Assembly: GCA_004376575.1 (NCBI GenBank)
Contig: SOJN01000010.1
Span: 1-64,000 of the forward strand
Length of the DNA stretch: 64,000 bases
Source of the DNA: a candidate division TA06 bacterium
Lineage (GTDB): Bacteria; Hydrothermota; DG-26; E44-bin18
Direction of reading: 5' to 3'
Shown piece after piece: positions 1 through 64,000 of the stretch (position 1 is the first letter of the stretch; each line of letters starts with the position of its first letter). The notes beneath the pieces were generated by a model. That model saw only the letters and a program-made list of their open reading frames with translations, had not been told where the DNA came from and made no database searches. The position numbers and the translations under genes were made by a program.

Positions 1-158
1 AGCGAGTGGGACGCCTGTCCCGACATAGTCGGGATCTGCCAGTTCCGCCACCCCGGCATACTTAGAGGACAACTTGTATTCATGTTTTTCAAATAGCCCC
101 TCGAGCGAGTGGGACGCCTGTCCCGACATAGTCGGGATCTGCCAGTTCCGCCACCCCG
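1..158 (-). repeat. Two 55-bp direct repeats resembling the 5' part of tRNA-Leu
   Basis: Positions 1-55 and 104-158 are identical, separated by 48 bp. Read on the minus strand each copy begins GGGGTGGCGGAACTGGCAGA, which is the acceptor/D-arm start typical of tRNA-Leu (the first copy is even preceded by GCC, at 55-57). The similarity then stops and is replaced by a TCCCGAC-TAT-GTCGGGA hairpin. No anticodon arm, variable arm or T arm follows, so these are not intact tRNAs, although the left copy runs to the window edge. Fragment of a tRNA-derived repeat family is my reading. Confidence 0.6.
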
Positions 159-189
159 TCGTCATTACGATAGAAACTGCGCAGGGAAT

Positions 190-219
190 ACTATATTATT
201 TGCGAACGCCAGGTGTCAA
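190..219 (-). promoter_or_regulatory. Leftward sigma70-type promoter facing the tRNA-Leu-like repeats
   Basis: On the minus strand there is a perfect -35 TTGACA (214-219), an 18-bp spacer and a -10 TATAGT (190-195). It points left, straight into the tRNA-Leu-like repeats, so it may transcribe them or a tRNA just outside the window. Confidence 0.5.
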
Positions 220-674
220 GTCTTTTTGTGGCCTCACCCCATCTCCAAAACGCCTGCCCACCCACATGGCGATCCAGGTGCAGCCTAAGAATGTGGCTCT
301 TCTCCAATTTAGTTGGCGGTACTGCTTGGCAATGGGGTGCTATGTCCTTGTTTGCCATTGGGATTGGTCTACCGCACTCTTTTCTGCATCTGTTCTGATG
401 TTGCGTCTGACTTTTCTCTTCCTCCATGTGATGCCTGGGCCGTTTTCCTGGAAATGGGCGCTAACCTAGCGCCCCGCAAGCGGCGCTACTCCACACATTC
501 AGGAGTAACCGCCTGTCCTTCGCATTCGGCTTCGCCAAGCATAAACTCCGTCGGAGGAAGGTTGCTCGGCGCCACAGGCAAGGGTTCTCCGTACGTTCCC
601 CAACTCCTCCCTGTCATCAACTTTTTGGGAGAAGAGCAAAAAATGTAAGGTCCGGCCTCGACCTGAGATTCTTT
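220..674. other. Gene-free spacer
   Basis: No reading frame here has a ribosome binding site, family resemblance or credible composition. The short open frames on both strands overlap each other and look like chance. There are fragments of dispersed repeat text (for example around 500-600), but I cannot assign a feature. Confidence 0.5.
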
Positions 675-704
675 TTGACACGAAGCGAAGCAGTGTGCTA
701 CAAT
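675..704 (+). promoter_or_regulatory. Promoter of the secreted-protein gene at 807
   Basis: TTGACA (675-680), an 18-bp spacer and TACAAT (699-704) form a near-consensus housekeeping promoter about 100 bp upstream of the first secreted protein gene, whose own ribosome site is GGAGGGAGG. Confidence 0.65.
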
Positions 705-806
705 AGCAGAAATCTGGCTTTTCCGCCGAGGGAGGTGGTTGCCTGAGATTTGTACGTGTGATTTCCCCAAGCACATAATACAAAACTTCTAACTGGAGGG
801 AGGAGC

Positions 807-3752
807 ATGAGAAAGCTCTTCGTATATACTGCCACGGCGGTTCTACTGCTGGCTTGGGCCGGAGTTTGCGCAGCCGATTTTGCCGCGAAGGCGTTTACGC
901 ACGGTTCTACTGGGGGAGCTAATCCCAGACCAGGCAATGTGACGGCAGGACACCGAACGAGACCAGCGATCCTTCAGGTATTTGATGTCGTCGACTCCAT
1001 CCCTGCCCCTGGAGACTTACACATGGGCCTCGCGTGGGATGGGACATATCTCTGGATGGCCACTAATGAGACACCTCCGATTCGTATTTACAAGATCGAT
1101 CCGGCTACTGGAGCCGCTGTCGACACATTGATCACCAGTGTTGGTAGCTTTGTCCTTGGCCTGACCTATCTGAATGGCTCATTGTGGTTGCAGGAATGGC
1201 AGACCACCGGAACTACTTATCAGATTGATCCGACCAATGGTTCGACCATAAGCTCTTTTGTGTCTCCGGGCGACATATGGTCGAGGGGTCTTGCCAATGA
1301 TGGCACCTTTTTGTGGATTGCAGACACCAGAGGTGGCAGTAACATAGGAATCTTGCATCAGGTCGACACTCTGGGAAGCACACAGAGAACAGTTGACATA
1401 GGAAGCGTCATAAACTGGCCCATGGGGATGACCTACAATCAGACCACGGATTCTATGTGGCTGAACGACAACGGTCCGAATAACGATGTGAATGAGCTGG
1501 ATATTTCAGGAGCAGTAGCGATACTTGTATCCGAACACACGCCCCCAGGAAATCCTATGGCAGATACTCCAGAAGGCTTGACAAATGACGGGACCTTCTT
1601 GTGGTACACGGACCATTACGGCTCCTGGATTTGGAAAATAAACATAACCCCATTTGAACATGATGTGAAAACAGAAGAAATACATACGCCTTCAACTATT
1701 GTGACGCCAGGTGGGCCCGTGACCATTGAAGCAAGGGTGAGAAACTCGGGTGAAAACATGGAAAGCTTCACAGTCTGGGCCGAAGTCGAAAGCCTCAGTG
1801 TTCAAATATACCAGGACTCAGAAAGCATAACCGACCTTGCCGCTGGGGATACGGCATTGGTCACCTTTTCTGTAACGTGGGATGCTCCTGTGGAAGGAAA
1901 CACATATTTGGTGAGGGTCTTTACGGACCTTGTAGGTGATATGCTTCCGGCGAACGATACGGCTGAAGTAGTAACCTTTGCCACTTTCACAGAAAAGATG
2001 TGCATTGATGATGGAACGATGGTGAATGCGCACGCATGGTGGGACGGCGGCAACATATGGGCTGTTCGATATACGCCGAGTGAGTATCCCGCTTACGTAG
2101 ATTCTGTGCAGGTCTACATTCTTTCTGGAGGAGATCCGTACTATCCCTGGCCGGACCCCACACATCAGCCTTTCGTCATTGAGGTGTGGGACGAGGCAGG
2201 CGGCCAGCCTGGTTCAGTCCTTTTCGGGGACACAGTGCTTGCCGATGACATACCGCCAAGTTGGGTGATGGCCTATCCCGACGTCGAAATCACGTCTGGT
2301 GACTTCTGGCCCACGCATCATCAGCTAAACGACAACCCCGCCTGCGAAGGAATGGGTGTTGATGCCTCGGTCAACTATGCCTCCCAAAACTGGGGAAGAA
2401 TAGGCGGCATCTGGCAGCAGTATTCTCCAGCTGGGGATCTCATGATCTGCGCGTACGTCAGGTACAGAGGACTGTACGATGTTGGTCCTGTGTCGATAGA
2501 CTCACCTGGCCGTATTGTAGAGTCCGGAATTCCCCTTAATCCCATGGCAACCGTCGGGAACCAGGGGAGGCTAACAGCCTATGGCTTCCAGGTGGCCTGC
2601 AGAATAGATTCTGCGGGACAACAGGTTTACCTTGACACGGTGACTGTAGACAGTCTGGACTCTGACAGTATTGCACAGGTCACATTCAGTTCCTGGACTC
2701 CTGGCCCGCCGCTCAACGACTATGATGTGACAATGTACACCACCTTCACCTCCGATCCCAGATTCTCAAATGACACACTCTATTCTATTGCCAGCTCGTT
2801 TCAGTTGATGCCAATTCTCTATTCTCCTCCTGGTGTCACGCCCACATTTGATGGATTGATCGAACCAGGCGAGTGGGCTGATGCGAATGCCTACGACATC
2901 TCTGATGTCTTCCAGAAGAAAGGCGAGATAAACTTCCCTGGGAGCGCAATCTTATATGTTATGAACGATCTCAACCAGGTTTACTTTGCCATTGACGCGC
3001 AGTTCGATAGTACCAGAACCGACTTTGACAGGATTGGCATCGCCTTCGATGACAATAGAGATGATGCGTATCCCGCACCTGGCGACGACTCAGAAGGGTT
3101 GCTTACCCTCTACTATACCTCGCTCCTTGACTTTGTTAGCTACACTTCACTTCATTCTGATGGTTCACAAGGCAGCCCCTATGGAGTGAACTTCCAGGCA
3201 GGGACTGCTCTTCCTGCGGGGCACGAGCAATACGAGCTTGCGGTGCCGTTTGGCAGTCTTGACGAAAGGCTTGACGCCAGCCCGCTGGACACTGTGGGCT
3301 TGCATATTTTTGTGGCCGACAGCACGGTGGATGGCGGCGAATACGGTGGCTGGTGGTTCCAGAGCGTGGAACCCAATCAGTGGGACGAACCAGCATACTA
3401 CGGCGATCTGGTTCTCAGTGATGGTGTTGGAGTCACAGAGGCTGTGCCGCAGAGACGCAGAATCGTAAACTACCGCCTGGGTCAGAACTTCCCGAATCCG
3501 TTTAGCGATTTGACCGTCTTTGAGTACGCGATCCCCGACTTCGCAACTAACGCCCATGCTTCTGTACGAATCTATGATGCGGCGGGTCGCGTCGTCCGCA
3601 CGTTGCTTGATAATGACCAGGCGCCTGGCAACTACAAGCTCTTGTGGACCGGGACTGACGATTCGGGAGCAAAAGTTGCTGGCGGAACATACTTCCTCAG
3701 GTTCATATCTGGTGGCTTCACGGCAACAAGGAGGCTTGTTCTCATTCGCTGA
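807..3752 (+). CDS. Secreted multidomain protein with propeller-like repeats, CBM9/DOMON-like domain and C-terminal sorting domain
   Basis: A 981-residue exported protein of unknown function. Residues 1-22 are a Sec signal peptide. Residues about 55-285 hold repeated DGTFLW/NGSLWL blades typical of beta-propellers. Two CARDB-like segments (starting near HDVKTEEIH and after YDVGPVSIDS) flank a conserved module with CIDDG, GDPYYPWPD and HHQLND signatures. Residues about 675-865 resemble a CBM9/DOMON beta-sandwich (EPGEWADAN). The last ~90 residues (NFPNPF to RRLVLIR) are a FlgD-like type-A sorting domain, expected to direct secretion or surface attachment in FCB-type bacteria. Start: ATG after GGAGGGAGG. 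It shares most of its C-terminal two thirds with the next gene, so the pair arose by tandem duplication. Confidence 0.85.
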   Translation: MRKLFVYTATAVLLLAWAGVCAADFAAKAFTHGSTGGANPRPGNVTAGHRTRPAILQVFDVVDSIPAPGDLHMGLAWDGTYLWMATNETPPIRIYKIDPATGAAVDTLITSVGSFVLGLTYLNGSLWLQEWQTTGTTYQIDPTNGSTISSFVSPGDIWSRGLANDGTFLWIADTRGGSNIGILHQVDTLGSTQRTVDIGSVINWPMGMTYNQTTDSMWLNDNGPNNDVNELDISGAVAILVSEHTPPGNPMADTPEGLTNDGTFLWYTDHYGSWIWKINITPFEHDVKTEEIHTPSTIVTPGGPVTIEARVRNSGENMESFTVWAEVESLSVQIYQDSESITDLAAGDTALVTFSVTWDAPVEGNTYLVRVFTDLVGDMLPANDTAEVVTFATFTEKMCIDDGTMVNAHAWWDGGNIWAVRYTPSEYPAYVDSVQVYILSGGDPYYPWPDPTHQPFVIEVWDEAGGQPGSVLFGDTVLADDIPPSWVMAYPDVEITSGDFWPTHHQLNDNPACEGMGVDASVNYASQNWGRIGGIWQQYSPAGDLMICAYVRYRGLYDVGPVSIDSPGRIVESGIPLNPMATVGNQGRLTAYGFQVACRIDSAGQQVYLDTVTVDSLDSDSIAQVTFSSWTPGPPLNDYDVTMYTTFTSDPRFSNDTLYSIASSFQLMPILYSPPGVTPTFDGLIEPGEWADANAYDISDVFQKKGEINFPGSAILYVMNDLNQVYFAIDAQFDSTRTDFDRIGIAFDDNRDDAYPAPGDDSEGLLTLYYTSLLDFVSYTSLHSDGSQGSPYGVNFQAGTALPAGHEQYELAVPFGSLDERLDASPLDTVGLHIFVADSTVDGGEYGGWWFQSVEPNQWDEPAYYGDLVLSDGVGVTEAVPQRRRIVNYRLGQNFPNPFSDLTVFEYAIPDFATNAHASVRIYDAAGRVVRTLLDNDQAPGNYKLLWTGTDDSGAKVAGGTYFLRFISGGFTATRRLVLIR

Positions 3753-3779
3753 TAACCGATGGAACAAGGAGGAGTTGCG

Positions 3780-6647
3780 ATGAAGAAGATTTTGATATTC
3801 TGTGCAGCACTGGTCCTGGCCCTTGCATTACCGCTTTCTGCAGCGGGCAGGAAACTGGATGCTGCCGTATCAGCCGGGCCTGCAGTAAAGACGACGCTAG
3901 ACTTTGAGTCAAGCCCTGGTATTGCTCTTGGAAGTGGGGGCCCGGACGGCTATGGGTATATGTGGATAGACTCAGACACAGCAGGAGGCCCGGCCTTTGA
4001 GTGGGTGGGCATTACCGCTATGGAAGGCGGGAGTGGAACTAACACCGGGATTGCTGGCGACGACACGATGGATGTGATAAATATGTCTCCATTTGGGTTT
4101 CCCTTCTATGAAGGCAGTTTCGATGTGATCAATGTCAGTTCGAATGGTTTCTTGAGTTTTTCGTACTACGGTTACTCGTACCCAACGAACCTTCCGCTGC
4201 CTGATTCGAATATCACCGATGGCCTTTTCCTGTTCTGGGATGACCTAGACCTTCGAATAGAGGGGTCTATCTGGTACTGGTACGACAGCGCAAATGCCAG
4301 GTTCATCGTAGAGTTTTACGATGTCCTGCATTTCGGGACAGGAGGCCCCTACAGCTTCGAGGTTATTCTTCATGCAGACGGCACGATTCTATTCCAGTAT
4401 CTAGACATGAACACCCCCACCAACTCCAGCACAATCGGTATCCAGGGGGCCGATGGTTCAAGTAACTACTTCCTTGAGTATTACAGTAATGGTGCACCTT
4501 TTGCAAATGAGGTTCACGACAGCCTTGCAATACGGTTTGCATACCAGAAGCTTGAGCATGATGTAAAGCCTCTGAATATTATAACTCCTATTGCCAACGT
4601 GGACCCCGGAGGAGTGATCGATATCGAGGCGAATATCCTCAACTACGGGCTGAACCCGGAAAGCTTCGATGTGGGAGCAGAGGTTGAAAGCTCTGGAGTG
4701 GTAATCTACCAGTGCTTCGAGCATGTATCTGACCTCGACCCGTCAGAAGTTACCGCTGTCGTATTTTCCGACCCCTGGTTTGTGCCGGCCGGTGAAGGTC
4801 TGTCCTATGATGTCACAGTTTACACCATGCTGCTCGGCGACATGAACAACGCCAATGACACTATTTCTCTCACAACAAGAGCTGTCACTACGGAGAAATT
4901 GTGCATTGACGATGGCGTAATGGTGAATGCTTATGCATGGCTTGCTGCGGACAACGTGTGGGGTGTAAGATACACACCCCCCGACTATCCGACCGTAATC
5001 GAATCTGTCTGGGTCTACATCCTCTCCTTTGGCGACCCGTATTACCCGTGGCCTGACGCCGTGCATCAGGAGTTTCAGATCTCAATCTTTGACGAAAGTG
5101 GCGGTCAGCCCGGCACGGAGCTTTTTGCCGATACAGTATTGGCCGATGATACGCCACCAAGCTGGGTGTCCGCCTACCCGAATGTGGAGATAACTTCGGG
5201 GGACTTCTGGGTGGCCAATCATCAGCTTACTTCCAACCCTACCTGTGAAGGAATGGGTGTTGATGTCGCTATGGACTATCCCAATCTTAACTGGGGAAGA
5301 ATAGGTGGTACCTGGCAGACATATGGTGTTTCTGGCGATCTGATGATGTGTGCTTTTGTGAGACTTCTGGCTCCGCATGACGTAGCGACAGAATCTGTGG
5401 ACGAACCAGGGCCAATAGTCGAGGCGGAAGCGCTCATCAACCCTGTGGGTACAGTCAAGAATGTTGGGAAAAACACCGAAAGTTTCGAGGTCGCGTGCAT
5501 AATCGATTCAGCCGGTACGACGATATGGGCTGATACGCTACCCATATTTAACCTCGACCCGGGCGATTCAGAACAGATCGTCTTTAGTGCCTGGCAAGTT
5601 GGACCTCACGGAGTGCAATATGGCGTGACCATAAGAACGATACTGGCGACTGATCAGAGAAATGGAAACAACGCAAAAGCGGTGCAAACCAACTCTTTCA
5701 AGGTGGTGTATGAAATCGCCTCACCACCCACGAGTAACCCGCCGACCATTGATGGGATAATCGACTTTGCAGAATGGTCAGATGCCAATCTGGAGGACAT
5801 ATCGGATATCCTTGCCAAGTATGAAGAGCTGAACATGCCTGGAAGCGCCATGCTTCACGTGAAGAATGACAATGACTATGTCTATTTTGCCATTGACGCT
5901 TACTTTGACGCGACTAGATCAGACTGGGACAACATGTGGTTGTTTTTTGACGACAACAACGACGGCGTCTTCCCACCACCGGGAACCAATGGGGAAGGTG
6001 GCATAGGACTCTTTTACACATCTCTGCTGGATCTCGCTGTCTACCTGCCCCTGTACTCAGATGGTTCTACAGGAGACATGAATGGGGTGAACTTCCCTGC
6101 GGCGACGGCCATGCCAATAGGTCATGAACAGTATGAGATTGCGATTCCTCTTGGGACTCTTCCTGAAGAGCTCAACTGCAGTCCTGCCGATACTGTGGGA
6201 ATGCTCATAGTAGTGACCGATACCACGACTGATTCACGTGAGACAGGTGGATGGTGGGTGCAGAGTATTGATCCTGCCAACTGGAATGACCCGAGCTTCT
6301 ATGGCAAACTCCTTCTTTCAGTTGAGGTGGGTGTGGAAGAAAAGCATCCGGCCAGGAAAGCGAGTCCCACCGTCAGCTTCCTCTCTCAGAACGTCCCCAA
6401 CCCGTTCAGGGACTGCACCACAGTCCGGTTCGGAGTGGCAAGAGACTGCTTTGTGTCGGTTGACGTATTTGATGTAGCCGGACGTCTGGTGAAGAACATC
6501 TTTTCCGGGGAAATGAGTCGTGGACTCAATTCCGCAACCTGGGACGGGACCAGCGAAGCGGGCGTTGAGGTATCCTCTGGCACCTATTTCATCAGAATGG
6601 CTGGCGGCAGAGAGAACTTTGTCAAGAGAGTGGTAATGGTAAGGTAG
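3780..6647 (+). CDS. Secreted multidomain paralogue of the upstream protein
   Basis: A 955-residue exported protein. I start it at MKKILIF, just after AAGGAGG, rather than at an in-frame ATG seven codons upstream. A signal peptide (~1-22) is followed by an N-terminal beta-sandwich region (about 90-270, SPFGFPFYEG, SSNGFLSF) that differs from the propeller of its neighbour. After HDVKPLNIITP the two proteins align continuously: CARDB-like, the CIDDG...GDPYYPWPD module, a second CARDB-like part, the CBM9/DOMON-like domain (FAEWSDAN) and the sorting domain (NVPNPF to KRVVMVR). The gap to the previous gene is 27 bp, so co-transcription is likely. Substrate and partner are unknown. Confidence 0.85.
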   Translation: MKKILIFCAALVLALALPLSAAGRKLDAAVSAGPAVKTTLDFESSPGIALGSGGPDGYGYMWIDSDTAGGPAFEWVGITAMEGGSGTNTGIAGDDTMDVINMSPFGFPFYEGSFDVINVSSNGFLSFSYYGYSYPTNLPLPDSNITDGLFLFWDDLDLRIEGSIWYWYDSANARFIVEFYDVLHFGTGGPYSFEVILHADGTILFQYLDMNTPTNSSTIGIQGADGSSNYFLEYYSNGAPFANEVHDSLAIRFAYQKLEHDVKPLNIITPIANVDPGGVIDIEANILNYGLNPESFDVGAEVESSGVVIYQCFEHVSDLDPSEVTAVVFSDPWFVPAGEGLSYDVTVYTMLLGDMNNANDTISLTTRAVTTEKLCIDDGVMVNAYAWLAADNVWGVRYTPPDYPTVIESVWVYILSFGDPYYPWPDAVHQEFQISIFDESGGQPGTELFADTVLADDTPPSWVSAYPNVEITSGDFWVANHQLTSNPTCEGMGVDVAMDYPNLNWGRIGGTWQTYGVSGDLMMCAFVRLLAPHDVATESVDEPGPIVEAEALINPVGTVKNVGKNTESFEVACIIDSAGTTIWADTLPIFNLDPGDSEQIVFSAWQVGPHGVQYGVTIRTILATDQRNGNNAKAVQTNSFKVVYEIASPPTSNPPTIDGIIDFAEWSDANLEDISDILAKYEELNMPGSAMLHVKNDNDYVYFAIDAYFDATRSDWDNMWLFFDDNNDGVFPPPGTNGEGGIGLFYTSLLDLAVYLPLYSDGSTGDMNGVNFPAATAMPIGHEQYEIAIPLGTLPEELNCSPADTVGMLIVVTDTTTDSRETGGWWVQSIDPANWNDPSFYGKLLLSVEVGVEEKHPARKASPTVSFLSQNVPNPFRDCTTVRFGVARDCFVSVDVFDVAGRLVKNIFSGEMSRGLNSATWDGTSEAGVEVSSGTYFIRMAGGRENFVKRVVMVR

Positions 6648-6717
6648 CAGGAAACCATGGTCTTCTGAGATTCTTGGTGAACGAAGATTCGAGAAGATAT
6701 GAAAGGGGAAAAACAGG

Positions 6718-9700
6718 ATGAGAACGATGCGAACACTTGCTGTGGCGACCATGATGGTACTTTTGGTCGCTCCGAATGTGGTCGCCCGCGGAGTGATGGG
6801 ACCTGACCTTGCGGAAATGGTAAACCTCGCCAAGGAGGACGAGCTCATTCCGGTCAACGTGGTCCTTCGGGAGCAGGCAGACCCGGGCATGCTGGCGAAT
6901 TTGACCAGGGGGATGGATCGCAAAACTAGAAAGATGGCCGTGGTCTCAGAGCTTAAGAGATTCTCCAGCGAACAGCAGGAAGTTATCCTGTCTTACCTGG
7001 AACTGGCCTCAGCCAAAGGACTTGCAGAAAGGGTAACCCCGTTCTGGGTCTTGAATGCGATACATGCAGAGGTTGTGCCTGAGTTGATTGATGACCTGTT
7101 GTTCATGGATGAGGTCTGGTATGTAGAAAGCAGTCTTCTCAAGGGCGACCCCTTTCCTGCAATGCACTCGACGCTTACTGCTGCTTCAGACACGGCGTGG
7201 GGAGTTCTGAAGATAAATGCTCCAGCCGTCTGGCTTGATGGCTATACCGGAGATGGGATAGTCGTCGGGATAATCGATACAGGTGTGAACTATAATCATG
7301 TGGATCTGGCTGATCACATGTGGGCCGACCCCAACTACCCAAATCATGGATGGGACTTCCTTGCCGATGATGACGACCCCATGGATACAGCTGGACATGG
7401 CACTCACTGTGCAGGCACAATCGCGGGTGACGGCACTGCAGATACCCTCACCGGTGTTGCGCCTGATGCACAGGTGATGGCCATGCGTGTGAGAACTGTG
7501 GCAGATTCGACTGCTGAGAACCAGGTCTGGGCAGCCATGGAGTTTGCTGTCAGTCCTCCGCTTTCCCCGGACAACGGTGCCAATCTCATAAGCATGTCTC
7601 TAGGTTGGTTCTATACTTGGGATCCAAGGAGAGCCGCATGGAGAACGGCCTGTACTAATGTAGGTCTGGCTGATGTTCCCATGATTGTCGCAGCGGGCAA
7701 TGAGAGAGGAATGTTTCCTCCTCCGAACGATCTCCGGTGTCCGGGCGATGTTCCGCCGCCGTGGAGGAACCCTGATCAGATCGAGGGCGGCCTGAGTGCT
7801 GTGATAAGTATCGGGGCCACTACCATTGACGATGTCTACGCCTCTTTTTCTTCCCAGGGACCGGTTGCCTGGAACATTGATCCTTTCTACGACTACATAT
7901 ATCCTCCTGGGCTCATAAGTCCAGACGTGTCTGCCCCGGGTGAGGATGTGCTCTCCCTGAGGCACAACAATAACACGGGCTACAGGTACATGAGCGGGAC
8001 TTCCATGGCCACTCCCCACGTTGCCGGAACAGTCGCCTTGATGCTTCAAAAGAACCTACTGCTCAGCCCTGCAGAAGTAGATGAAATTCTTGAGACGACT
8101 GCTCTGGACCTCGGTGATCCCGGGAAAGACAATGATTACGGCGCAGGACGGATTCAGGCATGGGAAGCAGTTGATGCCACCTGGCCGCCTGATAGGCCCA
8201 ATGTGAGGTATCGAACAATAGTATATGATGATACTGCAGCCGGAAATGGCGACGGCATATTTGATCCTTGGGAGACTGTGGATGCTTTTATCAGTCTAGA
8301 CAACAATGGTGGACAGGATGCGGAAACTGTGAATGTTGTACTGCGAACGGAAGATACCCTCCTTATCATCGAGGATTCAACTGCTTCATATCCCGATATT
8401 CCGATGGGGGAGAATAGAAGGAACGATGCTGATCCTTTCGTTTTCTCAGCTGATCTCTTGACGCCGGAAGGATATATTGCCCAAGTTGTCGCCCACATTA
8501 CTGCTGCGGGTGGATACGAGTGGGACAGGAGTTTTCAGGTTCAAATTGGGGTGCAACCAGTCCTGTGGGCGGACCATAATATAGGGAATATGGTCTTCAC
8601 AGTAACCTGCATTGCCGCCTGCGGCCATACTGAGACGGATTCTATCTCTATGGAAGGCACTGGTCTCATCTTCCCCAAAGCTGGCGGCGGCAACCTGCTG
8701 AAGATTGGTTCTATATGGATTGGCAATGCCTCTAGCTATGTGGTGAACAGAGACTATTCTGCAGGCAACGCAGACTGGCAGACAGTGGTGCCAGGGGGCT
8801 GGTTGAGATTGGGTGCAACTCTTTTCAGTGACCAGGATGGGGAAGCCAGATACGAAGACGCAGGTGCTCCTTCACCCAAGGGGCTGTCTGTAGAGCAGCG
8901 CTCATGGGCATGGGCTGATCCCCCGTACGATGACTTCGTGATTATGATGTACAAGCTTACGAATACGGGCGCCGCTAATCTGGGGAACCTCTACGCAGGT
9001 CAGTTCATGGACTTTGATATGACAGTGTCCAATCCAGATGACGACCTGGGTGGCAGGGATGTCGACAGGAACTTGATCTATATGTACGATACGAGTGAGC
9101 CGGAATATGCGGGCATAAGAGCCCTCGGTGCCATTCCAGTGAAGAATCTGACATTCATAGAAAATGCTCTGTACATAGACCCATGGGGCTACATGCCGGA
9201 CTCCTACAAGTTCCAGTTGCTTAAGGGAATCATGGGCATCCCTGAAGCCTCAACCGAGAAAAACTGGTCAACTCTCGTTTCTGTTGGGCCTTTTGACCTG
9301 GCAGCAGGTGATTCCACTTACGTGGGTTTTGCCATTGTTTGCGGCGAAGACTACAACGACCTCTTGACAAACTCAGACGAGGCAGACAGCATCTTCCGTG
9401 AGAAGACAGGGATTCTTGAGGAAATGACGCCAGTAAGTCCGCCCACAGCCCTTTCACTCTTTCAGAACGTCCCGAATCCTTTTCACACTCATACTTCCAT
9501 TCGATTTGTGATGACCAGGAAAGGTGAGCTGTCGCTGAAGGTGTTCGACATCTCTGGTAGAGTTGTGGCGTCTCTTTACGAGGGTAGTGCAAGCGAAGGT
9601 GCACATGTAGCCCGCTGGGACGGCAGAACGGATGAGGGTGGGCCGCTTCCTTCCGGCGTATACTTCTACAGTCTGTCCACCGCCGAAAGGACGATAACAA

Positions 9701-9723
9701 AGAAGTTGGTGGTTCTCCGTTAG
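6718..9723 (+). CDS. Subtilisin-like serine protease (S8) with C-terminal sorting domain
   Basis: An exported subtilase of 1001 residues. After a signal peptide and a pro-region (to about 150) comes the catalytic domain with the full S8 triad: Asp187 in IIDTGVNYNH, His227 in GHGTHCAG and Ser429 in GTSMATPH. Downstream there are beta-rich segments and a ~300-residue region with tryptophan- and aspartate-rich stretches, then a type-A sorting domain (NVPNPF to KKLVVLR). It sits 70 bp behind the two paralogous surface proteins and shares their sorting signal, so it may process surface proteins or degrade extracellular protein. The start ATG follows a GAAAGGGG stretch. The cluster ends in a strong terminator. 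Confidence 0.93.
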   Translation: MRTMRTLAVATMMVLLVAPNVVARGVMGPDLAEMVNLAKEDELIPVNVVLREQADPGMLANLTRGMDRKTRKMAVVSELKRFSSEQQEVILSYLELASAKGLAERVTPFWVLNAIHAEVVPELIDDLLFMDEVWYVESSLLKGDPFPAMHSTLTAASDTAWGVLKINAPAVWLDGYTGDGIVVGIIDTGVNYNHVDLADHMWADPNYPNHGWDFLADDDDPMDTAGHGTHCAGTIAGDGTADTLTGVAPDAQVMAMRVRTVADSTAENQVWAAMEFAVSPPLSPDNGANLISMSLGWFYTWDPRRAAWRTACTNVGLADVPMIVAAGNERGMFPPPNDLRCPGDVPPPWRNPDQIEGGLSAVISIGATTIDDVYASFSSQGPVAWNIDPFYDYIYPPGLISPDVSAPGEDVLSLRHNNNTGYRYMSGTSMATPHVAGTVALMLQKNLLLSPAEVDEILETTALDLGDPGKDNDYGAGRIQAWEAVDATWPPDRPNVRYRTIVYDDTAAGNGDGIFDPWETVDAFISLDNNGGQDAETVNVVLRTEDTLLIIEDSTASYPDIPMGENRRNDADPFVFSADLLTPEGYIAQVVAHITAAGGYEWDRSFQVQIGVQPVLWADHNIGNMVFTVTCIAACGHTETDSISMEGTGLIFPKAGGGNLLKIGSIWIGNASSYVVNRDYSAGNADWQTVVPGGWLRLGATLFSDQDGEARYEDAGAPSPKGLSVEQRSWAWADPPYDDFVIMMYKLTNTGAANLGNLYAGQFMDFDMTVSNPDDDLGGRDVDRNLIYMYDTSEPEYAGIRALGAIPVKNLTFIENALYIDPWGYMPDSYKFQLLKGIMGIPEASTEKNWSTLVSVGPFDLAAGDSTYVGFAIVCGEDYNDLLTNSDEADSIFREKTGILEEMTPVSPPTALSLFQNVPNPFHTHTSIRFVMTRKGELSLKVFDISGRVVASLYEGSASEGAHVARWDGRTDEGGPLPSGVYFYSLSTAERTITKKLVVLR

Positions 9724-9749
9724 CGTTTTTCATGCCACTTGCAGACATA

Positions 9750-9781
9750 GGGGCGTAGGCAAGGTGCCTGCGCCTCTTTTT
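9750..9781 (+). terminator. Rho-independent terminator
   Basis: A 12-bp stem (9750-9761 with 9765-9776, two G-T wobbles), a 3-nt AGG loop and TTTTT lie 26 bp after the protease stop codon. It ends the secreted-protein transcription unit. Confidence 0.85.
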
Positions 9782-9854
9782 GTGCAAGGTGCCTACGCCG
9801 AACCACTGACTATCATCTTCTTCTTTGCTGAAGATTTGGTGTCTGTGGTATCTG

Positions 9855-9883
9855 TTGACATGTGAGTTTGGGTGTGGTAATAG
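9855..9883 (+). promoter_or_regulatory. Promoter of obg
   Basis: TTGACA (9855-9860), a 17-bp spacer and TAATAG (9878-9883) lie 34 bp before the obg start, after the upstream terminator. Confidence 0.55.
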
Positions 9884-9890
9884 ACTTTGA

Positions 9891-11124
<1,234 letters not shown>

Positions 11125-11148
11125 TTTCGATTTTCGTGAGGTGGGAAG

Positions 11149-12228
11149 GTGAAGGAGGTTGAGTACTGGGTAGGTCTCTCACTTGTGCCGGGAATAGGGG
11201 GAAACAGGCTGAAATCCCTCATCTCCAGGTTCAAATCCGCAAGGGCAGTGTTAGAGGCATCAAGATCTGACCTGAACGCCTTGGGAATTTTGGATGATAA
11301 GACGGTAGCACGGCTCAGTGGCTCAAGACACATCGAACTTGGACAGAAGCAGGTTGACCTCCTTCGGAAGGTCGGAGGTCAGGTGGTCACATTTCTTGAC
11401 CAGGACTATCCTCGAAATCTCAAGGATCTTGATGAAGCGCCGCCGTTGCTCTATGTGCGGGGTAGCCTGAAAGAAGAGGATTCTTTAGCCATTGCGATCG
11501 TAGGCTCCCGACGGGCTACGGCTTACGGTAGAGCTACTGCTGAGAGGCTTTCGTTCGAGCTCGCCAGCAGAGGTGTGACCATAATCAGTGGCTTCGCCAC
11601 CGGAGTTGATTCTGCGGCGCACAGGGGTGCTCTGCGAGCCGGTGGCAGAACATTGGCTGTTCTGGGGTGTGGTCTGGATATCAACTACCCTGCTGGCAAT
11701 AGAGGCTTGAGGGAGAAGATCGTATCCTCCGGTGCTCTGGTAACTGAATTCCCTTTGGGCACACAACCCCTGGCCGGGAACTTCCCTAAGAGGAATAGAA
11801 TTGTGAGCGGGCTTTCTCTGGGGCTTGTGGTAGTAGAAGCAGCTGTCAAAAGTGGGACTCTTTCCACAGTCAAATGGGCTGCAGACCAGGGGAGAGAAGT
11901 GTTTGCAGTACCCGGCGACATAAACAGAAAGACGTCTTCCGGGACCAACAGGCTAATAAGAGAAGGTGCCAAACTAACCACCTGCGCAGACGATGTTCTG
12001 GAAGAGATTGGAATTTCGAAAAGGCCCTCGATTCAGGCAGCAAAAGAGTCTGTCTCCGACGATGAGAAAGAAGTGATGGAGAGACTTGAGTATGGTCCAG
12101 TTCACGTGGATGAGATAGCAGAAGATCTGAAGATGCCTGTGAATGAGACTCTGGCCATTCTTCTCTCTCTCGAGTTGAAGGGTATTGTAAGACAAACACC
12201 AGGCAAGATATTTTCACTTGAGTCATGA
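11149..12228 (+). CDS. dprA: DNA-processing protein DprA/Smf
   Basis: A 359-residue DprA. The family binds incoming single-stranded DNA and loads RecA during natural transformation. Residues ~5-60 are SAM/helix-hairpin-helix-like (GIGGNRLKSLI). The Rossmann fold carries IVGSRRATAYG, ISGFATGVDSAAH and the typical FPKRNRIVSGLS...VVEAAVKSG signature. The last ~60 residues form the DprA winged helix (GPVHVDEIAEDL). The start is GTG. It heads a run of overlapping genes whose other members have no obvious link to competence. Confidence 0.95.
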   Translation: MKEVEYWVGLSLVPGIGGNRLKSLISRFKSARAVLEASRSDLNALGILDDKTVARLSGSRHIELGQKQVDLLRKVGGQVVTFLDQDYPRNLKDLDEAPPLLYVRGSLKEEDSLAIAIVGSRRATAYGRATAERLSFELASRGVTIISGFATGVDSAAHRGALRAGGRTLAVLGCGLDINYPAGNRGLREKIVSSGALVTEFPLGTQPLAGNFPKRNRIVSGLSLGLVVVEAAVKSGTLSTVKWAADQGREVFAVPGDINRKTSSGTNRLIREGAKLTTCADDVLEEIGISKRPSIQAAKESVSDDEKEVMERLEYGPVHVDEIAEDLKMPVNETLAILLSLELKGIVRQTPGKIFSLES

Positions 12229-12229
12229 C

Positions 12230-13345
12230 ATGAGTACCGTTGTTTCTCTTGCAAAGTGTAAGGATTACGAACCCGAGCGAGTGGCGGATGCCATGGCGCA
12301 GTGTCTTGAAGGCCTGGGGGAGATAGACTCGGTTCTTACAGAAGGCAAAAGAGTACTTGTAAAGCCCAACCTCTTGAGCCCTACTGCTCCTGAGCAAGGG
12401 ATCACCACCCACCCTTCATTGGTTCAGGCTGTAGTCAACTTCGCGAGGAATAAAGGTTGTCTTGTGAAGGTTGGCGATAGCCACGGAGGTTATGAGAGAA
12501 AAACAGAGGAGGTGTGGGATAAGACCGGCATGAAGTCTGTTGCAGAAAAGACTGAGGCACCACTGGTCAACTTCGAAGCTTGCGGGGCACACATGAGAAA
12601 CATTAATGGCCGAGAGTATCCCATAAGTAATGCTGTCCTTGACTGCGACGTGCTGATCAATCTTCCCAGGCTGAAGACTCACATTATCACCACTTTGACC
12701 GGTGCAGTAAAGAATATGTTCGGCTGCGTTCCCGGTTTCAGAAAAGCGAGCTATCATCGAGATCTCCACTCTGTTCGGACTTTCAGTGAAATGCTCGTTG
12801 ACATATGCCAGCTGGTCACTCCACACATTACTATCATGGATGCCATCGTCTCCATGGACGGGAACGGTCCAGCCGCCGGAAGGCTGAGGGATTCAGGACT
12901 GTTACTGGCATCCCTGAGCCCTTATGCGCTCGATGCAGGAATTGCCACGCTCGTTTCTGCTGGTGAGCGGCGGATTCCAACTCTGGGTATCGCAAGAACG
13001 AGGGGGCTTGGGCCTCAGGGATTGAAAAGGGTGGAGTTCGTGGGAGCTGATCCTTCAGAATGTAGAATTGACAGGTTCAAGCTTCCGCGCGGTGGTGAAC
13101 TTCCTCCCATTCTGGCAGCTGTTGTAGGCAGAGCACTCTGGGTCCGGCCAAGGATCAATCTTGCCAAATGTACTTCCTGCGGCGACTGTGCGGAGAACTG
13201 CCCGGTCAAAGCAATAGGAATGGAGAGTAAATTTCCCGTAATAGACCTTAGGCGCTGTGTTTCATGTTTCTGCTGCCAGGAGATGTGTCCTTCGGCGGCA
13301 ATATCGCCGATAAGGTCTCGTCATCTGAAGCTGTATCAGCGATGA
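12230..13345 (+). CDS. DUF362 protein with two [4Fe-4S] ferredoxin motifs
   Basis: A 371-residue cytoplasmic iron-sulfur protein. The DUF362 domain fills ~1-300 (VLVKPNLL, TTHPSLV, LPRLKTH, LTGAVKNMFG, MDGNGP). The C-terminus has two ferredoxin motifs, CTSCGDCAENCP and CVSCFCCQEMCP. The family is widespread in anaerobes and its function is unknown. I start at ATG one base after the dprA stop; an in-frame TTG four codons earlier, inside dprA, is possible. Its stop overlaps the next start (ATGA), indicating translational coupling. Two further DUF362 proteins, Tat-exported and without ferredoxin motifs, occur at 36.6-39.4 kb. Confidence 0.88.
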   Translation: MSTVVSLAKCKDYEPERVADAMAQCLEGLGEIDSVLTEGKRVLVKPNLLSPTAPEQGITTHPSLVQAVVNFARNKGCLVKVGDSHGGYERKTEEVWDKTGMKSVAEKTEAPLVNFEACGAHMRNINGREYPISNAVLDCDVLINLPRLKTHIITTLTGAVKNMFGCVPGFRKASYHRDLHSVRTFSEMLVDICQLVTPHITIMDAIVSMDGNGPAAGRLRDSGLLLASLSPYALDAGIATLVSAGERRIPTLGIARTRGLGPQGLKRVEFVGADPSECRIDRFKLPRGGELPPILAAVVGRALWVRPRINLAKCTSCGDCAENCPVKAIGMESKFPVIDLRRCVSCFCCQEMCPSAAISPIRSRHLKLYQR

Positions 13346-14226
13346 AGATTTCAGTTGTAGGGACAATAAACAACGATACCATAGTGAGCCTCGAGGGTGC
13401 GAAAACAGAATCTCTTGGCGGTATCATTTACAACACAGTTGCTCTCGCAGTTCTATGCCCCGACGATACGATTATCCCTGTCGCATACTACGGGACAGAC
13501 TGTGCGGATGGGCTGATGTCCCTTCTCACAAGATTTTCAAACATAGACCCATCCGGGCTGGTCGAGTGGAAGAACGGATGCAACCAGAACCTTCTCAGGT
13601 ATGTGAGCGGTGACTCAAGAGAAGAGATTCTAGAAATCCGTGTTCCGTCCATAGATTCTGATATGCTCAAAACATGTTCAAGTTCTGATTTTGTACTGGT
13701 CAACTTCATCTCAGGTTTTGACATGGAGCTCGATACTCTGAAGAATCTAAGAGAGATTTTCAAAGGAACGATCTATATGGACGTCCACAGCTTGACTCTT
13801 GGCATTGATGGTGAGGGGGCAAGGTTTGAGAGGATTGTTGAGGGCTGGACAGAGTGGGCTGTTTGCGCTGACATCATCCAGATGAACAGAAAAGAGGCGA
13901 GACTTTTTGCGGGGGTCAGCACCTCAGTCGAGAACGTGTCCAGAATGATATGCTCAGAAGGCCCGAAGGTGTGTCTGATAACTCTTGGGAAGGACGGTGT
14001 TCTTATCACACGGTCTACTCCAGAGGGCTCAATTCAGACCAGGATAGAAGGTGTTTCTGTAGACGTGAAGGATACAACAGGATGCGGGGATGTCTTCTCC
14101 GCAGCTTACATATGCGCTCGCAACCGAGGATGTGACCCGATTGAATCTGCCAGGCAGGCGAATTTGACAGCGGCAAGGAGCTGTGAGTGTGTTGGCTTGG
14201 AAAGCCTGAAGGAGGCCATACACTGA
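13342..14226 (+). CDS. PfkB/ribokinase-family sugar or nucleoside kinase
   Basis: A 294-residue PfkB-superfamily kinase; these transfer ATP phosphate to a sugar, nucleoside or related alcohol. The second family signature, DTTGCGDVFSAAY, contains the catalytic-base Asp (GCGD). The N-terminal GG of the first signature is in ESLGGIIYN. The start MKISVVG overlaps the DUF362 stop (ATGA) and the stop overlaps the queT start by one base. The substrate cannot be read from the sequence; the neighbouring queT hints only weakly at nucleoside metabolism. Confidence 0.85.
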   Translation: MKISVVGTINNDTIVSLEGAKTESLGGIIYNTVALAVLCPDDTIIPVAYYGTDCADGLMSLLTRFSNIDPSGLVEWKNGCNQNLLRYVSGDSREEILEIRVPSIDSDMLKTCSSSDFVLVNFISGFDMELDTLKNLREIFKGTIYMDVHSLTLGIDGEGARFERIVEGWTEWAVCADIIQMNRKEARLFAGVSTSVENVSRMICSEGPKVCLITLGKDGVLITRSTPEGSIQTRIEGVSVDVKDTTGCGDVFSAAYICARNRGCDPIESARQANLTAARSCECVGLESLKEAIH

Positions 14227-14756
14227 TGAAAAGGACAATGACGATTCGAACCATCTCCACTGGGGCTGTGGTCGCCGCGACCTATGCAGTTCTGACCATA
14301 TGGCTTGCGCCCATAAGCTACGGTCCGATCCAGGTAAGACTAAGTGAAGCACTGACAGTTCTTCCTTTCGTAGCCTCTGCATCAATCTGGGGCCTTTTTC
14401 TTGGATGTTTGATTGCGAATATCTTTGGTGGGCTTGGTCCGTGGGACATTTTCGTGGGCTCCCTTTTGACACTTGTCGCGGCTACGTTGACATACCTCTT
14501 GAGGAAGACTGGCAAGCCCTGGCTGGCACCTCTACCCCCTGTTGTGTTGAATGCATTCGGCGTGAGCGCCTACCTCCAGTTGCTCTTTGAACCGCCAAGA
14601 ATAGCGCTTCTGGGCAACATGCCTGGATATTTTGTATTTGTCATCACAGTTGGCATAGGTGAAATCATAGCGTGCTATGCTGTGGGGCTTCCTCTTCTAT
14701 ACGCTTTGAGGAGGCTCAGAGTATTCAAACATTCTCAGGATTCCAGGCATGAGTGA
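14226..14756 (+). CDS. queT: QueT-family ECF transporter substrate-binding (S) component
   Basis: A 176-residue membrane protein with about five or six hydrophobic segments. YGPIQVRLSEALTVLPF and LGPWDIFVGSLLTLVAA match the QueT (DUF988) S components of energy-coupling-factor transporters, which are assigned to uptake of queuosine precursors such as preQ1. It would need an ECF module (EcfA1A2T) from elsewhere in the genome, as none is in this window. The start ATG overlaps the kinase stop (TGATG) and the end overlaps the next frame by 8 bp. No queuosine biosynthesis gene lies nearby. Confidence 0.8.
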   Translation: MKRTMTIRTISTGAVVAATYAVLTIWLAPISYGPIQVRLSEALTVLPFVASASIWGLFLGCLIANIFGGLGPWDIFVGSLLTLVAATLTYLLRKTGKPWLAPLPPVVLNAFGVSAYLQLLFEPPRIALLGNMPGYFVFVITVGIGEIIACYAVGLPLLYALRRLRVFKHSQDSRHE

Positions 14757-15108
14757 CAGTTACGAGGGAGTGGCGAAGTTCTACGACCTTTTCGGAAAGA
14801 AAGAAGATGTCGGATTCTTGACGGATCTTGCCCGCAGGTGTGGGAGCACCTGCCTTCAGCTTGGAGTTGGTACAGCCGTAAGGACAGATATGCGGTCTTT
14901 TAGTTTGAATCACACATACGATCGGGAGAATCTTTTTGTGGAGGAACGTTGCGTCACTTCAGTGGTCAATACTGTTTCAAGAGAAACGATGGGAGATGTT
15001 CTCCAGAGGTACGGCTTCCAGGTAGAGCAGGAGTTTGGAGATTTCAAATCGACCCGGTATATGCCGGGTGATGAATGGCTGGTGACAGTTGCAAAGCGAA
15101 GGGTATGA
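14749..15108 (+). pseudogene. Internally deleted SAM-dependent methyltransferase remnant
   Basis: The 119 codons are open but the protein is only the two ends of a class I methyltransferase. The N-terminus (SYEGVAKFYDLFGKK, then CLQLGVGTA, which is motif I) jumps directly to a C-terminal-half sequence (SFSLNHTYDRENLFVEER, then ETMGDVLQRYGFQVEQEFGDF and WLVTVAKR). Family members of this shape are usually 230-260 residues, so about half the domain, including the post-I acidic residue and motifs II-III, is missing through an in-frame deletion. It keeps a start overlapping queT and may still be translated for coupling, but SAM binding is unlikely. Confidence 0.7.
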
Positions 15109-15826
15109 CCCACTTGAGCTGGCTGAACACATTCGGCCATCTGTTGCCAGAGGGTTAGAAAGGAAATACTACAGGCTCGGAAGGACCGGCATGTGGTACG
15201 GGGGAATTGCGACTGCCGACTGTCTTGGGTGCTCGCTTAAATGTGTCTTCTGTTGGTCAGATAAGCCGAGAGATAATCCAGAAAAGATGGGACATTTTCA
15301 TGCGCCAGAAGAAGTATATGAAAGGCTTGCCTCTAGCGCCCGAAGACGTGGCTTCTCGCAGATGCGGGTGAGCGGGAACGAACCCACGTTGGCAACTGAA
15401 CACCTGATCACACTCCTGGAGCTTGTTGAGGGTTCTGGATTTCGTTTCATTCTTGAAACGAACGGTCTCCACGTGGATGAGGGTTTCGCGAAGAGCCTTT
15501 CAACATTTGACTGCCTCCATGTCAGAGTTTCCTTGAAGGGTACAACCGCTGATGAATTCCACACTCTCACCGGGGCCAGAAGAGAAGCGTTTGGCCTTCA
15601 GTTGGATGCACTTAGCAATCTTATCTCCAACGGGGTGAGCTGCCATCCAGCAGTAATGTCATCCTTTAGCAGTGGAGAGAACTTGCTGCGACTTGAGGAG
15701 AAGCTACGTGAAATCCACCGGGGGCTTCCAAAAGCCCTGGAAGAAGAGACGCTCATCCTGTATCCGCACGTAGCGAAGAGACTGAAAAAGGCTGGTATTA
15801 AACCATTGAGAGGAGCGGAGGCTTAG
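15089..15826 (+). CDS. Radical SAM protein of unknown specificity
   Basis: A 245-residue radical SAM enzyme. The cluster motif is CSLKCVFCW (CxxxCxxC), preceded by MWYGGIATADCLGC, with RVSGNEPTL as the GGE-like SAM contact and ILETNG as a later beta-strand. The long N-terminal GLERKYYRL region and the W after the third Cys resemble a small uncharacterised group found in archaea and anaerobic bacteria. No auxiliary-cluster (SPASM) cysteines are present. The start is TTG inside the previous frame (20-bp overlap), with no ATG until residue ~34. The stop abuts the next ATG. Confidence 0.82.
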   Translation: MQSEGYDPLELAEHIRPSVARGLERKYYRLGRTGMWYGGIATADCLGCSLKCVFCWSDKPRDNPEKMGHFHAPEEVYERLASSARRRGFSQMRVSGNEPTLATEHLITLLELVEGSGFRFILETNGLHVDEGFAKSLSTFDCLHVRVSLKGTTADEFHTLTGARREAFGLQLDALSNLISNGVSCHPAVMSSFSSGENLLRLEEKLREIHRGLPKALEEETLILYPHVAKRLKKAGIKPLRGAEA

Positions 15827-18661
15827 ATGAGATTCCTGTGGCTGGTTGTAAGCGGCTTCTTGTTTGTGTCATCAGCATGGGCATTTGATGGATCACTCAG
15901 TGACAACGAGAGAGCATACATAGGTCGGGCTCTTGAAATGATGAACATGAACGAGCAGCAACTGGGGTTTGAGAAAAGGTGGGCGACCGACTCGCTATTC
16001 AGGTTTCCGATTGTCGATACTCTAATGAATGAACCTCTTTACTGTTTCGACTACGCAGACATCTGTGCAGCAAAGGTGGAGAGCCTGGATGGCAATGTGG
16101 CGGGTCTTCTCAGATTTGAGATAGAGAGTTGTGGGCTATCGGAGAAGATCCCCTCCATGAAAGATATTTCCGGGAGTTTTGAGCAGAAGGCAATTCCTGG
16201 GCTCCCGCCAGAATTGGCCCACGGGCTGACCGCGATTCTATCATCGTTCGAGCAGGCTGACATCTTCCTATCCAGAGCTCTATCACAACTATCTCAAGAT
16301 GAGAGGTCAATGATTCTGATGAATGCGCCTGTACTTTGGGAGGATGAAGACGACACAACAGATGATTACCTGGTGGGTATCCTACATAGAGAGTTTGGGT
16401 TTGAGGTGGATACTTCAGTGGAGTTAAGGACAGACTCACTTCTTTCCATTTCGAGAAAAGTGAACATGGGTGAGCTGGCAAGCGCGGGCTTGGCTGTAGC
16501 CCTTGGTTTGGAAAAGGCAAAGGCGGAGCTAGCCTCTGCTGCAGTCAAGTACAGGCGCCTCCATGGAGGCCGGTCGGTGCCAGGTGTTGATGGAGATGTT
16601 GTTTATACCAAGCTCACCCGGTGGGGTAGGGTGGTCGTGGGAGGTGCGGGTGATAACACTTACCACGAGGGTTTTGCGATTATCATCGACATTGGTGGGG
16701 ACGACAGGTATTTCTGCAGGGCTGGTGGTGCAGTGGGAATCCTCGACGACCCATTCTCAGTCGTGATTGACATCAATGGGAATGATCTCTACAGCTCAGA
16801 GAAACTCTTCAACATTGGCTCCGGCATATTCGGTGTGGGTGGGCTTTTGGATCTTGAAGGTGATGACACATACAGGGCATCACATTACTCTTTTGGAACG
16901 GGCATCTACGGCGTAGGGATAATGTACGATGGTGAAGGGAATGACCTTTACGAGGGTGGCTTCTGCGTGCAGGGCGCGGGTAACTTTGGCTTTGGTCTTC
17001 AAGTCGACATGTCTGGTGATGATACATACAGATCGTACAATTGGGCTCAGGGGTTTGGTTCCGTCTGGGGGTACGGTCTCATCGCTGATTACGGGGGCAA
17101 TGATATCTACTATGCGGGAGGAAAGTATATACACCATCCATTGCTTCCTGATGATTACAAGTCGTTTGCGCAGGGTTTTGGAATGGGATGGAGGCCCTAT
17201 GCGGCCGGCGGCATTGGCTTTCTTTATGATGCAGAAGGCAATGACTTCTACGATGCCGAGGTCTTTGCTCAGGCCACGAGTTATTGGTATTCCCTTGGCA
17301 TGATCGTTGACAGGTCGGGTAACGACAGATATCTTGCTGCACAGTATGCACAGGGAAGCGGGATCCATCTTTCGGTGGGAATACTGATCGATTCAGAAGG
17401 TGACGATCATTACGTTTCCAAGTATGGTCCAGGACAAGGCGAGGGGCATGACTTCGCCGTAGGTGTACTCCTGGACAAACAGGGTGATGATGTGTACTGC
17501 ATGAGCGGTGGACAGGGAATAGGGCTGACCAATTCGGTAGGCATATTCATTGATTCTCAAGGCAAGGATACGTACGCGACGAGGGAGAAGAACACAGGAC
17601 AGGGGAGCGGGACGTGGGCTCGTGGATTCGGAAGCGCGGGAATCTTTCTCGATTTGATGCAAAAGGACTCCTACCCGGAGATGAGTCCGGGAGATGACGA
17701 TAGAATATGGACCCAGGGAACCTACGGCGTCGGTATCGATGTTCACTCAGATTCGACTCCAGAGGAACCAGAATTTGAGATGCAGCCTGTGCCCGACCTC
17801 GAGGACATGACAATTGAGGAGGTCTTCGAAGAGGCCTCTATGTGGGAGGTGAGAGAGGCCAAGGACAGGGTTAGGGCCGGCAGAAAAGAGCTTATCAAAA
17901 GAGGAATGGAGTCAGTAAGGTATGTCATTGAGAATGAGATAGACACGAGAAGTGGATTGGCAATCAGAGCCATTCAGGAGCTTGCGGATTCATTTCCAGA
18001 CTCTATGGCCCTCTATCTGATGGATGTCCTGGACGACGAGCGGTTCTGGGCAAGGGTGAATGCCATTTATCTTCTTGGGGCCTTGAAGTGGAAGCCTGCG
18101 ATAGATCCGCTCCTTGACCAAATAGAGAGGCCGGGAAACAAAAAGAGGTCAGCAATCTCTGCGCTGGGAAGGATAGGAGAGAAGAGGGTGGCTCCGAAGA
18201 TAGCAGGATATCTCAAGAGCGAGGATGAACCCACCAGGATATCTGCTGCTGTCGCTCTTTCACGGCTCAAAGACAAAGGGACGATACCTGCTCTCGTGGC
18301 TGCACTGGACGATGAACAGTTCACAGTCAGGAGCGCAGTAGAAAATGCGCTGGTGGGGATGGGCGAGACTTCCCTTTCGCGTCTCATCTATCACTTGAAA
18401 AAAGGGAACAAGATATCCTTACCAAGCAAGATAAGGGCAATTTCTCGCATAGCCAAAAAGGGTGACAGTTCGCAGAAGAGGAAAGCAGGAAGAGCGATAA
18501 AGCCCTACCTGACGGACGAGGGTAGAACAGTGAGAATCTTTGCGGTGGATGCTCTGTCCTTGCTTGGAGACACCGAAACGCTTAAGTGGATGGCAGAAAG
18601 GGAGAAGGACGAGCTTGTACTGAGCAGATACAGCCACGCATTGGAAGGCAAATCGCAATGA
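15827..18661 (+). CDS. Secreted protein with ~35-residue glycine/aspartate repeats and C-terminal HEAT repeats
   Basis: A 944-residue exported protein, function unknown. Signal peptide residues 1-19 (cut near WAFDG). A mostly helical N-terminal part (~20-265) precedes some ten imperfect repeats (~270-620) of the form GDDxY...QGxG...VGxLxDxxG, compatible with a beta-helix or beta-roll with possible Ca2+-binding GDD/GND turns. An acidic linker leads to HEAT/PBS-like helical repeats (~660-944; ARVNAIYLLGALK, KRSAISALGRIGEKRV, TRISAAVALSRLKDKG). There is no sorting domain. ATG lies directly after the previous stop with GGAGG upstream, so it is the last gene of the dprA run. Confidence 0.8.
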   Translation: MRFLWLVVSGFLFVSSAWAFDGSLSDNERAYIGRALEMMNMNEQQLGFEKRWATDSLFRFPIVDTLMNEPLYCFDYADICAAKVESLDGNVAGLLRFEIESCGLSEKIPSMKDISGSFEQKAIPGLPPELAHGLTAILSSFEQADIFLSRALSQLSQDERSMILMNAPVLWEDEDDTTDDYLVGILHREFGFEVDTSVELRTDSLLSISRKVNMGELASAGLAVALGLEKAKAELASAAVKYRRLHGGRSVPGVDGDVVYTKLTRWGRVVVGGAGDNTYHEGFAIIIDIGGDDRYFCRAGGAVGILDDPFSVVIDINGNDLYSSEKLFNIGSGIFGVGGLLDLEGDDTYRASHYSFGTGIYGVGIMYDGEGNDLYEGGFCVQGAGNFGFGLQVDMSGDDTYRSYNWAQGFGSVWGYGLIADYGGNDIYYAGGKYIHHPLLPDDYKSFAQGFGMGWRPYAAGGIGFLYDAEGNDFYDAEVFAQATSYWYSLGMIVDRSGNDRYLAAQYAQGSGIHLSVGILIDSEGDDHYVSKYGPGQGEGHDFAVGVLLDKQGDDVYCMSGGQGIGLTNSVGIFIDSQGKDTYATREKNTGQGSGTWARGFGSAGIFLDLMQKDSYPEMSPGDDDRIWTQGTYGVGIDVHSDSTPEEPEFEMQPVPDLEDMTIEEVFEEASMWEVREAKDRVRAGRKELIKRGMESVRYVIENEIDTRSGLAIRAIQELADSFPDSMALYLMDVLDDERFWARVNAIYLLGALKWKPAIDPLLDQIERPGNKKRSAISALGRIGEKRVAPKIAGYLKSEDEPTRISAAVALSRLKDKGTIPALVAALDDEQFTVRSAVENALVGMGETSLSRLIYHLKKGNKISLPSKIRAISRIAKKGDSSQKRKAGRAIKPYLTDEGRTVRIFAVDALSLLGDTETLKWMAEREKDELVLSRYSHALEGKSQ

Positions 18662-18665
18662 TCAA

Positions 18666-18720
18666 GCACCAAATTACAAACAAATCACAATGGCTAATGA
18701 CTGAAATTCCAAACAAGAAA
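18666..18720. repeat. Left flanking repeat of the four-helix-bundle gene
   Basis: AT-rich low-complexity text (CAAATTACAAACAAATCACAA, then GAAATTCCAAACAAG) whose CAAACAAATCACAA core is found inverted on the other side of the four-helix-bundle gene at 19159-19172. Confidence 0.6.
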
Positions 18721-18790
18721 ACGAAATCAAAAACGGAAGACAATCATCGATAGCAGAAGTTCAAAACGATACGATCTTGAAGAGAGAACC

Positions 18791-19105
18791 TTGAAATTCG
18801 CCAAGAAGGTGATAGCACTATGCAAGAAGGTTCCCAAGAACACGATAAGCCTCGAGTTGGTAGGCCAGGTCGTAAGGTCTTCAGGTTCTGTTGGTGCGAA
18901 CTACCGTGAGGCGAATGACGCCTTGAGCAAGAAGGATTTTGTATATAGGATGAAGATCTGTCGCAAAGAGGCGAAAGAGACAGGCTACTGGCTCGAACTT
19001 CTCAAGGAGGCTAACCCGGGCTTCGGAGGCAAAATCGAGCTGCTCTTGAACGAATCTGTAGAGCTCAGGAAAATCTTCTCTTCGATAATCGAGAGATCAA
19101 AATGA
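18791..19105 (+). CDS. Four-helix-bundle protein (23S rRNA intervening-sequence protein family)
   Basis: A small helical protein, at least 104 residues, matching the family first seen in 23S rRNA intervening sequences (LELVGQVVRSSGSVGANYREA, then KICRKEAKETGYWLELL). Molecular function is unknown. The start is unclear: the TTG used here is only a placeholder, because the codons just upstream read YDLEERT, the usual N-terminus of the family, yet no ATG, GTG or TTG exists between an in-frame stop at 18698 and this TTG. The 5' end is therefore either initiated at a rare codon or replaced by repeat DNA. Inverted repeats flank the gene. Confidence 0.75.
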   Translation: MKFAKKVIALCKKVPKNTISLELVGQVVRSSGSVGANYREANDALSKKDFVYRMKICRKEAKETGYWLELLKEANPGFGGKIELLLNESVELRKIFSSIIERSK

Positions 19106-19139
19106 GCCGCCTTTCTTTGCTCGTGCCCGGAACGTGTTT

Positions 19140-19205
19140 GGTGATTCGAATTTGGAGCTTGTGATTTGTTTGGAAATTGGGATTTGCAGCTTGGAAATTT
19201 GTCTC
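19140..19205. repeat. Right flanking repeat of the four-helix-bundle gene
   Basis: Contains TTGTGATTTGTTTGGAAATT, the reverse complement of the core of the left flank, followed by related GGGATTTGCAGCTTGGAAATT text. It also lies just beyond the 3' end of the convergent DUF3467 gene. Confidence 0.6.
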
Positions 19206-19214
19206 AGGATACCA

Positions 19215-19541
19215 TCAAGTCGTCTCAGGGGGTGTCTTGAATCCTATTCCCCGTTCGGGCATGCCAGTTATCTTTATCTCTCCGAAATTCGACTCGAACT
19301 TCTTGATGTTGTCCTCGAGAGCCTTCCTCAAAAGCTTTGCATGTTGCGGCGTCATCACAATTCTTGAAAAGACCTTTGCTTTCGGTGCTCCAGGAAGAAC
19401 TCTTGCAAAGTCTATGATAAACTCAGAGGCAGAGTGTGCTATTAGCACCAGATTTGAATAGATGCCCTCGCTCACTTCCTTTGGAAGTTCCACCTGCATT
19501 TGCTTGCCCTTGGGCTGCTGTTCAGGTTTGCCGCCGAACAT
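19215..19541 (-). CDS. DUF3467 domain protein
   Basis: A 108-residue protein of unknown function matching DUF3467 (VELPKEVSEGIYSNLVLI, SEFIIDFARVLPGAPKAKVFSRIVMTP, HAKLLRKALEDNI). I start it at MFGGKPEQQ, which has AAGGAGG at ideal spacing, rather than 12 codons upstream. Monocistronic with its own promoter; it converges on the four-helix-bundle gene. Confidence 0.85.
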   Translation of the reverse strand: MFGGKPEQQPKGKQMQVELPKEVSEGIYSNLVLIAHSASEFIIDFARVLPGAPKAKVFSRIVMTPQHAKLLRKALEDNIKKFESNFGEIKITGMPERGIGFKTPPETT

Positions 19542-19564
19542 AAATCCTCCTTGTCTTTTTCTAG

Positions 19565-19594
19565 AGTATAATTCCAACTACTACCGTTTGTCAA
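19565..19594 (-). promoter_or_regulatory. Promoter of the DUF3467 gene
   Basis: Minus-strand TTGACA (19589-19594), an 18-bp spacer and TATACT (19565-19570), 24 bp before the start codon. Confidence 0.65.
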
Positions 19595-19887
19595 GCCTGC
19601 ACTACAGGTCCGGGGACAGCCCCCCAATTTTACATGTAACAGCGAAGGATAAATAGACACATCACAAGAAAGATTTTGGAACCGCAGAAGATTGCTCAAT
19701 ATTGAACCATATTGAACCGGGGATGGGCGCGTGGGAGGAGGGATTGAGCGGGGAGTGGTGAGGGAAAGTGTGGTGAGTTGGGACAGCCCCCAATTTTACA
19801 ATTTTGGGTAAATGCCGATAGCCAAGAGCTAGCATTTGGCGGTGTGCAGAAAATGGCTTGAATGGGGGCTAGTTGGTGTGTACAGTG
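19595..19887. other. Divergent spacer with a duplicated GGGACAGCCCCCAATTTT motif
   Basis: No gene. GGGACAGCCCCC-AATTTTACA occurs at about 19613-19635 and again at about 19779-19800, and ATTGAACC is tandemly repeated near 19700. The uvrC promoter should be here but I see no convincing boxes. Confidence 0.45.
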
Positions 19888-21693
19888 ATGGATGATATGA
19901 CACCGGCCCAAGATCCTCTCAAGAAGAAACTGGCGCAAGTGCCGCAGAAGCCCGGAGCCTATCTCCTGAAGGACGAAACAGGCAAAGTCCTGTATGTGGG
20001 CAAAGCCAGCAAACTGAAGAACAGACTCACATCCCATATTGCGAGAGCGCCCGCCGAGCATCCCCGCCTTGCCGTCCTATATTCGAAACTGAGCGATTTT
20101 GAATACATAGTCACCGAATCAGACATAGAGGCGCTCATTTTGGAAGCGAATCTCATCAAACTCCATCTGCCCAGGTACAATGTAAGATTGAAGGACGACA
20201 AGAAGTATCCTTATATCAAGATTACTATCAATGAGGAGTACCCAAGAGTCTTTCCTACCCGGGATCTGAGGAGAGATGGCTCAATACTATTCGGCCCTTA
20301 CACCAATGCAAAGAAGATGAGAAAAGCATTGCGGGCAGTGACAAGGATTTTCCCTTTGAGAACCTGCAAGGGGAAGCTTCCCAAGATTCTCTGTCTCGAC
20401 TATCAGATAAAGAGATGCTACGGGCCGTGCGCTGGCAAGATAGGCAAGGTAGACTACCGGCACATGGTGGATCAGATGGTTAACTTCCTTGCTGGAAAAG
20501 ATGCGCTGGTTGAGGCCGAGCTGGAGAGGAAGATGCAGAAGGCTTCAGACAAGATGGATTTCGAAACCGCTGGAAGGTTGAGAGATCAACTATTAGCGGT
20601 CAGGGAGACTATACGAAAACAGAGGGTTGTCTTCCAAGACACGACTGACAGGGACGTGATAGGTCTGGCCAGACAGAGGGCTACAAGCTGCATAGTTCTA
20701 TTGCAGATTAGAGATGGCAAGCTCATCTCCAGAGAGAATTACCTTCTCGATTCCAGTGCCAAAACAGAAGATGCCGAGTTGATTCGCGCTTTTCTGGGGC
20801 AGTATTACAAAAACGCCTTTTTCATTCCCAAAGAGATAGTAGTTCCGGCTAAGTTCGATGACTCAGGACTGTTTGAATCGTGGATGTCACAGAAAAAAGA
20901 AAGCAAGGTCAAGATGGTCGTGCCAAGGCGCGGTGAAAAGGTGCGCGTCCTTGAACTCGCAAAAGTGAATGCTACATATTTGCTCGCAAAAGAGATCTCG
21001 GAAAGGGGAGAGAAGCCAATTCCTGCCTCCCTTTCGGGCCTTGTCAAAGCGCTCAGACTGAAGTCTTCACCCAGACGGATCGAGGCATATGACATCTCAA
21101 ACATCGGGGGTGAAGCGAGCGTAGGTTCCCTTGTAGTTTTTGAGAACGGCAGGGCGAGAAAAGACGCGTACAGGAGATTCAAGATAAAGACGGTCAGGGG
21201 TCAAGATGATTTTGCAATGATGAGCGAGATCGTGGGTAGAAGATTCAAGAAGCTAAAAGCTGAAGGGAAGGGGCCACCCGACCTTGTACTCATTGATGGT
21301 GGGGTAGGGCAGCTCAACAGCGCCAGGAAGACGATTAGGCAGTATTTCAGAGGTGTTCCCGTGTTTGGGTTGGCCAAGAGGATGGATGAACTCCACCTTC
21401 CACGTGGAGGCACACTCATGCTTCCCAGAGGCTCGAGCGCGCTGCATCTCCTTCAAAGGGTGAGGGATGAGGCACACAGGTTTGCCATCACATATCACAG
21501 GAAGCTAAGAGGTAAGAAGATTTCCGAATCGCTTCTGGACGACATCCGCGGTCTTGGTCAGAAGAGAAAAAGGGAGCTTCTCCGCTACTTTGGTAGCGTA
21601 GACAGGATCAGGTCTGCAACCATTGAAGAGATCAGCAGGGTGAGACTCGTCGGTCCAGAACTCGCATCCAGAATACACGAAGAACTACACTAA
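19888..21693 (+). CDS. uvrC: Excinuclease ABC subunit C
   Basis: A 601-residue UvrC, the dual-incision nuclease of nucleotide excision repair. Domains in order: GIY-YIG nuclease (GAYLLKDETGKVLYVGKA) for the 3' cut, a cysteine-containing region (LRTCKGKLPKILCLDYQIKR), the UVR helix that contacts UvrB (MQKASDKMDFETAGRLRDQL), an RNase H-like nuclease (DISNIGG, LIDGGVGQLN) for the 5' cut, and tandem helix-hairpin-helix motifs (LDDIRGLGQKRKRELL). I use ATG at 19888; GTG or TTG starts 4-5 codons earlier are possible. Length is normal. uvrA and uvrB are not in the window. Confidence 0.96.
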   Translation: MDDMTPAQDPLKKKLAQVPQKPGAYLLKDETGKVLYVGKASKLKNRLTSHIARAPAEHPRLAVLYSKLSDFEYIVTESDIEALILEANLIKLHLPRYNVRLKDDKKYPYIKITINEEYPRVFPTRDLRRDGSILFGPYTNAKKMRKALRAVTRIFPLRTCKGKLPKILCLDYQIKRCYGPCAGKIGKVDYRHMVDQMVNFLAGKDALVEAELERKMQKASDKMDFETAGRLRDQLLAVRETIRKQRVVFQDTTDRDVIGLARQRATSCIVLLQIRDGKLISRENYLLDSSAKTEDAELIRAFLGQYYKNAFFIPKEIVVPAKFDDSGLFESWMSQKKESKVKMVVPRRGEKVRVLELAKVNATYLLAKEISERGEKPIPASLSGLVKALRLKSSPRRIEAYDISNIGGEASVGSLVVFENGRARKDAYRRFKIKTVRGQDDFAMMSEIVGRRFKKLKAEGKGPPDLVLIDGGVGQLNSARKTIRQYFRGVPVFGLAKRMDELHLPRGGTLMLPRGSSALHLLQRVRDEAHRFAITYHRKLRGKKISESLLDDIRGLGQKRKRELLRYFGSVDRIRSATIEEISRVRLVGPELASRIHEELH

Positions 21694-21702
21694 GATACTT
21701 CT

Positions 21703-21800
21703 GGAAATTGAGAAATTGGAAACTGAGAAATTGAAACCCGGACCACAGATCGCCAAGCATTAATTTCTTAGTTTCTGAATTTCCTAATTTCTGGTTTCGA
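21703..21800. repeat. Inverted repeat of AGAAATTGAGAAACTGA type
   Basis: GAAATTGAGAAATTGGAAACTGAG at the left is answered by TTAATTTCTTAGTTTCTGAATTTCC at the right, so the transcript could fold into a long imperfect hairpin between uvrC and ogt. Related text flanks the tRNA-Pro(CGG) region at 48020-48160. Confidence 0.6.
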
Positions 21801-21814
21801 GGGGGGAGGTATCG

Positions 21815-22285
21815 ATGAAAAACGTTGAGATAGCTCGCGCAGTGGTTGTGACACCGGCAGGTAGAGTGGGAATTTACGCCACGAGATCAGGGGTGAGCAG
21901 GATCATGCTGGGTGAAAGAACTAAGAGCGACATTGGCAAAAGCAATCTCCTTAGTCGAGCAAAAAGAGAGCTTGAGCGCTACTTTGGGGGCGAGAAAGTT
22001 CAATTCAGGGTCCCTCTGGACATGAGGGAGGCCACTCCATTCAGACTTAAAGTGTGGACCGAACTAATGGATGTAGAATACGGAACCACAGTGAGTTACA
22101 AAAACCTTGCCGGGCTCTGCGGAGAGCCGAGTTCTTGGAGGGCTGTTGCTGGCGCTGTCGCAGCCAACCCGCTGCCAATAATTGTTCCCTGCCACAGAGT
22201 CATCTCATCCGATGGATCACTGGGGGGATTTGCAGGGGGCCTGAGGTGGAAGAGGTTCCTTCTGAAACTGGAAGGAGCACTGTGA
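21815..22285 (+). CDS. ogt: Methylated-DNA--protein-cysteine methyltransferase
   Basis: A 156-residue suicide repair protein that removes O6-alkyl groups from guanine. The C-terminal MGMT domain carries the DNA-binding helix region (TPFRLKVWTELMDVEYGTTVSYKNLA) and the PCHR motif with acceptor Cys126 followed by VI and LGGFAGG. ATG with GGGGGGAGG. It overlaps the next gene by four bases (GTGA), so a repair enzyme and a hydrolase are co-translated. Confidence 0.94.
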   Translation: MKNVEIARAVVVTPAGRVGIYATRSGVSRIMLGERTKSDIGKSNLLSRAKRELERYFGGEKVQFRVPLDMREATPFRLKVWTELMDVEYGTTVSYKNLAGLCGEPSSWRAVAGAVAANPLPIIVPCHRVISSDGSLGGFAGGLRWKRFLLKLEGAL

Positions 22286-23064
22286 ATCGCGTCATATTCC
22301 TCGGAACCGGGGGTGCGCGGTTTGTGGTTTTCCAACAGATTCGTGCTTCTGGCGGCATGTGGATGGAACTGGACGGGACAACACTTCTGGTTGATCCCGG
22401 GCCCGGCTCACTTGTGAAGATGAGGACGAAAAAGGAAAAACTGGACCCGCGGAATCTGGATGCCATAGTCCTCTCGCACGCGCATCTTGACCACTCTGCG
22501 GATTTGAATGTGGTGATTGAAGCCATGACAGAAGGGGGATTCAAGAAGAAAGGTCAGGTCCTTCTTCCCAGGCAGGCCATGGAAGAGCCAGGTCTGGTTC
22601 TCGATTACCTGAGAGAGTATGTCAATGGCTTTCAGGTGATGGTGGAAGGGGGGACCTATCAGGTTGGAAATGTCGAACTTGAAACCCCAATCAAACACAT
22701 CCATGGCCTGGAAACATATGGGATTAACTTCAGGCTGGAAGACTTAACCCTCTCTTATGTTTCAGATTCGCGCTACTTTGAAAAGCTGGCAGAGGTTTAC
22801 AATGGAGATGTCCTCATTCTGAACGTCGTCAGGGCAAAGCCGAGCAACTTAGACCATCTGTGCCTGGATGATGCAAAAGCGATCATATCAAAGGTCAAGC
22901 CAGGGCTGGCCGTCCTGACCCATTTCGGGATGACTGTGATAAAAGCTAAACCGTGGGTTCTGGCCGAGGAGATGTCTAGAGAGACTGGAGTTAAGGTGGT
23001 TGCTGCCAGAGATGGGATGATTCTGGATCTGGCCGAGTTCACCAGCAAGAATGAGAAACCATAG
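22282..23064 (+). CDS. Metallo-beta-lactamase-fold hydrolase (RNase Z-like)
   Basis: A 260-residue MBL-fold protein. The metal site HxHxDH is in LSHAHLDHSADL. LVDPGPGSLVKM, the later IKHIHGLETYGINF, SDSRYF and LTHFGM supply the other ligands expected of RNase Z-like enzymes. The N-terminal FLGTGGARF resembles tRNase Z, but the substrate is undetermined. Start is GTG overlapping the ogt stop. Confidence 0.82.
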   Translation: MNRVIFLGTGGARFVVFQQIRASGGMWMELDGTTLLVDPGPGSLVKMRTKKEKLDPRNLDAIVLSHAHLDHSADLNVVIEAMTEGGFKKKGQVLLPRQAMEEPGLVLDYLREYVNGFQVMVEGGTYQVGNVELETPIKHIHGLETYGINFRLEDLTLSYVSDSRYFEKLAEVYNGDVLILNVVRAKPSNLDHLCLDDAKAIISKVKPGLAVLTHFGMTVIKAKPWVLAEEMSRETGVKVVAARDGMILDLAEFTSKNEKP

Positions 23065-23131
23065 GGTAAGTGTATGTGAATTAAGAACTTGCTTCTCCTG
23101 CGGGCCATGTCATTTTTTCTTGACAAAATGC

Positions 23132-23161
23132 TTGACAGCAGACCGTGCCGATGTATAGAAT
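23132..23161 (+). promoter_or_regulatory. Promoter of the mobB-fdh operon
   Basis: TTGACA (23132-23137) with TATAGA (23154-23159, 16-bp spacer) or TAGAAT (23156-23161, 18-bp spacer). A second TTGACA lies 12 bp upstream. It is the only good promoter before the formate dehydrogenase cluster. Confidence 0.55.
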
Positions 23162-23172
23162 AGCGCATATTT

Positions 23173-23188
23173 CGTGATTATTTTCACA
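23173..23188. promoter_or_regulatory. CRP/FNR-family dyad upstream of the fdh operon
   Basis: CGTGA-TTATTT-TCACA is a near-perfect match to the GTGA-N6-TCAC site bound by CRP/FNR-family regulators. It lies just downstream of the predicted -10, so at this promoter it would act as a repressor site; activation of an unseen promoter further downstream is possible. The regulator itself is not in the window. Confidence 0.45.
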
Positions 23189-23284
23189 ATCCTTTTTTGT
23201 ATTGGCATACGTTGCTAATGTTTGCTCTCGATGTTCCGTCCTGTCTTCTAGTAAATCTCGTCTTGCCATTCTGTAAGAGAATGG

Positions 23285-23968
23285 GTGCCGACAATTGAGA
23301 TGCCGGTACCTGTTTTTGCCATAGTAGGCAGGTCAGGGAGCGGGAAGACAAAGTTCATTGAAAGTCTGATTCCTGAGCTCAGGTCACGGGGCCTCAGGGT
23401 GGCCTATGTGAAGCACTGCCACAAGGGATTCAGTCTCAACCACCGGGAAAAAGATTCTGGCAGGGTTTCAGAGGCTGGCGCAGAGGTTGTGGTTCTAGTT
23501 TCACCAGAGAGAACAGCCACAATAGAGAGAAGGGGCAATACACTCTCTGAACTGGTAAAGGAACTCGCCTCAAAGGCTGATATTGTTGTGGCAGAGGGCT
23601 TTAAGGCTGAGCCCATCCAGAAGATCGAGGTCTTCAGATCTGAGCTAGGTGGTCCTCTTGTGTGTGGTTCTGATCCGGATCTTTTGGCTGTAATTTCAGA
23701 TGAGGCGGTTGCTATAGATTTGCCCACGTTTGGGTCTGAAAAGGCAAAAGAGGTTGTGGATTTTCTGGAGGCAGCGATAATGGGGAAGAATGAGTTGGAA
23801 GCAGAGGTTGAACTAGAGGTGGATGGTTCACCTGTCGAAATGAAAGGCTTCGTGAAGTCGGTGATTTCTGAAACAGTGATTGCTATAGTTTCCACTTTGA
23901 GAGGAGTGGGGGAGCCGATTGAAATCAAATTGAGAATCAAGAAAGGAAAGGGAGGTGGTAAGGCCTGA
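23285..23968 (+). CDS. mobB: Molybdopterin-guanine dinucleotide biosynthesis protein MobB
   Basis: A 227-residue P-loop protein that assists MobA in making the MGD form of the molybdenum cofactor. Walker A is GRSGSGKT (residues 15-22), followed by VAYVKHCHKGF and DSGRVSEAGA typical of MobB, and VVAEGFKAEPIQKIEVFR. The last ~55 residues form a charged extension (ELEAEVELEVDG) of unknown role. Start GTG, or ATG five codons on. First gene of the formate dehydrogenase operon; fdhA follows after 55 bp. Confidence 0.9.
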   Translation: MPTIEMPVPVFAIVGRSGSGKTKFIESLIPELRSRGLRVAYVKHCHKGFSLNHREKDSGRVSEAGAEVVVLVSPERTATIERRGNTLSELVKELASKADIVVAEGFKAEPIQKIEVFRSELGGPLVCGSDPDLLAVISDEAVAIDLPTFGSEKAKEVVDFLEAAIMGKNELEAEVELEVDGSPVEMKGFVKSVISETVIAIVSTLRGVGEPIEIKLRIKKGKGGGKA

Positions 23969-24023
23969 GTTTTTTCGCGACTTAAAGGCACAAGAGTATG
24001 AACGAAAAGTGGGGGGTACGCTT

Positions 24024-26990
24024 ATGAAGGTTACAAGAAGGAGTTTCTTAAAGTTGACTGGCGGAACACTCGCAGCCGCTACAGTCGCCAACCTGGGCTT
24101 TTTGAAAAAGCGCGCGTATGCAAAAGGCCCGGCTGAGCTGAAAATAAAGTACGCGAGGGAGACCACATCCATCTGTCCATATTGCGCAGTTGGTTGTGGT
24201 CTAATTGCTCATGCCAGTGGAGGCAAGATAATCAACCTCGAAGGTGACCCCGAGCATCCCATCAATGAGGGAAGCCTTTGTTCCAAGGGGAGTGCTCTTT
24301 TCCAGGTGGCCAACAACGAAAAGCGCCTTAGAAAAGTGATGTACAGGGCGCCGTACTCCAATAAATGGGAAACAAAGACTTGGGATTGGGCCCTGGACAA
24401 GATTGCCGCCAACATGAAGAAGACCAGAGACGACACCTTCGTGACCAAAGATAAGAAGGGCAGAGTGGTCAACAGGAACGAAGGTACAGCCTGCCTTGGC
24501 GGAGCTGCTCTGGACAACGAAGAGTGTTATCTCTACTCCAAATTCGCCAGAACACTTGGTGTTGTGTACTTAGAACACCAAGCCCGCATATGACACTCTT
24601 CTACCGTCGCCAGTTTGGCGGAAAGTTTCGGTAGAGGGGCAATGACTAACCACTGGATCGATATTCGTAATTCGGATTGCATCATGATAATCGGCAGCAA
24701 TGCCGCCGAGAACCATCCGATTTCGTTCAAATGGGTCACCAAGGCGATAGACAAGGGAGCGACTCTGATAAGTGTGGACCCCAGGTTCACACGAACCTCT
24801 TCAAAGGCTCATATCTATGCACCGATTCGTTCTGGTACTGACATCGCTTTTATCGGTGGCATTATCAATTACTGTTTTTCCAATAAGCTCTACAACAAAG
24901 AGTACGTCGTCAACTACACGAATGGAGCGCACCTGATCAACTCCGGTTACAAGCTCAACGACGGGCTCTTCAGTGGCTTCAGCCGTGGTAAGAGAGCTTA
25001 TGACAAGTCCTCGTGGCAGTATCAAAAGGACGCTAAGGGCATACCCAAGCGAGACCCAGGTTTGAAGGACAAGAACTGTGTTTTCAATCTCATGAAGAAG
25101 CACTACTCTCGCTACACTCCAGAGATGGTCAGCAAGGTAGCGGGATGCCCGAAGGATGTTTTCCTGAAGGTGGCGAAGGCATACTGTGACACGGGTAAGA
25201 AGGGAAAAGTTGGAACCATAATGTATGCCATGGGAACAACTCAGCATACACACGGCACCCAGAACGTACGCAGCTACGCACTCCTACAACTCCTCCTGGG
25301 AAACATCGGACTTGCCGGCGGTGGAATCAACGCTTTGAGAGGCGAATCTAATGTTCAGGGCTCGACCGACCACTGCCTGTTGTTCCACATAATTCCGGGG
25401 TATCTCAAGACCCCGAGGGCAGACAATGTCAGCCTGAAAGCCTATTTGGAGAAGTGGACACCGAAGTCCAAAGATGCAAGGAGTGTGAACTACTGGAAGA
25501 ACCTTCCGAAGTTCACGGTCAGTTTGCTCAAGGCTTTCTTTGGAAAAGCTGCAACGAAGGCTAACGATTTCGCCTATGCATACCTGCCCAAAATAGAGGG
25601 GAACTATTCTCACATCGCTATGTTCGAAAAGATGTATGAGGGCGGGATCAAAGGGCTCTTCATACTCGGGCAGAACCCGGCGGTTTCTGGGCCCAATGCT
25701 AGGATGGAAAAGAAGGCAATGGAGAACCTGGATTGGCTTGTGGCTGCCGATCTCTGGTCTACTGAGACTGCCAGTTTCTGGAAAGGGCCAGAAGCCAATG
25801 CCAAGAAGATAAAGACCGAGGTGTTCCTATTGCCTGCTGCTTCTTCAGTTGAAAAAGAAGGTTCTATTACAAACTCCGGTAGATGGGGACAGTGGCGCTA
25901 CAAGGCCGTAAACCCGCCCGGCGATGCAAAAGACGACCTCTACATTCTGAGCGGGGTCTTCACCAGACTGAAGAACCTCTACAAGAAAAAGGGAGGCAAG
26001 TACCCGGATCCTATCCTCGACTGCGCCTGGAACTACGGTGAACATCCAGATCCTCACATGGTCGCAAAGGAAATAAACGGCTATGACTTGAAGACAGGGA
26101 AACTTTTGGCGAACTTCACCAAGCTCAAGAGTGATGGGACGACCTCTAGTGGCAATTGGCTATACTCGGGCAGTTACAATGAGGGTATAAACATGATGGC
26201 TCGCAGAGGCAAGGAGGATCCGACTGGCATCGGCCTCTATCCTAACTGGTCCTGGTGCTGGCCCGTGAACAGACGGATCATTTACAACAGGGCCTCCTGC
26301 GACCTCAAGGGTAAGCCGTGGGACTCCAGACACCCGGTCATAAAGTGGGACGGGACCAGGTGGGTCGGCGACGTTCCTGATTACGGGAAGACGGTTCCAC
26401 CGGAGAAGGGTGTTGGAGCATTCATAATGAAGCCAGAAGGCTATGCGAGGCTGTTTGGAATGGGTCTCAAGGATGGGCCCTTCCCTGAGCACTATGAGCC
26501 GCTTGAGAGTCCGGTCAAGAATCTTCTGTCCGGCACTCAGAACAGTCCGGTGATAGTGGTCTGGGGTTGTGCGATGGATTGCGTGGGTACATCCAAGGAC
26601 TATCCGATAGTCGCGACTACCTACAGGGTGACCGAGCACTGGCAGGCTGGAGCGATGACCAGAAACCTTCCTTGGCTTACGGAGCTCATGCCGGATATGT
26701 TTATCGAAATGAGTAAATCTCTTGCCAAGGCAAAGGGAGTAAAGAACGGAAGTATGGTCAAGGTCATCACGGCACGTGGCGAAATAACTGCCTATGCGCT
26801 GGTCACAGACAGGTTCAAGCCTTTCAAACTGAACGGGAAGATGGTCGAGGAGATAGGGATGCCCTGGCACTATGGTTATGAAGGGATCTGCTGCGGTGCT
26901 ACTGCAAATGACCTTACACCGCATGTGGGTGATGGAAACACCATGATCCCTGAGTACAAGGCATTCCTTTGTGACATCAAAAGGGCTTGA
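24024..26990 (+). CDS. fdhA: Selenocysteine-containing, Tat-exported formate dehydrogenase alpha subunit
   Basis: A 988-residue molybdopterin-bisMGD oxidoreductase that oxidises formate to CO2. It must be read through TGA 24591-24593 as Sec190: the flanks LEHQARI and HSSTVASLAESFGRGAMTNHW match the active site of FdnG-type enzymes, where Sec ligates Mo. A Tat signal (TRRSFLK, residues 4-10) predicts a periplasmic location. Cys51, Cys54, Cys58 and Cys86 bind one [4Fe-4S] cluster. The C-terminal MGD-binding domain ends with ICCGATANDLTPHVGDG, as in FdnG. ATG has GGGGGG upstream and fits the signal peptide; an in-frame ATG 23 codons earlier does not. Length is close to FdnG (about 1015). Confidence 0.95.
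24594..24639 (+). promoter_or_regulatory. Bacterial SECIS element in fdhA
   Basis: Directly after the UGA, CTCTTCTACCG (24596-24606) pairs over 11 bp with CGGTAGAGGGG (24629-24639). An unpaired T at 24607 leads to an apical stem CGCCA/TGGCG with a GTT loop (24613-24615). Counting the U of UGA as 1, the bulged U is nucleotide 17 and the loop GU is 23-24, the same positions that SelB recognises in the E. coli fdhF SECIS. Confidence 0.9.
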
Positions 26991-27009
26991 TAAAGGGAGG
27001 TAGACTAAA

Positions 27010-27813
27010 ATGGCCGATATGGCTTTGTACATAGATCCAAGCAAATGTATGGCCTGCAGAGCTTGCCAGGTGGCCTGCAAGCAGTGGAATGGTCTTCCTG
27101 CAGAGCGGACCACCTTCTTCAGTGGACCCGGCTATCAGAACCCCGGCGATCTTTCCCCAAAGACCTGGACTCTGGTCAAGTTCTTCAAAGAGGAGTATGT
27201 CGGAGACAAACTGGAGTGGCGTTTCAGGAAGGTTCAGTGCATGCACTGCGAGGACCCCGGCTGTGTGACCGTTTGTCCCGTCTCACCCAAGGCGGCCACG
27301 CGCGATGAGAAGTGGGGCTTTGTGTACATCGACCACAGCCGGTGCATTGGCTGCGGCGCGTGCATGATAGGATGTCCTTTTGGCATTCCGCACGTAGACG
27401 AGGCAATGGATGAGCCCAAATCCAAGAAATGCACAATGTGCAACGACAGGGTTGTGAGCGGGCTCGTGCCAGCGTGCGCCAAGGCCTGTCCCACAGGTGC
27501 GGTCAGCTACGGGACGAGAAAAGCGATGATGGTCAAGGCTGAAGCCAGGGTCAAGGAGCTTAAGAACATGGGGAAGAAACCGTACATCTACGGGAAAAAG
27601 GAGATGAAAGGTCTCCATTCGATATACGTTCTTCCCGAAGGCGTCGACAAGTATGATCTGCCCAAGAATCCGAAGATTCCTGAGGATGTCGGCTATCTTC
27701 ACGAGCTCCTGGGGCCGATGCTCGGAAGCTCCAAGATCTCTGCCGCGCTAGTTGGCATGGCAATAGGCTGGCTGAGGAAGAGAGGGGCCAAGAAGGAAAA
27801 GGCATCCGCCTAA
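27010..27813 (+). CDS. fdhB: Formate dehydrogenase iron-sulfur (beta) subunit
   Basis: A 267-residue electron-transfer subunit of the FdnH/HybA type with four [4Fe-4S] motifs: CMACRACQVAC (from Cys13), CMHCEDPGCVTVCP, CIGCGACMIGCPFG and CTMCNDRV...ACAKACP. It would pass electrons from FdhA towards the membrane. The C-terminus has one moderately hydrophobic segment (ISAALVGMAIGWL) that could anchor it, as in FdnH. It follows fdhA by 19 bp with GGGAGG. No cytochrome b (gamma) subunit follows, so the membrane partner must be elsewhere or different. Confidence 0.95.
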   Translation: MADMALYIDPSKCMACRACQVACKQWNGLPAERTTFFSGPGYQNPGDLSPKTWTLVKFFKEEYVGDKLEWRFRKVQCMHCEDPGCVTVCPVSPKAATRDEKWGFVYIDHSRCIGCGACMIGCPFGIPHVDEAMDEPKSKKCTMCNDRVVSGLVPACAKACPTGAVSYGTRKAMMVKAEARVKELKNMGKKPYIYGKKEMKGLHSIYVLPEGVDKYDLPKNPKIPEDVGYLHELLGPMLGSSKISAALVGMAIGWLRKRGAKKEKASA

Positions 27814-27845
27814 CGGGCACTGGATGGAGTTTTGTGTTGCGAACC

Positions 27846-27883
27846 GCCTGGGCATCAGTATTATGCTTGATGCTCAGGCTTTT
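27846..27883 (+). terminator. Terminator-like hairpin between fdhB and fdhE
   Basis: GCCTGGGCATCA pairs with TGATGCTCAGGC (one G-T), 10-nt loop, then TTTTCTC. It sits 14 bp before fdhE and could attenuate transcription so that the accessory genes are expressed less than the structural subunits. Confidence 0.65.
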
Positions 27884-27896
27884 CTCGGAGGATTAG

Positions 27897-28748
27897 ATGG
27901 CTCTCAGCAGCGCCACCAAGGTGAGATCTGAACTGGAAATATACAAGGAGAAGACCGGGGAGAACGCTGATGTATTCGATTTCTTCCATTCGGTACTGAA
28001 GGTCCAGAACAGGACGTACAAGAATTCCAGGGTATCATTCCGCGTCAGCATTGCCGCGCTTCAGGAACGCTTGAAAAACTCTCAGAGGCTGGTAAAGCCA
28101 CGAGAGATTTCCATCCCCAGGCGCGAATACCTGGAGACACTCAAGAGGATTGAAGGCGAGATCAACAAAAGGTGGATGGTAGGAAAAAGGCTCAAGCAAT
28201 TTTCAAGACTTGAGGAACTTAACAGCGATAAATTCGCCGGCTTCATTAGCGGCATGGTTTCAGGGAAATCGGGCTACTTGAAAGGCCTACCGACAAAGAC
28301 ACATACAAAGAAGGCTACCCTTCAATTTGCGCTGGAAAGTGCGGCCATGCCCTTCATGGCAAAGATCTCTTCGGATGTTTCCAAAAAAGTCGACCTATCT
28401 CTCTGGCAAAAAGGGACGTGTCCAGTTTGCGGAAGATATCCCGTGGTTGCGAAGATGAGAAAGGATGACGGTGCTAGATTTTTGTATTGCGGATTTTGCG
28501 CAACTCAATGGCGCTTTCCGAGGCTCACCTGCGTGAACTGTGGAAATACAGATCAGTCCACCATGAAGTACTTCTTTCCTGAAGCGGACAGGGGACACAG
28601 GGTCGATGTGTGTGATGTGTGCAAGAAGTCGGTGAGGACGACAGATGAGAGAGCCCTGGGAAGGGAGACGTTCTTTGAGGTGGAGAACTGGGTGACATCT
28701 TATCTAAATGATGTGGCCATACGTGAAGGCTACAAGCCTCTCGGATAG
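27897..28748 (+). CDS. fdhE: Formate dehydrogenase accessory protein FdhE
   Basis: A 283-residue cytoplasmic factor needed for formate dehydrogenase maturation. The C-terminal rubredoxin-like part contains four CxxC pairs: CPVC, CGFC, CVNC and CDVC, which bind iron in the family. The N-terminal helical region (1-170) is less conserved, as usual. ATG after CGGAGG. It lies immediately after the attenuator hairpin and 41 bp before fdhD. Confidence 0.92.
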   Translation: MALSSATKVRSELEIYKEKTGENADVFDFFHSVLKVQNRTYKNSRVSFRVSIAALQERLKNSQRLVKPREISIPRREYLETLKRIEGEINKRWMVGKRLKQFSRLEELNSDKFAGFISGMVSGKSGYLKGLPTKTHTKKATLQFALESAAMPFMAKISSDVSKKVDLSLWQKGTCPVCGRYPVVAKMRKDDGARFLYCGFCATQWRFPRLTCVNCGNTDQSTMKYFFPEADRGHRVDVCDVCKKSVRTTDERALGRETFFEVENWVTSYLNDVAIREGYKPLG

Positions 28749-28789
28749 GGAGAAAGACATGGCCAGGAAAGTTCGAGGTTGAAGGGCCA

Positions 28790-29572
28790 ATGATAAAAGA
28801 CTCTTCTGAGTTCAAGACTATCCGGTATGAAAAGGGCGAACCTGCAACTCGAACAGATATGGTCCCGAGAGAGTCATCAATCGATATCTATCTTTGTGGG
28901 ACAAGACTCGTCACTCTTCAGGCGTCGCCGAATCAGTTGATCGAACTGGCGGTTGGCTTCCTTCTTTCCGAGGGGTTGCTTGAGACGCTCTCTGAATATG
29001 AGACTGCATCGATTGATGCTGAAAGCAAAGAAGTAAGGGTGGAGGCAAAGAACCGGTCAAAGGTCCTTTCCAGACTCCTCGACAAGGGAGATGTCATAAG
29101 AACGTCAGGTTGTAGCAGGGGTATGAGCTTTGGCGGGTATGACATGATAGGAAAGGTGAACTCTGACCTCTCTGTCTCAACGGAGAAGATCAAGACGATG
29201 ACCAGAGAGATGCTCAAGGCAGCGGATCTCCACAACGCGTGTGGAGGCGTTCACTGTTCTGCACTGGTCAAAGGCTCAGAGGTCATCTCCATGAGTGAGG
29301 ACATTGGCAGGCACAACACGATCGACAAGATAGTTGGGCAATGTTCCTTAAAGGGCATTGACATGTCAGAAGGTTTCCTCCTGACCACAGGAAGGATATC
29401 CTCTGAAATGGTCGCCAAATGTGCGAGGTCCAGAATTCCAGTTATCGCCTCCATGACCTCGCCCACAGATCTGGCTATCCGCATTGCAGACAAGCTGGGT
29501 GTGACAGTTGTGGGATATGTCCGGGGAAACAGAATAACCGTCTACACTCACGCGGATAGGATAACGAACTAA
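28790..29572 (+). CDS. fdhD: Formate dehydrogenase accessory sulfurtransferase FdhD
   Basis: A 260-residue FdhD, which passes sulfur from a cysteine desulfurase to the bisMGD of FdhA and is essential for activity. Diagnostic segments: LAVGFLLSEGLL (as ELAVGFLLSEG), THNACGGVHCSAL region (NACGGVHCSAL), SEDIGRHNTIDKIVG and LTTGRISSEMV. The loop that in E. coli holds the CxxC pair reads TSGCSRGMSF, with only the first Cys. ATG; the upstream spacing is 41 bp. Confidence 0.93.
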   Translation: MIKDSSEFKTIRYEKGEPATRTDMVPRESSIDIYLCGTRLVTLQASPNQLIELAVGFLLSEGLLETLSEYETASIDAESKEVRVEAKNRSKVLSRLLDKGDVIRTSGCSRGMSFGGYDMIGKVNSDLSVSTEKIKTMTREMLKAADLHNACGGVHCSALVKGSEVISMSEDIGRHNTIDKIVGQCSLKGIDMSEGFLLTTGRISSEMVAKCARSRIPVIASMTSPTDLAIRIADKLGVTVVGYVRGNRITVYTHADRITN

Positions 29573-29575
29573 CAT

Positions 29576-29765
29576 GAGGTACGAAGAACGAACGAAATAG
29601 GGCCACGCCATCGGAGAGGGCATGAGGCATATTTCGTCCTTCGTCGGCATATGCCGACGGAGGAGAGTGAAAAACGAAGGACGGCGGAAGGTGAAGAATT
29701 TCGGAATTTCGAAGGTAGGCAGGGAGAGATGGGAATTTCGATGGGGTTTGGAGGTGCAAGGAGTG
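29576..29765. repeat. Repeat block interrupting the fdhD-mobA operon
   Basis: Contains an ATTTCG hairpin element (29593-29636), a CGTCGGCATATGCCGACGG palindrome (about 29641-29660) and an AATTTCGGAATTTCGAAGG block similar to text near 45440, 47710 and 51450. The block separates fdhD from mobA. Confidence 0.75.
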
Positions 29766-29769
29766 GAGA

Positions 29770-30372
29770 GTGGAAGCATTCGTACTGGCTGGCGGAGAAA
29801 GCAAAAGGTTTGGGTCCAATAAGGCTCTCTACAGGGTTGGCGACGAGACTCTGCTTGAGATACTGTTTAGAAGGATGTCCGATCTCTTCGATAAAGTTCG
29901 AGTACTGACAAAAGACAGCAGTCTGTTCAAGGGTTTGGACTTCGAAGTCCTGGATGACGTGAGAGAAGAGTGCTGTCCACTCTCGGGCATCTATTCAGGG
30001 CTGAGGTATCTCAGAAACGGGAAGGCGTTCTTTCTGGCTTGCGATTTGCCGCTTGTGCAGAGCAGGCTGGTCAACCATATTGTGGAGCAGAGCCAGGGGT
30101 TCGATGCCGCTGTGCCCCGGACTGCCATGGGATTTGAACCTCTTTGTGCGGTGTATGATGTCGCTTGTTTGGACGCTATCGAGGACCAATTTGTTTCCGG
30201 GAATCTGAGGGTTGTTTCGTTTTTGAATAATGTGAAGACAAAAGTAGTTGAAGAAGATGAACTGAAGAGGTATGACAAAAAGCTGGTTTCTTTTGTTAAT
30301 GTCAATACTCCTGATACTCTGGGTATGGTCCTTGAACTGCTAGCCAGAGAGAAAGGAAGACGATGCTCATAG
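29770..30372 (+). CDS. mobA: Molybdenum cofactor guanylyltransferase MobA
   Basis: A 200-residue nucleotidyltransferase that adds GMP to molybdopterin to form MGD, the cofactor used by FdhA. The GTP-binding start is FVLAGGESKRFGSNKAL, with LACDLPLV as the metal-binding Asp loop and FVNVNTPDTL near the end. Start is GTG with AAGGAG upstream. It overlaps moaA by 10 bp. Confidence 0.93.
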   Translation: MEAFVLAGGESKRFGSNKALYRVGDETLLEILFRRMSDLFDKVRVLTKDSSLFKGLDFEVLDDVREECCPLSGIYSGLRYLRNGKAFFLACDLPLVQSRLVNHIVEQSQGFDAAVPRTAMGFEPLCAVYDVACLDAIEDQFVSGNLRVVSFLNNVKTKVVEEDELKRYDKKLVSFVNVNTPDTLGMVLELLAREKGRRCS

Positions 30373-31337
30373 ACTACTGCGGAAGAAAGGTCGATTACCT
30401 CAGACTCTCCGTCACAGACAGATGCAACTTGAGTTGCACATATTGTTCTCCCGGACATATCGAATGGCAGAGGAGGGGCGAGATTCTCTCCTATGAGGAA
30501 ATGGTGACGCTTATCGACATTACTGCATCAATGGGTATCAAGAGGGTCCGCTTAACCGGTGGTGAACCTCTGCTGAGAAGAGATTTCGTTTCTTTCGTAG
30601 AGCAGATAAGAGCACTCGACAGGCCGCTTGACCTTTGCTTGACGACAAATGGTATTCTCCTCCCTGACCTTGCAGGAGAGCTGTTGCGGGCAGGGGTCAC
30701 AAGAGTGAATATTAGCCTCGATACTCTTGATGAGGCAAAGTATGAGAGGATCACGGGCTCGAAGGCGCATAAAAAGGTCCTGAACGGCATCGAGGTTGCC
30801 CTGCGCCTTGGGTTCGATTCTGTGAAGGTCAACGTCGTTTTGATCAAAGGTTTGAATGATGATGAGATAGATTCCTTTGTCCGCATGGCTGAATTCAGGC
30901 CCCTTACCGTAAGGTTCATAGAGTTCATGCCCGCTGGACTTGCCGATTGGAACATAGACAGACTAATGCCGTCCCGAGAGATCCTCGAGAGATTCAAGAG
31001 GAGATACGGTGATATTGAACAGGTGAAGGCCGACGGGGGCGGTCCATCTCTCGACTACCGATTTCCAGGGATGGTGGGTAAGGTAGGTTTCATATCGTCC
31101 GTTACGGAACCTTCTTGTGAAATGTGCAATAGGTTGAGAGTCACTGCTGAAGGTAGGCTTAGACCCTGTCTTTTTTCTGAGATCGAGTTTGACATCAAGA
31201 CGGCGCTCAGGACGACCAATGCCAGAGATGAAGTGAAGATGGTGATACTTGATGCGCTCCGTGCCAAGCCGGAAGGCCACTTACCGTTGGGTTCGTGTCG
31301 GCGGACGGAGACGCCCATGGCGCAGATAGGCGGTTGA
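30363..31337 (+). CDS. moaA: GTP 3',8-cyclase MoaA
   Basis: A 324-residue radical SAM enzyme for the first step of molybdopterin synthesis (GTP to 3',8-cyclo-GTP, then cPMP with MoaC). The N-terminal SAM cluster is C21-x3-C25-x2-C28 (CNLSCTYC). The C-terminal GTP-binding cluster is CEMCNRLRVTAEGRLRPC. The protein ends in the characteristic GG (MAQIGG). The start overlaps mobA. moaC, moaD and moaE are not in this window. Confidence 0.96.
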   Translation: MLIDYCGRKVDYLRLSVTDRCNLSCTYCSPGHIEWQRRGEILSYEEMVTLIDITASMGIKRVRLTGGEPLLRRDFVSFVEQIRALDRPLDLCLTTNGILLPDLAGELLRAGVTRVNISLDTLDEAKYERITGSKAHKKVLNGIEVALRLGFDSVKVNVVLIKGLNDDEIDSFVRMAEFRPLTVRFIEFMPAGLADWNIDRLMPSREILERFKRRYGDIEQVKADGGGPSLDYRFPGMVGKVGFISSVTEPSCEMCNRLRVTAEGRLRPCLFSEIEFDIKTALRTTNARDEVKMVILDALRAKPEGHLPLGSCRRTETPMAQIGG

Positions 31338-31351
31338 CCCTCCGCTGACGC

Positions 31352-31446
31352 TTCGGGAAGTACAAGGAACGAAGTACAAAGGTCGAAGTACGAGGAGACA
31401 GGCAACTGCCTCCTCTTTGTACTTTGCTCCTCGAACTTCGTACTTT
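31352..31446. repeat. Long imperfect hairpin between convergent moaA and prenyltransferase genes
   Basis: Multiple AAGTAC/GTACTT units (GAACGAAGTACAAAGG on the left, CTCGAACTTCGTACTTT on the right) surround an inner GAGGAG...CTCCTC stem with CAG-GCAA-CTG at the tip. It can fold in either direction and probably serves as a bidirectional terminator. GTACTTCG-type text recurs at 36460, 50462 and 51310. Confidence 0.6.
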
Positions 31447-32587
31447 AGTTGCGCATTGTCTTTAACAGAAGCTTTGACAGGGAAAGAACCGCAAAGGCAG
31501 TAACAGCCACTGACACGACAGCTCCTGCGATGTACAACAGGAGGGAAGTCCCTTGCACATGATATAGAAAGAAGCTTCCAAGAGCGCCAAGGAGATTGGA
31601 AGCCCCAACAATGTAATCCTGGAGAGACTTCCTTAAGAAAATATCAACTACGATCGCCCCGAACACAAATATCAGGTACATTGAAGCGACGTTGAAGGCT
31701 CCCATTGACCTTGCCTTGTTTGTTGGATCTTTCACCAGGGCAATCGTTGACAGAAGGGCTACTACTCCCATGGGAAGAGCTATGACCAGATAGAGCCAGC
31801 CAAGGTCGACCATAAAGAAGAGAGCCGCCGATACTACGAACATGACGAGCGTGAACCAGAAACCCATCCATGCCGCTGCAACGGGTGTGGGGTAGAAGAA
31901 AAATGCCTTCTTCTCAGTTATCAGTCCTCCATCCTTGGTTCTTATTGGATGAGAAGGTGAGTGGACCATTATGTGAGCGGACTGCCAGATAATCGCCGTC
32001 ACAGCAAGAACCCATGGTATCGGACTGGTAAACAGTGTCTCTGGAGAGAAGGCAGCCCAACCCCCTAGTGGAAACAGCGCGATAATAAAGGGGAGCGATA
32101 GGTATCCCACGACGTCCCGGAGGAACATTGTGTATACAATGCCAAGGGCAAGTGCTATACACAGAACTGTCGTTGCGAGAGCGTTGAACGTAAACCACAC
32201 AACTGCAATTGACATTGCCATAAGGATCAGACTGTATATCAGTGCAAGGCCTGAGTGAATTCTTGCTGTGGGTATTGGCCTGTCTGGCCATACGTCCAGG
32301 TCCCTCATCCTGTCCCACCAGTCGTTGAATGTGTGTATGCCTGCCGTTGCTATGCATGCAGCAGCAGAGCCCAGGATAACCAGAAGCAGATGAGGCATCC
32401 TGCCGTTTGCCAGTATGGCGCCGGCGCCAGTAATAGGAGGCGCCATGGTCAGTAAGAACGGCCTTGTTATCTCGAAATAACTGAAGACTCGTTCAAAGAA
32501 TGAATACCTTTCCTTTCTGCCAATTCCTCCGTGGCCCATCAGTCCTCTTAGCAGTGGCCCGGCGTGTTCCGCGATTACAGTTCCCAA
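31445..32587 (-). CDS. UbiA-superfamily prenyltransferase
   Basis: A 380-residue integral membrane protein with about nine hydrophobic segments. FNDWWDRMRDLDVWPDRPIPT matches the first Asp-rich (NDxxDxxxD) motif and following RPI of UbiA enzymes, which prenylate quinone, heme or lipid precursors. I cannot find the usual second DxxxD motif, and the protein is about 90 residues longer than UbiA or MenA. The start is uncertain: TTG is used here and ATG at 32539 is possible. A perfect AAGGAGG (32624-32630) sits six bases before an in-frame ACG. Location beside the formate dehydrogenase genes suggests a quinone role, but this is inference. Confidence 0.75.
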   Translation of the reverse strand: MGTVIAEHAGPLLRGLMGHGGIGRKERYSFFERVFSYFEITRPFLLTMAPPITGAGAILANGRMPHLLLVILGSAAACIATAGIHTFNDWWDRMRDLDVWPDRPIPTARIHSGLALIYSLILMAMSIAVVWFTFNALATTVLCIALALGIVYTMFLRDVVGYLSLPFIIALFPLGGWAAFSPETLFTSPIPWVLAVTAIIWQSAHIMVHSPSHPIRTKDGGLITEKKAFFFYPTPVAAAWMGFWFTLVMFVVSAALFFMVDLGWLYLVIALPMGVVALLSTIALVKDPTNKARSMGAFNVASMYLIFVFGAIVVDIFLRKSLQDYIVGASNLLGALGSFFLYHVQGTSLLLYIAGAVVSVAVTAFAVLSLSKLLLKTMRN

Positions 32588-32640
32588 TGAATCTTCCGTT
32601 TCCCCTTGAAATGCCGTAGCAACCCTCCTTTTGCAGATTA

Positions 32641-32669
32641 CTTATATCAGACAATCTACAGATTGTCCA
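32641..32669 (-). promoter_or_regulatory. Prenyltransferase promoter with an embedded operator palindrome
   Basis: Minus-strand TGGACA (32664-32669), a 17-bp spacer and TATAAG (32641-32646). Between and overlapping the boxes is a perfect palindrome, GACAATCT-AC-AGATTGTC (32650-32667), ideally placed for a repressor. Confidence 0.6.
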
Positions 32670-32784
32670 CCAATCATTGGCTCGCGGGCCAGTGTCGCCT
32701 CATACGCCAATGGACCCGGAGTCCAGGCCCAACTCAAACCCCAAAAGCCCTTTTTCCTTGAATTTGGGATTGAGGAAGCGTAAA

Positions 32785-33237
32785 ATGAAGACGATGAAAC
32801 CAAAGATTGTATCTGTCAACACAAGCAAAGAGAAGGGCACGCGGAAACACAAAGTTCCATGTGTTCTCCTGAAGGTCGATTGTGGTGTGGAAGGAGATGC
32901 GCACGCAGGCACACGGAACAGGCAGGTCTCTCTTCTGGCACTCGAGTCCATTGAGAAGATGAGGAAGAAGGGGGCGAATGTGGGCCCCGGAGACTTTGCT
33001 GAAAATGTGACCACACAAGGAATAGACCTGGTTTCGCTTTCTGTCGGCACCAGACTGAGGATAGGGGAGACTGTTGTGGAGGTGACTCAGATAGGGAAAG
33101 AGTGCCACAGCGGATGTGAGATTCGTGAAATCGTCGGCGATTGTGTTATGCCCAGGGAAGGGATATTTGCCAGAGTTCTGAAAGGGGGAGAGATCAGGTC
33201 CGGGAACGAAATACTAAAAGAGAGAGCAGAGGGGTGA
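32785..33237 (+). CDS. MOSC domain protein
   Basis: A 150-residue stand-alone MOSC domain; relatives carry sulfur or bind molybdenum cofactor. GVEGDAHAG, RQVSLLALESI, GDFAENVTTQGIDL and QIGKECHSGCEI...CVMPREGIFARV are characteristic, including the conserved Cys that could carry a persulfide. Start at MKTMKPKIV with GAGGAAG upstream, not at an in-frame ATG 36 codons earlier. mogA follows one base after the stop. Confidence 0.9.
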   Translation: MKTMKPKIVSVNTSKEKGTRKHKVPCVLLKVDCGVEGDAHAGTRNRQVSLLALESIEKMRKKGANVGPGDFAENVTTQGIDLVSLSVGTRLRIGETVVEVTQIGKECHSGCEIREIVGDCVMPREGIFARVLKGGEIRSGNEILKERAEG

Positions 33238-33238
33238 G

Positions 33239-33727
33239 ATGAAAGTCGCGATACTTACAGTGAGCGATAAAGGCTCCAGAGGAGAAAGGGAAGACCTGAG
33301 CGGAGCGGCCATCAATGAGTGGGTTGAAAGAATGAGGGGCGAGGTTGTCAAGCATGAGGTGGTCCCGGATGAGCCCAAGTCCATAATAGAGAAGCTCAAA
33401 GACTACTGTGACGTTCTTGGAGTTGACCTCGTATTCACGACTGGCGGTACAGGATTCTCCCCAAGGGATAACACTCCAGAGGCTACGGCAGCGGTCATAG
33501 AGAAACTGGCTCCGGGCGTCTCGGAAGCTATAAGGGCGGAAGGGTTAAAGAACACGCCTATGGCCATGCTTTCCAGAGCAATTGCAGGGATAAGGCGGTG
33601 TACGCTGATAGTCAACCTTCCGGGAAGCAGAAGGGGAGTTGTTGAATCGCTAGTTGCCATTGAACCAGTAATCGAACACGCTGTTGAGATTCTGAAGGGT
33701 GAGGGAGGGGAGTGCGCGCCTGAGTGA
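33239..33727 (+). CDS. mogA: Molybdopterin adenylyltransferase (MogA/MoaB family)
   Basis: A 162-residue enzyme that adenylylates molybdopterin before molybdenum insertion. FTTGGTGFSPRDNTPEAT is the diagnostic nucleotide/MPT-binding loop, with VNLPGSRRGVVESL near the end. Coupled to the MOSC gene. It completes the Moco genes of this island; moeA and molybdate transport genes are absent from the window. Confidence 0.92.
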   Translation: MKVAILTVSDKGSRGEREDLSGAAINEWVERMRGEVVKHEVVPDEPKSIIEKLKDYCDVLGVDLVFTTGGTGFSPRDNTPEATAAVIEKLAPGVSEAIRAEGLKNTPMAMLSRAIAGIRRCTLIVNLPGSRRGVVESLVAIEPVIEHAVEILKGEGGECAPE

Positions 33728-33766
33728 CCGTCTGACCCTATTTCACACTCTGACCGATTTTCCAGA

Positions 33767-35446
33767 ATGGCACAAATAGTCATCCTTCCAGATGAGCTTG
33801 TTTCCAAGATTGCAGCGGGGGAAGTGGTTGAGCGGCCCGCTTCAGTCGTAAAGGAGTTAATAGAAAACTCCCTGGACGCAGGAGCAAAAAGAATAGTCTG
33901 CGAAATGGAAAACGGAGGCAAGAGGCTAATACGTGTATCCGACGACGGCTCTGGTATGACGCACGAAGATGCTCTGCTTGCAATAAGGTCTCACGCAACC
34001 AGCAAGCTAACATCAAGCGGCGATTTGCTCAGCATCGCCAGTTTCGGATTCAGAGGTGAGGCACTTCCTTCAATTGCTTCAATCTCGAAGATGGAAATCG
34101 TGACCAGAACAAAAGATGATGTGGCAGGCACAAGGGTCGCAGTAGCCGGGGGTGAGGTGAAAGAAGCAACCGAAGCCGGTTGCCCCGTGGGGACGTCTGT
34201 AACAGTGAGAGACCTCTTCTACAATGTCCCGGCCAGGAGGAAATTCCTGAGGACCACTCAAACTGAGCTCTACCACGTGGTCAATGCGGTCACATCTCTT
34301 GCTCTTTCCAGTCCTGAAGTGGCCTTCTCGATGACACACGATGGTCACAGCCTTTTTGAATTCCCCTTTTCTTCCTCTGTCAAAGACAGAGTTCTTTCTG
34401 TTTTCGGACTGGGATTCGTGAAATCCACTTTGGAGGTGAGCAGCGAAAGCCCTCTGGCCAGGATCTATGGTTTTGTATCCACACCGGAAACCCTTAGCTC
34501 GGCAAGAACCAGGCAGTTCATCTTCGTGAACAAGAGGCCAGTGAGCAGCCGTTCTCTGGTGCACGCTGTCTATGAAGGTTTTGGACTGGAAGGCAGAACC
34601 AGGCACCCGGCTTTTCTCCTTCTTCTTGAAATCGATTCTGGGAGTGTTGATGTGAATGTTCATCCGACCAAGAGGGAAATACGCATGACGAATGAAAGAG
34701 CAATACACGACCTCGTAGCCCAGACTATAAGGGATGCTTTGCATGCGAGTCCCGAGATTCAAGAGAAGACTGAGCCAACATATATGAGGCCCAGACTTGA
34801 CGGGAAGCAGGGAGCTTTTTGGGGAGTTCAGGAATCTTTTGTCGGATACAGAGGGGAAGGCTTGGAGGCCGAGGAACGGGAGCAGTTGTTCATACCGGAG
34901 TTCTGGCAGTTGCACAGAACATATATCATTGCTCAGACAAAGACGGGTATGATCGTAGTTGACCAGCACACCGCCCACGAGAGGATTCTATACGAGGAGA
35001 TACTAAAGAATGAAAAAGGTTCAGAGTCACAGCAACTCCTCTTCCCAAGACCTGTTGAACTTTCACCTCAGCAGTCTGTCCTTGTGGAAGAGAAGATGGA
35101 TGAAATAGCCAGGCTGGGGTTTGAAGTAAAAAAGTTCAGCGGAAACACTTTCGTGGTTGAGGCTGTCCCAGCATACCTTGAACATTACAGAGATGAAACA
35201 TTCGCGGAGTTCATTCAGGAGATGTACGAAGCAGGAAAATCCAAGACGGAGAGTTTTGATGAGATGGCAAAGATGCTCGCTTGCAAAGCCGCAGTCAAGG
35301 CAGGGCAGTCACTGACGCCGGAAGAGATGAACTCACTTCTGGACAGGCTTTTTGCCACCAAGGTTCCCTTTTTCTGTCCACACGGCAGGCCAACGGTCAT
35401 CAGGATGAGTCTTGAGGAGCTGGGAAGGAGGTTCGGACGCATTTGA
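33767..35446 (+). CDS. mutL: DNA mismatch repair protein MutL
   Basis: A 559-residue MutL. The GHKL ATPase motifs are ELIENSLDAGA, DDGSGM and SFGFRGEALPSI. The C-terminal domain holds an endonuclease-type motif, VVDQHTAHERILYEE (DQHA-x2-E-x4-E with A changed to T), plus ACKAAVKAG and CPHGRP, so it should be a nicking MutL as in bacteria lacking MutH. The linker is short. mutS is not in the window. It overlaps miaA by four bases, the usual mutL-miaA order. Confidence 0.96.
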   Translation: MAQIVILPDELVSKIAAGEVVERPASVVKELIENSLDAGAKRIVCEMENGGKRLIRVSDDGSGMTHEDALLAIRSHATSKLTSSGDLLSIASFGFRGEALPSIASISKMEIVTRTKDDVAGTRVAVAGGEVKEATEAGCPVGTSVTVRDLFYNVPARRKFLRTTQTELYHVVNAVTSLALSSPEVAFSMTHDGHSLFEFPFSSSVKDRVLSVFGLGFVKSTLEVSSESPLARIYGFVSTPETLSSARTRQFIFVNKRPVSSRSLVHAVYEGFGLEGRTRHPAFLLLLEIDSGSVDVNVHPTKREIRMTNERAIHDLVAQTIRDALHASPEIQEKTEPTYMRPRLDGKQGAFWGVQESFVGYRGEGLEAEEREQLFIPEFWQLHRTYIIAQTKTGMIVVDQHTAHERILYEEILKNEKGSESQQLLFPRPVELSPQQSVLVEEKMDEIARLGFEVKKFSGNTFVVEAVPAYLEHYRDETFAEFIQEMYEAGKSKTESFDEMAKMLACKAAVKAGQSLTPEEMNSLLDRLFATKVPFFCPHGRPTVIRMSLEELGRRFGRI

Positions 35447-36375
35447 CGCTTCCCGTTGTAATCGGCCCGACAGCGGTGGGAAAGACTACGCTTGCCATAG
35501 AGGTTGCCTCAAGAATAGGCGCAGAGATAGTGTCGGCAGATTCCAGGCAGGTCTACAGGTACATGGACATAGGCACTGCTAAGCCGACCGAGGATCAGCT
35601 CGGAAGAGTCAAGCACCATATGATCGACTTCATCGACCCGGATGAGCATTTTGGAGCAGGACAGTACGGTTCCAACGCAAAAGCAGCGGTCAAGTGTGTC
35701 ACTTCCAGCAATAAGATCCCTCTTGTTGTTGGAGGTTCAGGCCTTTATGTCCGCGCACTTGTGGAGGGTTTTTTCCCTGCTCCACCAGTGGATAGGAGAT
35801 TAAGAGAGAGAATCCTTGCGACGGCAGAAGAGAAGGGGACAGGATTTCTACATGAACGACTCAAGACTGTGGACCGTGAGGCAGCCGACAGAATCCACCC
35901 CAACGACCTTCAGCGTATTTCGAGAGCCCTGGAGGTTTTTGAGCAGACCAAAACGCCAATCTCTGAGCTTCAGAAAGGCAAGAAGGAAAACACGTTCAGG
36001 CCGCTCTACATTGGTCTTGCCAGAGAAAGGGGCCAGCTCTACGGAAGGACGGAGTCCAGGATTCTGAAAATGGTCCAGCTCGGATTCGTGGAAGAGGTGG
36101 AACGGCTTCTGGACATGGGATATTCTTCTTCATTAAACTCTTTCGGCGCAGTCGGCTATAGAGAGATGGCTGCACATCTGTCCAGGGAAATGACTCTTGA
36201 TCAGGCAATAGCAAAAACAAAGAAGAACACAAAGGCCTTTGCCAGAAGGCAGCTCGCATGGTTCAAGTCGCTCGAGAACGTCCATTGGATCGACCTCTCC
36301 TCTGACCAGGACGAAAAGAGGGCAGTTGATACGATGACGGCACTGATAAAGCAACGGTGCTCCTCAGGCGCATAA
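35443..36375 (+). CDS. miaA: tRNA dimethylallyltransferase MiaA
   Basis: A 310-residue enzyme that prenylates A37 of tRNAs reading UNN codons. P-loop GPTAVGKT near the N-terminus, then SADSRQVYRYMDIGTAKPT, HHMIDFIDPDEHFGAGQY, VVGGSGLYVRAL and AFARRQLAWF. The start is TTG within the mutL stop (TTGA). Confidence 0.96.
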   Translation: MTLPVVIGPTAVGKTTLAIEVASRIGAEIVSADSRQVYRYMDIGTAKPTEDQLGRVKHHMIDFIDPDEHFGAGQYGSNAKAAVKCVTSSNKIPLVVGGSGLYVRALVEGFFPAPPVDRRLRERILATAEEKGTGFLHERLKTVDREAADRIHPNDLQRISRALEVFEQTKTPISELQKGKKENTFRPLYIGLARERGQLYGRTESRILKMVQLGFVEEVERLLDMGYSSSLNSFGAVGYREMAAHLSREMTLDQAIAKTKKNTKAFARRQLAWFKSLENVHWIDLSSDQDEKRAVDTMTALIKQRCSSGA

Positions 36376-36504
36376 CCACAAAAGTCCAAAAGTCCATACC
36401 TGTCCCCATACGCATACGCGAAGGACAGATTCCTAAGTACTGAGTGCAAAAGAACTTGTACTTCGCACTTCGTACTTCGTCCTTCAGTGGCAAGTAGTTT
36501 GGCC
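36376..36504. repeat. GTACTTCG-type repeat spacer
   Basis: ACTTGTACTTCGCACTTCGTACTTCGTCCTTC text (36451-36484) of the same class as the moaA-downstream hairpin. No gene. Confidence 0.5.
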
Positions 36505-36532
36505 TTGCAGAAGCGGTTTGCCCAAGTATAAT
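36505..36532 (+). promoter_or_regulatory. Promoter of the DUF362/NapH-like operon
   Basis: TTGCAG (36505-36510), a 16-bp spacer and consensus TATAAT (36527-36532), 43 bp before the first start codon. Confidence 0.6.
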
Positions 36533-36574
36533 ATGAAAGAAGGTCAAGGCTCGGCCTAGGCCGGGGAGTCGCCG

Positions 36575-37906
36575 ATGGCAAGGATCAGGATAACTAGAAG
36601 GGAATTCCTAAGAAACCTGACTCTGGGGGCTGGGGCTACCGTTGTTGGACAGAGTCTCGTGGGTAGAAGTATCAAGAGCGCCCTGGCAAGAGATGTGGCG
36701 AGCCCGGTCGTTGTGGTCAAGGATCCAACAGCCACAGACTATCCAACCATCAACGAGCCTGTGGTGCAGGCGATGATGGATGCAGGGATAAGAGCGCTTG
36801 GCAGAAATGAAGACCTGGGAGAAGCATGGAAAACTTTCTTTCCCCGTGTTGACGAGACTAGTGTCATCTCGATAAAGGTAAATTGTTTCCTCACCCTCTG
36901 TAGCCATCCTCAAGTCGCGAATACAATCATAAATGGCCTGACACAAATGGACTTCGGTGGTACTCCATTCCCGGAGAACAATATCATCATTTGGGACAAC
37001 AGGGACGACCGGCTCATCAACGGTGGTTACACAATAAACGATGGACCAACTGGCGCAAGATGCTTCGGCACAAACCACTCTGGGGCAGGATATGACTACA
37101 GTTATGATATGGATATCAACGGCGTGATCAGCCATCCAAGTAGGATTATGAAGGATATATGTGATTACATGATAAATCTTGCCGTCCCAAAGGACCACTC
37201 AATTGCGGGTATCACTCTGTGCATGAAGAACCACTACGGGTCTATCAACAACCCGGGCTCGCTACACTCAGGTAGGTGTAATCCATACGCCCCCATACTG
37301 AATCAGCTCATCAGAGACCAATTGAACAGAAGAGAGGGCATCTTCATCATCGATGGTATGTTCGGCATATACACCGGAGGCCCAGGAGGAGCGCCACAGT
37401 TCATCTGGAATGGTCTCATAATGTCAAATGATCCAGTCGCGTGTGACTTCGAAGGGAAAGTTGCCATAGATTTTGAACGGCACAAGCGCGGCATGAATCC
37501 AACCAATGCACCAATGATCGATACTGCAAAAGATTTGGGAGTTGGAACCTATGACGAGAACAGGCGAGAAGTACGTCTTATCGAGAGTCCGAGTTTCAAG
37601 ATGATGGGTTTAATTCCGTCCGATCCTGTTCTTGGCCTGTATCGCAGCAAACCAAATCCATGCAGGTATCATACGAAGATAGGGTTTTCACTGATAGAAT
37701 CTGCTCACGTTGACCTGGCCGTTTATGACCTCAAAGGAGCCAGGGTGACAACTCTCAAGAGCGGTCCACTCGATGATGGAGCATACACCGTTGAGTGGGA
37801 CTTGAGAGACAGGAAGGGTCACAAGGTTCCAGCAGGCAACTATTTCTACAAGCTTACACTGGACAACGGATTTACAAGAAGTGAAAGGATGGTGGTGCTG
37901 AAGTGA
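36575..37906 (+). CDS. Tat-exported DUF362 protein with C-terminal sorting domain
   Basis: A 443-residue exported protein. A Tat signal (TRREFLRNLTLGAGA, twin Arg 8-9) precedes a DUF362-like domain (ISIKVNCFLT, HPSRIM, GITLCMKNHYGS, MSNDPVACDFEGKVAI). The last ~80 residues are a sorting domain (SKPNPCRYHTKIGF to ERMVVLK). Function is unknown; Tat export normally implies folding, often with a cofactor, before translocation. It has four following codependent genes' first position: the next start lies in its stop (GTGA). Tat export plus a type-A-like surface domain on one protein is unusual. Confidence 0.82.
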   Translation: MARIRITRREFLRNLTLGAGATVVGQSLVGRSIKSALARDVASPVVVVKDPTATDYPTINEPVVQAMMDAGIRALGRNEDLGEAWKTFFPRVDETSVISIKVNCFLTLCSHPQVANTIINGLTQMDFGGTPFPENNIIIWDNRDDRLINGGYTINDGPTGARCFGTNHSGAGYDYSYDMDINGVISHPSRIMKDICDYMINLAVPKDHSIAGITLCMKNHYGSINNPGSLHSGRCNPYAPILNQLIRDQLNRREGIFIIDGMFGIYTGGPGGAPQFIWNGLIMSNDPVACDFEGKVAIDFERHKRGMNPTNAPMIDTAKDLGVGTYDENRREVRLIESPSFKMMGLIPSDPVLGLYRSKPNPCRYHTKIGFSLIESAHVDLAVYDLKGARVTTLKSGPLDDGAYTVEWDLRDRKGHKVPAGNYFYKLTLDNGFTRSERMVVLK

Positions 37907-38499
37907 AGATTGCGTCAAGAATTCTTCTTGGACTTGCTCTTCTCTGTCTGGTTTCGGCCTTCTCCTGCTCCAGGAACGAAAATGGGGGTGGTGGAGGCGG
38001 CGCCGTGTTCCCCTGGTATTTCCTCCCGGGTGATAATGAGATAAGCGGGTGGGCTTGGGACGGTTCGTATGAAACTGCAACGACAACACAGGAGCTCTGG
38101 GCCTGGATAGATGGTGCGGGCCAGGTTTTCATTGACCATGGTTTCTCATCTTGTGCCAGGCAAATATACAAGGGCTCGTTGTCCGGTTCCGAAGTAAAGA
38201 TCGAATATCTTTACATATACGACCAGACAACTGATTCCAATGCCTACGGTGTTTATCATGACCCCGGATCAGGTACGGGTACCCCCTGGACTGACGACCC
38301 TGCGGGAACTGAGGCCAGAATAAACGACTTTGGGATAGACACCTATGTTATCGATTTTTGGCAGTCAAAATACTTCGTGACCATCACCATTTGGGACAAG
38401 AGCAGTGAGGCTCTGGATGTCATAAAGCTATTCAGCCATAACATATCTGACAAAATGCCGGGTAGCTCAACCACTACCAGGCTCCCTTCTGAAGGATGA
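37903..38499 (+). CDS. DUF6599-like lipoprotein
   Basis: A 198-residue predicted lipoprotein: signal peptide with lipobox ending SAFSC (Cys22), then a glycine-rich linker and a domain resembling DUF6599 (ISGWAWDGSYET, ELWAWIDGAGQVFIDHGF, IEYLYIYDQTTDSNAYGVYH, IDFWQSKYFVTITIW). Function unknown. GTG start overlapping the previous stop, and its stop overlaps the next ATG, so it is translationally coupled on both sides to DUF362 genes. Confidence 0.78.
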   Translation: MKIASRILLGLALLCLVSAFSCSRNENGGGGGGAVFPWYFLPGDNEISGWAWDGSYETATTTQELWAWIDGAGQVFIDHGFSSCARQIYKGSLSGSEVKIEYLYIYDQTTDSNAYGVYHDPGSGTGTPWTDDPAGTEARINDFGIDTYVIDFWQSKYFVTITIWDKSSEALDVIKLFSHNISDKMPGSSTTTRLPSEG

Positions 38500-39431
38500 G
38501 CAAAGGAATATCAAGAAGGGAATTTCTGAACAGGTGCTACGGCCTTGGTGTGGCCGTGGGTTTGGTTTCTCTTCTTCCCAGTATAGAATCCCTTTCTGCC
38601 GGGGAAGATGCAAAGATAGACCTTGCGGTTGTGAACGGTGACCCACAACCTGCAGTCAATAAAGCAGTTGAACTCCTTGGCGGAATCTCGTCCTTTGTCA
38701 GGCCAGGAGATAGGGTTCTGGTGAAGCCGAACATGTCGTTCGCCAACCCGCCCAACTGGGGGAGTACAACCGACCCGAGGGTGGTGAGGGCTGTGTCTCT
38801 ACTCTGTCTGGCGGCGGGAGCCAAGAAAGTGGTGATCATGGATCATACTCTGCGGGCTGCCGAGGCCTGTTTGAAAGAATCTGGGATAAAGGATGCGGTC
38901 TCTGATCTCGATAAGGTCGCTGTTGTGACTGCAAACACTGAGAGATTCTTCACCGATGCTGAGGTACCTGATGGTGATGCATTGAAAACAGTGGCTGTGG
39001 TTAAGCAGCTTGGAAAAAGCGAGTGTTTCATCAATCTGCCGTGTGCAAAGTCGCACGCAGCAACCGGAGTGAGCTTCGGCATGAAGAATCTTATGGGCCT
39101 TGTATGGGACAGGCAGTACTTCCACGAAAGGACAGACCTGAACAAGGCCATTGCTGAACTTGCCGCTCTGATAAAGCCTGACCTTACAATACTGGATGCA
39201 ACCAGAGCGCTCTTGAATGGTGGGCCTGGAGGGCCAGGAAAGGTGAAGGAGCTTTCCACCATTGTCGCGGGCACGGACCAGGTGGCTGTGGACAGCTATG
39301 GCACATCACTTGCCCCGTGGTATGGGCAGACCTTTACCGGAAAGCAGGTTCGGCACATAATCGAGGCGTACAATCTGGGCCTCGGTGAAATAGACTTAGA
39401 AAAACTGAGGGTAAAGAGGGTGAGTGTTTGA
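38496..39431 (+). CDS. Tat-exported DUF362 protein
   Basis: A 311-residue exported DUF362 protein. Tat signal ISRREFLNRCYGLG; DUF362 motifs VLVKPNMSF, TTDPRVVRAV, INLPCAKSHAATG, GMKNLMGLVWD and GTDQVAVDSYG. It lacks ferredoxin motifs, unlike the cytoplasmic homologue at 12230, and would take electrons from a partner, plausibly the membrane iron-sulfur protein encoded next (TTGA overlap). Confidence 0.85.
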   Translation: MSKGISRREFLNRCYGLGVAVGLVSLLPSIESLSAGEDAKIDLAVVNGDPQPAVNKAVELLGGISSFVRPGDRVLVKPNMSFANPPNWGSTTDPRVVRAVSLLCLAAGAKKVVIMDHTLRAAEACLKESGIKDAVSDLDKVAVVTANTERFFTDAEVPDGDALKTVAVVKQLGKSECFINLPCAKSHAATGVSFGMKNLMGLVWDRQYFHERTDLNKAIAELAALIKPDLTILDATRALLNGGPGGPGKVKELSTIVAGTDQVAVDSYGTSLAPWYGQTFTGKQVRHIIEAYNLGLGEIDLEKLRVKRVSV

Positions 39432-41068
39432 GCGAAGAGCCGGTCATCATATCTGGCCCTTCCAGGGTGAGGGGGACAATTCAGATAGTCTTCCTCGTTT
39501 TTTTTCTGCTTCTTTTCATTTTCACGTTGTTCCCACTGCAAGAATGGGTTCCCCCCGTAGACATTCTACTCAGAATTGATCCAGTCGCGGCACTTGGTTC
39601 GCTGATAGCAACAAGAACCTGGGTATACCGGATGTTCTTTTCTATTCCACTTATAGCGCTCACCCTGTTTCTGGGAAAGTTCTTCTGTGGATACGTGTGT
39701 CCGACCGGGACCTCAATCGACCTCTGGAGAAGGCACGTGCTGCGAAGATATCATGACGGTCTTCCCCGGAAAGACCTCACCAGATGGAAGTACTATACTC
39801 TCTTTCTGATCCTGACCAGTGCAGTCTTCGGATATTCTCTCATCTGGCTGCTCGATCCATTATCCATCTTTGTAAGATTCCTGACCCTGGCAGTGTACCC
39901 TGCCGTCGTTTTCATTCTTGATGGAGCTCTTGCCTTAATCAGTCCTGCAGCCGATAAACTGGACATCACGTCCCTGGCATATAAATCTATTTTCCAACCC
40001 TCGTTTCAAGGCGCGCTTGCCATACTTGCAGTATTCGGCACAATCCTGATGCTTGAGCTTGTCCAGAGGCGTTTCTGGTGCAGAAACCTGTGTCCTCTCG
40101 GAGCATTTCTGGCTCTTCTTTCCCGGTTCAGCCTGTTCAGGAGGCACGTACCATATGATTGCACAGAGTGCGGAGAGTGTGAAGAGGTCTGTCCGATGGG
40201 GGCCATATACGAAGGAGGAAAGAAGAACGTTCCTGCTGACTGCATAGAGTGCTACACGTGTGCCTCAGTCTGTCCAGCAGGAGAGATATCTATAGTTGCT
40301 GGCAGACCGGCCGGGCCATACAGTGTGGACATTCAAAGGAGAAGGGTGCTCGGGTCGCTGGGTCTGGGATTTGTTGCTGCTTCCATGTTCAGAATGGACG
40401 CGCTTAGGGTGAGCAGGAATCACAACTTCATAAGACCACCAGGGTCAGTTCCAGAGGACCTCCTTTTGTCAAGATGCTACCGGTGTGGAGAATGCATGAA
40501 GGTCTGTGTCACAGGAGGTATTCAACCGGCAATTCTGGAGGCGGGCATAAGTGGGCTTTGGACACCTCTTCTCGTTTCGAGGATTGGTGGCTGCGAGAAG
40601 ACGTGCAACCTGTGCGGTCAGGTCTGCCCGTCCGGTGCGATCAGATCCCTCTATCTAACAGAGAAGACCTTTGTCAAAATGGGAACCGCCACCATAGACA
40701 GAACAAGATGCATTGCGTGGGAACAACAGAAGCTCTGTCTCATATGTGATGAGATATGCCCATTTGCCGCCATAGATTTTAAGCTTGTTGCTGATGCCGA
40801 AGGCGAATCGAAAAGGCCATTTATCAACGAAGAGGTCTGTACGGGCTGCGGCCTGTGTGAGCAGAAATGTCCAGTTGAGGGCACATCGGCGATAGTGGTG
40901 AGTCCCATAGGGGAGGAGAGGCTCATTGCCGGGAGTTATGTGAGTAATCAGAAGATCGAAGCCAGAAGAAAGGCCATTGAGGGCAGGACTCCAATCGAGC
41001 AGTTGAAAGAAGAAGAGAGAAGGCGGAGAGGGGAAAAGGAACTTCCTAAAGGATTCATTATTCAATAG
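39428..41068 (+). CDS. NapH/NapG-like membrane polyferredoxin fusion
   Basis: A 546-residue protein. The N-terminal half is a NapH/NosR-type module: about five membrane segments, CGYVCPTGTSIDLWRR and WCRNLCPLGAFLALL, then two clusters CTECGECEEVCP and CIECYTCASVCP. Then an internal twin-arginine-like stretch (QRRRVLGSLGLGFVAASMF) leads into a NapG-like ferredoxin part with CYRCGECMKVC, CNLCGQVCP, CLICDEICP and CTGCGLCEQKCP. This looks like a fusion of napH- and napG-type genes that retained the second protein's signal. It is expected to carry electrons from quinol or the cytosol to the exported DUF362 proteins. TTG start in the previous stop. Confidence 0.85.
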   Translation: MSEEPVIISGPSRVRGTIQIVFLVFFLLLFIFTLFPLQEWVPPVDILLRIDPVAALGSLIATRTWVYRMFFSIPLIALTLFLGKFFCGYVCPTGTSIDLWRRHVLRRYHDGLPRKDLTRWKYYTLFLILTSAVFGYSLIWLLDPLSIFVRFLTLAVYPAVVFILDGALALISPAADKLDITSLAYKSIFQPSFQGALAILAVFGTILMLELVQRRFWCRNLCPLGAFLALLSRFSLFRRHVPYDCTECGECEEVCPMGAIYEGGKKNVPADCIECYTCASVCPAGEISIVAGRPAGPYSVDIQRRRVLGSLGLGFVAASMFRMDALRVSRNHNFIRPPGSVPEDLLLSRCYRCGECMKVCVTGGIQPAILEAGISGLWTPLLVSRIGGCEKTCNLCGQVCPSGAIRSLYLTEKTFVKMGTATIDRTRCIAWEQQKLCLICDEICPFAAIDFKLVADAEGESKRPFINEEVCTGCGLCEQKCPVEGTSAIVVSPIGEERLIAGSYVSNQKIEARRKAIEGRTPIEQLKEEERRRRGEKELPKGFIIQ

Positions 41069-41156
41069 CCAGATCGTCGGTACCAGGTTTTATCCTCCGA
41101 ATACTCGAAGGACCTTCGTCATTTTTGCATTTTGGAGATTTGGGTTAATCCATTGC

Positions 41157-41258
41157 AACCACAGATTTCACAGATTCTCACAAGATTATTCTTCTGGGTA
41201 GGGTTCAGCCATGAGGATGCGTTTGAAATCTGTGGTAATCTTGTGTAATCTTGTGGTT
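41157..41258. repeat. CCACAGATT inverted repeat
   Basis: AACCACAGATTTCACAGATT at the left and AATCTTGTGTAATCTTGTGG at the right can pair imperfectly across ~60 bp. The same family precedes both tRNA-Pro genes and pgk. Confidence 0.7.
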
Positions 41259-41288
41259 ACAGAATTTTTCTCATTTTCAGCCTTGGTG

Positions 41289-44200
41289 ATGAAAAGACTC
41301 TTCCTATCTTTACTTCTACCGGCAATAGTGAGCCTTCTAATGGGGAACCCAGCCGTCTCTCAAGAGGTGAGCATCGGCAATCGGAGGACATTCCCCTGGA
41401 TAAGCCACGAAAGCAAAACCTACTTCGGCATGCAAACGGGCCTCCTTGTCTATGACCACCTCTCAGATGTGTGGAATGCTACCTACGTGGGGGAGGATGC
41501 AGCCTCGAATAGGATAAATGTTCTGGGTATGGATGAGGATATCCTCTGGGTAGGTACGAATGGCGGTGTCGCGAATTCAGATGTCAGGCTCGGGGATTGG
41601 ATAACCTATGATATGGAGGGAGGGCTACCTTCAGACACTGTGTTGTCTCTAGGTTTTGAAGAAGACTACGCATGGGTAGGCACTCCGGATGGTGTGGCAA
41701 GGTTCGATAAACTGACTGAAGAGTGGGATGTCTACGACACCACCAACGGCCTCTCTTCAAACATGGTGAACGACATCATAGTCCGTACGGGTAGACTATG
41801 GTTGTGCACAGACAAGGGAGTATCGGAATACGATACAGAATACGAAGTCTGGAGAGTACACGTAGATGAGGCTCCCGCGCTTGGCGGACCGATTGAGAGG
41901 GTTCATGCGTCTAAAGGAGTTCTCTGGTTCTTTGGTGAAAGAGGTGTTTGCAGGTATGATGAAAACACCCGTTTCTGGTCTGAGTACAGCAAGGACAGAT
42001 GGAAGCCAGAGAGCGTCCCGGATCAGATAGTCGCTGAAGGTGATTCACTCTGGCTCGTGGCAAGCGGCAAGATATTTCTTTTCGACCCATCCGTTGATGT
42101 TGTATCAGAGTTCGAATACAGTTCTGACCTTGGCAAGAAAGAAGTAAGGTATATGAGTGTGACATCCAGTGAGATACGAGTCGCCACTGACAAGGATGTT
42201 GCCAGCTTTCGCAGGGGAAGCAAGATATGGAAATTCTATGGACCTGCGCAGGGACTCGCATCGCAGGACTTCCTGACCACAGTCAAATCCTTCAACTTTG
42301 ACTTCGCGTGCGGGGGTGACGGCTCAATCAGCTATCAAAAGTGGGGTGAGGGTAAATGGTATGAGAGAGAACCACTCAAGCCGATAGAGGAGGAAGTATC
42401 GGCCAGGTTGAAGCTTACCAGTGATGAACGGGGGACAGGGGTGATCCTCCCTCATGACAACTCCCTGCTTCTCAAAGGGAGCACAACGTGGAACTTCGAG
42501 CGCAGTATGTGCAACTGGTTTGACCCTGAGGGTAGGTCAGATTTGACCCTGTCCGGGAGCATAACAGGGGAGAGATCCCTTTCGGGCAGATATGATGATA
42601 CAGACTTTGAAAAAACGGTCTATGGGCTCACTTTTCGTGGTGCGCAGAAAGACCTACTCAGGAAAGTGAGCTTTGGTCATGGCAGGAGTGAGTTTGGTCG
42701 AGACAAACTGGTAAGGTCACTCGACATATTTGGTGTGTTTGCTGAGGTTGGCTATGGCGAGAAAACGGGAAGGGCGAAGAGACTGGGGTTGTCCGCGACG
42801 ACAGGCGAAAGAAGGAGTGGATTCGATTCAGACTTTTTTGTAGGGATAAGAAAAGGATTCGACAGTAGCATAGATGACGTAGATTATGTGGAAAGACGTT
42901 ACTTCTTAATTGACACAGCCGGCATGTGGCTCCCTGTTGTCCATGGTTCAGACGAGGTCTTTCTGGACGACCGATACAGCGGGAACAATAACGCTAACAC
43001 CTTCCTGGATACCATGATAGGTGGGATAGTCGGTGATTTTGATAGGCTATATCCTGTCTTGGACTACGCTCTTGACAATATCAATGGAATACTTGATTTT
43101 CGGTATCCAGTTGATTCGCTGCATGTTCTGGCAGTTAGCCTCAGATCGTCAGTCGGGAAGCGGGAGATTATCGTTCAATCCGATTCAGTCCGCGGGTTCG
43201 CTCAAGTGAACAGATATTCTCTGCCAAGAAGTATGATCCCGACGAGTGTGTCTATGTCGATTGTTGATACTTCAGGGGTTGTTCATCCTCTGTCTGAATT
43301 CGGTTTGGACGAGGATATGGATGGCCGAGTCGACCCAGAGTATGTTGATTTCAAAAATGGTCTCTTGGTTTTCCCAGAACGAAGGCCGTTTCCTGAAGAG
43401 GTTTATACATCAGACGTACATATCTACACGATTCATATCCAGCACGAGACGTTTTTGCCAACTTATGGGCTTTCTCACCGCCGCATTGTAAGGCCTTCGG
43501 AGACCGTCAGGCTTGATGGGGCCTTTCTTGAAAGGGGGAATGACTACATTCTCGATTATACGTCAGGCACTTTGATCATTTTGAAGGACGAACTAATAGG
43601 GGATAGGACACAGGTCGATGTGACATATGAGTATGAGAGGGATTCAGATGAGCAGTTGAACATGGTTGAAGTGAAGGTCAATCCGAATGACGCTTTCAGA
43701 GGTGTGATCAGAGGGATTAGGTTTGATGATGATGAGATGAGCCTTGAAGCCTCAGACATGGTTCATGGGTCAATGGAGATCAGAACGAGGACACTAGGAA
43801 TGGATTTTCGCGTCCCTGTTGAGCTGGCAAAAGGCGTTGATGACAGTCTTGACGGAATAGGACAGAAGTACTCTGTGTATGCCAGCGGCAAGAGTCTCAG
43901 AGCCAACGCATCATACGAATCCTACGGTGACGACTTTGTCTCGTTTGCACCTGAAAGGGGTAGGCTGGGGATGGTGAAAGACGCATACGGGGTCGCAGCC
44001 CAATATGACTTCTTTGATTGGCTTGTTGGGGGCGTCGACTGGGGCCGCCAGGCTTTCAGACCTGACAGTGGTGAATTCGAGCCTGTCTGGACCAACGCCC
44101 TTGCTTCTTTCATCTTCAGCAAACCGAGGCTCCCTGCGTTCGGCCTCAAAATGGCAACGAACACCACGGCGTTAGACTCTATTGATGAGAGAATGAGACA

Positions 44201-45359
44201 GGTAGGTTCAGAAATCAGCTACAACATAAGTGAAGAAGAGCTCCCGGGCTTGCCTGTCAAATCCCTGAATCTCAGTTCTAGTTTTGTGAGGACCTGGTGG
44301 GACGAGACACCAGGAGACAGTTCCGGGATATATGATGGGGGTTCTTTCATGCTTCTTTCGACGCTCTTCCGAGGGGTCTCGGTGGGCGCGGAATACTTAC
44401 ACAGGTTCGGAAAGCAGGATTCTGTCGGCAGAACAACTTCCTACCAGACTTCAGGGAGCGGCGAAGTCCGGCTAAGTGGAAATATCGACAGAATTCCCGG
44501 GCTGTCCTTCTATGGGAAGACTGAGAGGGAGACGAAAGAGGATCCGTATACTGGTGCGTCAGGAAGGAGGGATGGTGATTATGACTGGAGAGACTATGCA
44601 AGGATTGGCGTCTATCCCGGCGTCTGGTATGGTCGTCTTTCTTTAATCGATTTCGAATACGAAATCTCGAAGCACTTGTCTGCCCATCTGAGGGACGCAT
44701 CAGGGCCGCTTTCCATAAGACATAGGTTTCTGGAGGCACCGAACGACTTGCTCGACAACAGATATGAGTCAAAGACTGAGGATTTCGACGGCCGGATAAG
44801 ACCTCATGTGACTCTATTGTTAGACTTTAGCTATCAGAAAACACGAGAGATGTCACGCGTACTTGATTCCTTCAACGGAACAGAAAGAGACAGGTATGAG
44901 GGGAAGGCTGAATACATTCCCAGGTATCGTTCGACTTTCACCCTGCAACACGGCCAGACACGCGATAGATACAGTCCCCTCTCGAGCAGGATTGATTACT
45001 CTTCCAGCGCATGGTGGGAGGAGAGATGGACATACTGGGTGTTTACAAAGACGGGCTTCTCCCATTGGTATGCCAAGAATTGGGAAGGTTCCATTGGCAG
45101 TGCACAATCATCATTGAATCCGCAATTGAGTGCGACATTCCGAGCAAAGAAGTTTCCGTTGCTGGGGAATGTTGAGTTGAGCAGTGACTTGGGACTCAGG
45201 CGCAGCACCAACGATTCATCGGTTACTATGCAGTACGCTGGCGGCTTCCAGTTAGACATCAAACCGATACACCTGCTGAGGCTGAAGACAAAACTGGATC
45301 TCGGATACGTTGATGGACTGTCGACCAATCTGGTCATAACTGTAACGGGTACATTCTAA
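41289..45359 (+). CDS. Large exported protein: N-terminal beta-propeller and predicted outer-membrane beta-barrel
   Basis: A 1356-residue protein, function unknown. I start at MKRLFLSLL, which begins a good signal peptide (cut near AVSQ); upstream in-frame codons lie in repeat DNA. Residues ~30-385 carry repeats like those of two-component-regulator propellers (ILWVGTNGGVANSD, YAWVGTPDGVARFD, RLWLCTDKGVSEYD). From ~470 the sequence is alternating and beta-rich, with a DYILDYTSGTLIIL...VDVTYEYER module, and ends in GTF with aromatic strands, as outer-membrane barrels do. No sorting domain. A surface assembly or secretion role is a guess. Confidence 0.7.
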   Translation: MKRLFLSLLLPAIVSLLMGNPAVSQEVSIGNRRTFPWISHESKTYFGMQTGLLVYDHLSDVWNATYVGEDAASNRINVLGMDEDILWVGTNGGVANSDVRLGDWITYDMEGGLPSDTVLSLGFEEDYAWVGTPDGVARFDKLTEEWDVYDTTNGLSSNMVNDIIVRTGRLWLCTDKGVSEYDTEYEVWRVHVDEAPALGGPIERVHASKGVLWFFGERGVCRYDENTRFWSEYSKDRWKPESVPDQIVAEGDSLWLVASGKIFLFDPSVDVVSEFEYSSDLGKKEVRYMSVTSSEIRVATDKDVASFRRGSKIWKFYGPAQGLASQDFLTTVKSFNFDFACGGDGSISYQKWGEGKWYEREPLKPIEEEVSARLKLTSDERGTGVILPHDNSLLLKGSTTWNFERSMCNWFDPEGRSDLTLSGSITGERSLSGRYDDTDFEKTVYGLTFRGAQKDLLRKVSFGHGRSEFGRDKLVRSLDIFGVFAEVGYGEKTGRAKRLGLSATTGERRSGFDSDFFVGIRKGFDSSIDDVDYVERRYFLIDTAGMWLPVVHGSDEVFLDDRYSGNNNANTFLDTMIGGIVGDFDRLYPVLDYALDNINGILDFRYPVDSLHVLAVSLRSSVGKREIIVQSDSVRGFAQVNRYSLPRSMIPTSVSMSIVDTSGVVHPLSEFGLDEDMDGRVDPEYVDFKNGLLVFPERRPFPEEVYTSDVHIYTIHIQHETFLPTYGLSHRRIVRPSETVRLDGAFLERGNDYILDYTSGTLIILKDELIGDRTQVDVTYEYERDSDEQLNMVEVKVNPNDAFRGVIRGIRFDDDEMSLEASDMVHGSMEIRTRTLGMDFRVPVELAKGVDDSLDGIGQKYSVYASGKSLRANASYESYGDDFVSFAPERGRLGMVKDAYGVAAQYDFFDWLVGGVDWGRQAFRPDSGEFEPVWTNALASFIFSKPRLPAFGLKMATNTTALDSIDERMRQVGSEISYNISEEELPGLPVKSLNLSSSFVRTWWDETPGDSSGIYDGGSFMLLSTLFRGVSVGAEYLHRFGKQDSVGRTTSYQTSGSGEVRLSGNIDRIPGLSFYGKTERETKEDPYTGASGRRDGDYDWRDYARIGVYPGVWYGRLSLIDFEYEISKHLSAHLRDASGPLSIRHRFLEAPNDLLDNRYESKTEDFDGRIRPHVTLLLDFSYQKTREMSRVLDSFNGTERDRYEGKAEYIPRYRSTFTLQHGQTRDRYSPLSSRIDYSSSAWWEERWTYWVFTKTGFSHWYAKNWEGSIGSAQSSLNPQLSATFRAKKFPLLGNVELSSDLGLRRSTNDSSVTMQYAGGFQLDIKPIHLLRLKTKLDLGYVDGLSTNLVITVTGTF

Positions 45360-45735
45360 CCCACATTCTTGGGAAGGACGAACGAAATAGGGTCACGCCA
45401 TCGGAGGAGAACGAAGAACGAAGGACCGCGGAAGTTATTAATTTCGCAATTTCGAAGGTGTGTGGCATGGTCGGGTGGAGTTTCGTAGTTTCGTATTTTG
45501 GGTTTGTTTCTTATTGCGCACATCCTTCCCATGTTATAAACTCTGTTTCCATCCCTTCCCGTTCTTGGGAAGGAGACCCGAGGGAAATTCTTAATTTCGT
45601 GTTTCTGGTTTTATTTTCGATTTTCCCTTCGACAAGCTCAGGATCTCTGACGAGCTTCTATTTTCGTCTTTCGTTTCTAGTAATCTCGTGTAATCTTGTG
45701 GTTACTGGTTTGTTTTCTAGTCTTAGGTGAGGAGG
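45360..45735. repeat. Repeat-rich spacer before pgk
   Basis: No gene. Holds half of an ATTTCG hairpin element (from 45383), an AATTTCGCAATTTCGAAGG block (about 45440), CTTCGACAAGCTCAGGATCT text (about 45628) and an AATCTCGTGTAATCTTGTGGTTA unit (about 45680). No obvious pgk promoter boxes. Confidence 0.65.
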
Positions 45736-45741
45736 TTGTGA

Positions 45742-46941
45742 ATGAAAAAGCTGTCTGTGAGAGACATGGACCTCAAAGGCAAACGCGCTCTGGTAAGAGT
45801 CGACTTCAATGTCCCTCTGGATGAGAATCAGAATGTTGTTGACGATACCAGGATAAGAATGACCCTTCCTACAATAAAGCACATCCTGGACACACAGGGG
45901 AGTGCTGTTCTCATGTCACATCTGGGCAGGCCTAAGGGCAAGGTTGTGGACACTCTCAGCCTGCGACCTGCTGCAGAGAAGCTCAGCACTCTATTGGACA
46001 AAGAGGTGAAACTTGCCCCTGACTGTGTGGGTGATGAAGTGAATCGCATGGTCTGGAAACTGAAGAATGGCGAGTGTATGCTCCTAGAGAATCTTCGTTT
46101 CCACCCTGAGGAGAGGAACAATGATGAGGATTTCGCAAGGAAGCTCGCAAGCTTGGGCGATCTCTACATCAATGATGCCTTTGGAACTGCACACAGGGCT
46201 CACGCATCTGTGGTTGGGGCAGCACTCCAGTTCGAGAAGAGAGCTGCCGGTTTTCTCATAGAAAAGGAGCTAAACTTCTTGGGTAAAGCAGTCGAGAGCC
46301 CGAGGAGGCCTTATGTTGTCGTCATCGGAGGAGCTAAGATTTCAGACAAGATCCCCGTAGTAAAGAACCTCCTCGAGAAAGTTAACAACGTAGTAATAGG
46401 TGGAGCCATGGCCTTCACCTTTCTCAAAAGCCAGGACTTGGGTGTCGGCAAGTCGTTTGTGGAAGAAGGTCAGCTTGAAGCAGCTCAAGAGATATTGAGA
46501 AAGGCCGGCCATCACAATGTGAACTTCTTTCTGCCCGTCGATTTTGTTGTGGCAAAAGAAAACAAGGATGACGCTGAGACAACTGTTGTGGCAAAGGAGA
46601 GCATTCCAGAGGAGATGATGGGTCTGGATATCGGTCCGCTTTCCATTCGCATCTTCATGCACGCCGTACAGGGTGCAAAAACCATTCTGTGGAATGGTCC
46701 GATGGGAGTCTTTGAACGCCGGCCATTCAGAGCAGGGACAGAGGCGATGGCCAAGAAACTTGCTGATGAGACTGCCGCTGGTGCAACGACCATAATCGGC
46801 GGCGGTGATACTGTTGCGGCGGTCACAATGGCAGACGTTCACGAAAAGATGAGCCACATATCAACCGGTGGAGGAGCTTCCCTGGAGTTCCTGGCTGGAA
46901 AATCTCTGCCCGGCATCGAAGCACTTACTGACGCAAGATAA
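45742..46941 (+). CDS. pgk: Phosphoglycerate kinase
   Basis: A 399-residue glycolytic enzyme (1,3-bisphosphoglycerate + ADP to 3-phosphoglycerate + ATP). Signature RVDFNVPLD, substrate residues in SHLGRPKGK and LLENLRFHPEE, AFGTAHRAHAS, VIGGAKISDKI, and the nucleotide site WNGPMGVFE and GGGDTVAAV with STGGGASLEFL. Normal length. ATG after GGAGG. Not linked to gap or tpi here. Confidence 0.97.
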   Translation: MKKLSVRDMDLKGKRALVRVDFNVPLDENQNVVDDTRIRMTLPTIKHILDTQGSAVLMSHLGRPKGKVVDTLSLRPAAEKLSTLLDKEVKLAPDCVGDEVNRMVWKLKNGECMLLENLRFHPEERNNDEDFARKLASLGDLYINDAFGTAHRAHASVVGAALQFEKRAAGFLIEKELNFLGKAVESPRRPYVVVIGGAKISDKIPVVKNLLEKVNNVVIGGAMAFTFLKSQDLGVGKSFVEEGQLEAAQEILRKAGHHNVNFFLPVDFVVAKENKDDAETTVVAKESIPEEMMGLDIGPLSIRIFMHAVQGAKTILWNGPMGVFERRPFRAGTEAMAKKLADETAAGATTIIGGGDTVAAVTMADVHEKMSHISTGGGASLEFLAGKSLPGIEALTDAR

Positions 46942-47004
46942 CGCCTGCTCATTTCAAATTGGAAATCGTAAATTGAAAACTGCAAGAGTTCCATCAGTTC
47001 CCTG

Positions 47005-47032
47005 CCCTTTTCCGGGGAGAGGAAAGGGTTTT
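47005..47032 (+). terminator. Rho-independent terminator of pgk
   Basis: CCCTTTTCC pairs with GGAAAGGG (one bulged T), 7-nt loop, followed by TTTT. Confidence 0.7.
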
Positions 47033-47086
47033 CGTAATTCGTAATCGTCAGCATAGCAATTTCTTAAAGTGGCTGAATATTTATTG

Positions 47087-47115
47087 TTGACACAAAGAAG
47101 CCTTTGCCCTAAAAT
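47087..47115 (+). promoter_or_regulatory. Promoter of the MerR-family gene
   Basis: TTGACA (47087-47092), an exact 17-bp spacer and TAAAAT (47110-47115), 41 bp before the start codon. Confidence 0.7.
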
Positions 47116-47156
47116 GACTTAGTCCCAAATCATAAGAGTTTACTCTAAGGAATTAG

Positions 47157-47519
47157 ATGGCCATCTCACAGACTCCCAAGAGACTCTACTACAGCATCAG
47201 TGATGTGTCCGAAATGGTTGGAGTTAAGCCCCACGTTCTCCGCTATTGGGAGTCTGAGTTCAGTCTTCTCAAGCCCAAGAAAAGCAAGGCGGGAAGAAGA
47301 ACCTACACTCAGAAGGAGATAAAGCTAATCCTTCTCATAAAGAAGCTGCTTTATGAGCAGAGGTTTACGCTTGAAGGGGCTAAGAACAGGATTCATGAGC
47401 TGAAGAAGGCCAAGTTTCATCAACTTGAGATTCCATTTGACCAGAGGCTTATCTCTGAGTTTATCAAGGACATAAGAAAAGACCTTGAGGAAATACTTCA
47501 AGTCCTTTGCAAAGAGTAG
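47157..47519 (+). CDS. MerR-family transcriptional regulator
   Basis: A 120-residue regulator with an N-terminal MerR winged helix (YYSISDVSEMVGVKPHVLRYWESEF, RRTYTQKEIKLILLIKKLL) and a coiled dimerisation helix. No cysteine-based effector site is visible. This short type, with VKPHVLRYWE, is common in anaerobes near tRNA or ihf genes and has no known signal. Monocistronic; tRNA-Pro follows 400 bp later. Confidence 0.88.
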   Translation: MAISQTPKRLYYSISDVSEMVGVKPHVLRYWESEFSLLKPKKSKAGRRTYTQKEIKLILLIKKLLYEQRFTLEGAKNRIHELKKAKFHQLEIPFDQRLISEFIKDIRKDLEEILQVLCKE

Positions 47520-47707
47520 ATTCTTGTTAGATGCGGGTCCTGGTCTTTGAAGATTTTTCTCTCACAGCATGCAGCTTCCGTACAAGTCTGTCCTTGTTTT
47601 CTCCGGGGTCTAGCGGAGTCTGCCCCTTTCTTTCTTCCCGGTTTCGATTGTAAGTAGGATGTGCTCTCTGCATAGTCTGTGAGGTCTGTGTTTCAGGGTT
47701 CTCTTTT
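47520..47707. other. Gene-free spacer after the MerR gene
   Basis: No gene or clear element; it leads into the duplicated block upstream of tRNA-Pro(CGG). Confidence 0.4.
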
Positions 47708-47917
47708 CGATTTTCGAAGGCGTGGGGGGCGTGGGAGTGGAATTTCAATTTTCGTCTCTTGTGTCTGGTGACTCGTACAATCTGTGGTTAGTGAAGACCC
47801 CTGGAACCACAGATTAACACAGATTATCACAAGATTTCTTATTCTCTGGTTTTGAAAAGAGTTCAATGTATTTCTGTGTTAATCTCGTGTAATCTGTGGT
47901 TAGATTGTTTTGAGTAA
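47708..47917. repeat. Duplicated block A upstream of tRNA-Pro(CGG)
   Basis: This ~210-bp block, starting CGATTTTCGAAGG and including an inverted repeat with ends AACCACAGATTA (47805-47816) and TAATCTGTGGTT (47890-47901), is repeated at 51446-51687 before the other tRNA-Pro. Much of the sequence is the same in both. Confidence 0.8.
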
Positions 47918-47991
<74 letters not shown>

Positions 47992-48016
47992 TTTCGGCAT
48001 CCGTTGGATGCCGAAA
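47992..48016. terminator. Hairpin after tRNA-Pro(CGG)
   Basis: TTTCGGCATCC-GTT-GGATGCCGAAA is an 11-bp perfect stem directly 3' of the tRNA. There is no U-tract, so it may be a processing or stabilising structure rather than a terminator. Confidence 0.5.
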
Positions 48017-48165
48017 GAAAACCAGGAATTGAGAAACTGAGAGATTCAGAAACTGAAAACCTGAAAACGTAGAACGCTGAATAACTGTGAACAAGTGCGA
48101 TGTCTGTACATCTGGGCCTTATGTCGTCAATTTCTTAGTTTCCTAATTTCTCAATTTCGAGTAGT
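48017..48165. repeat. Inverted AGAAACTGA-type repeat before lpxL-like gene
   Basis: GGAATTGAGAAACTGAGAGATTC near 48025 and CAATTTCTTAGTTTCCTAATTTC near 48130 form the arms, as in the uvrC-ogt spacer. Confidence 0.55.
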
Positions 48166-48168
48166 TGT

Positions 48169-49032
48169 ATGTGGATTCTATTTTATAGCAGTATGTCATT
48201 TCTGGCTAGGGTTCTGCCCAGAGGAGCTGCGCTGTTTATGGCAGACAGGCTCGCAGAGGGCGCATACTTCGTGGCATTTAAGAAAGCCCGGCCAAATGCC
48301 ATCAAGAACCTCACCTTTGCCCTCAGAGGCCTGAAGACAGAACACGAAGTGAAGTTCATGATACTTGAGCAGTTCAGAAACTTCGGCAGGTTCATCTATG
48401 AGTTCCTGCTGCTGCCCTATTTGGATGAACGCAAGCTCGACAAGATGTGTGAGATGTTCGGTCTGGATAAGGTTCATGAGGCCCTCAGAGCAGGCAAGGG
48501 TGTAATTGCCCTTACCGCTCACCTTGGAAATTGGGAACTCGGAGCTTCTGCTGTTGTTCAAAAGAAGATTCCGATAACAGCCATAAGCTTGCCCCATTCG
48601 ACCAGCGGAGTCACAAGATTCTTCGACAATACACGCATTTCCAAAGGGATAAAAGTCGTGTCCATAGATAAGGCCGCGAGAATGGGGCTAAAGGCGCTCC
48701 GGGCAAATCAGTGTCTAGCCATTCTAGGTGACAGAGATTTCACAGGTACGGGGATTACAATAGACTTTCTCGGAGGAAAGGCCACGTTTCCAGTAGGTGC
48801 GATAAGGCTTGCCGCAAAGGCCGATGCCGCTATCTGTCCTATTTTTGCGATCAGATCCAAAGACGGAAACTACAAACTGTACTGCGAAGACACCTACAGG
48901 GTTGAAAAACTTCCGGATGGGAAACCAGACATAAAGGGTGCCCTCCACAAGTACGCTGGCATACTTGGGGAGTATGTTCGGAAATTTCCCACCCAGTGGT
49001 ATGTCTTTGACCAGGTCTGGCAGGCTCCTTAG
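48169..49032 (+). CDS. LpxL/HtrB-family lipid A acyltransferase
   Basis: A 287-residue membrane-associated lysophospholipid-type acyltransferase that adds secondary acyl chains to lipid A or a related lipid. Catalytic HX4(D/E) is in LTAHLGNWELGA, followed by GDRDFTGTGITIDFLGG and FPVGAIRLAAKADAAICPIF, as in LpxL/LpxM. One N-terminal hydrophobic segment. Supports an outer membrane with lipid A-like glycolipid. The next gene starts at the base after the stop. Confidence 0.9.
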   Translation: MWILFYSSMSFLARVLPRGAALFMADRLAEGAYFVAFKKARPNAIKNLTFALRGLKTEHEVKFMILEQFRNFGRFIYEFLLLPYLDERKLDKMCEMFGLDKVHEALRAGKGVIALTAHLGNWELGASAVVQKKIPITAISLPHSTSGVTRFFDNTRISKGIKVVSIDKAARMGLKALRANQCLAILGDRDFTGTGITIDFLGGKATFPVGAIRLAAKADAAICPIFAIRSKDGNYKLYCEDTYRVEKLPDGKPDIKGALHKYAGILGEYVRKFPTQWYVFDQVWQAP

Positions 49033-49707
49033 GTGAGAAACTTGAAGTTCGCTGTTCTGATACCTGCCTACAACGAAGAGAAGGACCTCCCACATGTACT
49101 CTCCAGGCTTCCGTGTGAAAAAAAGAATATCATCGTCGTCGATGACGGCTCCAACGATTCCACCGCAGCGGTCGCCGCCAAATGTGGTGTCACAGTACTG
49201 AGGCAGGGGAAAAATCTGGGGAAGGGGGCAGCTCAAAGGAGAGGCTTCGAATACTTGAAAGATGAACCCTACGACGGGGTGATAACCATAGATGCTGATG
49301 GACAGCACGATCCTGCCTTGATACCACAGTTCCTGAAAAAGGCCAGGGATGGCAATTATGACATTGTGGTAGGTACTAGGGTGCTGGAACCAGGCACTGC
49401 CATGCCCTTGATAAGACTTCTGACCAATCTCACAACTTCCCTCGTAGTATCTCTCATGTCAGGCCAGAGGATAAGGGACAGCCAGTCAGGATACAGATAC
49501 CTCTCCGCCAGGGTGATTAGGAACATACCGTTGACGACGAGCAGATACCAAACCGAGTCAGAAGTATTGATAAAGGCAGGCAGGCAAGGCTACAGGATAG
49601 GTGAGATGCCCATATCAACGATATACTCCGGGCAGAAAAGCAATGTCAACAAGTTCATAGATACTATGAGGTTCATAGGACTCTGTATTAAGAGCCTGTG
49701 GGGGTAG
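49033..49707 (+). CDS. Family 2 glycosyltransferase (dolichol-phosphate mannose synthase-like)
   Basis: A 224-residue GT-A glycosyltransferase: VLIPAYNEEKDLP, VVDDGSNDST, GKNLGKGAAQRRGF, TIDADGQHDP (DxD-like) and DSQSGYRYLS. No membrane segments at the C-terminus, so closer to soluble DPM1/polyprenol-phosphate enzymes. GTG start. Coupled to the acyltransferase; probably acts on an envelope lipid. Confidence 0.9.
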   Translation: MRNLKFAVLIPAYNEEKDLPHVLSRLPCEKKNIIVVDDGSNDSTAAVAAKCGVTVLRQGKNLGKGAAQRRGFEYLKDEPYDGVITIDADGQHDPALIPQFLKKARDGNYDIVVGTRVLEPGTAMPLIRLLTNLTTSLVVSLMSGQRIRDSQSGYRYLSARVIRNIPLTTSRYQTESEVLIKAGRQGYRIGEMPISTIYSGQKSNVNKFIDTMRFIGLCIKSLWG

Positions 49708-49709
49708 CG

Positions 49710-50459
49710 GTGATCTTACTTACGAACGATGATGGAATAAGGGCGCATGGTCTCAAGGTTATGAGAGGTCATCTTGAAGAACTCGGTTCGGTGATGGTTG
49801 TGGCTCCAGAAGACGAAATGAGCGGGGTCAGCCACTCTGTAACTCTCGAGAAACCCATAAGTGTCCGGTGGATTGATCAGAATTCCGCCGCTGTGGGAGG
49901 CACGCCCACAGACTGCGTGCTTTTGGCTGTGCACAAGCTCATGAAGAAGAGGCCGGACATTGTTGTGTCAGGAATTAACCTCGGTCCAAATCTGGGAAAC
50001 GATGTGACTTACTCAGGTACCGTGGCCGCAGCATTGGAAGCGGCAATTCACGGGATCAAGGCTGTGGCGATTTCAGTAGCCTCCAGAAAAGATCCTGACT
50101 TTGAGCCCGCAGCCAGGTTTGGTAAGAAACTAGTTCAGCATCTTGCCGCCCTAGAGGTTCCTACTGGTACGTTTCTGAATGTGAATGTGCCGAATGCACC
50201 AAATGGTGAGATACGCGGTGTTAGAATTACACGCCTGGGGAGAAGGACATACAGGGATGATGTGATCCAGCTTGATGATCCAGAAGGAGAGGAATGCTAC
50301 AAGATTGGCGGCGAGCCAATCTGCGAGATGGAAGAAGGTACCGATGTTGAGGCTATAGAAAGCGCTTTCATATCTGTAACGCCAATCAGCCTCGACCTCA
50401 CAGACCACACTTTTCTGCGCGAGCTGAAGGAATTGGGTGAAAAGATATCAGACTTCTAA
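49710..50459 (+). CDS. surE: 5'/3'-nucleotidase SurE
   Basis: A 249-residue nucleoside monophosphatase. The metal site is ILLTNDDG at the N-terminus (DD pair), with Ser in DEMSGVSHS and Asn in SGINLGPNLGNDVTYSGTVAAA. I start at GTG 49710 because family members begin directly before ILLTNDDG; a GTG four codons earlier is possible. pcm follows after a repeat-filled 200-bp gap, the classical surE-pcm stress-repair pairing. Confidence 0.94.
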   Translation: MILLTNDDGIRAHGLKVMRGHLEELGSVMVVAPEDEMSGVSHSVTLEKPISVRWIDQNSAAVGGTPTDCVLLAVHKLMKKRPDIVVSGINLGPNLGNDVTYSGTVAAALEAAIHGIKAVAISVASRKDPDFEPAARFGKKLVQHLAALEVPTGTFLNVNVPNAPNGEIRGVRITRLGRRTYRDDVIQLDDPEGEECYKIGGEPICEMEEGTDVEAIESAFISVTPISLDLTDHTFLRELKELGEKISDF

Positions 50460-50460
50460 G

Positions 50461-50655
50461 AGAGTACAGAGTACGCAGTACAAAGCCCATCTCATCCACC
50501 CGATGATGTCAAGAAGGCCGGGGGAGAGGGCGAAGGAGGGTCATTGCGAGCCAAAAAGGCCCGGCTTTTCGAGAGAATAGACGAGGCATTTTTGGTCCTC
50601 CGTCGGCGCGAGCCGAAGGAGGAGAAGCGAAGCGACGAAGCAATCTAGAAAGGAC
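50461..50655. repeat. Composite repeat between surE and pcm
   Basis: GTACAGAGTACGCAGTAC text is followed by a TCATTGCGAG...GACGAAGCAATCT element (50540-50646) that is split by ~80 bp containing CCAAAAAGGCCCGGCTTTTC. The split part recurs in inverse orientation at about 52200-52285. Confidence 0.7.
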
Positions 50656-50660
50656 AGCTG

Positions 50661-51302
50661 ATGCGCTTTGAAGGTTTGAGAAATAAAATGGTCTCTACCC
50701 AAATAGAATCCCGCGGGGTCAAGGACAAGCATGTTCTGAAGGCGATGAGGAAGGTTCCCAGACACATTTTCGTGGAGGAGGCTCTCTGGGAAAGGGCGTA
50801 CGATGACCATCCCCTTCCCATCGGGCAAGGCCAGACTATATCTCAGCCGTACATGGTAGGTTCCATGACCGAAGCCCTCGAATTGAAGGGAAAAGGAAAG
50901 GTCCTGGAGATTGGGACCGGATCAGGTTATCAGACTGCCATTCTGGCTGAGATTGCGGAGCAGGTCTTCACCATAGAAAGGATCGAGGAGCTATTGAAGA
51001 AGGCGCGGAGAACCCTTGACAGACTCGGTTATGCCAATGTAGTATTCAGAGTTGGTGATGGGACTATTGGGTGGCAGGATCAGGCTCCGTTTGACGCCAT
51101 ACTGGTAGCTGCCGGAGCACCCGATGTGCCCGAGTACCTGTTTGAGCAACTTGCTGAAGGCGGTAGGATGGCAGTACCCATAGGTGACGTACACGGCCAG
51201 ACCCTTGTGGTGATAAAGAAGGAGGCTGGGAAGCAGGTCAAGACAACCCATTTTGGCTGTGTCTTCGTCCCGCTGATTGGCAAAAACGGATGGCCCGAAT
51301 AA
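50661..51302 (+). CDS. pcm: Protein-L-isoaspartate O-methyltransferase
   Basis: A 213-residue protein-repair methyltransferase that methylates L-isoaspartyl residues with SAM. GQTISQPYMVGSMTEAL is the family-specific loop; VLEIGTGSGYQTAIL is SAM motif I; later GDGTIGW and FDAILVAAGAP. ATG with weak ribosome site. Functionally paired with SurE. Confidence 0.96.
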   Translation: MRFEGLRNKMVSTQIESRGVKDKHVLKAMRKVPRHIFVEEALWERAYDDHPLPIGQGQTISQPYMVGSMTEALELKGKGKVLEIGTGSGYQTAILAEIAEQVFTIERIEELLKKARRTLDRLGYANVVFRVGDGTIGWQDQAPFDAILVAAGAPDVPEYLFEQLAEGGRMAVPIGDVHGQTLVVIKKEAGKQVKTTHFGCVFVPLIGKNGWPE

Positions 51303-51445
51303 CTATACACAAAGTACAGAGTACAAATTGCAAAGTACAAAACCCGATTCCTCTCTCCCCCTCGATGGGGGAGCCTGTCCTGCCTGCCCTGAGCGAAGTC
51401 GGAGGGAGGGGACCCGAAGGGAGCAAGAGAGAGGGTGAAAAGTTT
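51303..51445. repeat. Repeat text after pcm
   Basis: CAAAGTACAGAGTACAAATTGC-type GTACTT repeats and a GCCCTGAGCGAAGTCGGAGG element; no gene. Confidence 0.5.
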
Positions 51446-51687
51446 CGATTTTCGAAGGTGTGGGGCGGTGGGAGTGGAATTTCTATTTCCGTGTCTTGTG
51501 TCTGCTGATTCGTGCAATCTGTGGTTAGTGTAGACCCTTGGAACCACAGATTAACACACCCTCCTTCGCTGTTTGAGCTACGAAGGGCAGGGATTATCAC
51601 AAGATTTCTTATTCTCTGGTTTTGAAAAAAGTTCATTGTTTTTCTGTGTTAATCTTGTGTAATCTGTGGTTAAATTGTTTTAGGTTT
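51446..51687. repeat. Duplicated block B upstream of tRNA-Pro(GGG), with a nested insertion
   Basis: Second copy of the 47708-47917 block. It is interrupted at 51559-51591 by 33 bp (CCCTCCTTCG...CGAAGGGCAGG) that the first copy lacks, inserted between AACACA and GATTATC. The insert is itself dyad-like and related to the CTTCG...CGAAGG repeat text elsewhere. Confidence 0.8.
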
Positions 51688-51762
51688 CGGGGCGTGGCGC
51701 AGTCCGGTTAGCGCACCAGCATGGGGGGCTGGGGGTCGGCGGTTCGAATCCGCCCGCCCCGA
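51688..51762 (+). tRNA. tRNA-Pro(GGG)
   Basis: A 75-nt cloverleaf: acceptor CGGGGCG/CGCCCCG, discriminator A, D stem GCGC/GCGC, anticodon stem CCAGC/GCTGG with loop ATGGGGG (anticodon GGG), T stem GGCGG/CCGCC with loop TTCGAAT. CCA is not encoded. Confidence 0.95.
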
Positions 51763-51789
51763 CACTGACTGAAAGAGGAAGATAGAAAA

Positions 51790-51833
51790 CGAAATAAGCC
51801 CACGCCATCGCAGAGGGCGTGAGGCATATTTCG
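51790..51833. repeat. ATTTCG hairpin repeat, copy 4
   Basis: CGAAATAAGCCCACGCC...GGGCGTGAGGCATATTTCG, an imperfect hairpin with arms meeting around ATCGCAGA. Other copies: 11080-11123, 29593-29636, 45383-45407 (half), 52127-52171. Confidence 0.75.
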
Positions 51834-51924
51834 TCCTTAGCGGAGCCAGACGAAGTCGAGGAGGACGCAGTCTGGCGGAGTCTGAGAATCTCCTTCATCC
51901 TTACATCTTAATCAGCTAGTTACC

Positions 51925-52030
51925 TATGTGCCAACATTGAGCACGGCTAGGCTCTAGGGCGTTCATGTTTGGGATTTCCTTGTTGACAGGGCCCTTCTAG
52001 GGTAATAGAAATAGGAGAGAAATCTGTCGA
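51925..52030 (+). promoter_or_regulatory. Repeated promoter cassette, copy 1
   Basis: TTGACA 51983-51988, 17-bp spacer, TAGAAA 52006-52011. Upstream are the conserved dyad GTGCCAACATTGAGCAC (51928-51944) and GGGCGTTCATGTTTGG; downstream is TCTGTCG. It precedes the TonB-C gene by about 360 bp. Confidence 0.7.
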
Positions 52031-52126
52031 GGACCTTATTCTTTAAGATCGAAGATGTGAGATCTATGATTGTGTGCCAGGCAGTGAAAAGCAGATTCTA
52101 CTCCGTTGGCTCAAGCCAACGAAGCA

Positions 52127-52290
52127 CGAAATATGCCTCATGCCATCTAACGATGGCTTGGACCTATTTCGTTCGCCAGGCCTCAACTCTGTCGGCACAC
52201 GCCGACGAAGGACCGAAAAATCCCTCGTCTTTTCTCTGGAAAAGCCGGGCCTTTTTGGCTCGAGAATGACCCTCCTACGCCCTTCTTGGC
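52127..52290. repeat. ATTTCG hairpin copy 5 and inverted copy of the surE-pcm spacer element
   Basis: 52127-52171 is an ATTTCG hairpin (CGAAATATGCCTCATGCC arm). About 52200-52285 is the reverse complement of the element at 50529-50610, with AAAAGCCGGGCCTTTTTGGC as its most conserved part. No gene lies between copy 1 of the promoter cassette and the next CDS. Confidence 0.7.
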
Positions 52291-52371
52291 TTCGGAGGGC
52301 AGGCAGAGATTCTTGCAACCCGCTGTTAGTTCGACAGCGGCAGGCTTGCACCTCTCAGAAACAGGGCTGAC

Positions 52372-52767
52372 ATGAGAAAGGGTATCTCGATTGTGGTGGG
52401 TGGGGTGGTGGTTTCAGTGGTGGCGGCTTTTGTTGTAGTTGGACATTACCGCGTAAGTATGCAGTACTTTCCTCCCAAACCGATATTGGAATCCTTCTCA
52501 ACGTCTGGACACGGAATGAAGTTGGCATCGACCAAGAAGGTAATTCTAGCCTTACATATAAATGAATCTGGTGTTGTGTTCGAGGACAGCGTAGTGCAAT
52601 CTTCAGGCGATTCTGATATTGACTGCGTGGCCTTGGCCCAAGGACTTCAATTCAGGTTTGAGCCTGCGATGAAGGGGGGTAGGCCGATAGACACCTGGGT
52701 GAATTTGCGGATCAAATTTCATTCTGAAGAAGCTGGCAGTACCTGCCCAGCAATACAACGAAAGTAA
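52372..52767 (+). CDS. Small membrane-anchored TonB C-terminal-domain protein
   Basis: A 131-residue protein with an N-terminal membrane anchor (6-25) and a domain resembling the TonB C-terminus (VILALHINESGVVFEDSVVQSSGD, then FRFEPAMKGGRPIDTWVNL). It lacks the proline-rich periplasmic linker of true TonB and no ExbB/ExbD genes are near, so energy transduction is doubtful. Possibly an orphan domain with another role. Confidence 0.6.
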   Translation: MRKGISIVVGGVVVSVVAAFVVVGHYRVSMQYFPPKPILESFSTSGHGMKLASTKKVILALHINESGVVFEDSVVQSSGDSDIDCVALAQGLQFRFEPAMKGGRPIDTWVNLRIKFHSEEAGSTCPAIQRK

Positions 52768-52837
52768 CAACTCCAGTAAAGGCTAGTGACGAGGATGCAA
52801 TGCTGCCATCTGTGAGATTTTGTGGAGGGGCTTTGGG

Positions 52838-54571
52838 ATGAGAAAGATACATATATGGGCTATTGTTTTTTGTCTGTTTACGTTCAGGCTAGCCAACGCG
52901 GGTCGTCTTCCCGAAGCTTGGGACCATCTTCCGGCCCTTGGAGAGATTCGCTTTTCAGAAAAAGCTGTAGGTTTTCTTACAGTAGTGCCCCCAGTAGCAC
53001 CTCAGCGTTTCTTTGTTCTCGAGCGAGAAAAAGGGCTTTTCCATGAGGTCGATTCAGCATCTTTCTCGTCGGAATTCCCAGAACAAGAAGACACTTGTGA
53101 GCCCCCTAAACGTTCAACAGCTTGGCTTTGTACAGATAGAAACATCTACTTCGCTGAACCTGCATACTGCTCTGAAGGCGGCAACAGGCATCACATACTC
53201 TGGAAGATGGCTCTTGATCGAGGAGTCCCATTGAAAGTTCAGGATCATGTAGACAGATGCCTGTCTATCAGTGGGATACGTATCATTTCAGGTAACCTGT
53301 GGTTAGGGACCAGATATAGCGGCGAGTACGGATACTACCCTGGCGAAGGCATCATTGTACAGTCTTTGGATACAGGGGAACTTGTTTGTCGAATTGACGC
53401 TGAACACGGAGGGCTTACGGGCGGCCTGGTCTGGGCCATTGCACTCGATCCCAAAACGTCCAATGCAAGGGTGACAACAGAATGGGGTATTAACGAGATC
53501 CAGCCGACTGGCAGGATCGTAGGGAGTCTCTTTCTCTACGAAGATTTCAACGGAGAAACAGGGGCTCCCGAAATCCGTGTTTCTCCAACCGAAACCAAGG
53601 GCAATCCATTTGCGACCTTGGTCCGTACGATAGGAATCGACGACACGGAAGCCTTCTACAAAACGTTATCCAAAATTCCAAAGGAAATGATGGGTGAAGT
53701 CACACAATTATCACCGTTGATCATAGGATCCCAAACTCATCCCTTTGAAACACCTGTGGATAGGCGATGGAACGCTCTAGTCCCCTTCATTCTGAAGGCG
53801 ACCCAAAACAAGGACCGGGTCAAAAAGTGGTATGCTGATCGTGTCCTCGCGATGTTTGATGATATGGAAGCAAGAAAGTATTTCGTACAGATGTTGAATT
53901 CTGCCACCAGACCCTATGAAGTAGGATTCGCGCTGAGATATCTTCGAAGTCGTGTGAGTGGCGAAAACGAGACACGCGCTCAAGAAATGCAAATACTTCG
54001 TAGACGAATAGAGCAAGCTATTTCCGACCTGGAGACTATGAATATGCGTTCTACGCGCAGCAAAGAGATAGCCAGGACTTTGGTCGCGCTTGCGCCAGAT
54101 CTTCAATCGCTTGGCTCGCCAGATGGCTACAAAGCTATCGAAGATTATTTTCAGAAAGCGGATTTCGACTGCCAAAGAGATGCAGTGTTGCTTAAGACCA
54201 TAGCGGGACAGATTTATCGCAGGGAAGAGCTTGTTCCAGCTTTTTTGATAGCTCTCAGAAGAATATCTGCGGAAAGAGCGGAAGTACTTGCGTCGGTGTG
54301 TTCCGTGTTTGACATGACCCGTACCGAGGACTATAGAGGCGCCGTGTTGTACAGCACTGATTATGTTTTAGCGCTTCTGAGTGCCTTTGTCAGAGCGAAT
54401 GCGGTTGAGGGCGTAGATTTGAGTACGCTTTCAGGATGTGAGCAGGCCATCCTCTCTCAGTTGCGCAATCCAGAGGTTCGGTCAGAATTCGTTAGCCGAA
54501 TCCGTCCAGGTCTGAAAGGAGATGAGGCGAAATTTGCCGATATTCTTCTTGGCAAATCACAATCTAACTGA
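52838..54571 (+). CDS. Exported protein of unknown function
   Basis: A 577-residue protein with a signal peptide (MRKIHIWAIVFCLFTF, cut near ANAG). Residues ~25-250 have beta-propeller-like character (LWLGTRYSGEYG, GGLVWAIALDP). The C-terminal ~300 residues are helical, with repeat-like spacing but no recognised family. I start at the ATG seven bases after GGAGGGG. No confident homology. It is 70 bp behind the TonB-C gene and may share its promoter. Confidence 0.7.
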   Translation: MRKIHIWAIVFCLFTFRLANAGRLPEAWDHLPALGEIRFSEKAVGFLTVVPPVAPQRFFVLEREKGLFHEVDSASFSSEFPEQEDTCEPPKRSTAWLCTDRNIYFAEPAYCSEGGNRHHILWKMALDRGVPLKVQDHVDRCLSISGIRIISGNLWLGTRYSGEYGYYPGEGIIVQSLDTGELVCRIDAEHGGLTGGLVWAIALDPKTSNARVTTEWGINEIQPTGRIVGSLFLYEDFNGETGAPEIRVSPTETKGNPFATLVRTIGIDDTEAFYKTLSKIPKEMMGEVTQLSPLIIGSQTHPFETPVDRRWNALVPFILKATQNKDRVKKWYADRVLAMFDDMEARKYFVQMLNSATRPYEVGFALRYLRSRVSGENETRAQEMQILRRRIEQAISDLETMNMRSTRSKEIARTLVALAPDLQSLGSPDGYKAIEDYFQKADFDCQRDAVLLKTIAGQIYRREELVPAFLIALRRISAERAEVLASVCSVFDMTRTEDYRGAVLYSTDYVLALLSAFVRANAVEGVDLSTLSGCEQAILSQLRNPEVRSEFVSRIRPGLKGDEAKFADILLGKSQSN

Positions 54572-54760
54572 TATACCTATGCCAGCATTGGTGCCAGCCC
54601 CCTACCATCTGAGATCTCAAATCTGAGATCGAAGATTGTGTGTCAAGCAATGACCCGACTAGGCTCTTCTTAGCTTCGTCGGGTCTAGGCCGGGGCCCCC
54701 CAGGATTCTAGACAGTTTTTGCCTTTCCCTGGCTACCCTACCAGGGTCATAGGTGGCACA
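54572..54760. other. Gene-free spacer
   Basis: Contains GATCTCAAATCTGAGATC (palindromic text near 54612) and a TCTTCTTAGCTTCGTCGGGTC stretch. No gene seen. Confidence 0.45.
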
Positions 54761-54761
54761 C

Positions 54762-54872
54762 ATCTGCTCCAACGTTGAGCACAACCAGGCGCCGGGGCGT
54801 TCACGTCTGGCATTTCGTTCTTGACATGGCTGCCTGCCTGTAATAGAAATAAGGTACGTATCTGTCGGAAGG
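54762..54872 (+). promoter_or_regulatory. Repeated promoter cassette, copy 2
   Basis: TTGACA 54821-54826, 17-bp spacer, TAGAAA 54844-54849, downstream TCTGTCGG. The upstream dyad is CTGCTCCAACGTTGAGCAC (54764-54782) and the stretch GGGGCGTTCACGTCTGGCA is also conserved. About 220 bp before the next gene. Confidence 0.7.
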
Positions 54873-55065
54873 CCTTACTATCTAAAATCTATGATGTAAG
54901 ATGTCAGATCCTGCAAGGCGTTGTTCAGCAGTCGAGGATGCTCCCCTCGACTTCACTCGGGGCAGGCGGGACAACCTCTCCCATGAAAGGAGAGGATGGA
55001 GTAGACAGGAACTCAGACTGCCAGGTAGCATGATTACTGGAAGCCGATCGAGGAAGGAGGCAAAG

Positions 55066-55599
55066 ATGAAGTCACTTGTTGCAAGGGCGGTGGCGATTCC
55101 GGTAGTTTGGGCACTATTTTTCTTGCCAGTTGTGGGGCAGGGGAGTAAAGAAACGGAAAGCACGGAAAAGGCAGATCAACATTATGAGAAGATTGAGATG
55201 GAAGACCATTGGTTCTTTGGACCACGCTATAAGGTTGGGGGCAAGAAGATAGGAAGCGGCGAGGCAGAAGCTTTGATATACTCCATCGAAGACGGCAAGG
55301 CGGAAGGGCACCTTAGGATGTCAAGAACTTACGGCATTGCGAGCTTAGTGGTTATTACTGGGGGAACTGTCCTTTCGCTGTTGTCGATTTCCACCAGGGA
55401 GCGTGGTTTCAACTCAGCTATGTTCTGGAGCGGCTTTGGCATCACAGCGGTGGGTTATGGGGTTGGTGATCTATCGAAGAACGAAATAGCAAAGGCGGTC
55501 TATCGCTACAATAAGGTCTTGAAGGACAAGTACGGTATTTCATTTCACTGGGCGCCGGAGTCTGGGAAAGCTAAACTTCAGTTGGAATATTCGTACTAA
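55066..55599 (+). CDS. Small exported or membrane protein of unknown function
   Basis: A 177-residue protein with an N-terminal signal peptide (cut near VGQG) and two central hydrophobic segments (IASLVVITGGTVLSLLS; AMFWSGFGITAVGYGVG). I chose the ATG preceded by AAGGAGG; upstream in-frame codons are in spacer DNA. No family recognised. Confidence 0.65.
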   Translation: MKSLVARAVAIPVVWALFFLPVVGQGSKETESTEKADQHYEKIEMEDHWFFGPRYKVGGKKIGSGEAEALIYSIEDGKAEGHLRMSRTYGIASLVVITGGTVLSLLSISTRERGFNSAMFWSGFGITAVGYGVGDLSKNEIAKAVYRYNKVLKDKYGISFHWAPESGKAKLQLEYSY

Positions 55600-55904
55600 A
55601 TGATATAAGACCACGGGGACCGCGCCGCCTCCTTCGCCCTCCATGGCTTCCCGTCTCCGCTGTCTTTAGGTTGGCCGGGCTTCGCGTGGGGCTTCGCGTC
55701 TGGCTACACTCCCTTCGACTATCACCCAGGACCTTGGACATTTCTGGAGTCTGGCCCCAAGGAAAAAGCCCTTGTCCAACATTCCTCCTTGGTATATCAT
55801 GGCTTGCGACAGCCTTTTTGTGTCGTTGCTAGGCACGCTCCCTGGCACATGGAGGCTGGAAGCACCTCGATGAGCATAAAAGGCGATCCAGAGCGAAAGG
55901 AATC
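55600..55904. other. Gene-free spacer
   Basis: No gene. GGCTTCGCGTGGGGCTTCGC (about 55680) is a short tandem repeat; otherwise I see nothing. Confidence 0.4.
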
Positions 55905-56291
55905 GTGACCAAGAAGCTCGAGGAATGGTTTAGACAGGCTGATTACGATTTGGACACAGCGGAATTTATGTTCACTGGCGGAAGGTATTTCTATGCTATT
56001 TTCATGTGTCATCTTTCCATCGAAAAAGCACTGAAGGGTTTGTATGTGCAATTCCGTGAAGCGGCGGCTCCCCGGAGTCACAATCTCGTGTATCTTGCTG
56101 AAAAGACCGAACTTCAACTCCCTGAAGAACTCAGCGATTTCATTTCCTTGCTTGACGGGGTGAGTGTTCCGACGCGCTACCCAGATGATCTCCAACGACT
56201 GCTCAAGGATTATGACAAGGCAAGGACAAGAGAGATGTTGAAGAAAAGTAGAGAGGTTCTTAGATGGCTACGAGCGAAATCACAGAAGTGA
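55905..56291 (+). CDS. HEPN domain protein (HEPN/MNT pair)
   Basis: A 128-residue HEPN protein (EEWFRQADYDLDTAEFMF, YFYAIFMCHLSIEKALKGLY, RSHNLVYLAEK). In HEPN/MNT modules this partner is the toxin or RNase-like component. The canonical RX4-6H catalytic motif is not clear here; HNL is present but the nearest Arg residues are wrongly spaced, so it may be inactive as an RNase. GTG start. Overlaps the MNT gene by 28 bp. Confidence 0.85.
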   Translation: MTKKLEEWFRQADYDLDTAEFMFTGGRYFYAIFMCHLSIEKALKGLYVQFREAAAPRSHNLVYLAEKTELQLPEELSDFISLLDGVSVPTRYPDDLQRLLKDYDKARTREMLKKSREVLRWLRAKSQK

Positions 56292-56602
56292 TTCAATTCC
56301 TTGGTGACTGTCTGGAAGAAAGAGGATTAGACGTTTCCAAGATCATCCTTTTCGGGTCACAGATGAGAGGCGGAGCTGGGGACGAGAGTGATGTAGACCT
56401 AGTGATTGTCTCAAAGGACTTCCGCACCAAGGATATCTTCGAAAGAGTAGGGGCCGTCAGACACGCCGTCGCAGTAACAATCAAGAGATTTATGGTACCG
56501 CTTGATGTTGTAGGCTTGACTCCTGAGGAATTCGAAAGCGAAAGTCTGCTCGTCGCCCGATACGCTAGCGAAGGAGAGGTGGTCTACGAGAGCAGAAAAT
56601 AG
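56264..56602 (+). CDS. MNT-family nucleotidyltransferase (HEPN/MNT pair)
   Basis: A 112-residue minimal nucleotidyltransferase with the pol-beta core GSQMRGGAGDESDVDL (GSx10DxD) and a third acidic residue in MVPLDVVG. In characterised pairs the MNT partner neutralises HEPN, sometimes by adding AMP to it. The arrangement, HEPN upstream and overlapping, is typical. Confidence 0.88.
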   Translation: MATSEITEVIQFLGDCLEERGLDVSKIILFGSQMRGGAGDESDVDLVIVSKDFRTKDIFERVGAVRHAVAVTIKRFMVPLDVVGLTPEEFESESLLVARYASEGEVVYESRK

Positions 56603-56727
56603 GACATCTGTCTAGGCGTCTACCATCCAATATCTAAGTTGGCGTGCTAAGTAGCGAAAAGCAGATTCTTCGGCGGAGCCTCAGAATGACAGGCTTGGCC
56701 GGTTGTTGTTTTCCAGGAAGTCTTGGA

Positions 56728-57396
56728 ATGAGGGGTATGAATATCCTGCCTAGAGTTGAAGCTATCAGTGGACCTGCTGCTTTGGCGTATGCCTGCCTCA
56801 TATCTAGAAGCCCTTTTTCCGTAAGACTCTGCCGGGAATTTGCAGGAGAAGTACTATCGATAGTATCTTCTGGCTCTGTGCTTGATGTTGGAACCGGTCC
56901 TGGCTACCTTGCACTGGAGATTGCCAAGAGATCAGCAGGCCTCCACGTCACAGGTGTGGACCTTTCACATTCGATGGTGAAAGTGGCTCTCAAGAATGCG
57001 CGGGACAATGGACTGTCGGAACGTGTCAGCTTTCGGGTCGGAAATGTGGCCAAGCTTCCTTTTGAGGAAGCGTCCTTCGATTTCGTGGTGAGTAGCTTTA
57101 GCCTTCACCATTGGTCAAAGCCTATGGAGTCTTTCAAAGAGATCTATCGCGTGCTTAAGCCTGATTGCAGAGCGCTCATCTACGACCTCGGACGGGACAT
57201 AACAAGGGCGGACAGAAGACTGTCGCAGAAGAAATACGGACGAATTATGGAGTTCGCCATGTCGAAATTGGTGAGGATCCACTCGTCAGTACCCTCGGAT
57301 GCGGTCCAAGGAATACTTGCGACTTCAGTAGTCCCCTTTTCAGAATCAACGATGGAAAATGATGGTGTTATTCTCAGGATTATGCTTGTGAGGTAG
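56728..57396 (+). CDS. Class I SAM-dependent methyltransferase (UbiE-like)
   Basis: A 222-residue methyltransferase: motif I VLDVGTGPGYLALEIA, GVDLSHSMVKVA, GNVAKLPFEEASFDFVVSSFSLHHW and EIYRVLKPDCRALIYDLG. It resembles the UbiE/Coq5 fold but the substrate is unknown. I start at MRGMNILP with AGGAAG upstream; the earlier in-frame codons are in repeat text (GTAGCGAAAAGCAGATTCTT). Confidence 0.85.
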   Translation: MRGMNILPRVEAISGPAALAYACLISRSPFSVRLCREFAGEVLSIVSSGSVLDVGTGPGYLALEIAKRSAGLHVTGVDLSHSMVKVALKNARDNGLSERVSFRVGNVAKLPFEEASFDFVVSSFSLHHWSKPMESFKEIYRVLKPDCRALIYDLGRDITRADRRLSQKKYGRIMEFAMSKLVRIHSSVPSDAVQGILATSVVPFSESTMENDGVILRIMLVR

Positions 57397-57554
57397 TCGC
57401 CGTATCGGTGCCAGGCGTGATACCTTCACATCTAGATTGCCACGGTTTGCCTGCGGCAAACTGAGTTTACACCGAGCCTGTCGAGGTGCAATGACATTTT
57501 TCCCTTATGGGTAAGAACTAGGGGTAATCTCCATTTTCTCGTTACTGTCTTGCT

Positions 57555-57660
57555 TAGTTCTGCTCCAACATTGAGCACAGCTAAGTCTCAACAGCAGTAG
57601 CTCTTAGCATTTCCTACTTGACATAGTCCTCTTCCTGTAATAGAAATCAGACACATGGGT
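57555..57660 (+). promoter_or_regulatory. Repeated promoter cassette, copy 3
   Basis: TTGACA 57618-57623, 17-bp spacer, TAGAAA 57641-57646. Upstream dyad TGCTCCAACATTGAGCA (57561-57577). Downstream TCTGTCGG is missing and the CDS starts only 55 bp later. Confidence 0.7.
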
Positions 57661-57701
57661 GGTTTGGAGTGTGATTCCAAGTAATTGCAAAAGGAGGAAC
57701 T

Positions 57702-58259
57702 ATGAGGATAGTGAGACTGATTGGCTCTCTGGCTTTTGTGCTCGGGATCTTCATCGTAGTATTTGCAGGAGTACCCTGGCACGTGATGGTTGCCAATGAC
57801 CCGGTCGTCCCCTGGTGGCTCAGGATAACAATTTTCTGTCTTCTGGGTGGTATCCTACTAGTCCTGCTGACAGTCGCCCTCGAACAAAGGAAAAACAGGG
57901 CGGCAGAAGAGCAGCCTACACTTGTCGAGTCACAATCACAGATTTTGCTACTGAATTCTACAGATGTACCTAACCGCCAGATCACCAAGATTCTCGGTTT
58001 GGTCAAAGGACACACTATTTTTGCCATCTGGCTTGGAAAGGATCTTTCTGCCTTGGTGCGACTGGTTCTTGGCGGTGAACTGACTGAGTACACGGAGATG
58101 ATGGGAAGGGCTCGCAAGGTAGCTACTAATCGGATGATCAGCCAGGCTGAGAAGCTCGGGGCTGACGCAATCATCAACGTGCGCTATATGACCACCAGCG
58201 TCATCGGCAGTGCCGCTGAACTTCTAGCCTACGGCACAGCCATCAAACTAAGCAAATAA
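57702..58259 (+). CDS. YbjQ/DUF74 domain protein with N-terminal membrane anchor
   Basis: A 185-residue protein. Two hydrophobic segments (~8-26 and ~42-60) precede a complete YbjQ domain (~75-185: ITKILGLVKGHTIFA, GGELTEYTEMMGRARKVA, GADAIINVRYMTTSVIGSAAELLAYGTA). Most YbjQ proteins are soluble pentamers; the anchored form is a variant. Function unknown. AAGGAGG precedes the ATG. Confidence 0.85.
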   Translation: MRIVRLIGSLAFVLGIFIVVFAGVPWHVMVANDPVVPWWLRITIFCLLGGILLVLLTVALEQRKNRAAEEQPTLVESQSQILLLNSTDVPNRQITKILGLVKGHTIFAIWLGKDLSALVRLVLGGELTEYTEMMGRARKVATNRMISQAEKLGADAIINVRYMTTSVIGSAAELLAYGTAIKLSK

Positions 58260-58410
58260 ATCTTCTTGCGGAAGGATTCTTACTGATATGCCTGGAACCC
58301 AGTAGCAGACGGCGGACTTGGTGCCTGGCTTTACCCGCAGAATACTCGAAGGATCTTCGACATTCTGAGATGAGAGCATGTGTGTGGCAAGGTTTCAGAG
58401 GAGGTGAAGG

Positions 58411-58815
58411 ATGAAGTCAAAACAACCCAAGGAGCAGCCTTTGGTGCGCAGAATCACCGTGGATGAGAGGTTGGCTGAGGATACCATTCGCGTGCTGATC
58501 AGTCGACTGCCCAAAGGAGTCAGAGAATTCCGAATCGAAAAGGCACAGTGGGAAGACGAGGAAGAACATTTTGTTGGGCCTGAAACCTATTTGGCGGACA
58601 TGGGCATCCCCCCCTCTGAGGAGGAAAAGTGGTCGTGGGCAGATTTCCGTGAGGGTCAGGTTTTCCTCTCGGGTAAATTTAAGATTATTGGCAAAGAGGG
58701 ATCGCCGGAAAACCTCTTGGTCGGACAGGGCCGAAATGAATTCTTGCTTATTGAGCGTCTGGTCAGAAAGAACACTGAAAAACTCTATTTCAGAGCGCTC
58801 GAAAGGAGGAAATGA
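58411..58815 (+). CDS. Hypothetical protein upstream of a ComEC-like MBL gene
   Basis: A 134-residue charged, soluble protein with no family I recognise. Segments such as VDERLAEDTIRVLISRLPKG and LLVGQGRNEFLLIERLVRK suggest a mixed alpha/beta fold. GGAGG before ATG; the next gene starts one base after its stop, so the two are coupled. Confidence 0.7.
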   Translation: MKSKQPKEQPLVRRITVDERLAEDTIRVLISRLPKGVREFRIEKAQWEDEEEHFVGPETYLADMGIPPSEEEKWSWADFREGQVFLSGKFKIIGKEGSPENLLVGQGRNEFLLIERLVRKNTEKLYFRALERRK

Positions 58816-58816
58816 A

Positions 58817-59908
58817 ATGCCAGCCGCCAAACCGATTGATCCAGATGATCTTGTGATTCACGTGTTGAACGTCGGTTTTGGAGATAACATCCTGCTTGAA
58901 TTTCCAGTCGATGATTCAGGTAAACGGTCGTATGGATTAGTCGACTGTTATAATTCGAAGAAGACCAAGGGATATCTGGAGAAATTGATCCAGAAACGGC
59001 CAGGGCGGTCTCATCTGAGATTCGTTTGTGCTACCCATCCCCATCTGGACCACATCAAGGGCATCAGGTCGATTTTGACCGACGCGACATATTGTCCCGA
59101 GGAGTTCTGGGAGAGTGGATTCCGTCATAATTCTGTGACCTATCAGAAGATCTTGGAGGCTCTTTCGGAGAATAAGATAAGGATGGTGCGAGTATCGTCA
59201 GGAATGGAGCAGTACTTTGGCAAGGTACGAATCACTGTGCTGTCGCCCTCAGTAGCACTTCGCAATCGGTATGCGACATATGGAGTAGATATGAACAACG
59301 CTTCTGTTGTGCTCAGGTTAGAGCATCACAGCGAAGACGTCTTGCTCATGGCGGCAAGAGAATATAAGGGGAATACCAGTCTGGAAGCGGAACGTAAAGC
59401 AGGTCAGTCGGTTGTTATTCTGGCTGGCGACGCAGAATTTGATAGCTGGGCCCAGATATCCCAGGAGTATCCTAAGCGCGAAAGAACCAGTAAGCACGAT
59501 CCCTTGGTGAAAAGGATGGTGAACTATCTTTCGTGTGCAGTTGTCAAGGTGGCCCACCATGGAAGTATGCACAGCGCACCCCTTGACATCTATGAAAAGA
59601 TGAAACCCGAACTAGGGGTCGTGTCGAGCAAGCAGAGGCGGAGCAAAAGAGAAGGGGACAGGCAAACCTTAGAACGAGGTCTGTTTCCTCATCAAACGTC
59701 GACGATTGCACTGGAAGAATGTGATGCCGAAATACTGACAACTGACGGAAGCCACGACTCGCAAAAGAAGACTGGAACGGGAGCGAATCAGACGACGACG
59801 GAAAAACCAGGCAGTGTTGTTGTGGTCGTACCTCCGGGAGGCAAAGCACGCTGGAAGAAGTTGAAAGATAAAGTAAAAACAATACCCGATCCACCGACTA
59901 AGGTGTAA
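58817..59908 (+). CDS. ComEC/Rec2-like metallo-beta-lactamase-fold protein
   Basis: A 363-residue soluble MBL protein. HVLNVGFGDNILLEF and CATHPHLDHIKGI give the first metal motif; VVILAGDAEFDSWAQI and VVKVAHHGSMHSAP are the later metal-binding strands typical of the ComEC C-terminal domain. There are no membrane segments, so it is not the competence channel. Such stand-alone proteins often occur in mobile or defence-type clusters. The C-terminus is lysine-rich. Confidence 0.82.
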   Translation: MPAAKPIDPDDLVIHVLNVGFGDNILLEFPVDDSGKRSYGLVDCYNSKKTKGYLEKLIQKRPGRSHLRFVCATHPHLDHIKGIRSILTDATYCPEEFWESGFRHNSVTYQKILEALSENKIRMVRVSSGMEQYFGKVRITVLSPSVALRNRYATYGVDMNNASVVLRLEHHSEDVLLMAAREYKGNTSLEAERKAGQSVVILAGDAEFDSWAQISQEYPKRERTSKHDPLVKRMVNYLSCAVVKVAHHGSMHSAPLDIYEKMKPELGVVSSKQRRSKREGDRQTLERGLFPHQTSTIALEECDAEILTTDGSHDSQKKTGTGANQTTTEKPGSVVVVVPPGGKARWKKLKDKVKTIPDPPTKV

Positions 59909-59913
59909 GGTGC

Positions 59914-59955
59914 GGCCGGAAGAATTCAAGAACCAGCTGCAACTGCCTTCCGGCC
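59914..59955. repeat. Inverted repeat after the MBL gene
   Basis: GGCCGGAAG and CTTCCGGCC form a 9-bp perfect stem with a 24-nt loop, starting 6 bp after the stop codon. No U-tract. Confidence 0.5.
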
Positions 59956-60079
59956 AGTCGAAGAGGGCGGTGGAACTGTTCACTCAGGAAGGTGTGCGAT
60001 TTTTCTCATGTGGTGCTCGGCCTTGAGAACGTGTCTTACTTTTGGTACAAGTTATTAAGAGCCACAGAGGAGGTGGGAG

Positions 60080-60769
60080 ATGGCGACACTCGAGGAACTA
60101 AACGATAGAGTTGGCAAGTTGGAGAAACATGGTCGTGGGCGTGTGCGGTTCTTCTTTCAATATCTTTTGTTCCCTGTTTTGATCGTTGTAATAGGGTTCT
60201 GGTTCAATCTTCGGCTGGAGAGGGCCAAACAGGAATTTAAACATGTGGAACTGGAGCTAAAACGGATACAAGCGGCACATCAGATGCTTAACGAGCTATT
60301 TTCCGGCATTCCTGAGAGAGCCTTTATCGCGGAAAGACTCATCACGAAAATAGTCGATAAACAGCTCTGCGAAGAAATACACAAGATCGTTGAAGATTAT
60401 TATCTGCGAAAGTTAGAAGAATCGGCTTCAAAAGGCGATCTGGAAACCGTGGAAGAGATTGCGATGGCGGCAGAAGGAATAAACAGTCAAGCCAGCCAAA
60501 AGATACTCCAGGCATTGGAAGAACCGCAATTTCAGATTGTTGCTGAGTCGTTCGGGTCTCAGGAGGAAGCAGATAGACGAGCTGATCAACTCCGAAGAAA
60601 AGGCTATGAATGTGAAGTGAGGTCTACTCGAACCGGGAAGTTCGAAGTGATTATCGGGGAGTTGGTCTTCAAGGAAGCTATCCTTGAAAGAAAAAAGGGG
60701 ATTAAGGATGGCTTGGTCCTCAGAGATTCCCCAATCCAGAGAGCATTCGAACACCGAGGCCACGAGTGA
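60080..60769 (+). CDS. Membrane-anchored coiled-coil protein with SPOR-like C-terminus
   Basis: A 229-residue protein: N-terminal cytoplasmic helix, one membrane segment (~27-45), a coiled coil (~48-130), and a C-terminal region (FQIVAESFGSQEEADRRADQ, then RRKGYECEVRS) resembling a SPOR peptidoglycan-binding domain. GGAGGTG before ATG. It lies 170 bp after the MBL gene and could belong to the same module, but the spacing leaves this open. Confidence 0.7.
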   Translation: MATLEELNDRVGKLEKHGRGRVRFFFQYLLFPVLIVVIGFWFNLRLERAKQEFKHVELELKRIQAAHQMLNELFSGIPERAFIAERLITKIVDKQLCEEIHKIVEDYYLRKLEESASKGDLETVEEIAMAAEGINSQASQKILQALEEPQFQIVAESFGSQEEADRRADQLRRKGYECEVRSTRTGKFEVIIGELVFKEAILERKKGIKDGLVLRDSPIQRAFEHRGHE

Positions 60770-61060
60770 CCCCACGCCTGGGGACAGTTCTTACCAGTTC
60801 AGATTGAAGATGTAAGATTCAAGATTGAAACACTCAGATTACTGCGCGGTCTTCAGGGCGCTAGTAACGAAAAAATGGGTGGAAGGTTATCCAAGACAAA
60901 GGTGGTAGGTTTGATCTTTCGAATACTCCTTTCGCATCCCCTTGCTTCAACTTCGGCTAGGGCAGGCGGGATAGGGTCTCTAAAAGAGAAAGCTGGGGAC
61001 GGTGCCCTCCGAATACTCGAAGGATCTGCGACTTGACATTTTGACATTTTAGTAGCCCAC
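60770..61060. repeat. Repeat-rich spacer
   Basis: No gene. AGATTGAAGATGTAAGATTC text, a CCTCCGAATACTCGAAGGAT element (61005-61025; also near 41095 and 58340) and TTGACATTTTGACATTTTAG. Confidence 0.5.
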
Positions 61061-61084
61061 CCACGCTGACCATAACTTCCATAT

Positions 61085-61195
61085 GTGTGCTACAACATTG
61101 AGCACGGCCAAGCTCCAGGGCGTGCACGTTTGGCATTTCGTTCTTGACATGGCCCTTCCCCTGTAATAGAAATAAGATACAACTCTGTCGGGGGG
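61085..61195 (+). promoter_or_regulatory. Repeated promoter cassette, copy 4
   Basis: TTGACA 61144-61149, 17-bp spacer, TAGAAA 61167-61172, TCTGTCGGG downstream. Upstream dyad GTGCTACAACATTGAGCAC (61087-61105) and GGGCGTGCACGTTTGGCAT. It precedes the YdhR-like gene by about 220 bp. Confidence 0.7.
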
Positions 61196-61389
61196 ATGAG
61201 AGGTTGTTGCATTTTTTTCCAATAGCGGGTAGTAAATGTATTTTGCCAGCCCTTGGTCTGGCAGGCTTAGAAAGGGGGTGTCAGTCGAACGAAGCATGTC
61301 GAGCCGTCTGATCGAGAGAAGCCGGCATGTGTCGAGTTTACTTTGCTGGAATCGATGAATCCACCACTCATTTCTATGGAGGTGTAGCT

Positions 61390-61698
61390 ATGTCTGCAAA
61401 GCTTATGCAGCTGAATTTCAAATTTAGCGTCTCAAAGGATGAGTACGAGCAGGCCGTATCTCCGCTGGCCGAAAAATTCGCGGCTGTTGAGGGTCTTCGC
61501 TGGAAGATTTGGATGATGAACGAAGCAGACGGTGAAGCAGGAGGGATCTACCTGTTCAACGACGAGGCCTCGTTGAAGGCATTCCTTGAAGGGCCACTCG
61601 TAGCTCAGGTGACCAGTCACCCAGCTCTGAGTGATTTTAGCGTCAAGCAGTTCGACACGATGGAGAAACTAACCGCAATCACGCGCGGTCCTGTTTAG
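61390..61698 (+). CDS. YdhR-family putative monooxygenase
   Basis: A 102-residue ferredoxin-like dimeric alpha+beta barrel protein of the YdhR type (LMQLNFKFSVSKDEYEQAV, GLRWKIWMMNEADGEAGGIYLF, FLEGPLVAQVTSHP). The family is proposed to be cofactor-free monooxygenases. I start at MSAKLMQL after GGAGGTG; 21 earlier in-frame codons are unlikely to be translated. Confidence 0.85.
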   Translation: MSAKLMQLNFKFSVSKDEYEQAVSPLAEKFAAVEGLRWKIWMMNEADGEAGGIYLFNDEASLKAFLEGPLVAQVTSHPALSDFSVKQFDTMEKLTAITRGPV

Positions 61699-61962
61699 GA
61701 GTCGGGGGACAGGCACCAGTTCATCAAGGATTGTGGACTTAAGATGGTACATTGCGTGCCCGTCATGCAATGGGGATAGGCACCTTCACAAGTCAGAGCG
61801 CAGTTCGCAGAACTTAGATCGAAAAACACATATTGGTACCAGGTTTGACATTTTTCCATTTTGCAGATGGCCTCCTCAAAGCTCAGTTCTGACAAGGCTT
61901 CCCAGGTGGTGCTGTTGGATGGACAGCCGATACTATCCAAGATATGAGATACGGAGGAATCG

Positions 61963-62559
61963 GTGAAGAACCCATACAGGCGAGTAATATTGATGTTATG
62001 CGTGCTGGCTGTTGGCTCTGGCTATGGTTGTGGACGGGAAGAGAAATCCAAATCAGAACCGGCAGTTGAATTTCATCCGTCAGGATTTGCCAAGAGTCAT
62101 GCGGAGCCACTCAGGGTAGCACAGGGAGCTCTCGATGAGATAGTCGCTGGGCTGAGGGATGCCACAGCAACTTATATGGAGATCTCGGACCTAGAAGAAG
62201 TCATCTCCGCGCGCATTGAAGATGGGGCAAGAGAACCAGGTGAGCTGTTGAAAGCTGCTGCTCATGTGCGCCTCAAGACAACCAAGTACTTCAGAAACAA
62301 GGGCGTAACCAGGAGTGAACTGATTGGCTATTTTGTGCAATTTGATCGCAACCATCTGGCTGAAGATCACTGGCTCAGTGGTGGAGCGCTCAGGGCTCGA
62401 TTAGAAGAGCGAGCTCGTAAAATAGCCAGGAAATATGTTGAGGATCTGAAGGCACTGGAGAATAATAGGGAATTAGCAGCAGAGACAGTTGCAGGACTTT
62501 TTGAGATTGAACCGGAAGAGGTTGTTGAATACCACAGGCGGTATGGTGTAGAGGAGTAG
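61963..62559 (+). CDS. Lipoprotein of unknown function
   Basis: A 198-residue predicted lipoprotein: GTG start after GGAGG, signal peptide with lipobox ending GYGC (Cys23). The mature part is mostly helical and charged (ARIEDGAREPGELLKAAAHV, RARKIARKYVEDLKALE). No family recognised. A second lipoprotein gene follows after 29 bp. Confidence 0.72.
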   Translation: MKNPYRRVILMLCVLAVGSGYGCGREEKSKSEPAVEFHPSGFAKSHAEPLRVAQGALDEIVAGLRDATATYMEISDLEEVISARIEDGAREPGELLKAAAHVRLKTTKYFRNKGVTRSELIGYFVQFDRNHLAEDHWLSGGALRARLEERARKIARKYVEDLKALENNRELAAETVAGLFEIEPEEVVEYHRRYGVEE

Positions 62560-62588
62560 CCCAACGAAGAGGAATAAGGAGGCCACAG

Positions 62589-63218
62589 GTGTCTGAGCGA
62601 AGGAGTGGGTTTAAGTGTCTAGTGGTACTCGTTCTGTTCTTATCAGGGTTCATCCTGGGATGTGGAGGCAAGGAGAGTGGGGAACCGGTTCCGTTTGAGA
62701 ACGGAGACTATTTCGAATATGAAGCTCATGGTGGACTCATGAGTGACATAAAACACAGTGACATCTATGAGATAAGCAAGAAGGATGAGAATACGTATGA
62801 ATGTGCAACTACCACAGTTTTCTATGAGGTCAGGGATAGGCTTCTTGATGAACGGGAGGACCTTAAGTTTGAGTTGGACAAGTTCGGTCAGATTGTTCGG
62901 GCATTCAGCAAAGGGGAACCCATACAGGATAACTTTGGCCTCTACTTTGGGCACCATATACGCCTATGGTTGCCTCCGAGCATGAGAAAAGCCGGTGGGG
63001 AGATACTCTTCAGCGGGTGTGCAAAACGGTTCAAGATCACTGAGAGAAAGGAATGGGAGAGTTGGACTGTGTGGCCAGCTGAAGTGGGTTTTGGAGACGA
63101 GAAAATCATTAGTTACTACGATGCTGAGACAGGGTTCCTTGTGGGCGAAATACAATACATGTTCACTGGAGATAGGGGATTTAGACTAGTGGACACGAAC
63201 AAGGACATTTTGCACTAA
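62589..63218 (+). CDS. Lipoprotein of unknown function
   Basis: A 209-residue predicted lipoprotein: signal peptide with lipobox FILGC (Cys25). The mature part is beta-rich (GDYFEYEAHGGLMSD, YECATTTVFYEVRDRLLDE) and ends with a YYDAETGFLVGEIQ motif as in LolA/outer-membrane-lipoprotein-like sensors, but the assignment is weak. GTG start with AAGGAGG. Likely an operon with the preceding lipoprotein. Confidence 0.7.
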   Translation: MSERRSGFKCLVVLVLFLSGFILGCGGKESGEPVPFENGDYFEYEAHGGLMSDIKHSDIYEISKKDENTYECATTTVFYEVRDRLLDEREDLKFELDKFGQIVRAFSKGEPIQDNFGLYFGHHIRLWLPPSMRKAGGEILFSGCAKRFKITERKEWESWTVWPAEVGFGDEKIISYYDAETGFLVGEIQYMFTGDRGFRLVDTNKDILH

Positions 63219-63245
63219 CACCCTGGCCGGGCTTGATTCTTGCAA

Positions 63246-63360
63246 TCCTGCTCCAACCTTACATCCGAATAGATTCTAGACCCTATTTCTCGGTATTTGC
63301 CACTTGACATAGCTCCTTCCGTATACTAGAAATAGGAAGCAGATATATCTGTCGGCAGAC
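63246..63360 (+). promoter_or_regulatory. Repeated promoter cassette, copy 5
   Basis: TTGACA 63304-63309, 17-bp spacer, TAGAAA 63327-63332, TCTGTCGG downstream. Only CTGCTCCAAC of the upstream dyad is kept; GAGCA has diverged. Confidence 0.6.
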
Positions 63361-63459
63361 CCTGCCAGCAAGAAAACGAAAATAGAAAACGAAATAGGAG
63401 ATTTGGATGTCGGTGAGGGTTAGGGCGTGTGATGATCATGTCAGCAGCAAGTCGGGAGA

Positions 63460-63708
63460 ATGTGTCAAGAACATACGGGATTGCTTTGTGATGACTGTGG
63501 TCCCAAACTTGGGGGCAAGGCGTGCTATGTCTGCGGACATGTGCCCGCGGGGAATCCCGTAATGGTCTGCTACACCCACAAGGGCATTTGGTTGCGGTGT
63601 GATGGTTACGTCTGGCAACCTACGCGGAATACGCACTCTAGCGACTCGGACTTGGCTGCTGAGAGCTGGCAGCCATCTTATGTATTACATCTTACGTCTT
63701 ATGTCTGA
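63460..63708 (+). CDS. Small zinc-ribbon-like protein
   Basis: An 82-codon frame with CDDC and CYVCGH (LLCDDCGPKLGGKACYVCG), which looks like a zinc ribbon. The start is doubtful: the ATG is nearly on top of GGGAGA, and the last ~15 residues are encoded by ACATCTTACGTCTTATGTC repeat text. It may be the truncated or repeat-extended remnant of a longer gene. Confidence 0.45.
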   Translation: MCQEHTGLLCDDCGPKLGGKACYVCGHVPAGNPVMVCYTHKGIWLRCDGYVWQPTRNTHSSDSDLAAESWQPSYVLHLTSYV

Positions 63709-63743
63709 TATAGACTTCTGCAGTCTTAAGGGGGTGAGAAAAG

Positions 63744-64000
63744 GTGAGTAGGTTCTTGACTGTTCATCCGGTCGGCAAGGAATTGACCTGGGGATTCACC
63801 ATCCCCATCCGGGAGGCGTTTGATGCGAGTGCTTCAATTGATGCCTATTGGGTTGGGAGTTGGTATTCTCGAGAAGAAGGCAGATGGTATTGTGAATGGA
63901 ATGCCAAGGACGCTGAGTCTATACGTCGAATCATTGCTAATGCAGCATCCGAGGTTCCCACAGAGGGAATCTACAGGATGGAGTTGATGGCTCGGTCAGG
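63744..64000 (+). CDS. DUF4242-like protein, cut by the window edge
   Basis: A frame open from GTG (after GGGGGTGAG) to the end of the window, 85 codons so far. The translation, with SRFLTVHPVGKELTW, DAYWVGSWYSREEGRWYCEW and PTEGIYRMELMARS, resembles DUF4242-type small ferredoxin-like proteins. No stop codon is reached, so the 3' end is outside. It may be served by promoter cassette copy 5, together with the zinc-ribbon frame. Confidence 0.65.
   Translation, partial: MSRFLTVHPVGKELTWGFTIPIREAFDASASIDAYWVGSWYSREEGRWYCEWNAKDAESIRRIIANAASEVPTEGIYRMELMARS

Follow-up and report, generated by a model that had tools for sequence, protein, structure and literature searches.

The window, by which the entire analysed stretch of 64,000 nucleotides is meant, harbors a formate dehydrogenase gene cluster on its forward strand (Table 1). 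Beyond fdhD, the ORFs 29770-30372 and 30363-31337 are probably mobA and moaA, as judged by reading their translations only. In the same manner, the reverse-strand ORF at 31445-32587, which adjoins the cluster, was found to resemble a UbiA-type prenyltransferase.

Table 1. Genes and RNA features of the formate dehydrogenase cluster, in window coordinates.
Feature	Position	Strand	Description and evidence
mobB, molybdopterin-guanine dinucleotide biosynthesis	23285..23968	+	TIGR00176, 125 bits (cut-off 76)
fdhA, predicted Sec-containing formate dehydrogenase alpha subunit	24024..26990	+	988 residues, Sec190; TIGR01553, Pfam and PDB matches
In-frame UGA, predicted Sec190, Mo/W ligand position	24591..24593	+	Alignment with E. 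coli, codons of relatives, sel genes
Bacterial SECIS hairpin, predicted	24596..24639	+	Lower helix 24596-24606 with 24629-24639; 7-nt 3′ bulge 24622-24628
SECIS upper stem-loop, predicted, nt 17-31 from the UGA	24607..24621	+	Loop G23-U24 at 24613-24614
fdhB, iron-sulfur beta subunit	27010..27813	+	TIGR01582, 218 bits (below the cut-off of 334.7); Fer4 domains
fdhE, formate dehydrogenase accessory protein	27897..28748	+	Pfam FdhE_central, 45 bits (cut-off 27); TIGR01562, 49 bits (below cut-off)
fdhD, formate dehydrogenase accessory sulfurtransferase	28790..29572	+	TIGR00129, 204 bits (cut-off 141)

The fdhA frame extends from the ATG at 24024 to the stop codon at 26988-26990 and contains a single internal stop, the TGA at codon 190. 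Mechanical ORF calling breaks the gene at this point into ORFs of 212 and 791 amino acids. When the TGA is read through, the product matches the TIGR01553 profile (formate dehydrogenase-N alpha) with 1400.3 bits (cut-off 814.2), and the match runs unbroken from residue 3 to 986 of 989, thus over the full length of the joined protein. It is the sole TIGR01553 gene found in the host genome. The domains Molybdopterin, Molybdop_Fe4S4 and Molydop_binding, i.e. the three domains of Mo/W-bis-MGD oxidoreductases, are all detected by Pfam, and the N-terminus displays a twin-arginine signal (MKVTRRSFLK...AYA). An earlier note on this DNA had expected that automated annotation will split the gene, which does not hold in general, as the RefSeq entries for E. 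coli fdnG and fdhF are single CDS features across the UGA. The present analysis is of value in giving the right model of a gene that naive ORF calling cuts in two.

Among proteins of known structure, the closest likeness is found with the Desulfovibrio FdhAB enzymes. D. vulgaris Hildenborough Sec-formate dehydrogenase (PDB codes 6SDR, 8CM4 and 9QM0) and D. gigas W-formate dehydrogenase (1H0H) give full-length matches with 1127-1137 bits (both E = 0), and they share with the window Sec at the metal, an alpha and an Fe-S beta subunit, and no detected FdnI-type gamma subunit. E. coli Fdh-N FdnG (1KQF) belongs to the same TIGR01553 family and agrees with the window gene in Sec position and in SECIS register (U17, G23-U24), but scores below the Desulfovibrio enzymes (1010 bits); E. 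coli FdhF is a far more distant relative of the fdhA product (189.9 bits). No TIGR01583 match, indicative of an FdnI-type cytochrome b gamma subunit, was obtained in the draft genome, while the E. coli control was positive. Because of these scores and the undetected gamma subunit, two-subunit FdhAB is the better model. The earlier description of the frames flanking the TGA as one full FdnG-like protein therefore stands with respect to the single full-length protein, while the product is better called FdhAB-like.

The TGA lies in the context ARI-U-HSSTVASLAESFGRGAMTNHW and aligns to Sec196 of E. coli FdnG and Sec140 of FdhF, which confirms its placement at the active site by the earlier note. 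As in both of these proteins, the residue following Sec is His (ARI-U-HS in the window, ARV-U-HG in FdnG and FdhF). Further conserved residues are the Fe-S cysteines (Cys51, Cys54, Cys58 and Cys86) and Lys88 as well as the Arg in ALRGESNVQG. In 80 loci of GTDB genomes the codon at this site is TGA in 72, TGC in 4 and TGT in 4. A separate screen covered 60 genomes including the window's own, of which only four others (G012, G018, G024 and G059) contain an fdhA covering the site; each has one TGA in fdhA and SelB above cut-off. SelB is also present without such an fdhA in several of the 60 genomes, and the sole same-order genome searched (G001) has neither SelB above cut-off nor such an fdhA gene. 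By identity and tree path the nearest fdhA relatives are from Zixibacteria, the placement of the window in the tree being otherwise weakly resolved; a Zixibacteria-type host is accordingly likely. In the accessible portions of the literature that joins Zixibacteria and selenocysteine, no description of such an fdhA was found. A scan of the window for further UGA-interrupted genes yielded no convincing candidate.

A selenocysteine reading implies the presence of selA, selB, selC and selD, as the earlier note had pointed out, and the genome search located all four above curated or gathering cut-offs. The host genome comprises 2.99 Mb in 150 contigs (97.4% complete, 0.9% estimated contamination). 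Profile searches gave 586 bits for selA, 391 bits for selB and 354 bits for selD, and a single tRNA-Sec exceeds the gathering score with 72.8 bits and is called SeC with anticodon tca (UCA) by ARAGORN. Within the window itself, Rfam at gathering thresholds reports two tRNA-Pro and neither a SECIS element nor tRNA-Sec. The sel genes reside at 21.7-32.9 kb of one contig (C123) and fdhA on another (C10), which in an assembly of 150 contigs leaves a small chance of a binning error; the low estimated contamination and the co-occurrence of fdhA and SelB in relatives argue against it.

The sel cluster (L013:3594-14905) consists of selA, selB, tRNA-Sec, an ORF adjoining the tRNA, and selD. The translation of the adjoining ORF, by reading only, resembles a YedF-type selenium-metabolism protein. 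The selD gene (L013:3594-4637, reverse strand) itself has an in-frame TGA at the active site (MTKAAG-U-AAK), followed by a stable predicted hairpin, and SelD would therefore be a second selenoprotein of the genome. Sec-containing SelD is of a known kind (PMC13188914). Together, these genes point to a little-studied bacterial lineage that employs Sec and has a SelD containing it.

Immediately 3′ of the fdhA UGA a hairpin is predicted with a minimum free energy of -22.8 kcal/mol (z = -4.4); none of 200 dinucleotide shuffles and 29 of 5000 synonymous recodings are equally stable. Its loop is GUU with G in first position, closed by A22-U26 and carried by an upper stem of 5-6 bp at a spacing of 19 nt. 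This agrees with the bacterial SECIS consensus, which requires an apical loop of 3-9 nt with a G within the first two positions, an upper stem of 4-16 bp, a distance of 16-37 nt between UGA and loop, and a minimum free energy of at most -7.5 kcal/mol (PMC13188914). Folded alone, the upper stem-loop is weaker than the whole hairpin (-6.8 to -7.1 kcal/mol).

Superposition of the numbering on the E. coli fdhF element reveals common features, namely U at 17, GU at 23-24 within the apical loop and an upper stem starting at nt 18; U17 and the loop G23-U24 are found in both E. coli genes. In fdhF, U17 and G23 contact SelB, and U17 must be bulged, held in place by pairs between 15-19 and 28-31 (PMC8659212). 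There the bulged U17 sits over the pairs 15-31 and 16-30. These pairs are absent from the predicted window fold, in which U17 instead forms a wobble pair with G31 (P = 0.91), and G16 pairs with C39 (P = 0.99) across the 7-nt 3′ bulge below U17-G31, a further difference from fdhF. Consequently, the earlier note was right about a stable hairpin with U at 17 and GU at 23-24 in the loop, and its assertion that U17 is unpaired exactly as in fdhF is not borne out by the prediction. A fold leaving U17 free costs 1.8 kcal/mol, so that SelB could still open this position.

As the hairpin is located within coding sequence, constraint on the RNA has to be separated from constraint on the protein. Conservation of U17 was rejected as evidence for a SECIS element, since this base occupies position 2 of an invariant Val codon and is thus fixed by the protein. 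The lower helix was given limited weight: it is stable in the window, but only 65% of its cells are paired across relatives. Across 38 sequences, 96% of the upper-helix cells are paired. Both partners of pair 18-30 are third-codon bases, one of a Val and one of an Ala codon, and 37 of the 38 sequences preserve the pair, as CG, UA, GC, GU, UG or AU. At two further third-codon positions, T24 and G27 occur without exception in the 73 UGA genes, compared to 3/8 and 4/8 of the Cys genes, respectively (Fisher P = 2e-6 and 4e-5, relatedness being ignored). The UGA genes tested are more stable than nearly all of their own synonymous recodings, whereas among the eight Cys genes L061 alone exceeds its recodings in stability, and does so weakly. 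Wobble bases, the compensatory pair 18-30 and fold stability thus support the view that an RNA structure linked to the UGA is under selection. Of wider use are the 73 aligned UGA genes, by which hairpin and protein constraint can be told apart at wobble positions and which, as described below, show two SECIS registers at one codon.

Other explanations of the internal TGA were considered against these data. It could be a sequencing or assembly error for TGC or TGT, since a Cys codon does occupy the site in 8 of the 80 relatives, and the earlier note had named Cys in a corrected assembly as the outcome contrary to its proposal. However, independent assemblies of related bacteria, close relatives included, show TGA at the same codon, and the window has T24 and G27, the wobble bases specific to the SECIS element, together with a stable fold, as UGA genes do and most Cys genes do not; an error of this kind is accordingly very improbable. 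A true nonsense mutation, leaving fdhA a pseudogene or two separate ORFs, would fit the mechanical ORF calls. Yet neither half amounts to a whole enzyme, the 989 codons hold no further stop or frameshift, and the UGA falls precisely at the Sec position in a genome with Sec machinery, so that we regard this explanation as even harder to sustain.

For a decoding of UGA by other means, be it a general UGA=Trp code or near-cognate readthrough, nothing was found in favor. The genome has a dedicated tRNA-Sec and SelB, relatives exchange the UGA for Cys codons only and never for Trp, and fdhA itself terminates in UGA, which consequently still functions as a stop in this host; such a decoding appears the most far-fetched of the explanations considered. 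The full-length family match, the Sec position, the hairpin and the Sec machinery in the genome support the selenoprotein assignment made by the earlier note. Taken together, fdhA most probably encodes a Sec-containing formate dehydrogenase in which SelB and Sec-tRNA(Sec), guided by the hairpin, insert Sec190 at UGA 24591 (probability about 0.96). In 2005 formate dehydrogenase was described as occurring in virtually every Sec-using prokaryote sequenced by that time, and as their most frequent selenoprotein by a wide margin (PMC1088965). Formate dehydrogenase has thus long been known as a widespread selenoprotein, and the fdhA of the window is an ordinary further example.

For FdhA, the following account of Sec insertion, metal, export, electron acceptor and direction of the reaction is inferred from sequence. 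The protein would serve as catalytic subunit of an FdhAB-type formate dehydrogenase that contains Sec and Mo/W-bis-MGD and is exported to the periplasm by the Tat route. SelA would make Sec-tRNA(Sec) with selenophosphate from SelD, and SelB carrying it would bind the hairpin just 3′ of the UGA and insert Sec190. This residue is expected to ligate the metal, which would oxidize formate (or reduce CO2), the electrons being passed onward by FdhB. The cofactor may be served by the neighboring mobB, and probably by mobA and moaA further down, while FdhD and FdhE would serve maturation.

By protein motif, the 73 UGA genes separate cleanly into an Ala-Ser/Gly-Leu class (38, including the window) and an Ala-Ala-Leu class (35). 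In the former, termed register 1, nt 18-21 pair with 27-30, all four pairs being present in 37 of 38, and the loop GU is at nt 23-24. In the latter, register 2, five pairs between 21-25 and 31-35 are formed in all members and the complete set of four register-1 pairs in none; the loop GGC at nt 27-29 is displaced by 4 nt from that of register 1. In the 34 Ala-Ala-Leu-Ala genes the third-codon bases 21, 24, 27, 30, 33 and 36 show no variation at all; those at 15, 42 and 45 vary freely. When the protein tree is labelled by register 1, register 2 and Cys, at least seven changes are required. Both patterns were searched in 45 genomes, mostly draft MAGs, and counted as sequence-pattern matches rather than identified genes: register 1 was matched in 29, register 2 in 27, and both in 11 (G062, G067, G068, G069, G071, G072, G081, G092, G098, G103 and G104).

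These patterns suggest, at odds slightly better than even in our estimate, that the fdhA SECIS element exists in two registers behind the same UGA and has switched between them repeatedly, with both present in some single genomes. One SelB would then have to accept apical loops whose positions differ by 4 nt, and in one of the two registers U17 would not be bulged. A non-exhaustive literature search returned no prior report of a register switch in fdhA; variable loop spacing of bacterial SECIS elements as such is already known (16-37 nt; PMC13188914). In one of the Cys relatives (L022:1217-4183), part of the register-1 sequence (GTCGCCGGTTTG) is retained and the stem is broken, which looks like a SECIS element decaying after a Sec-to-Cys change.
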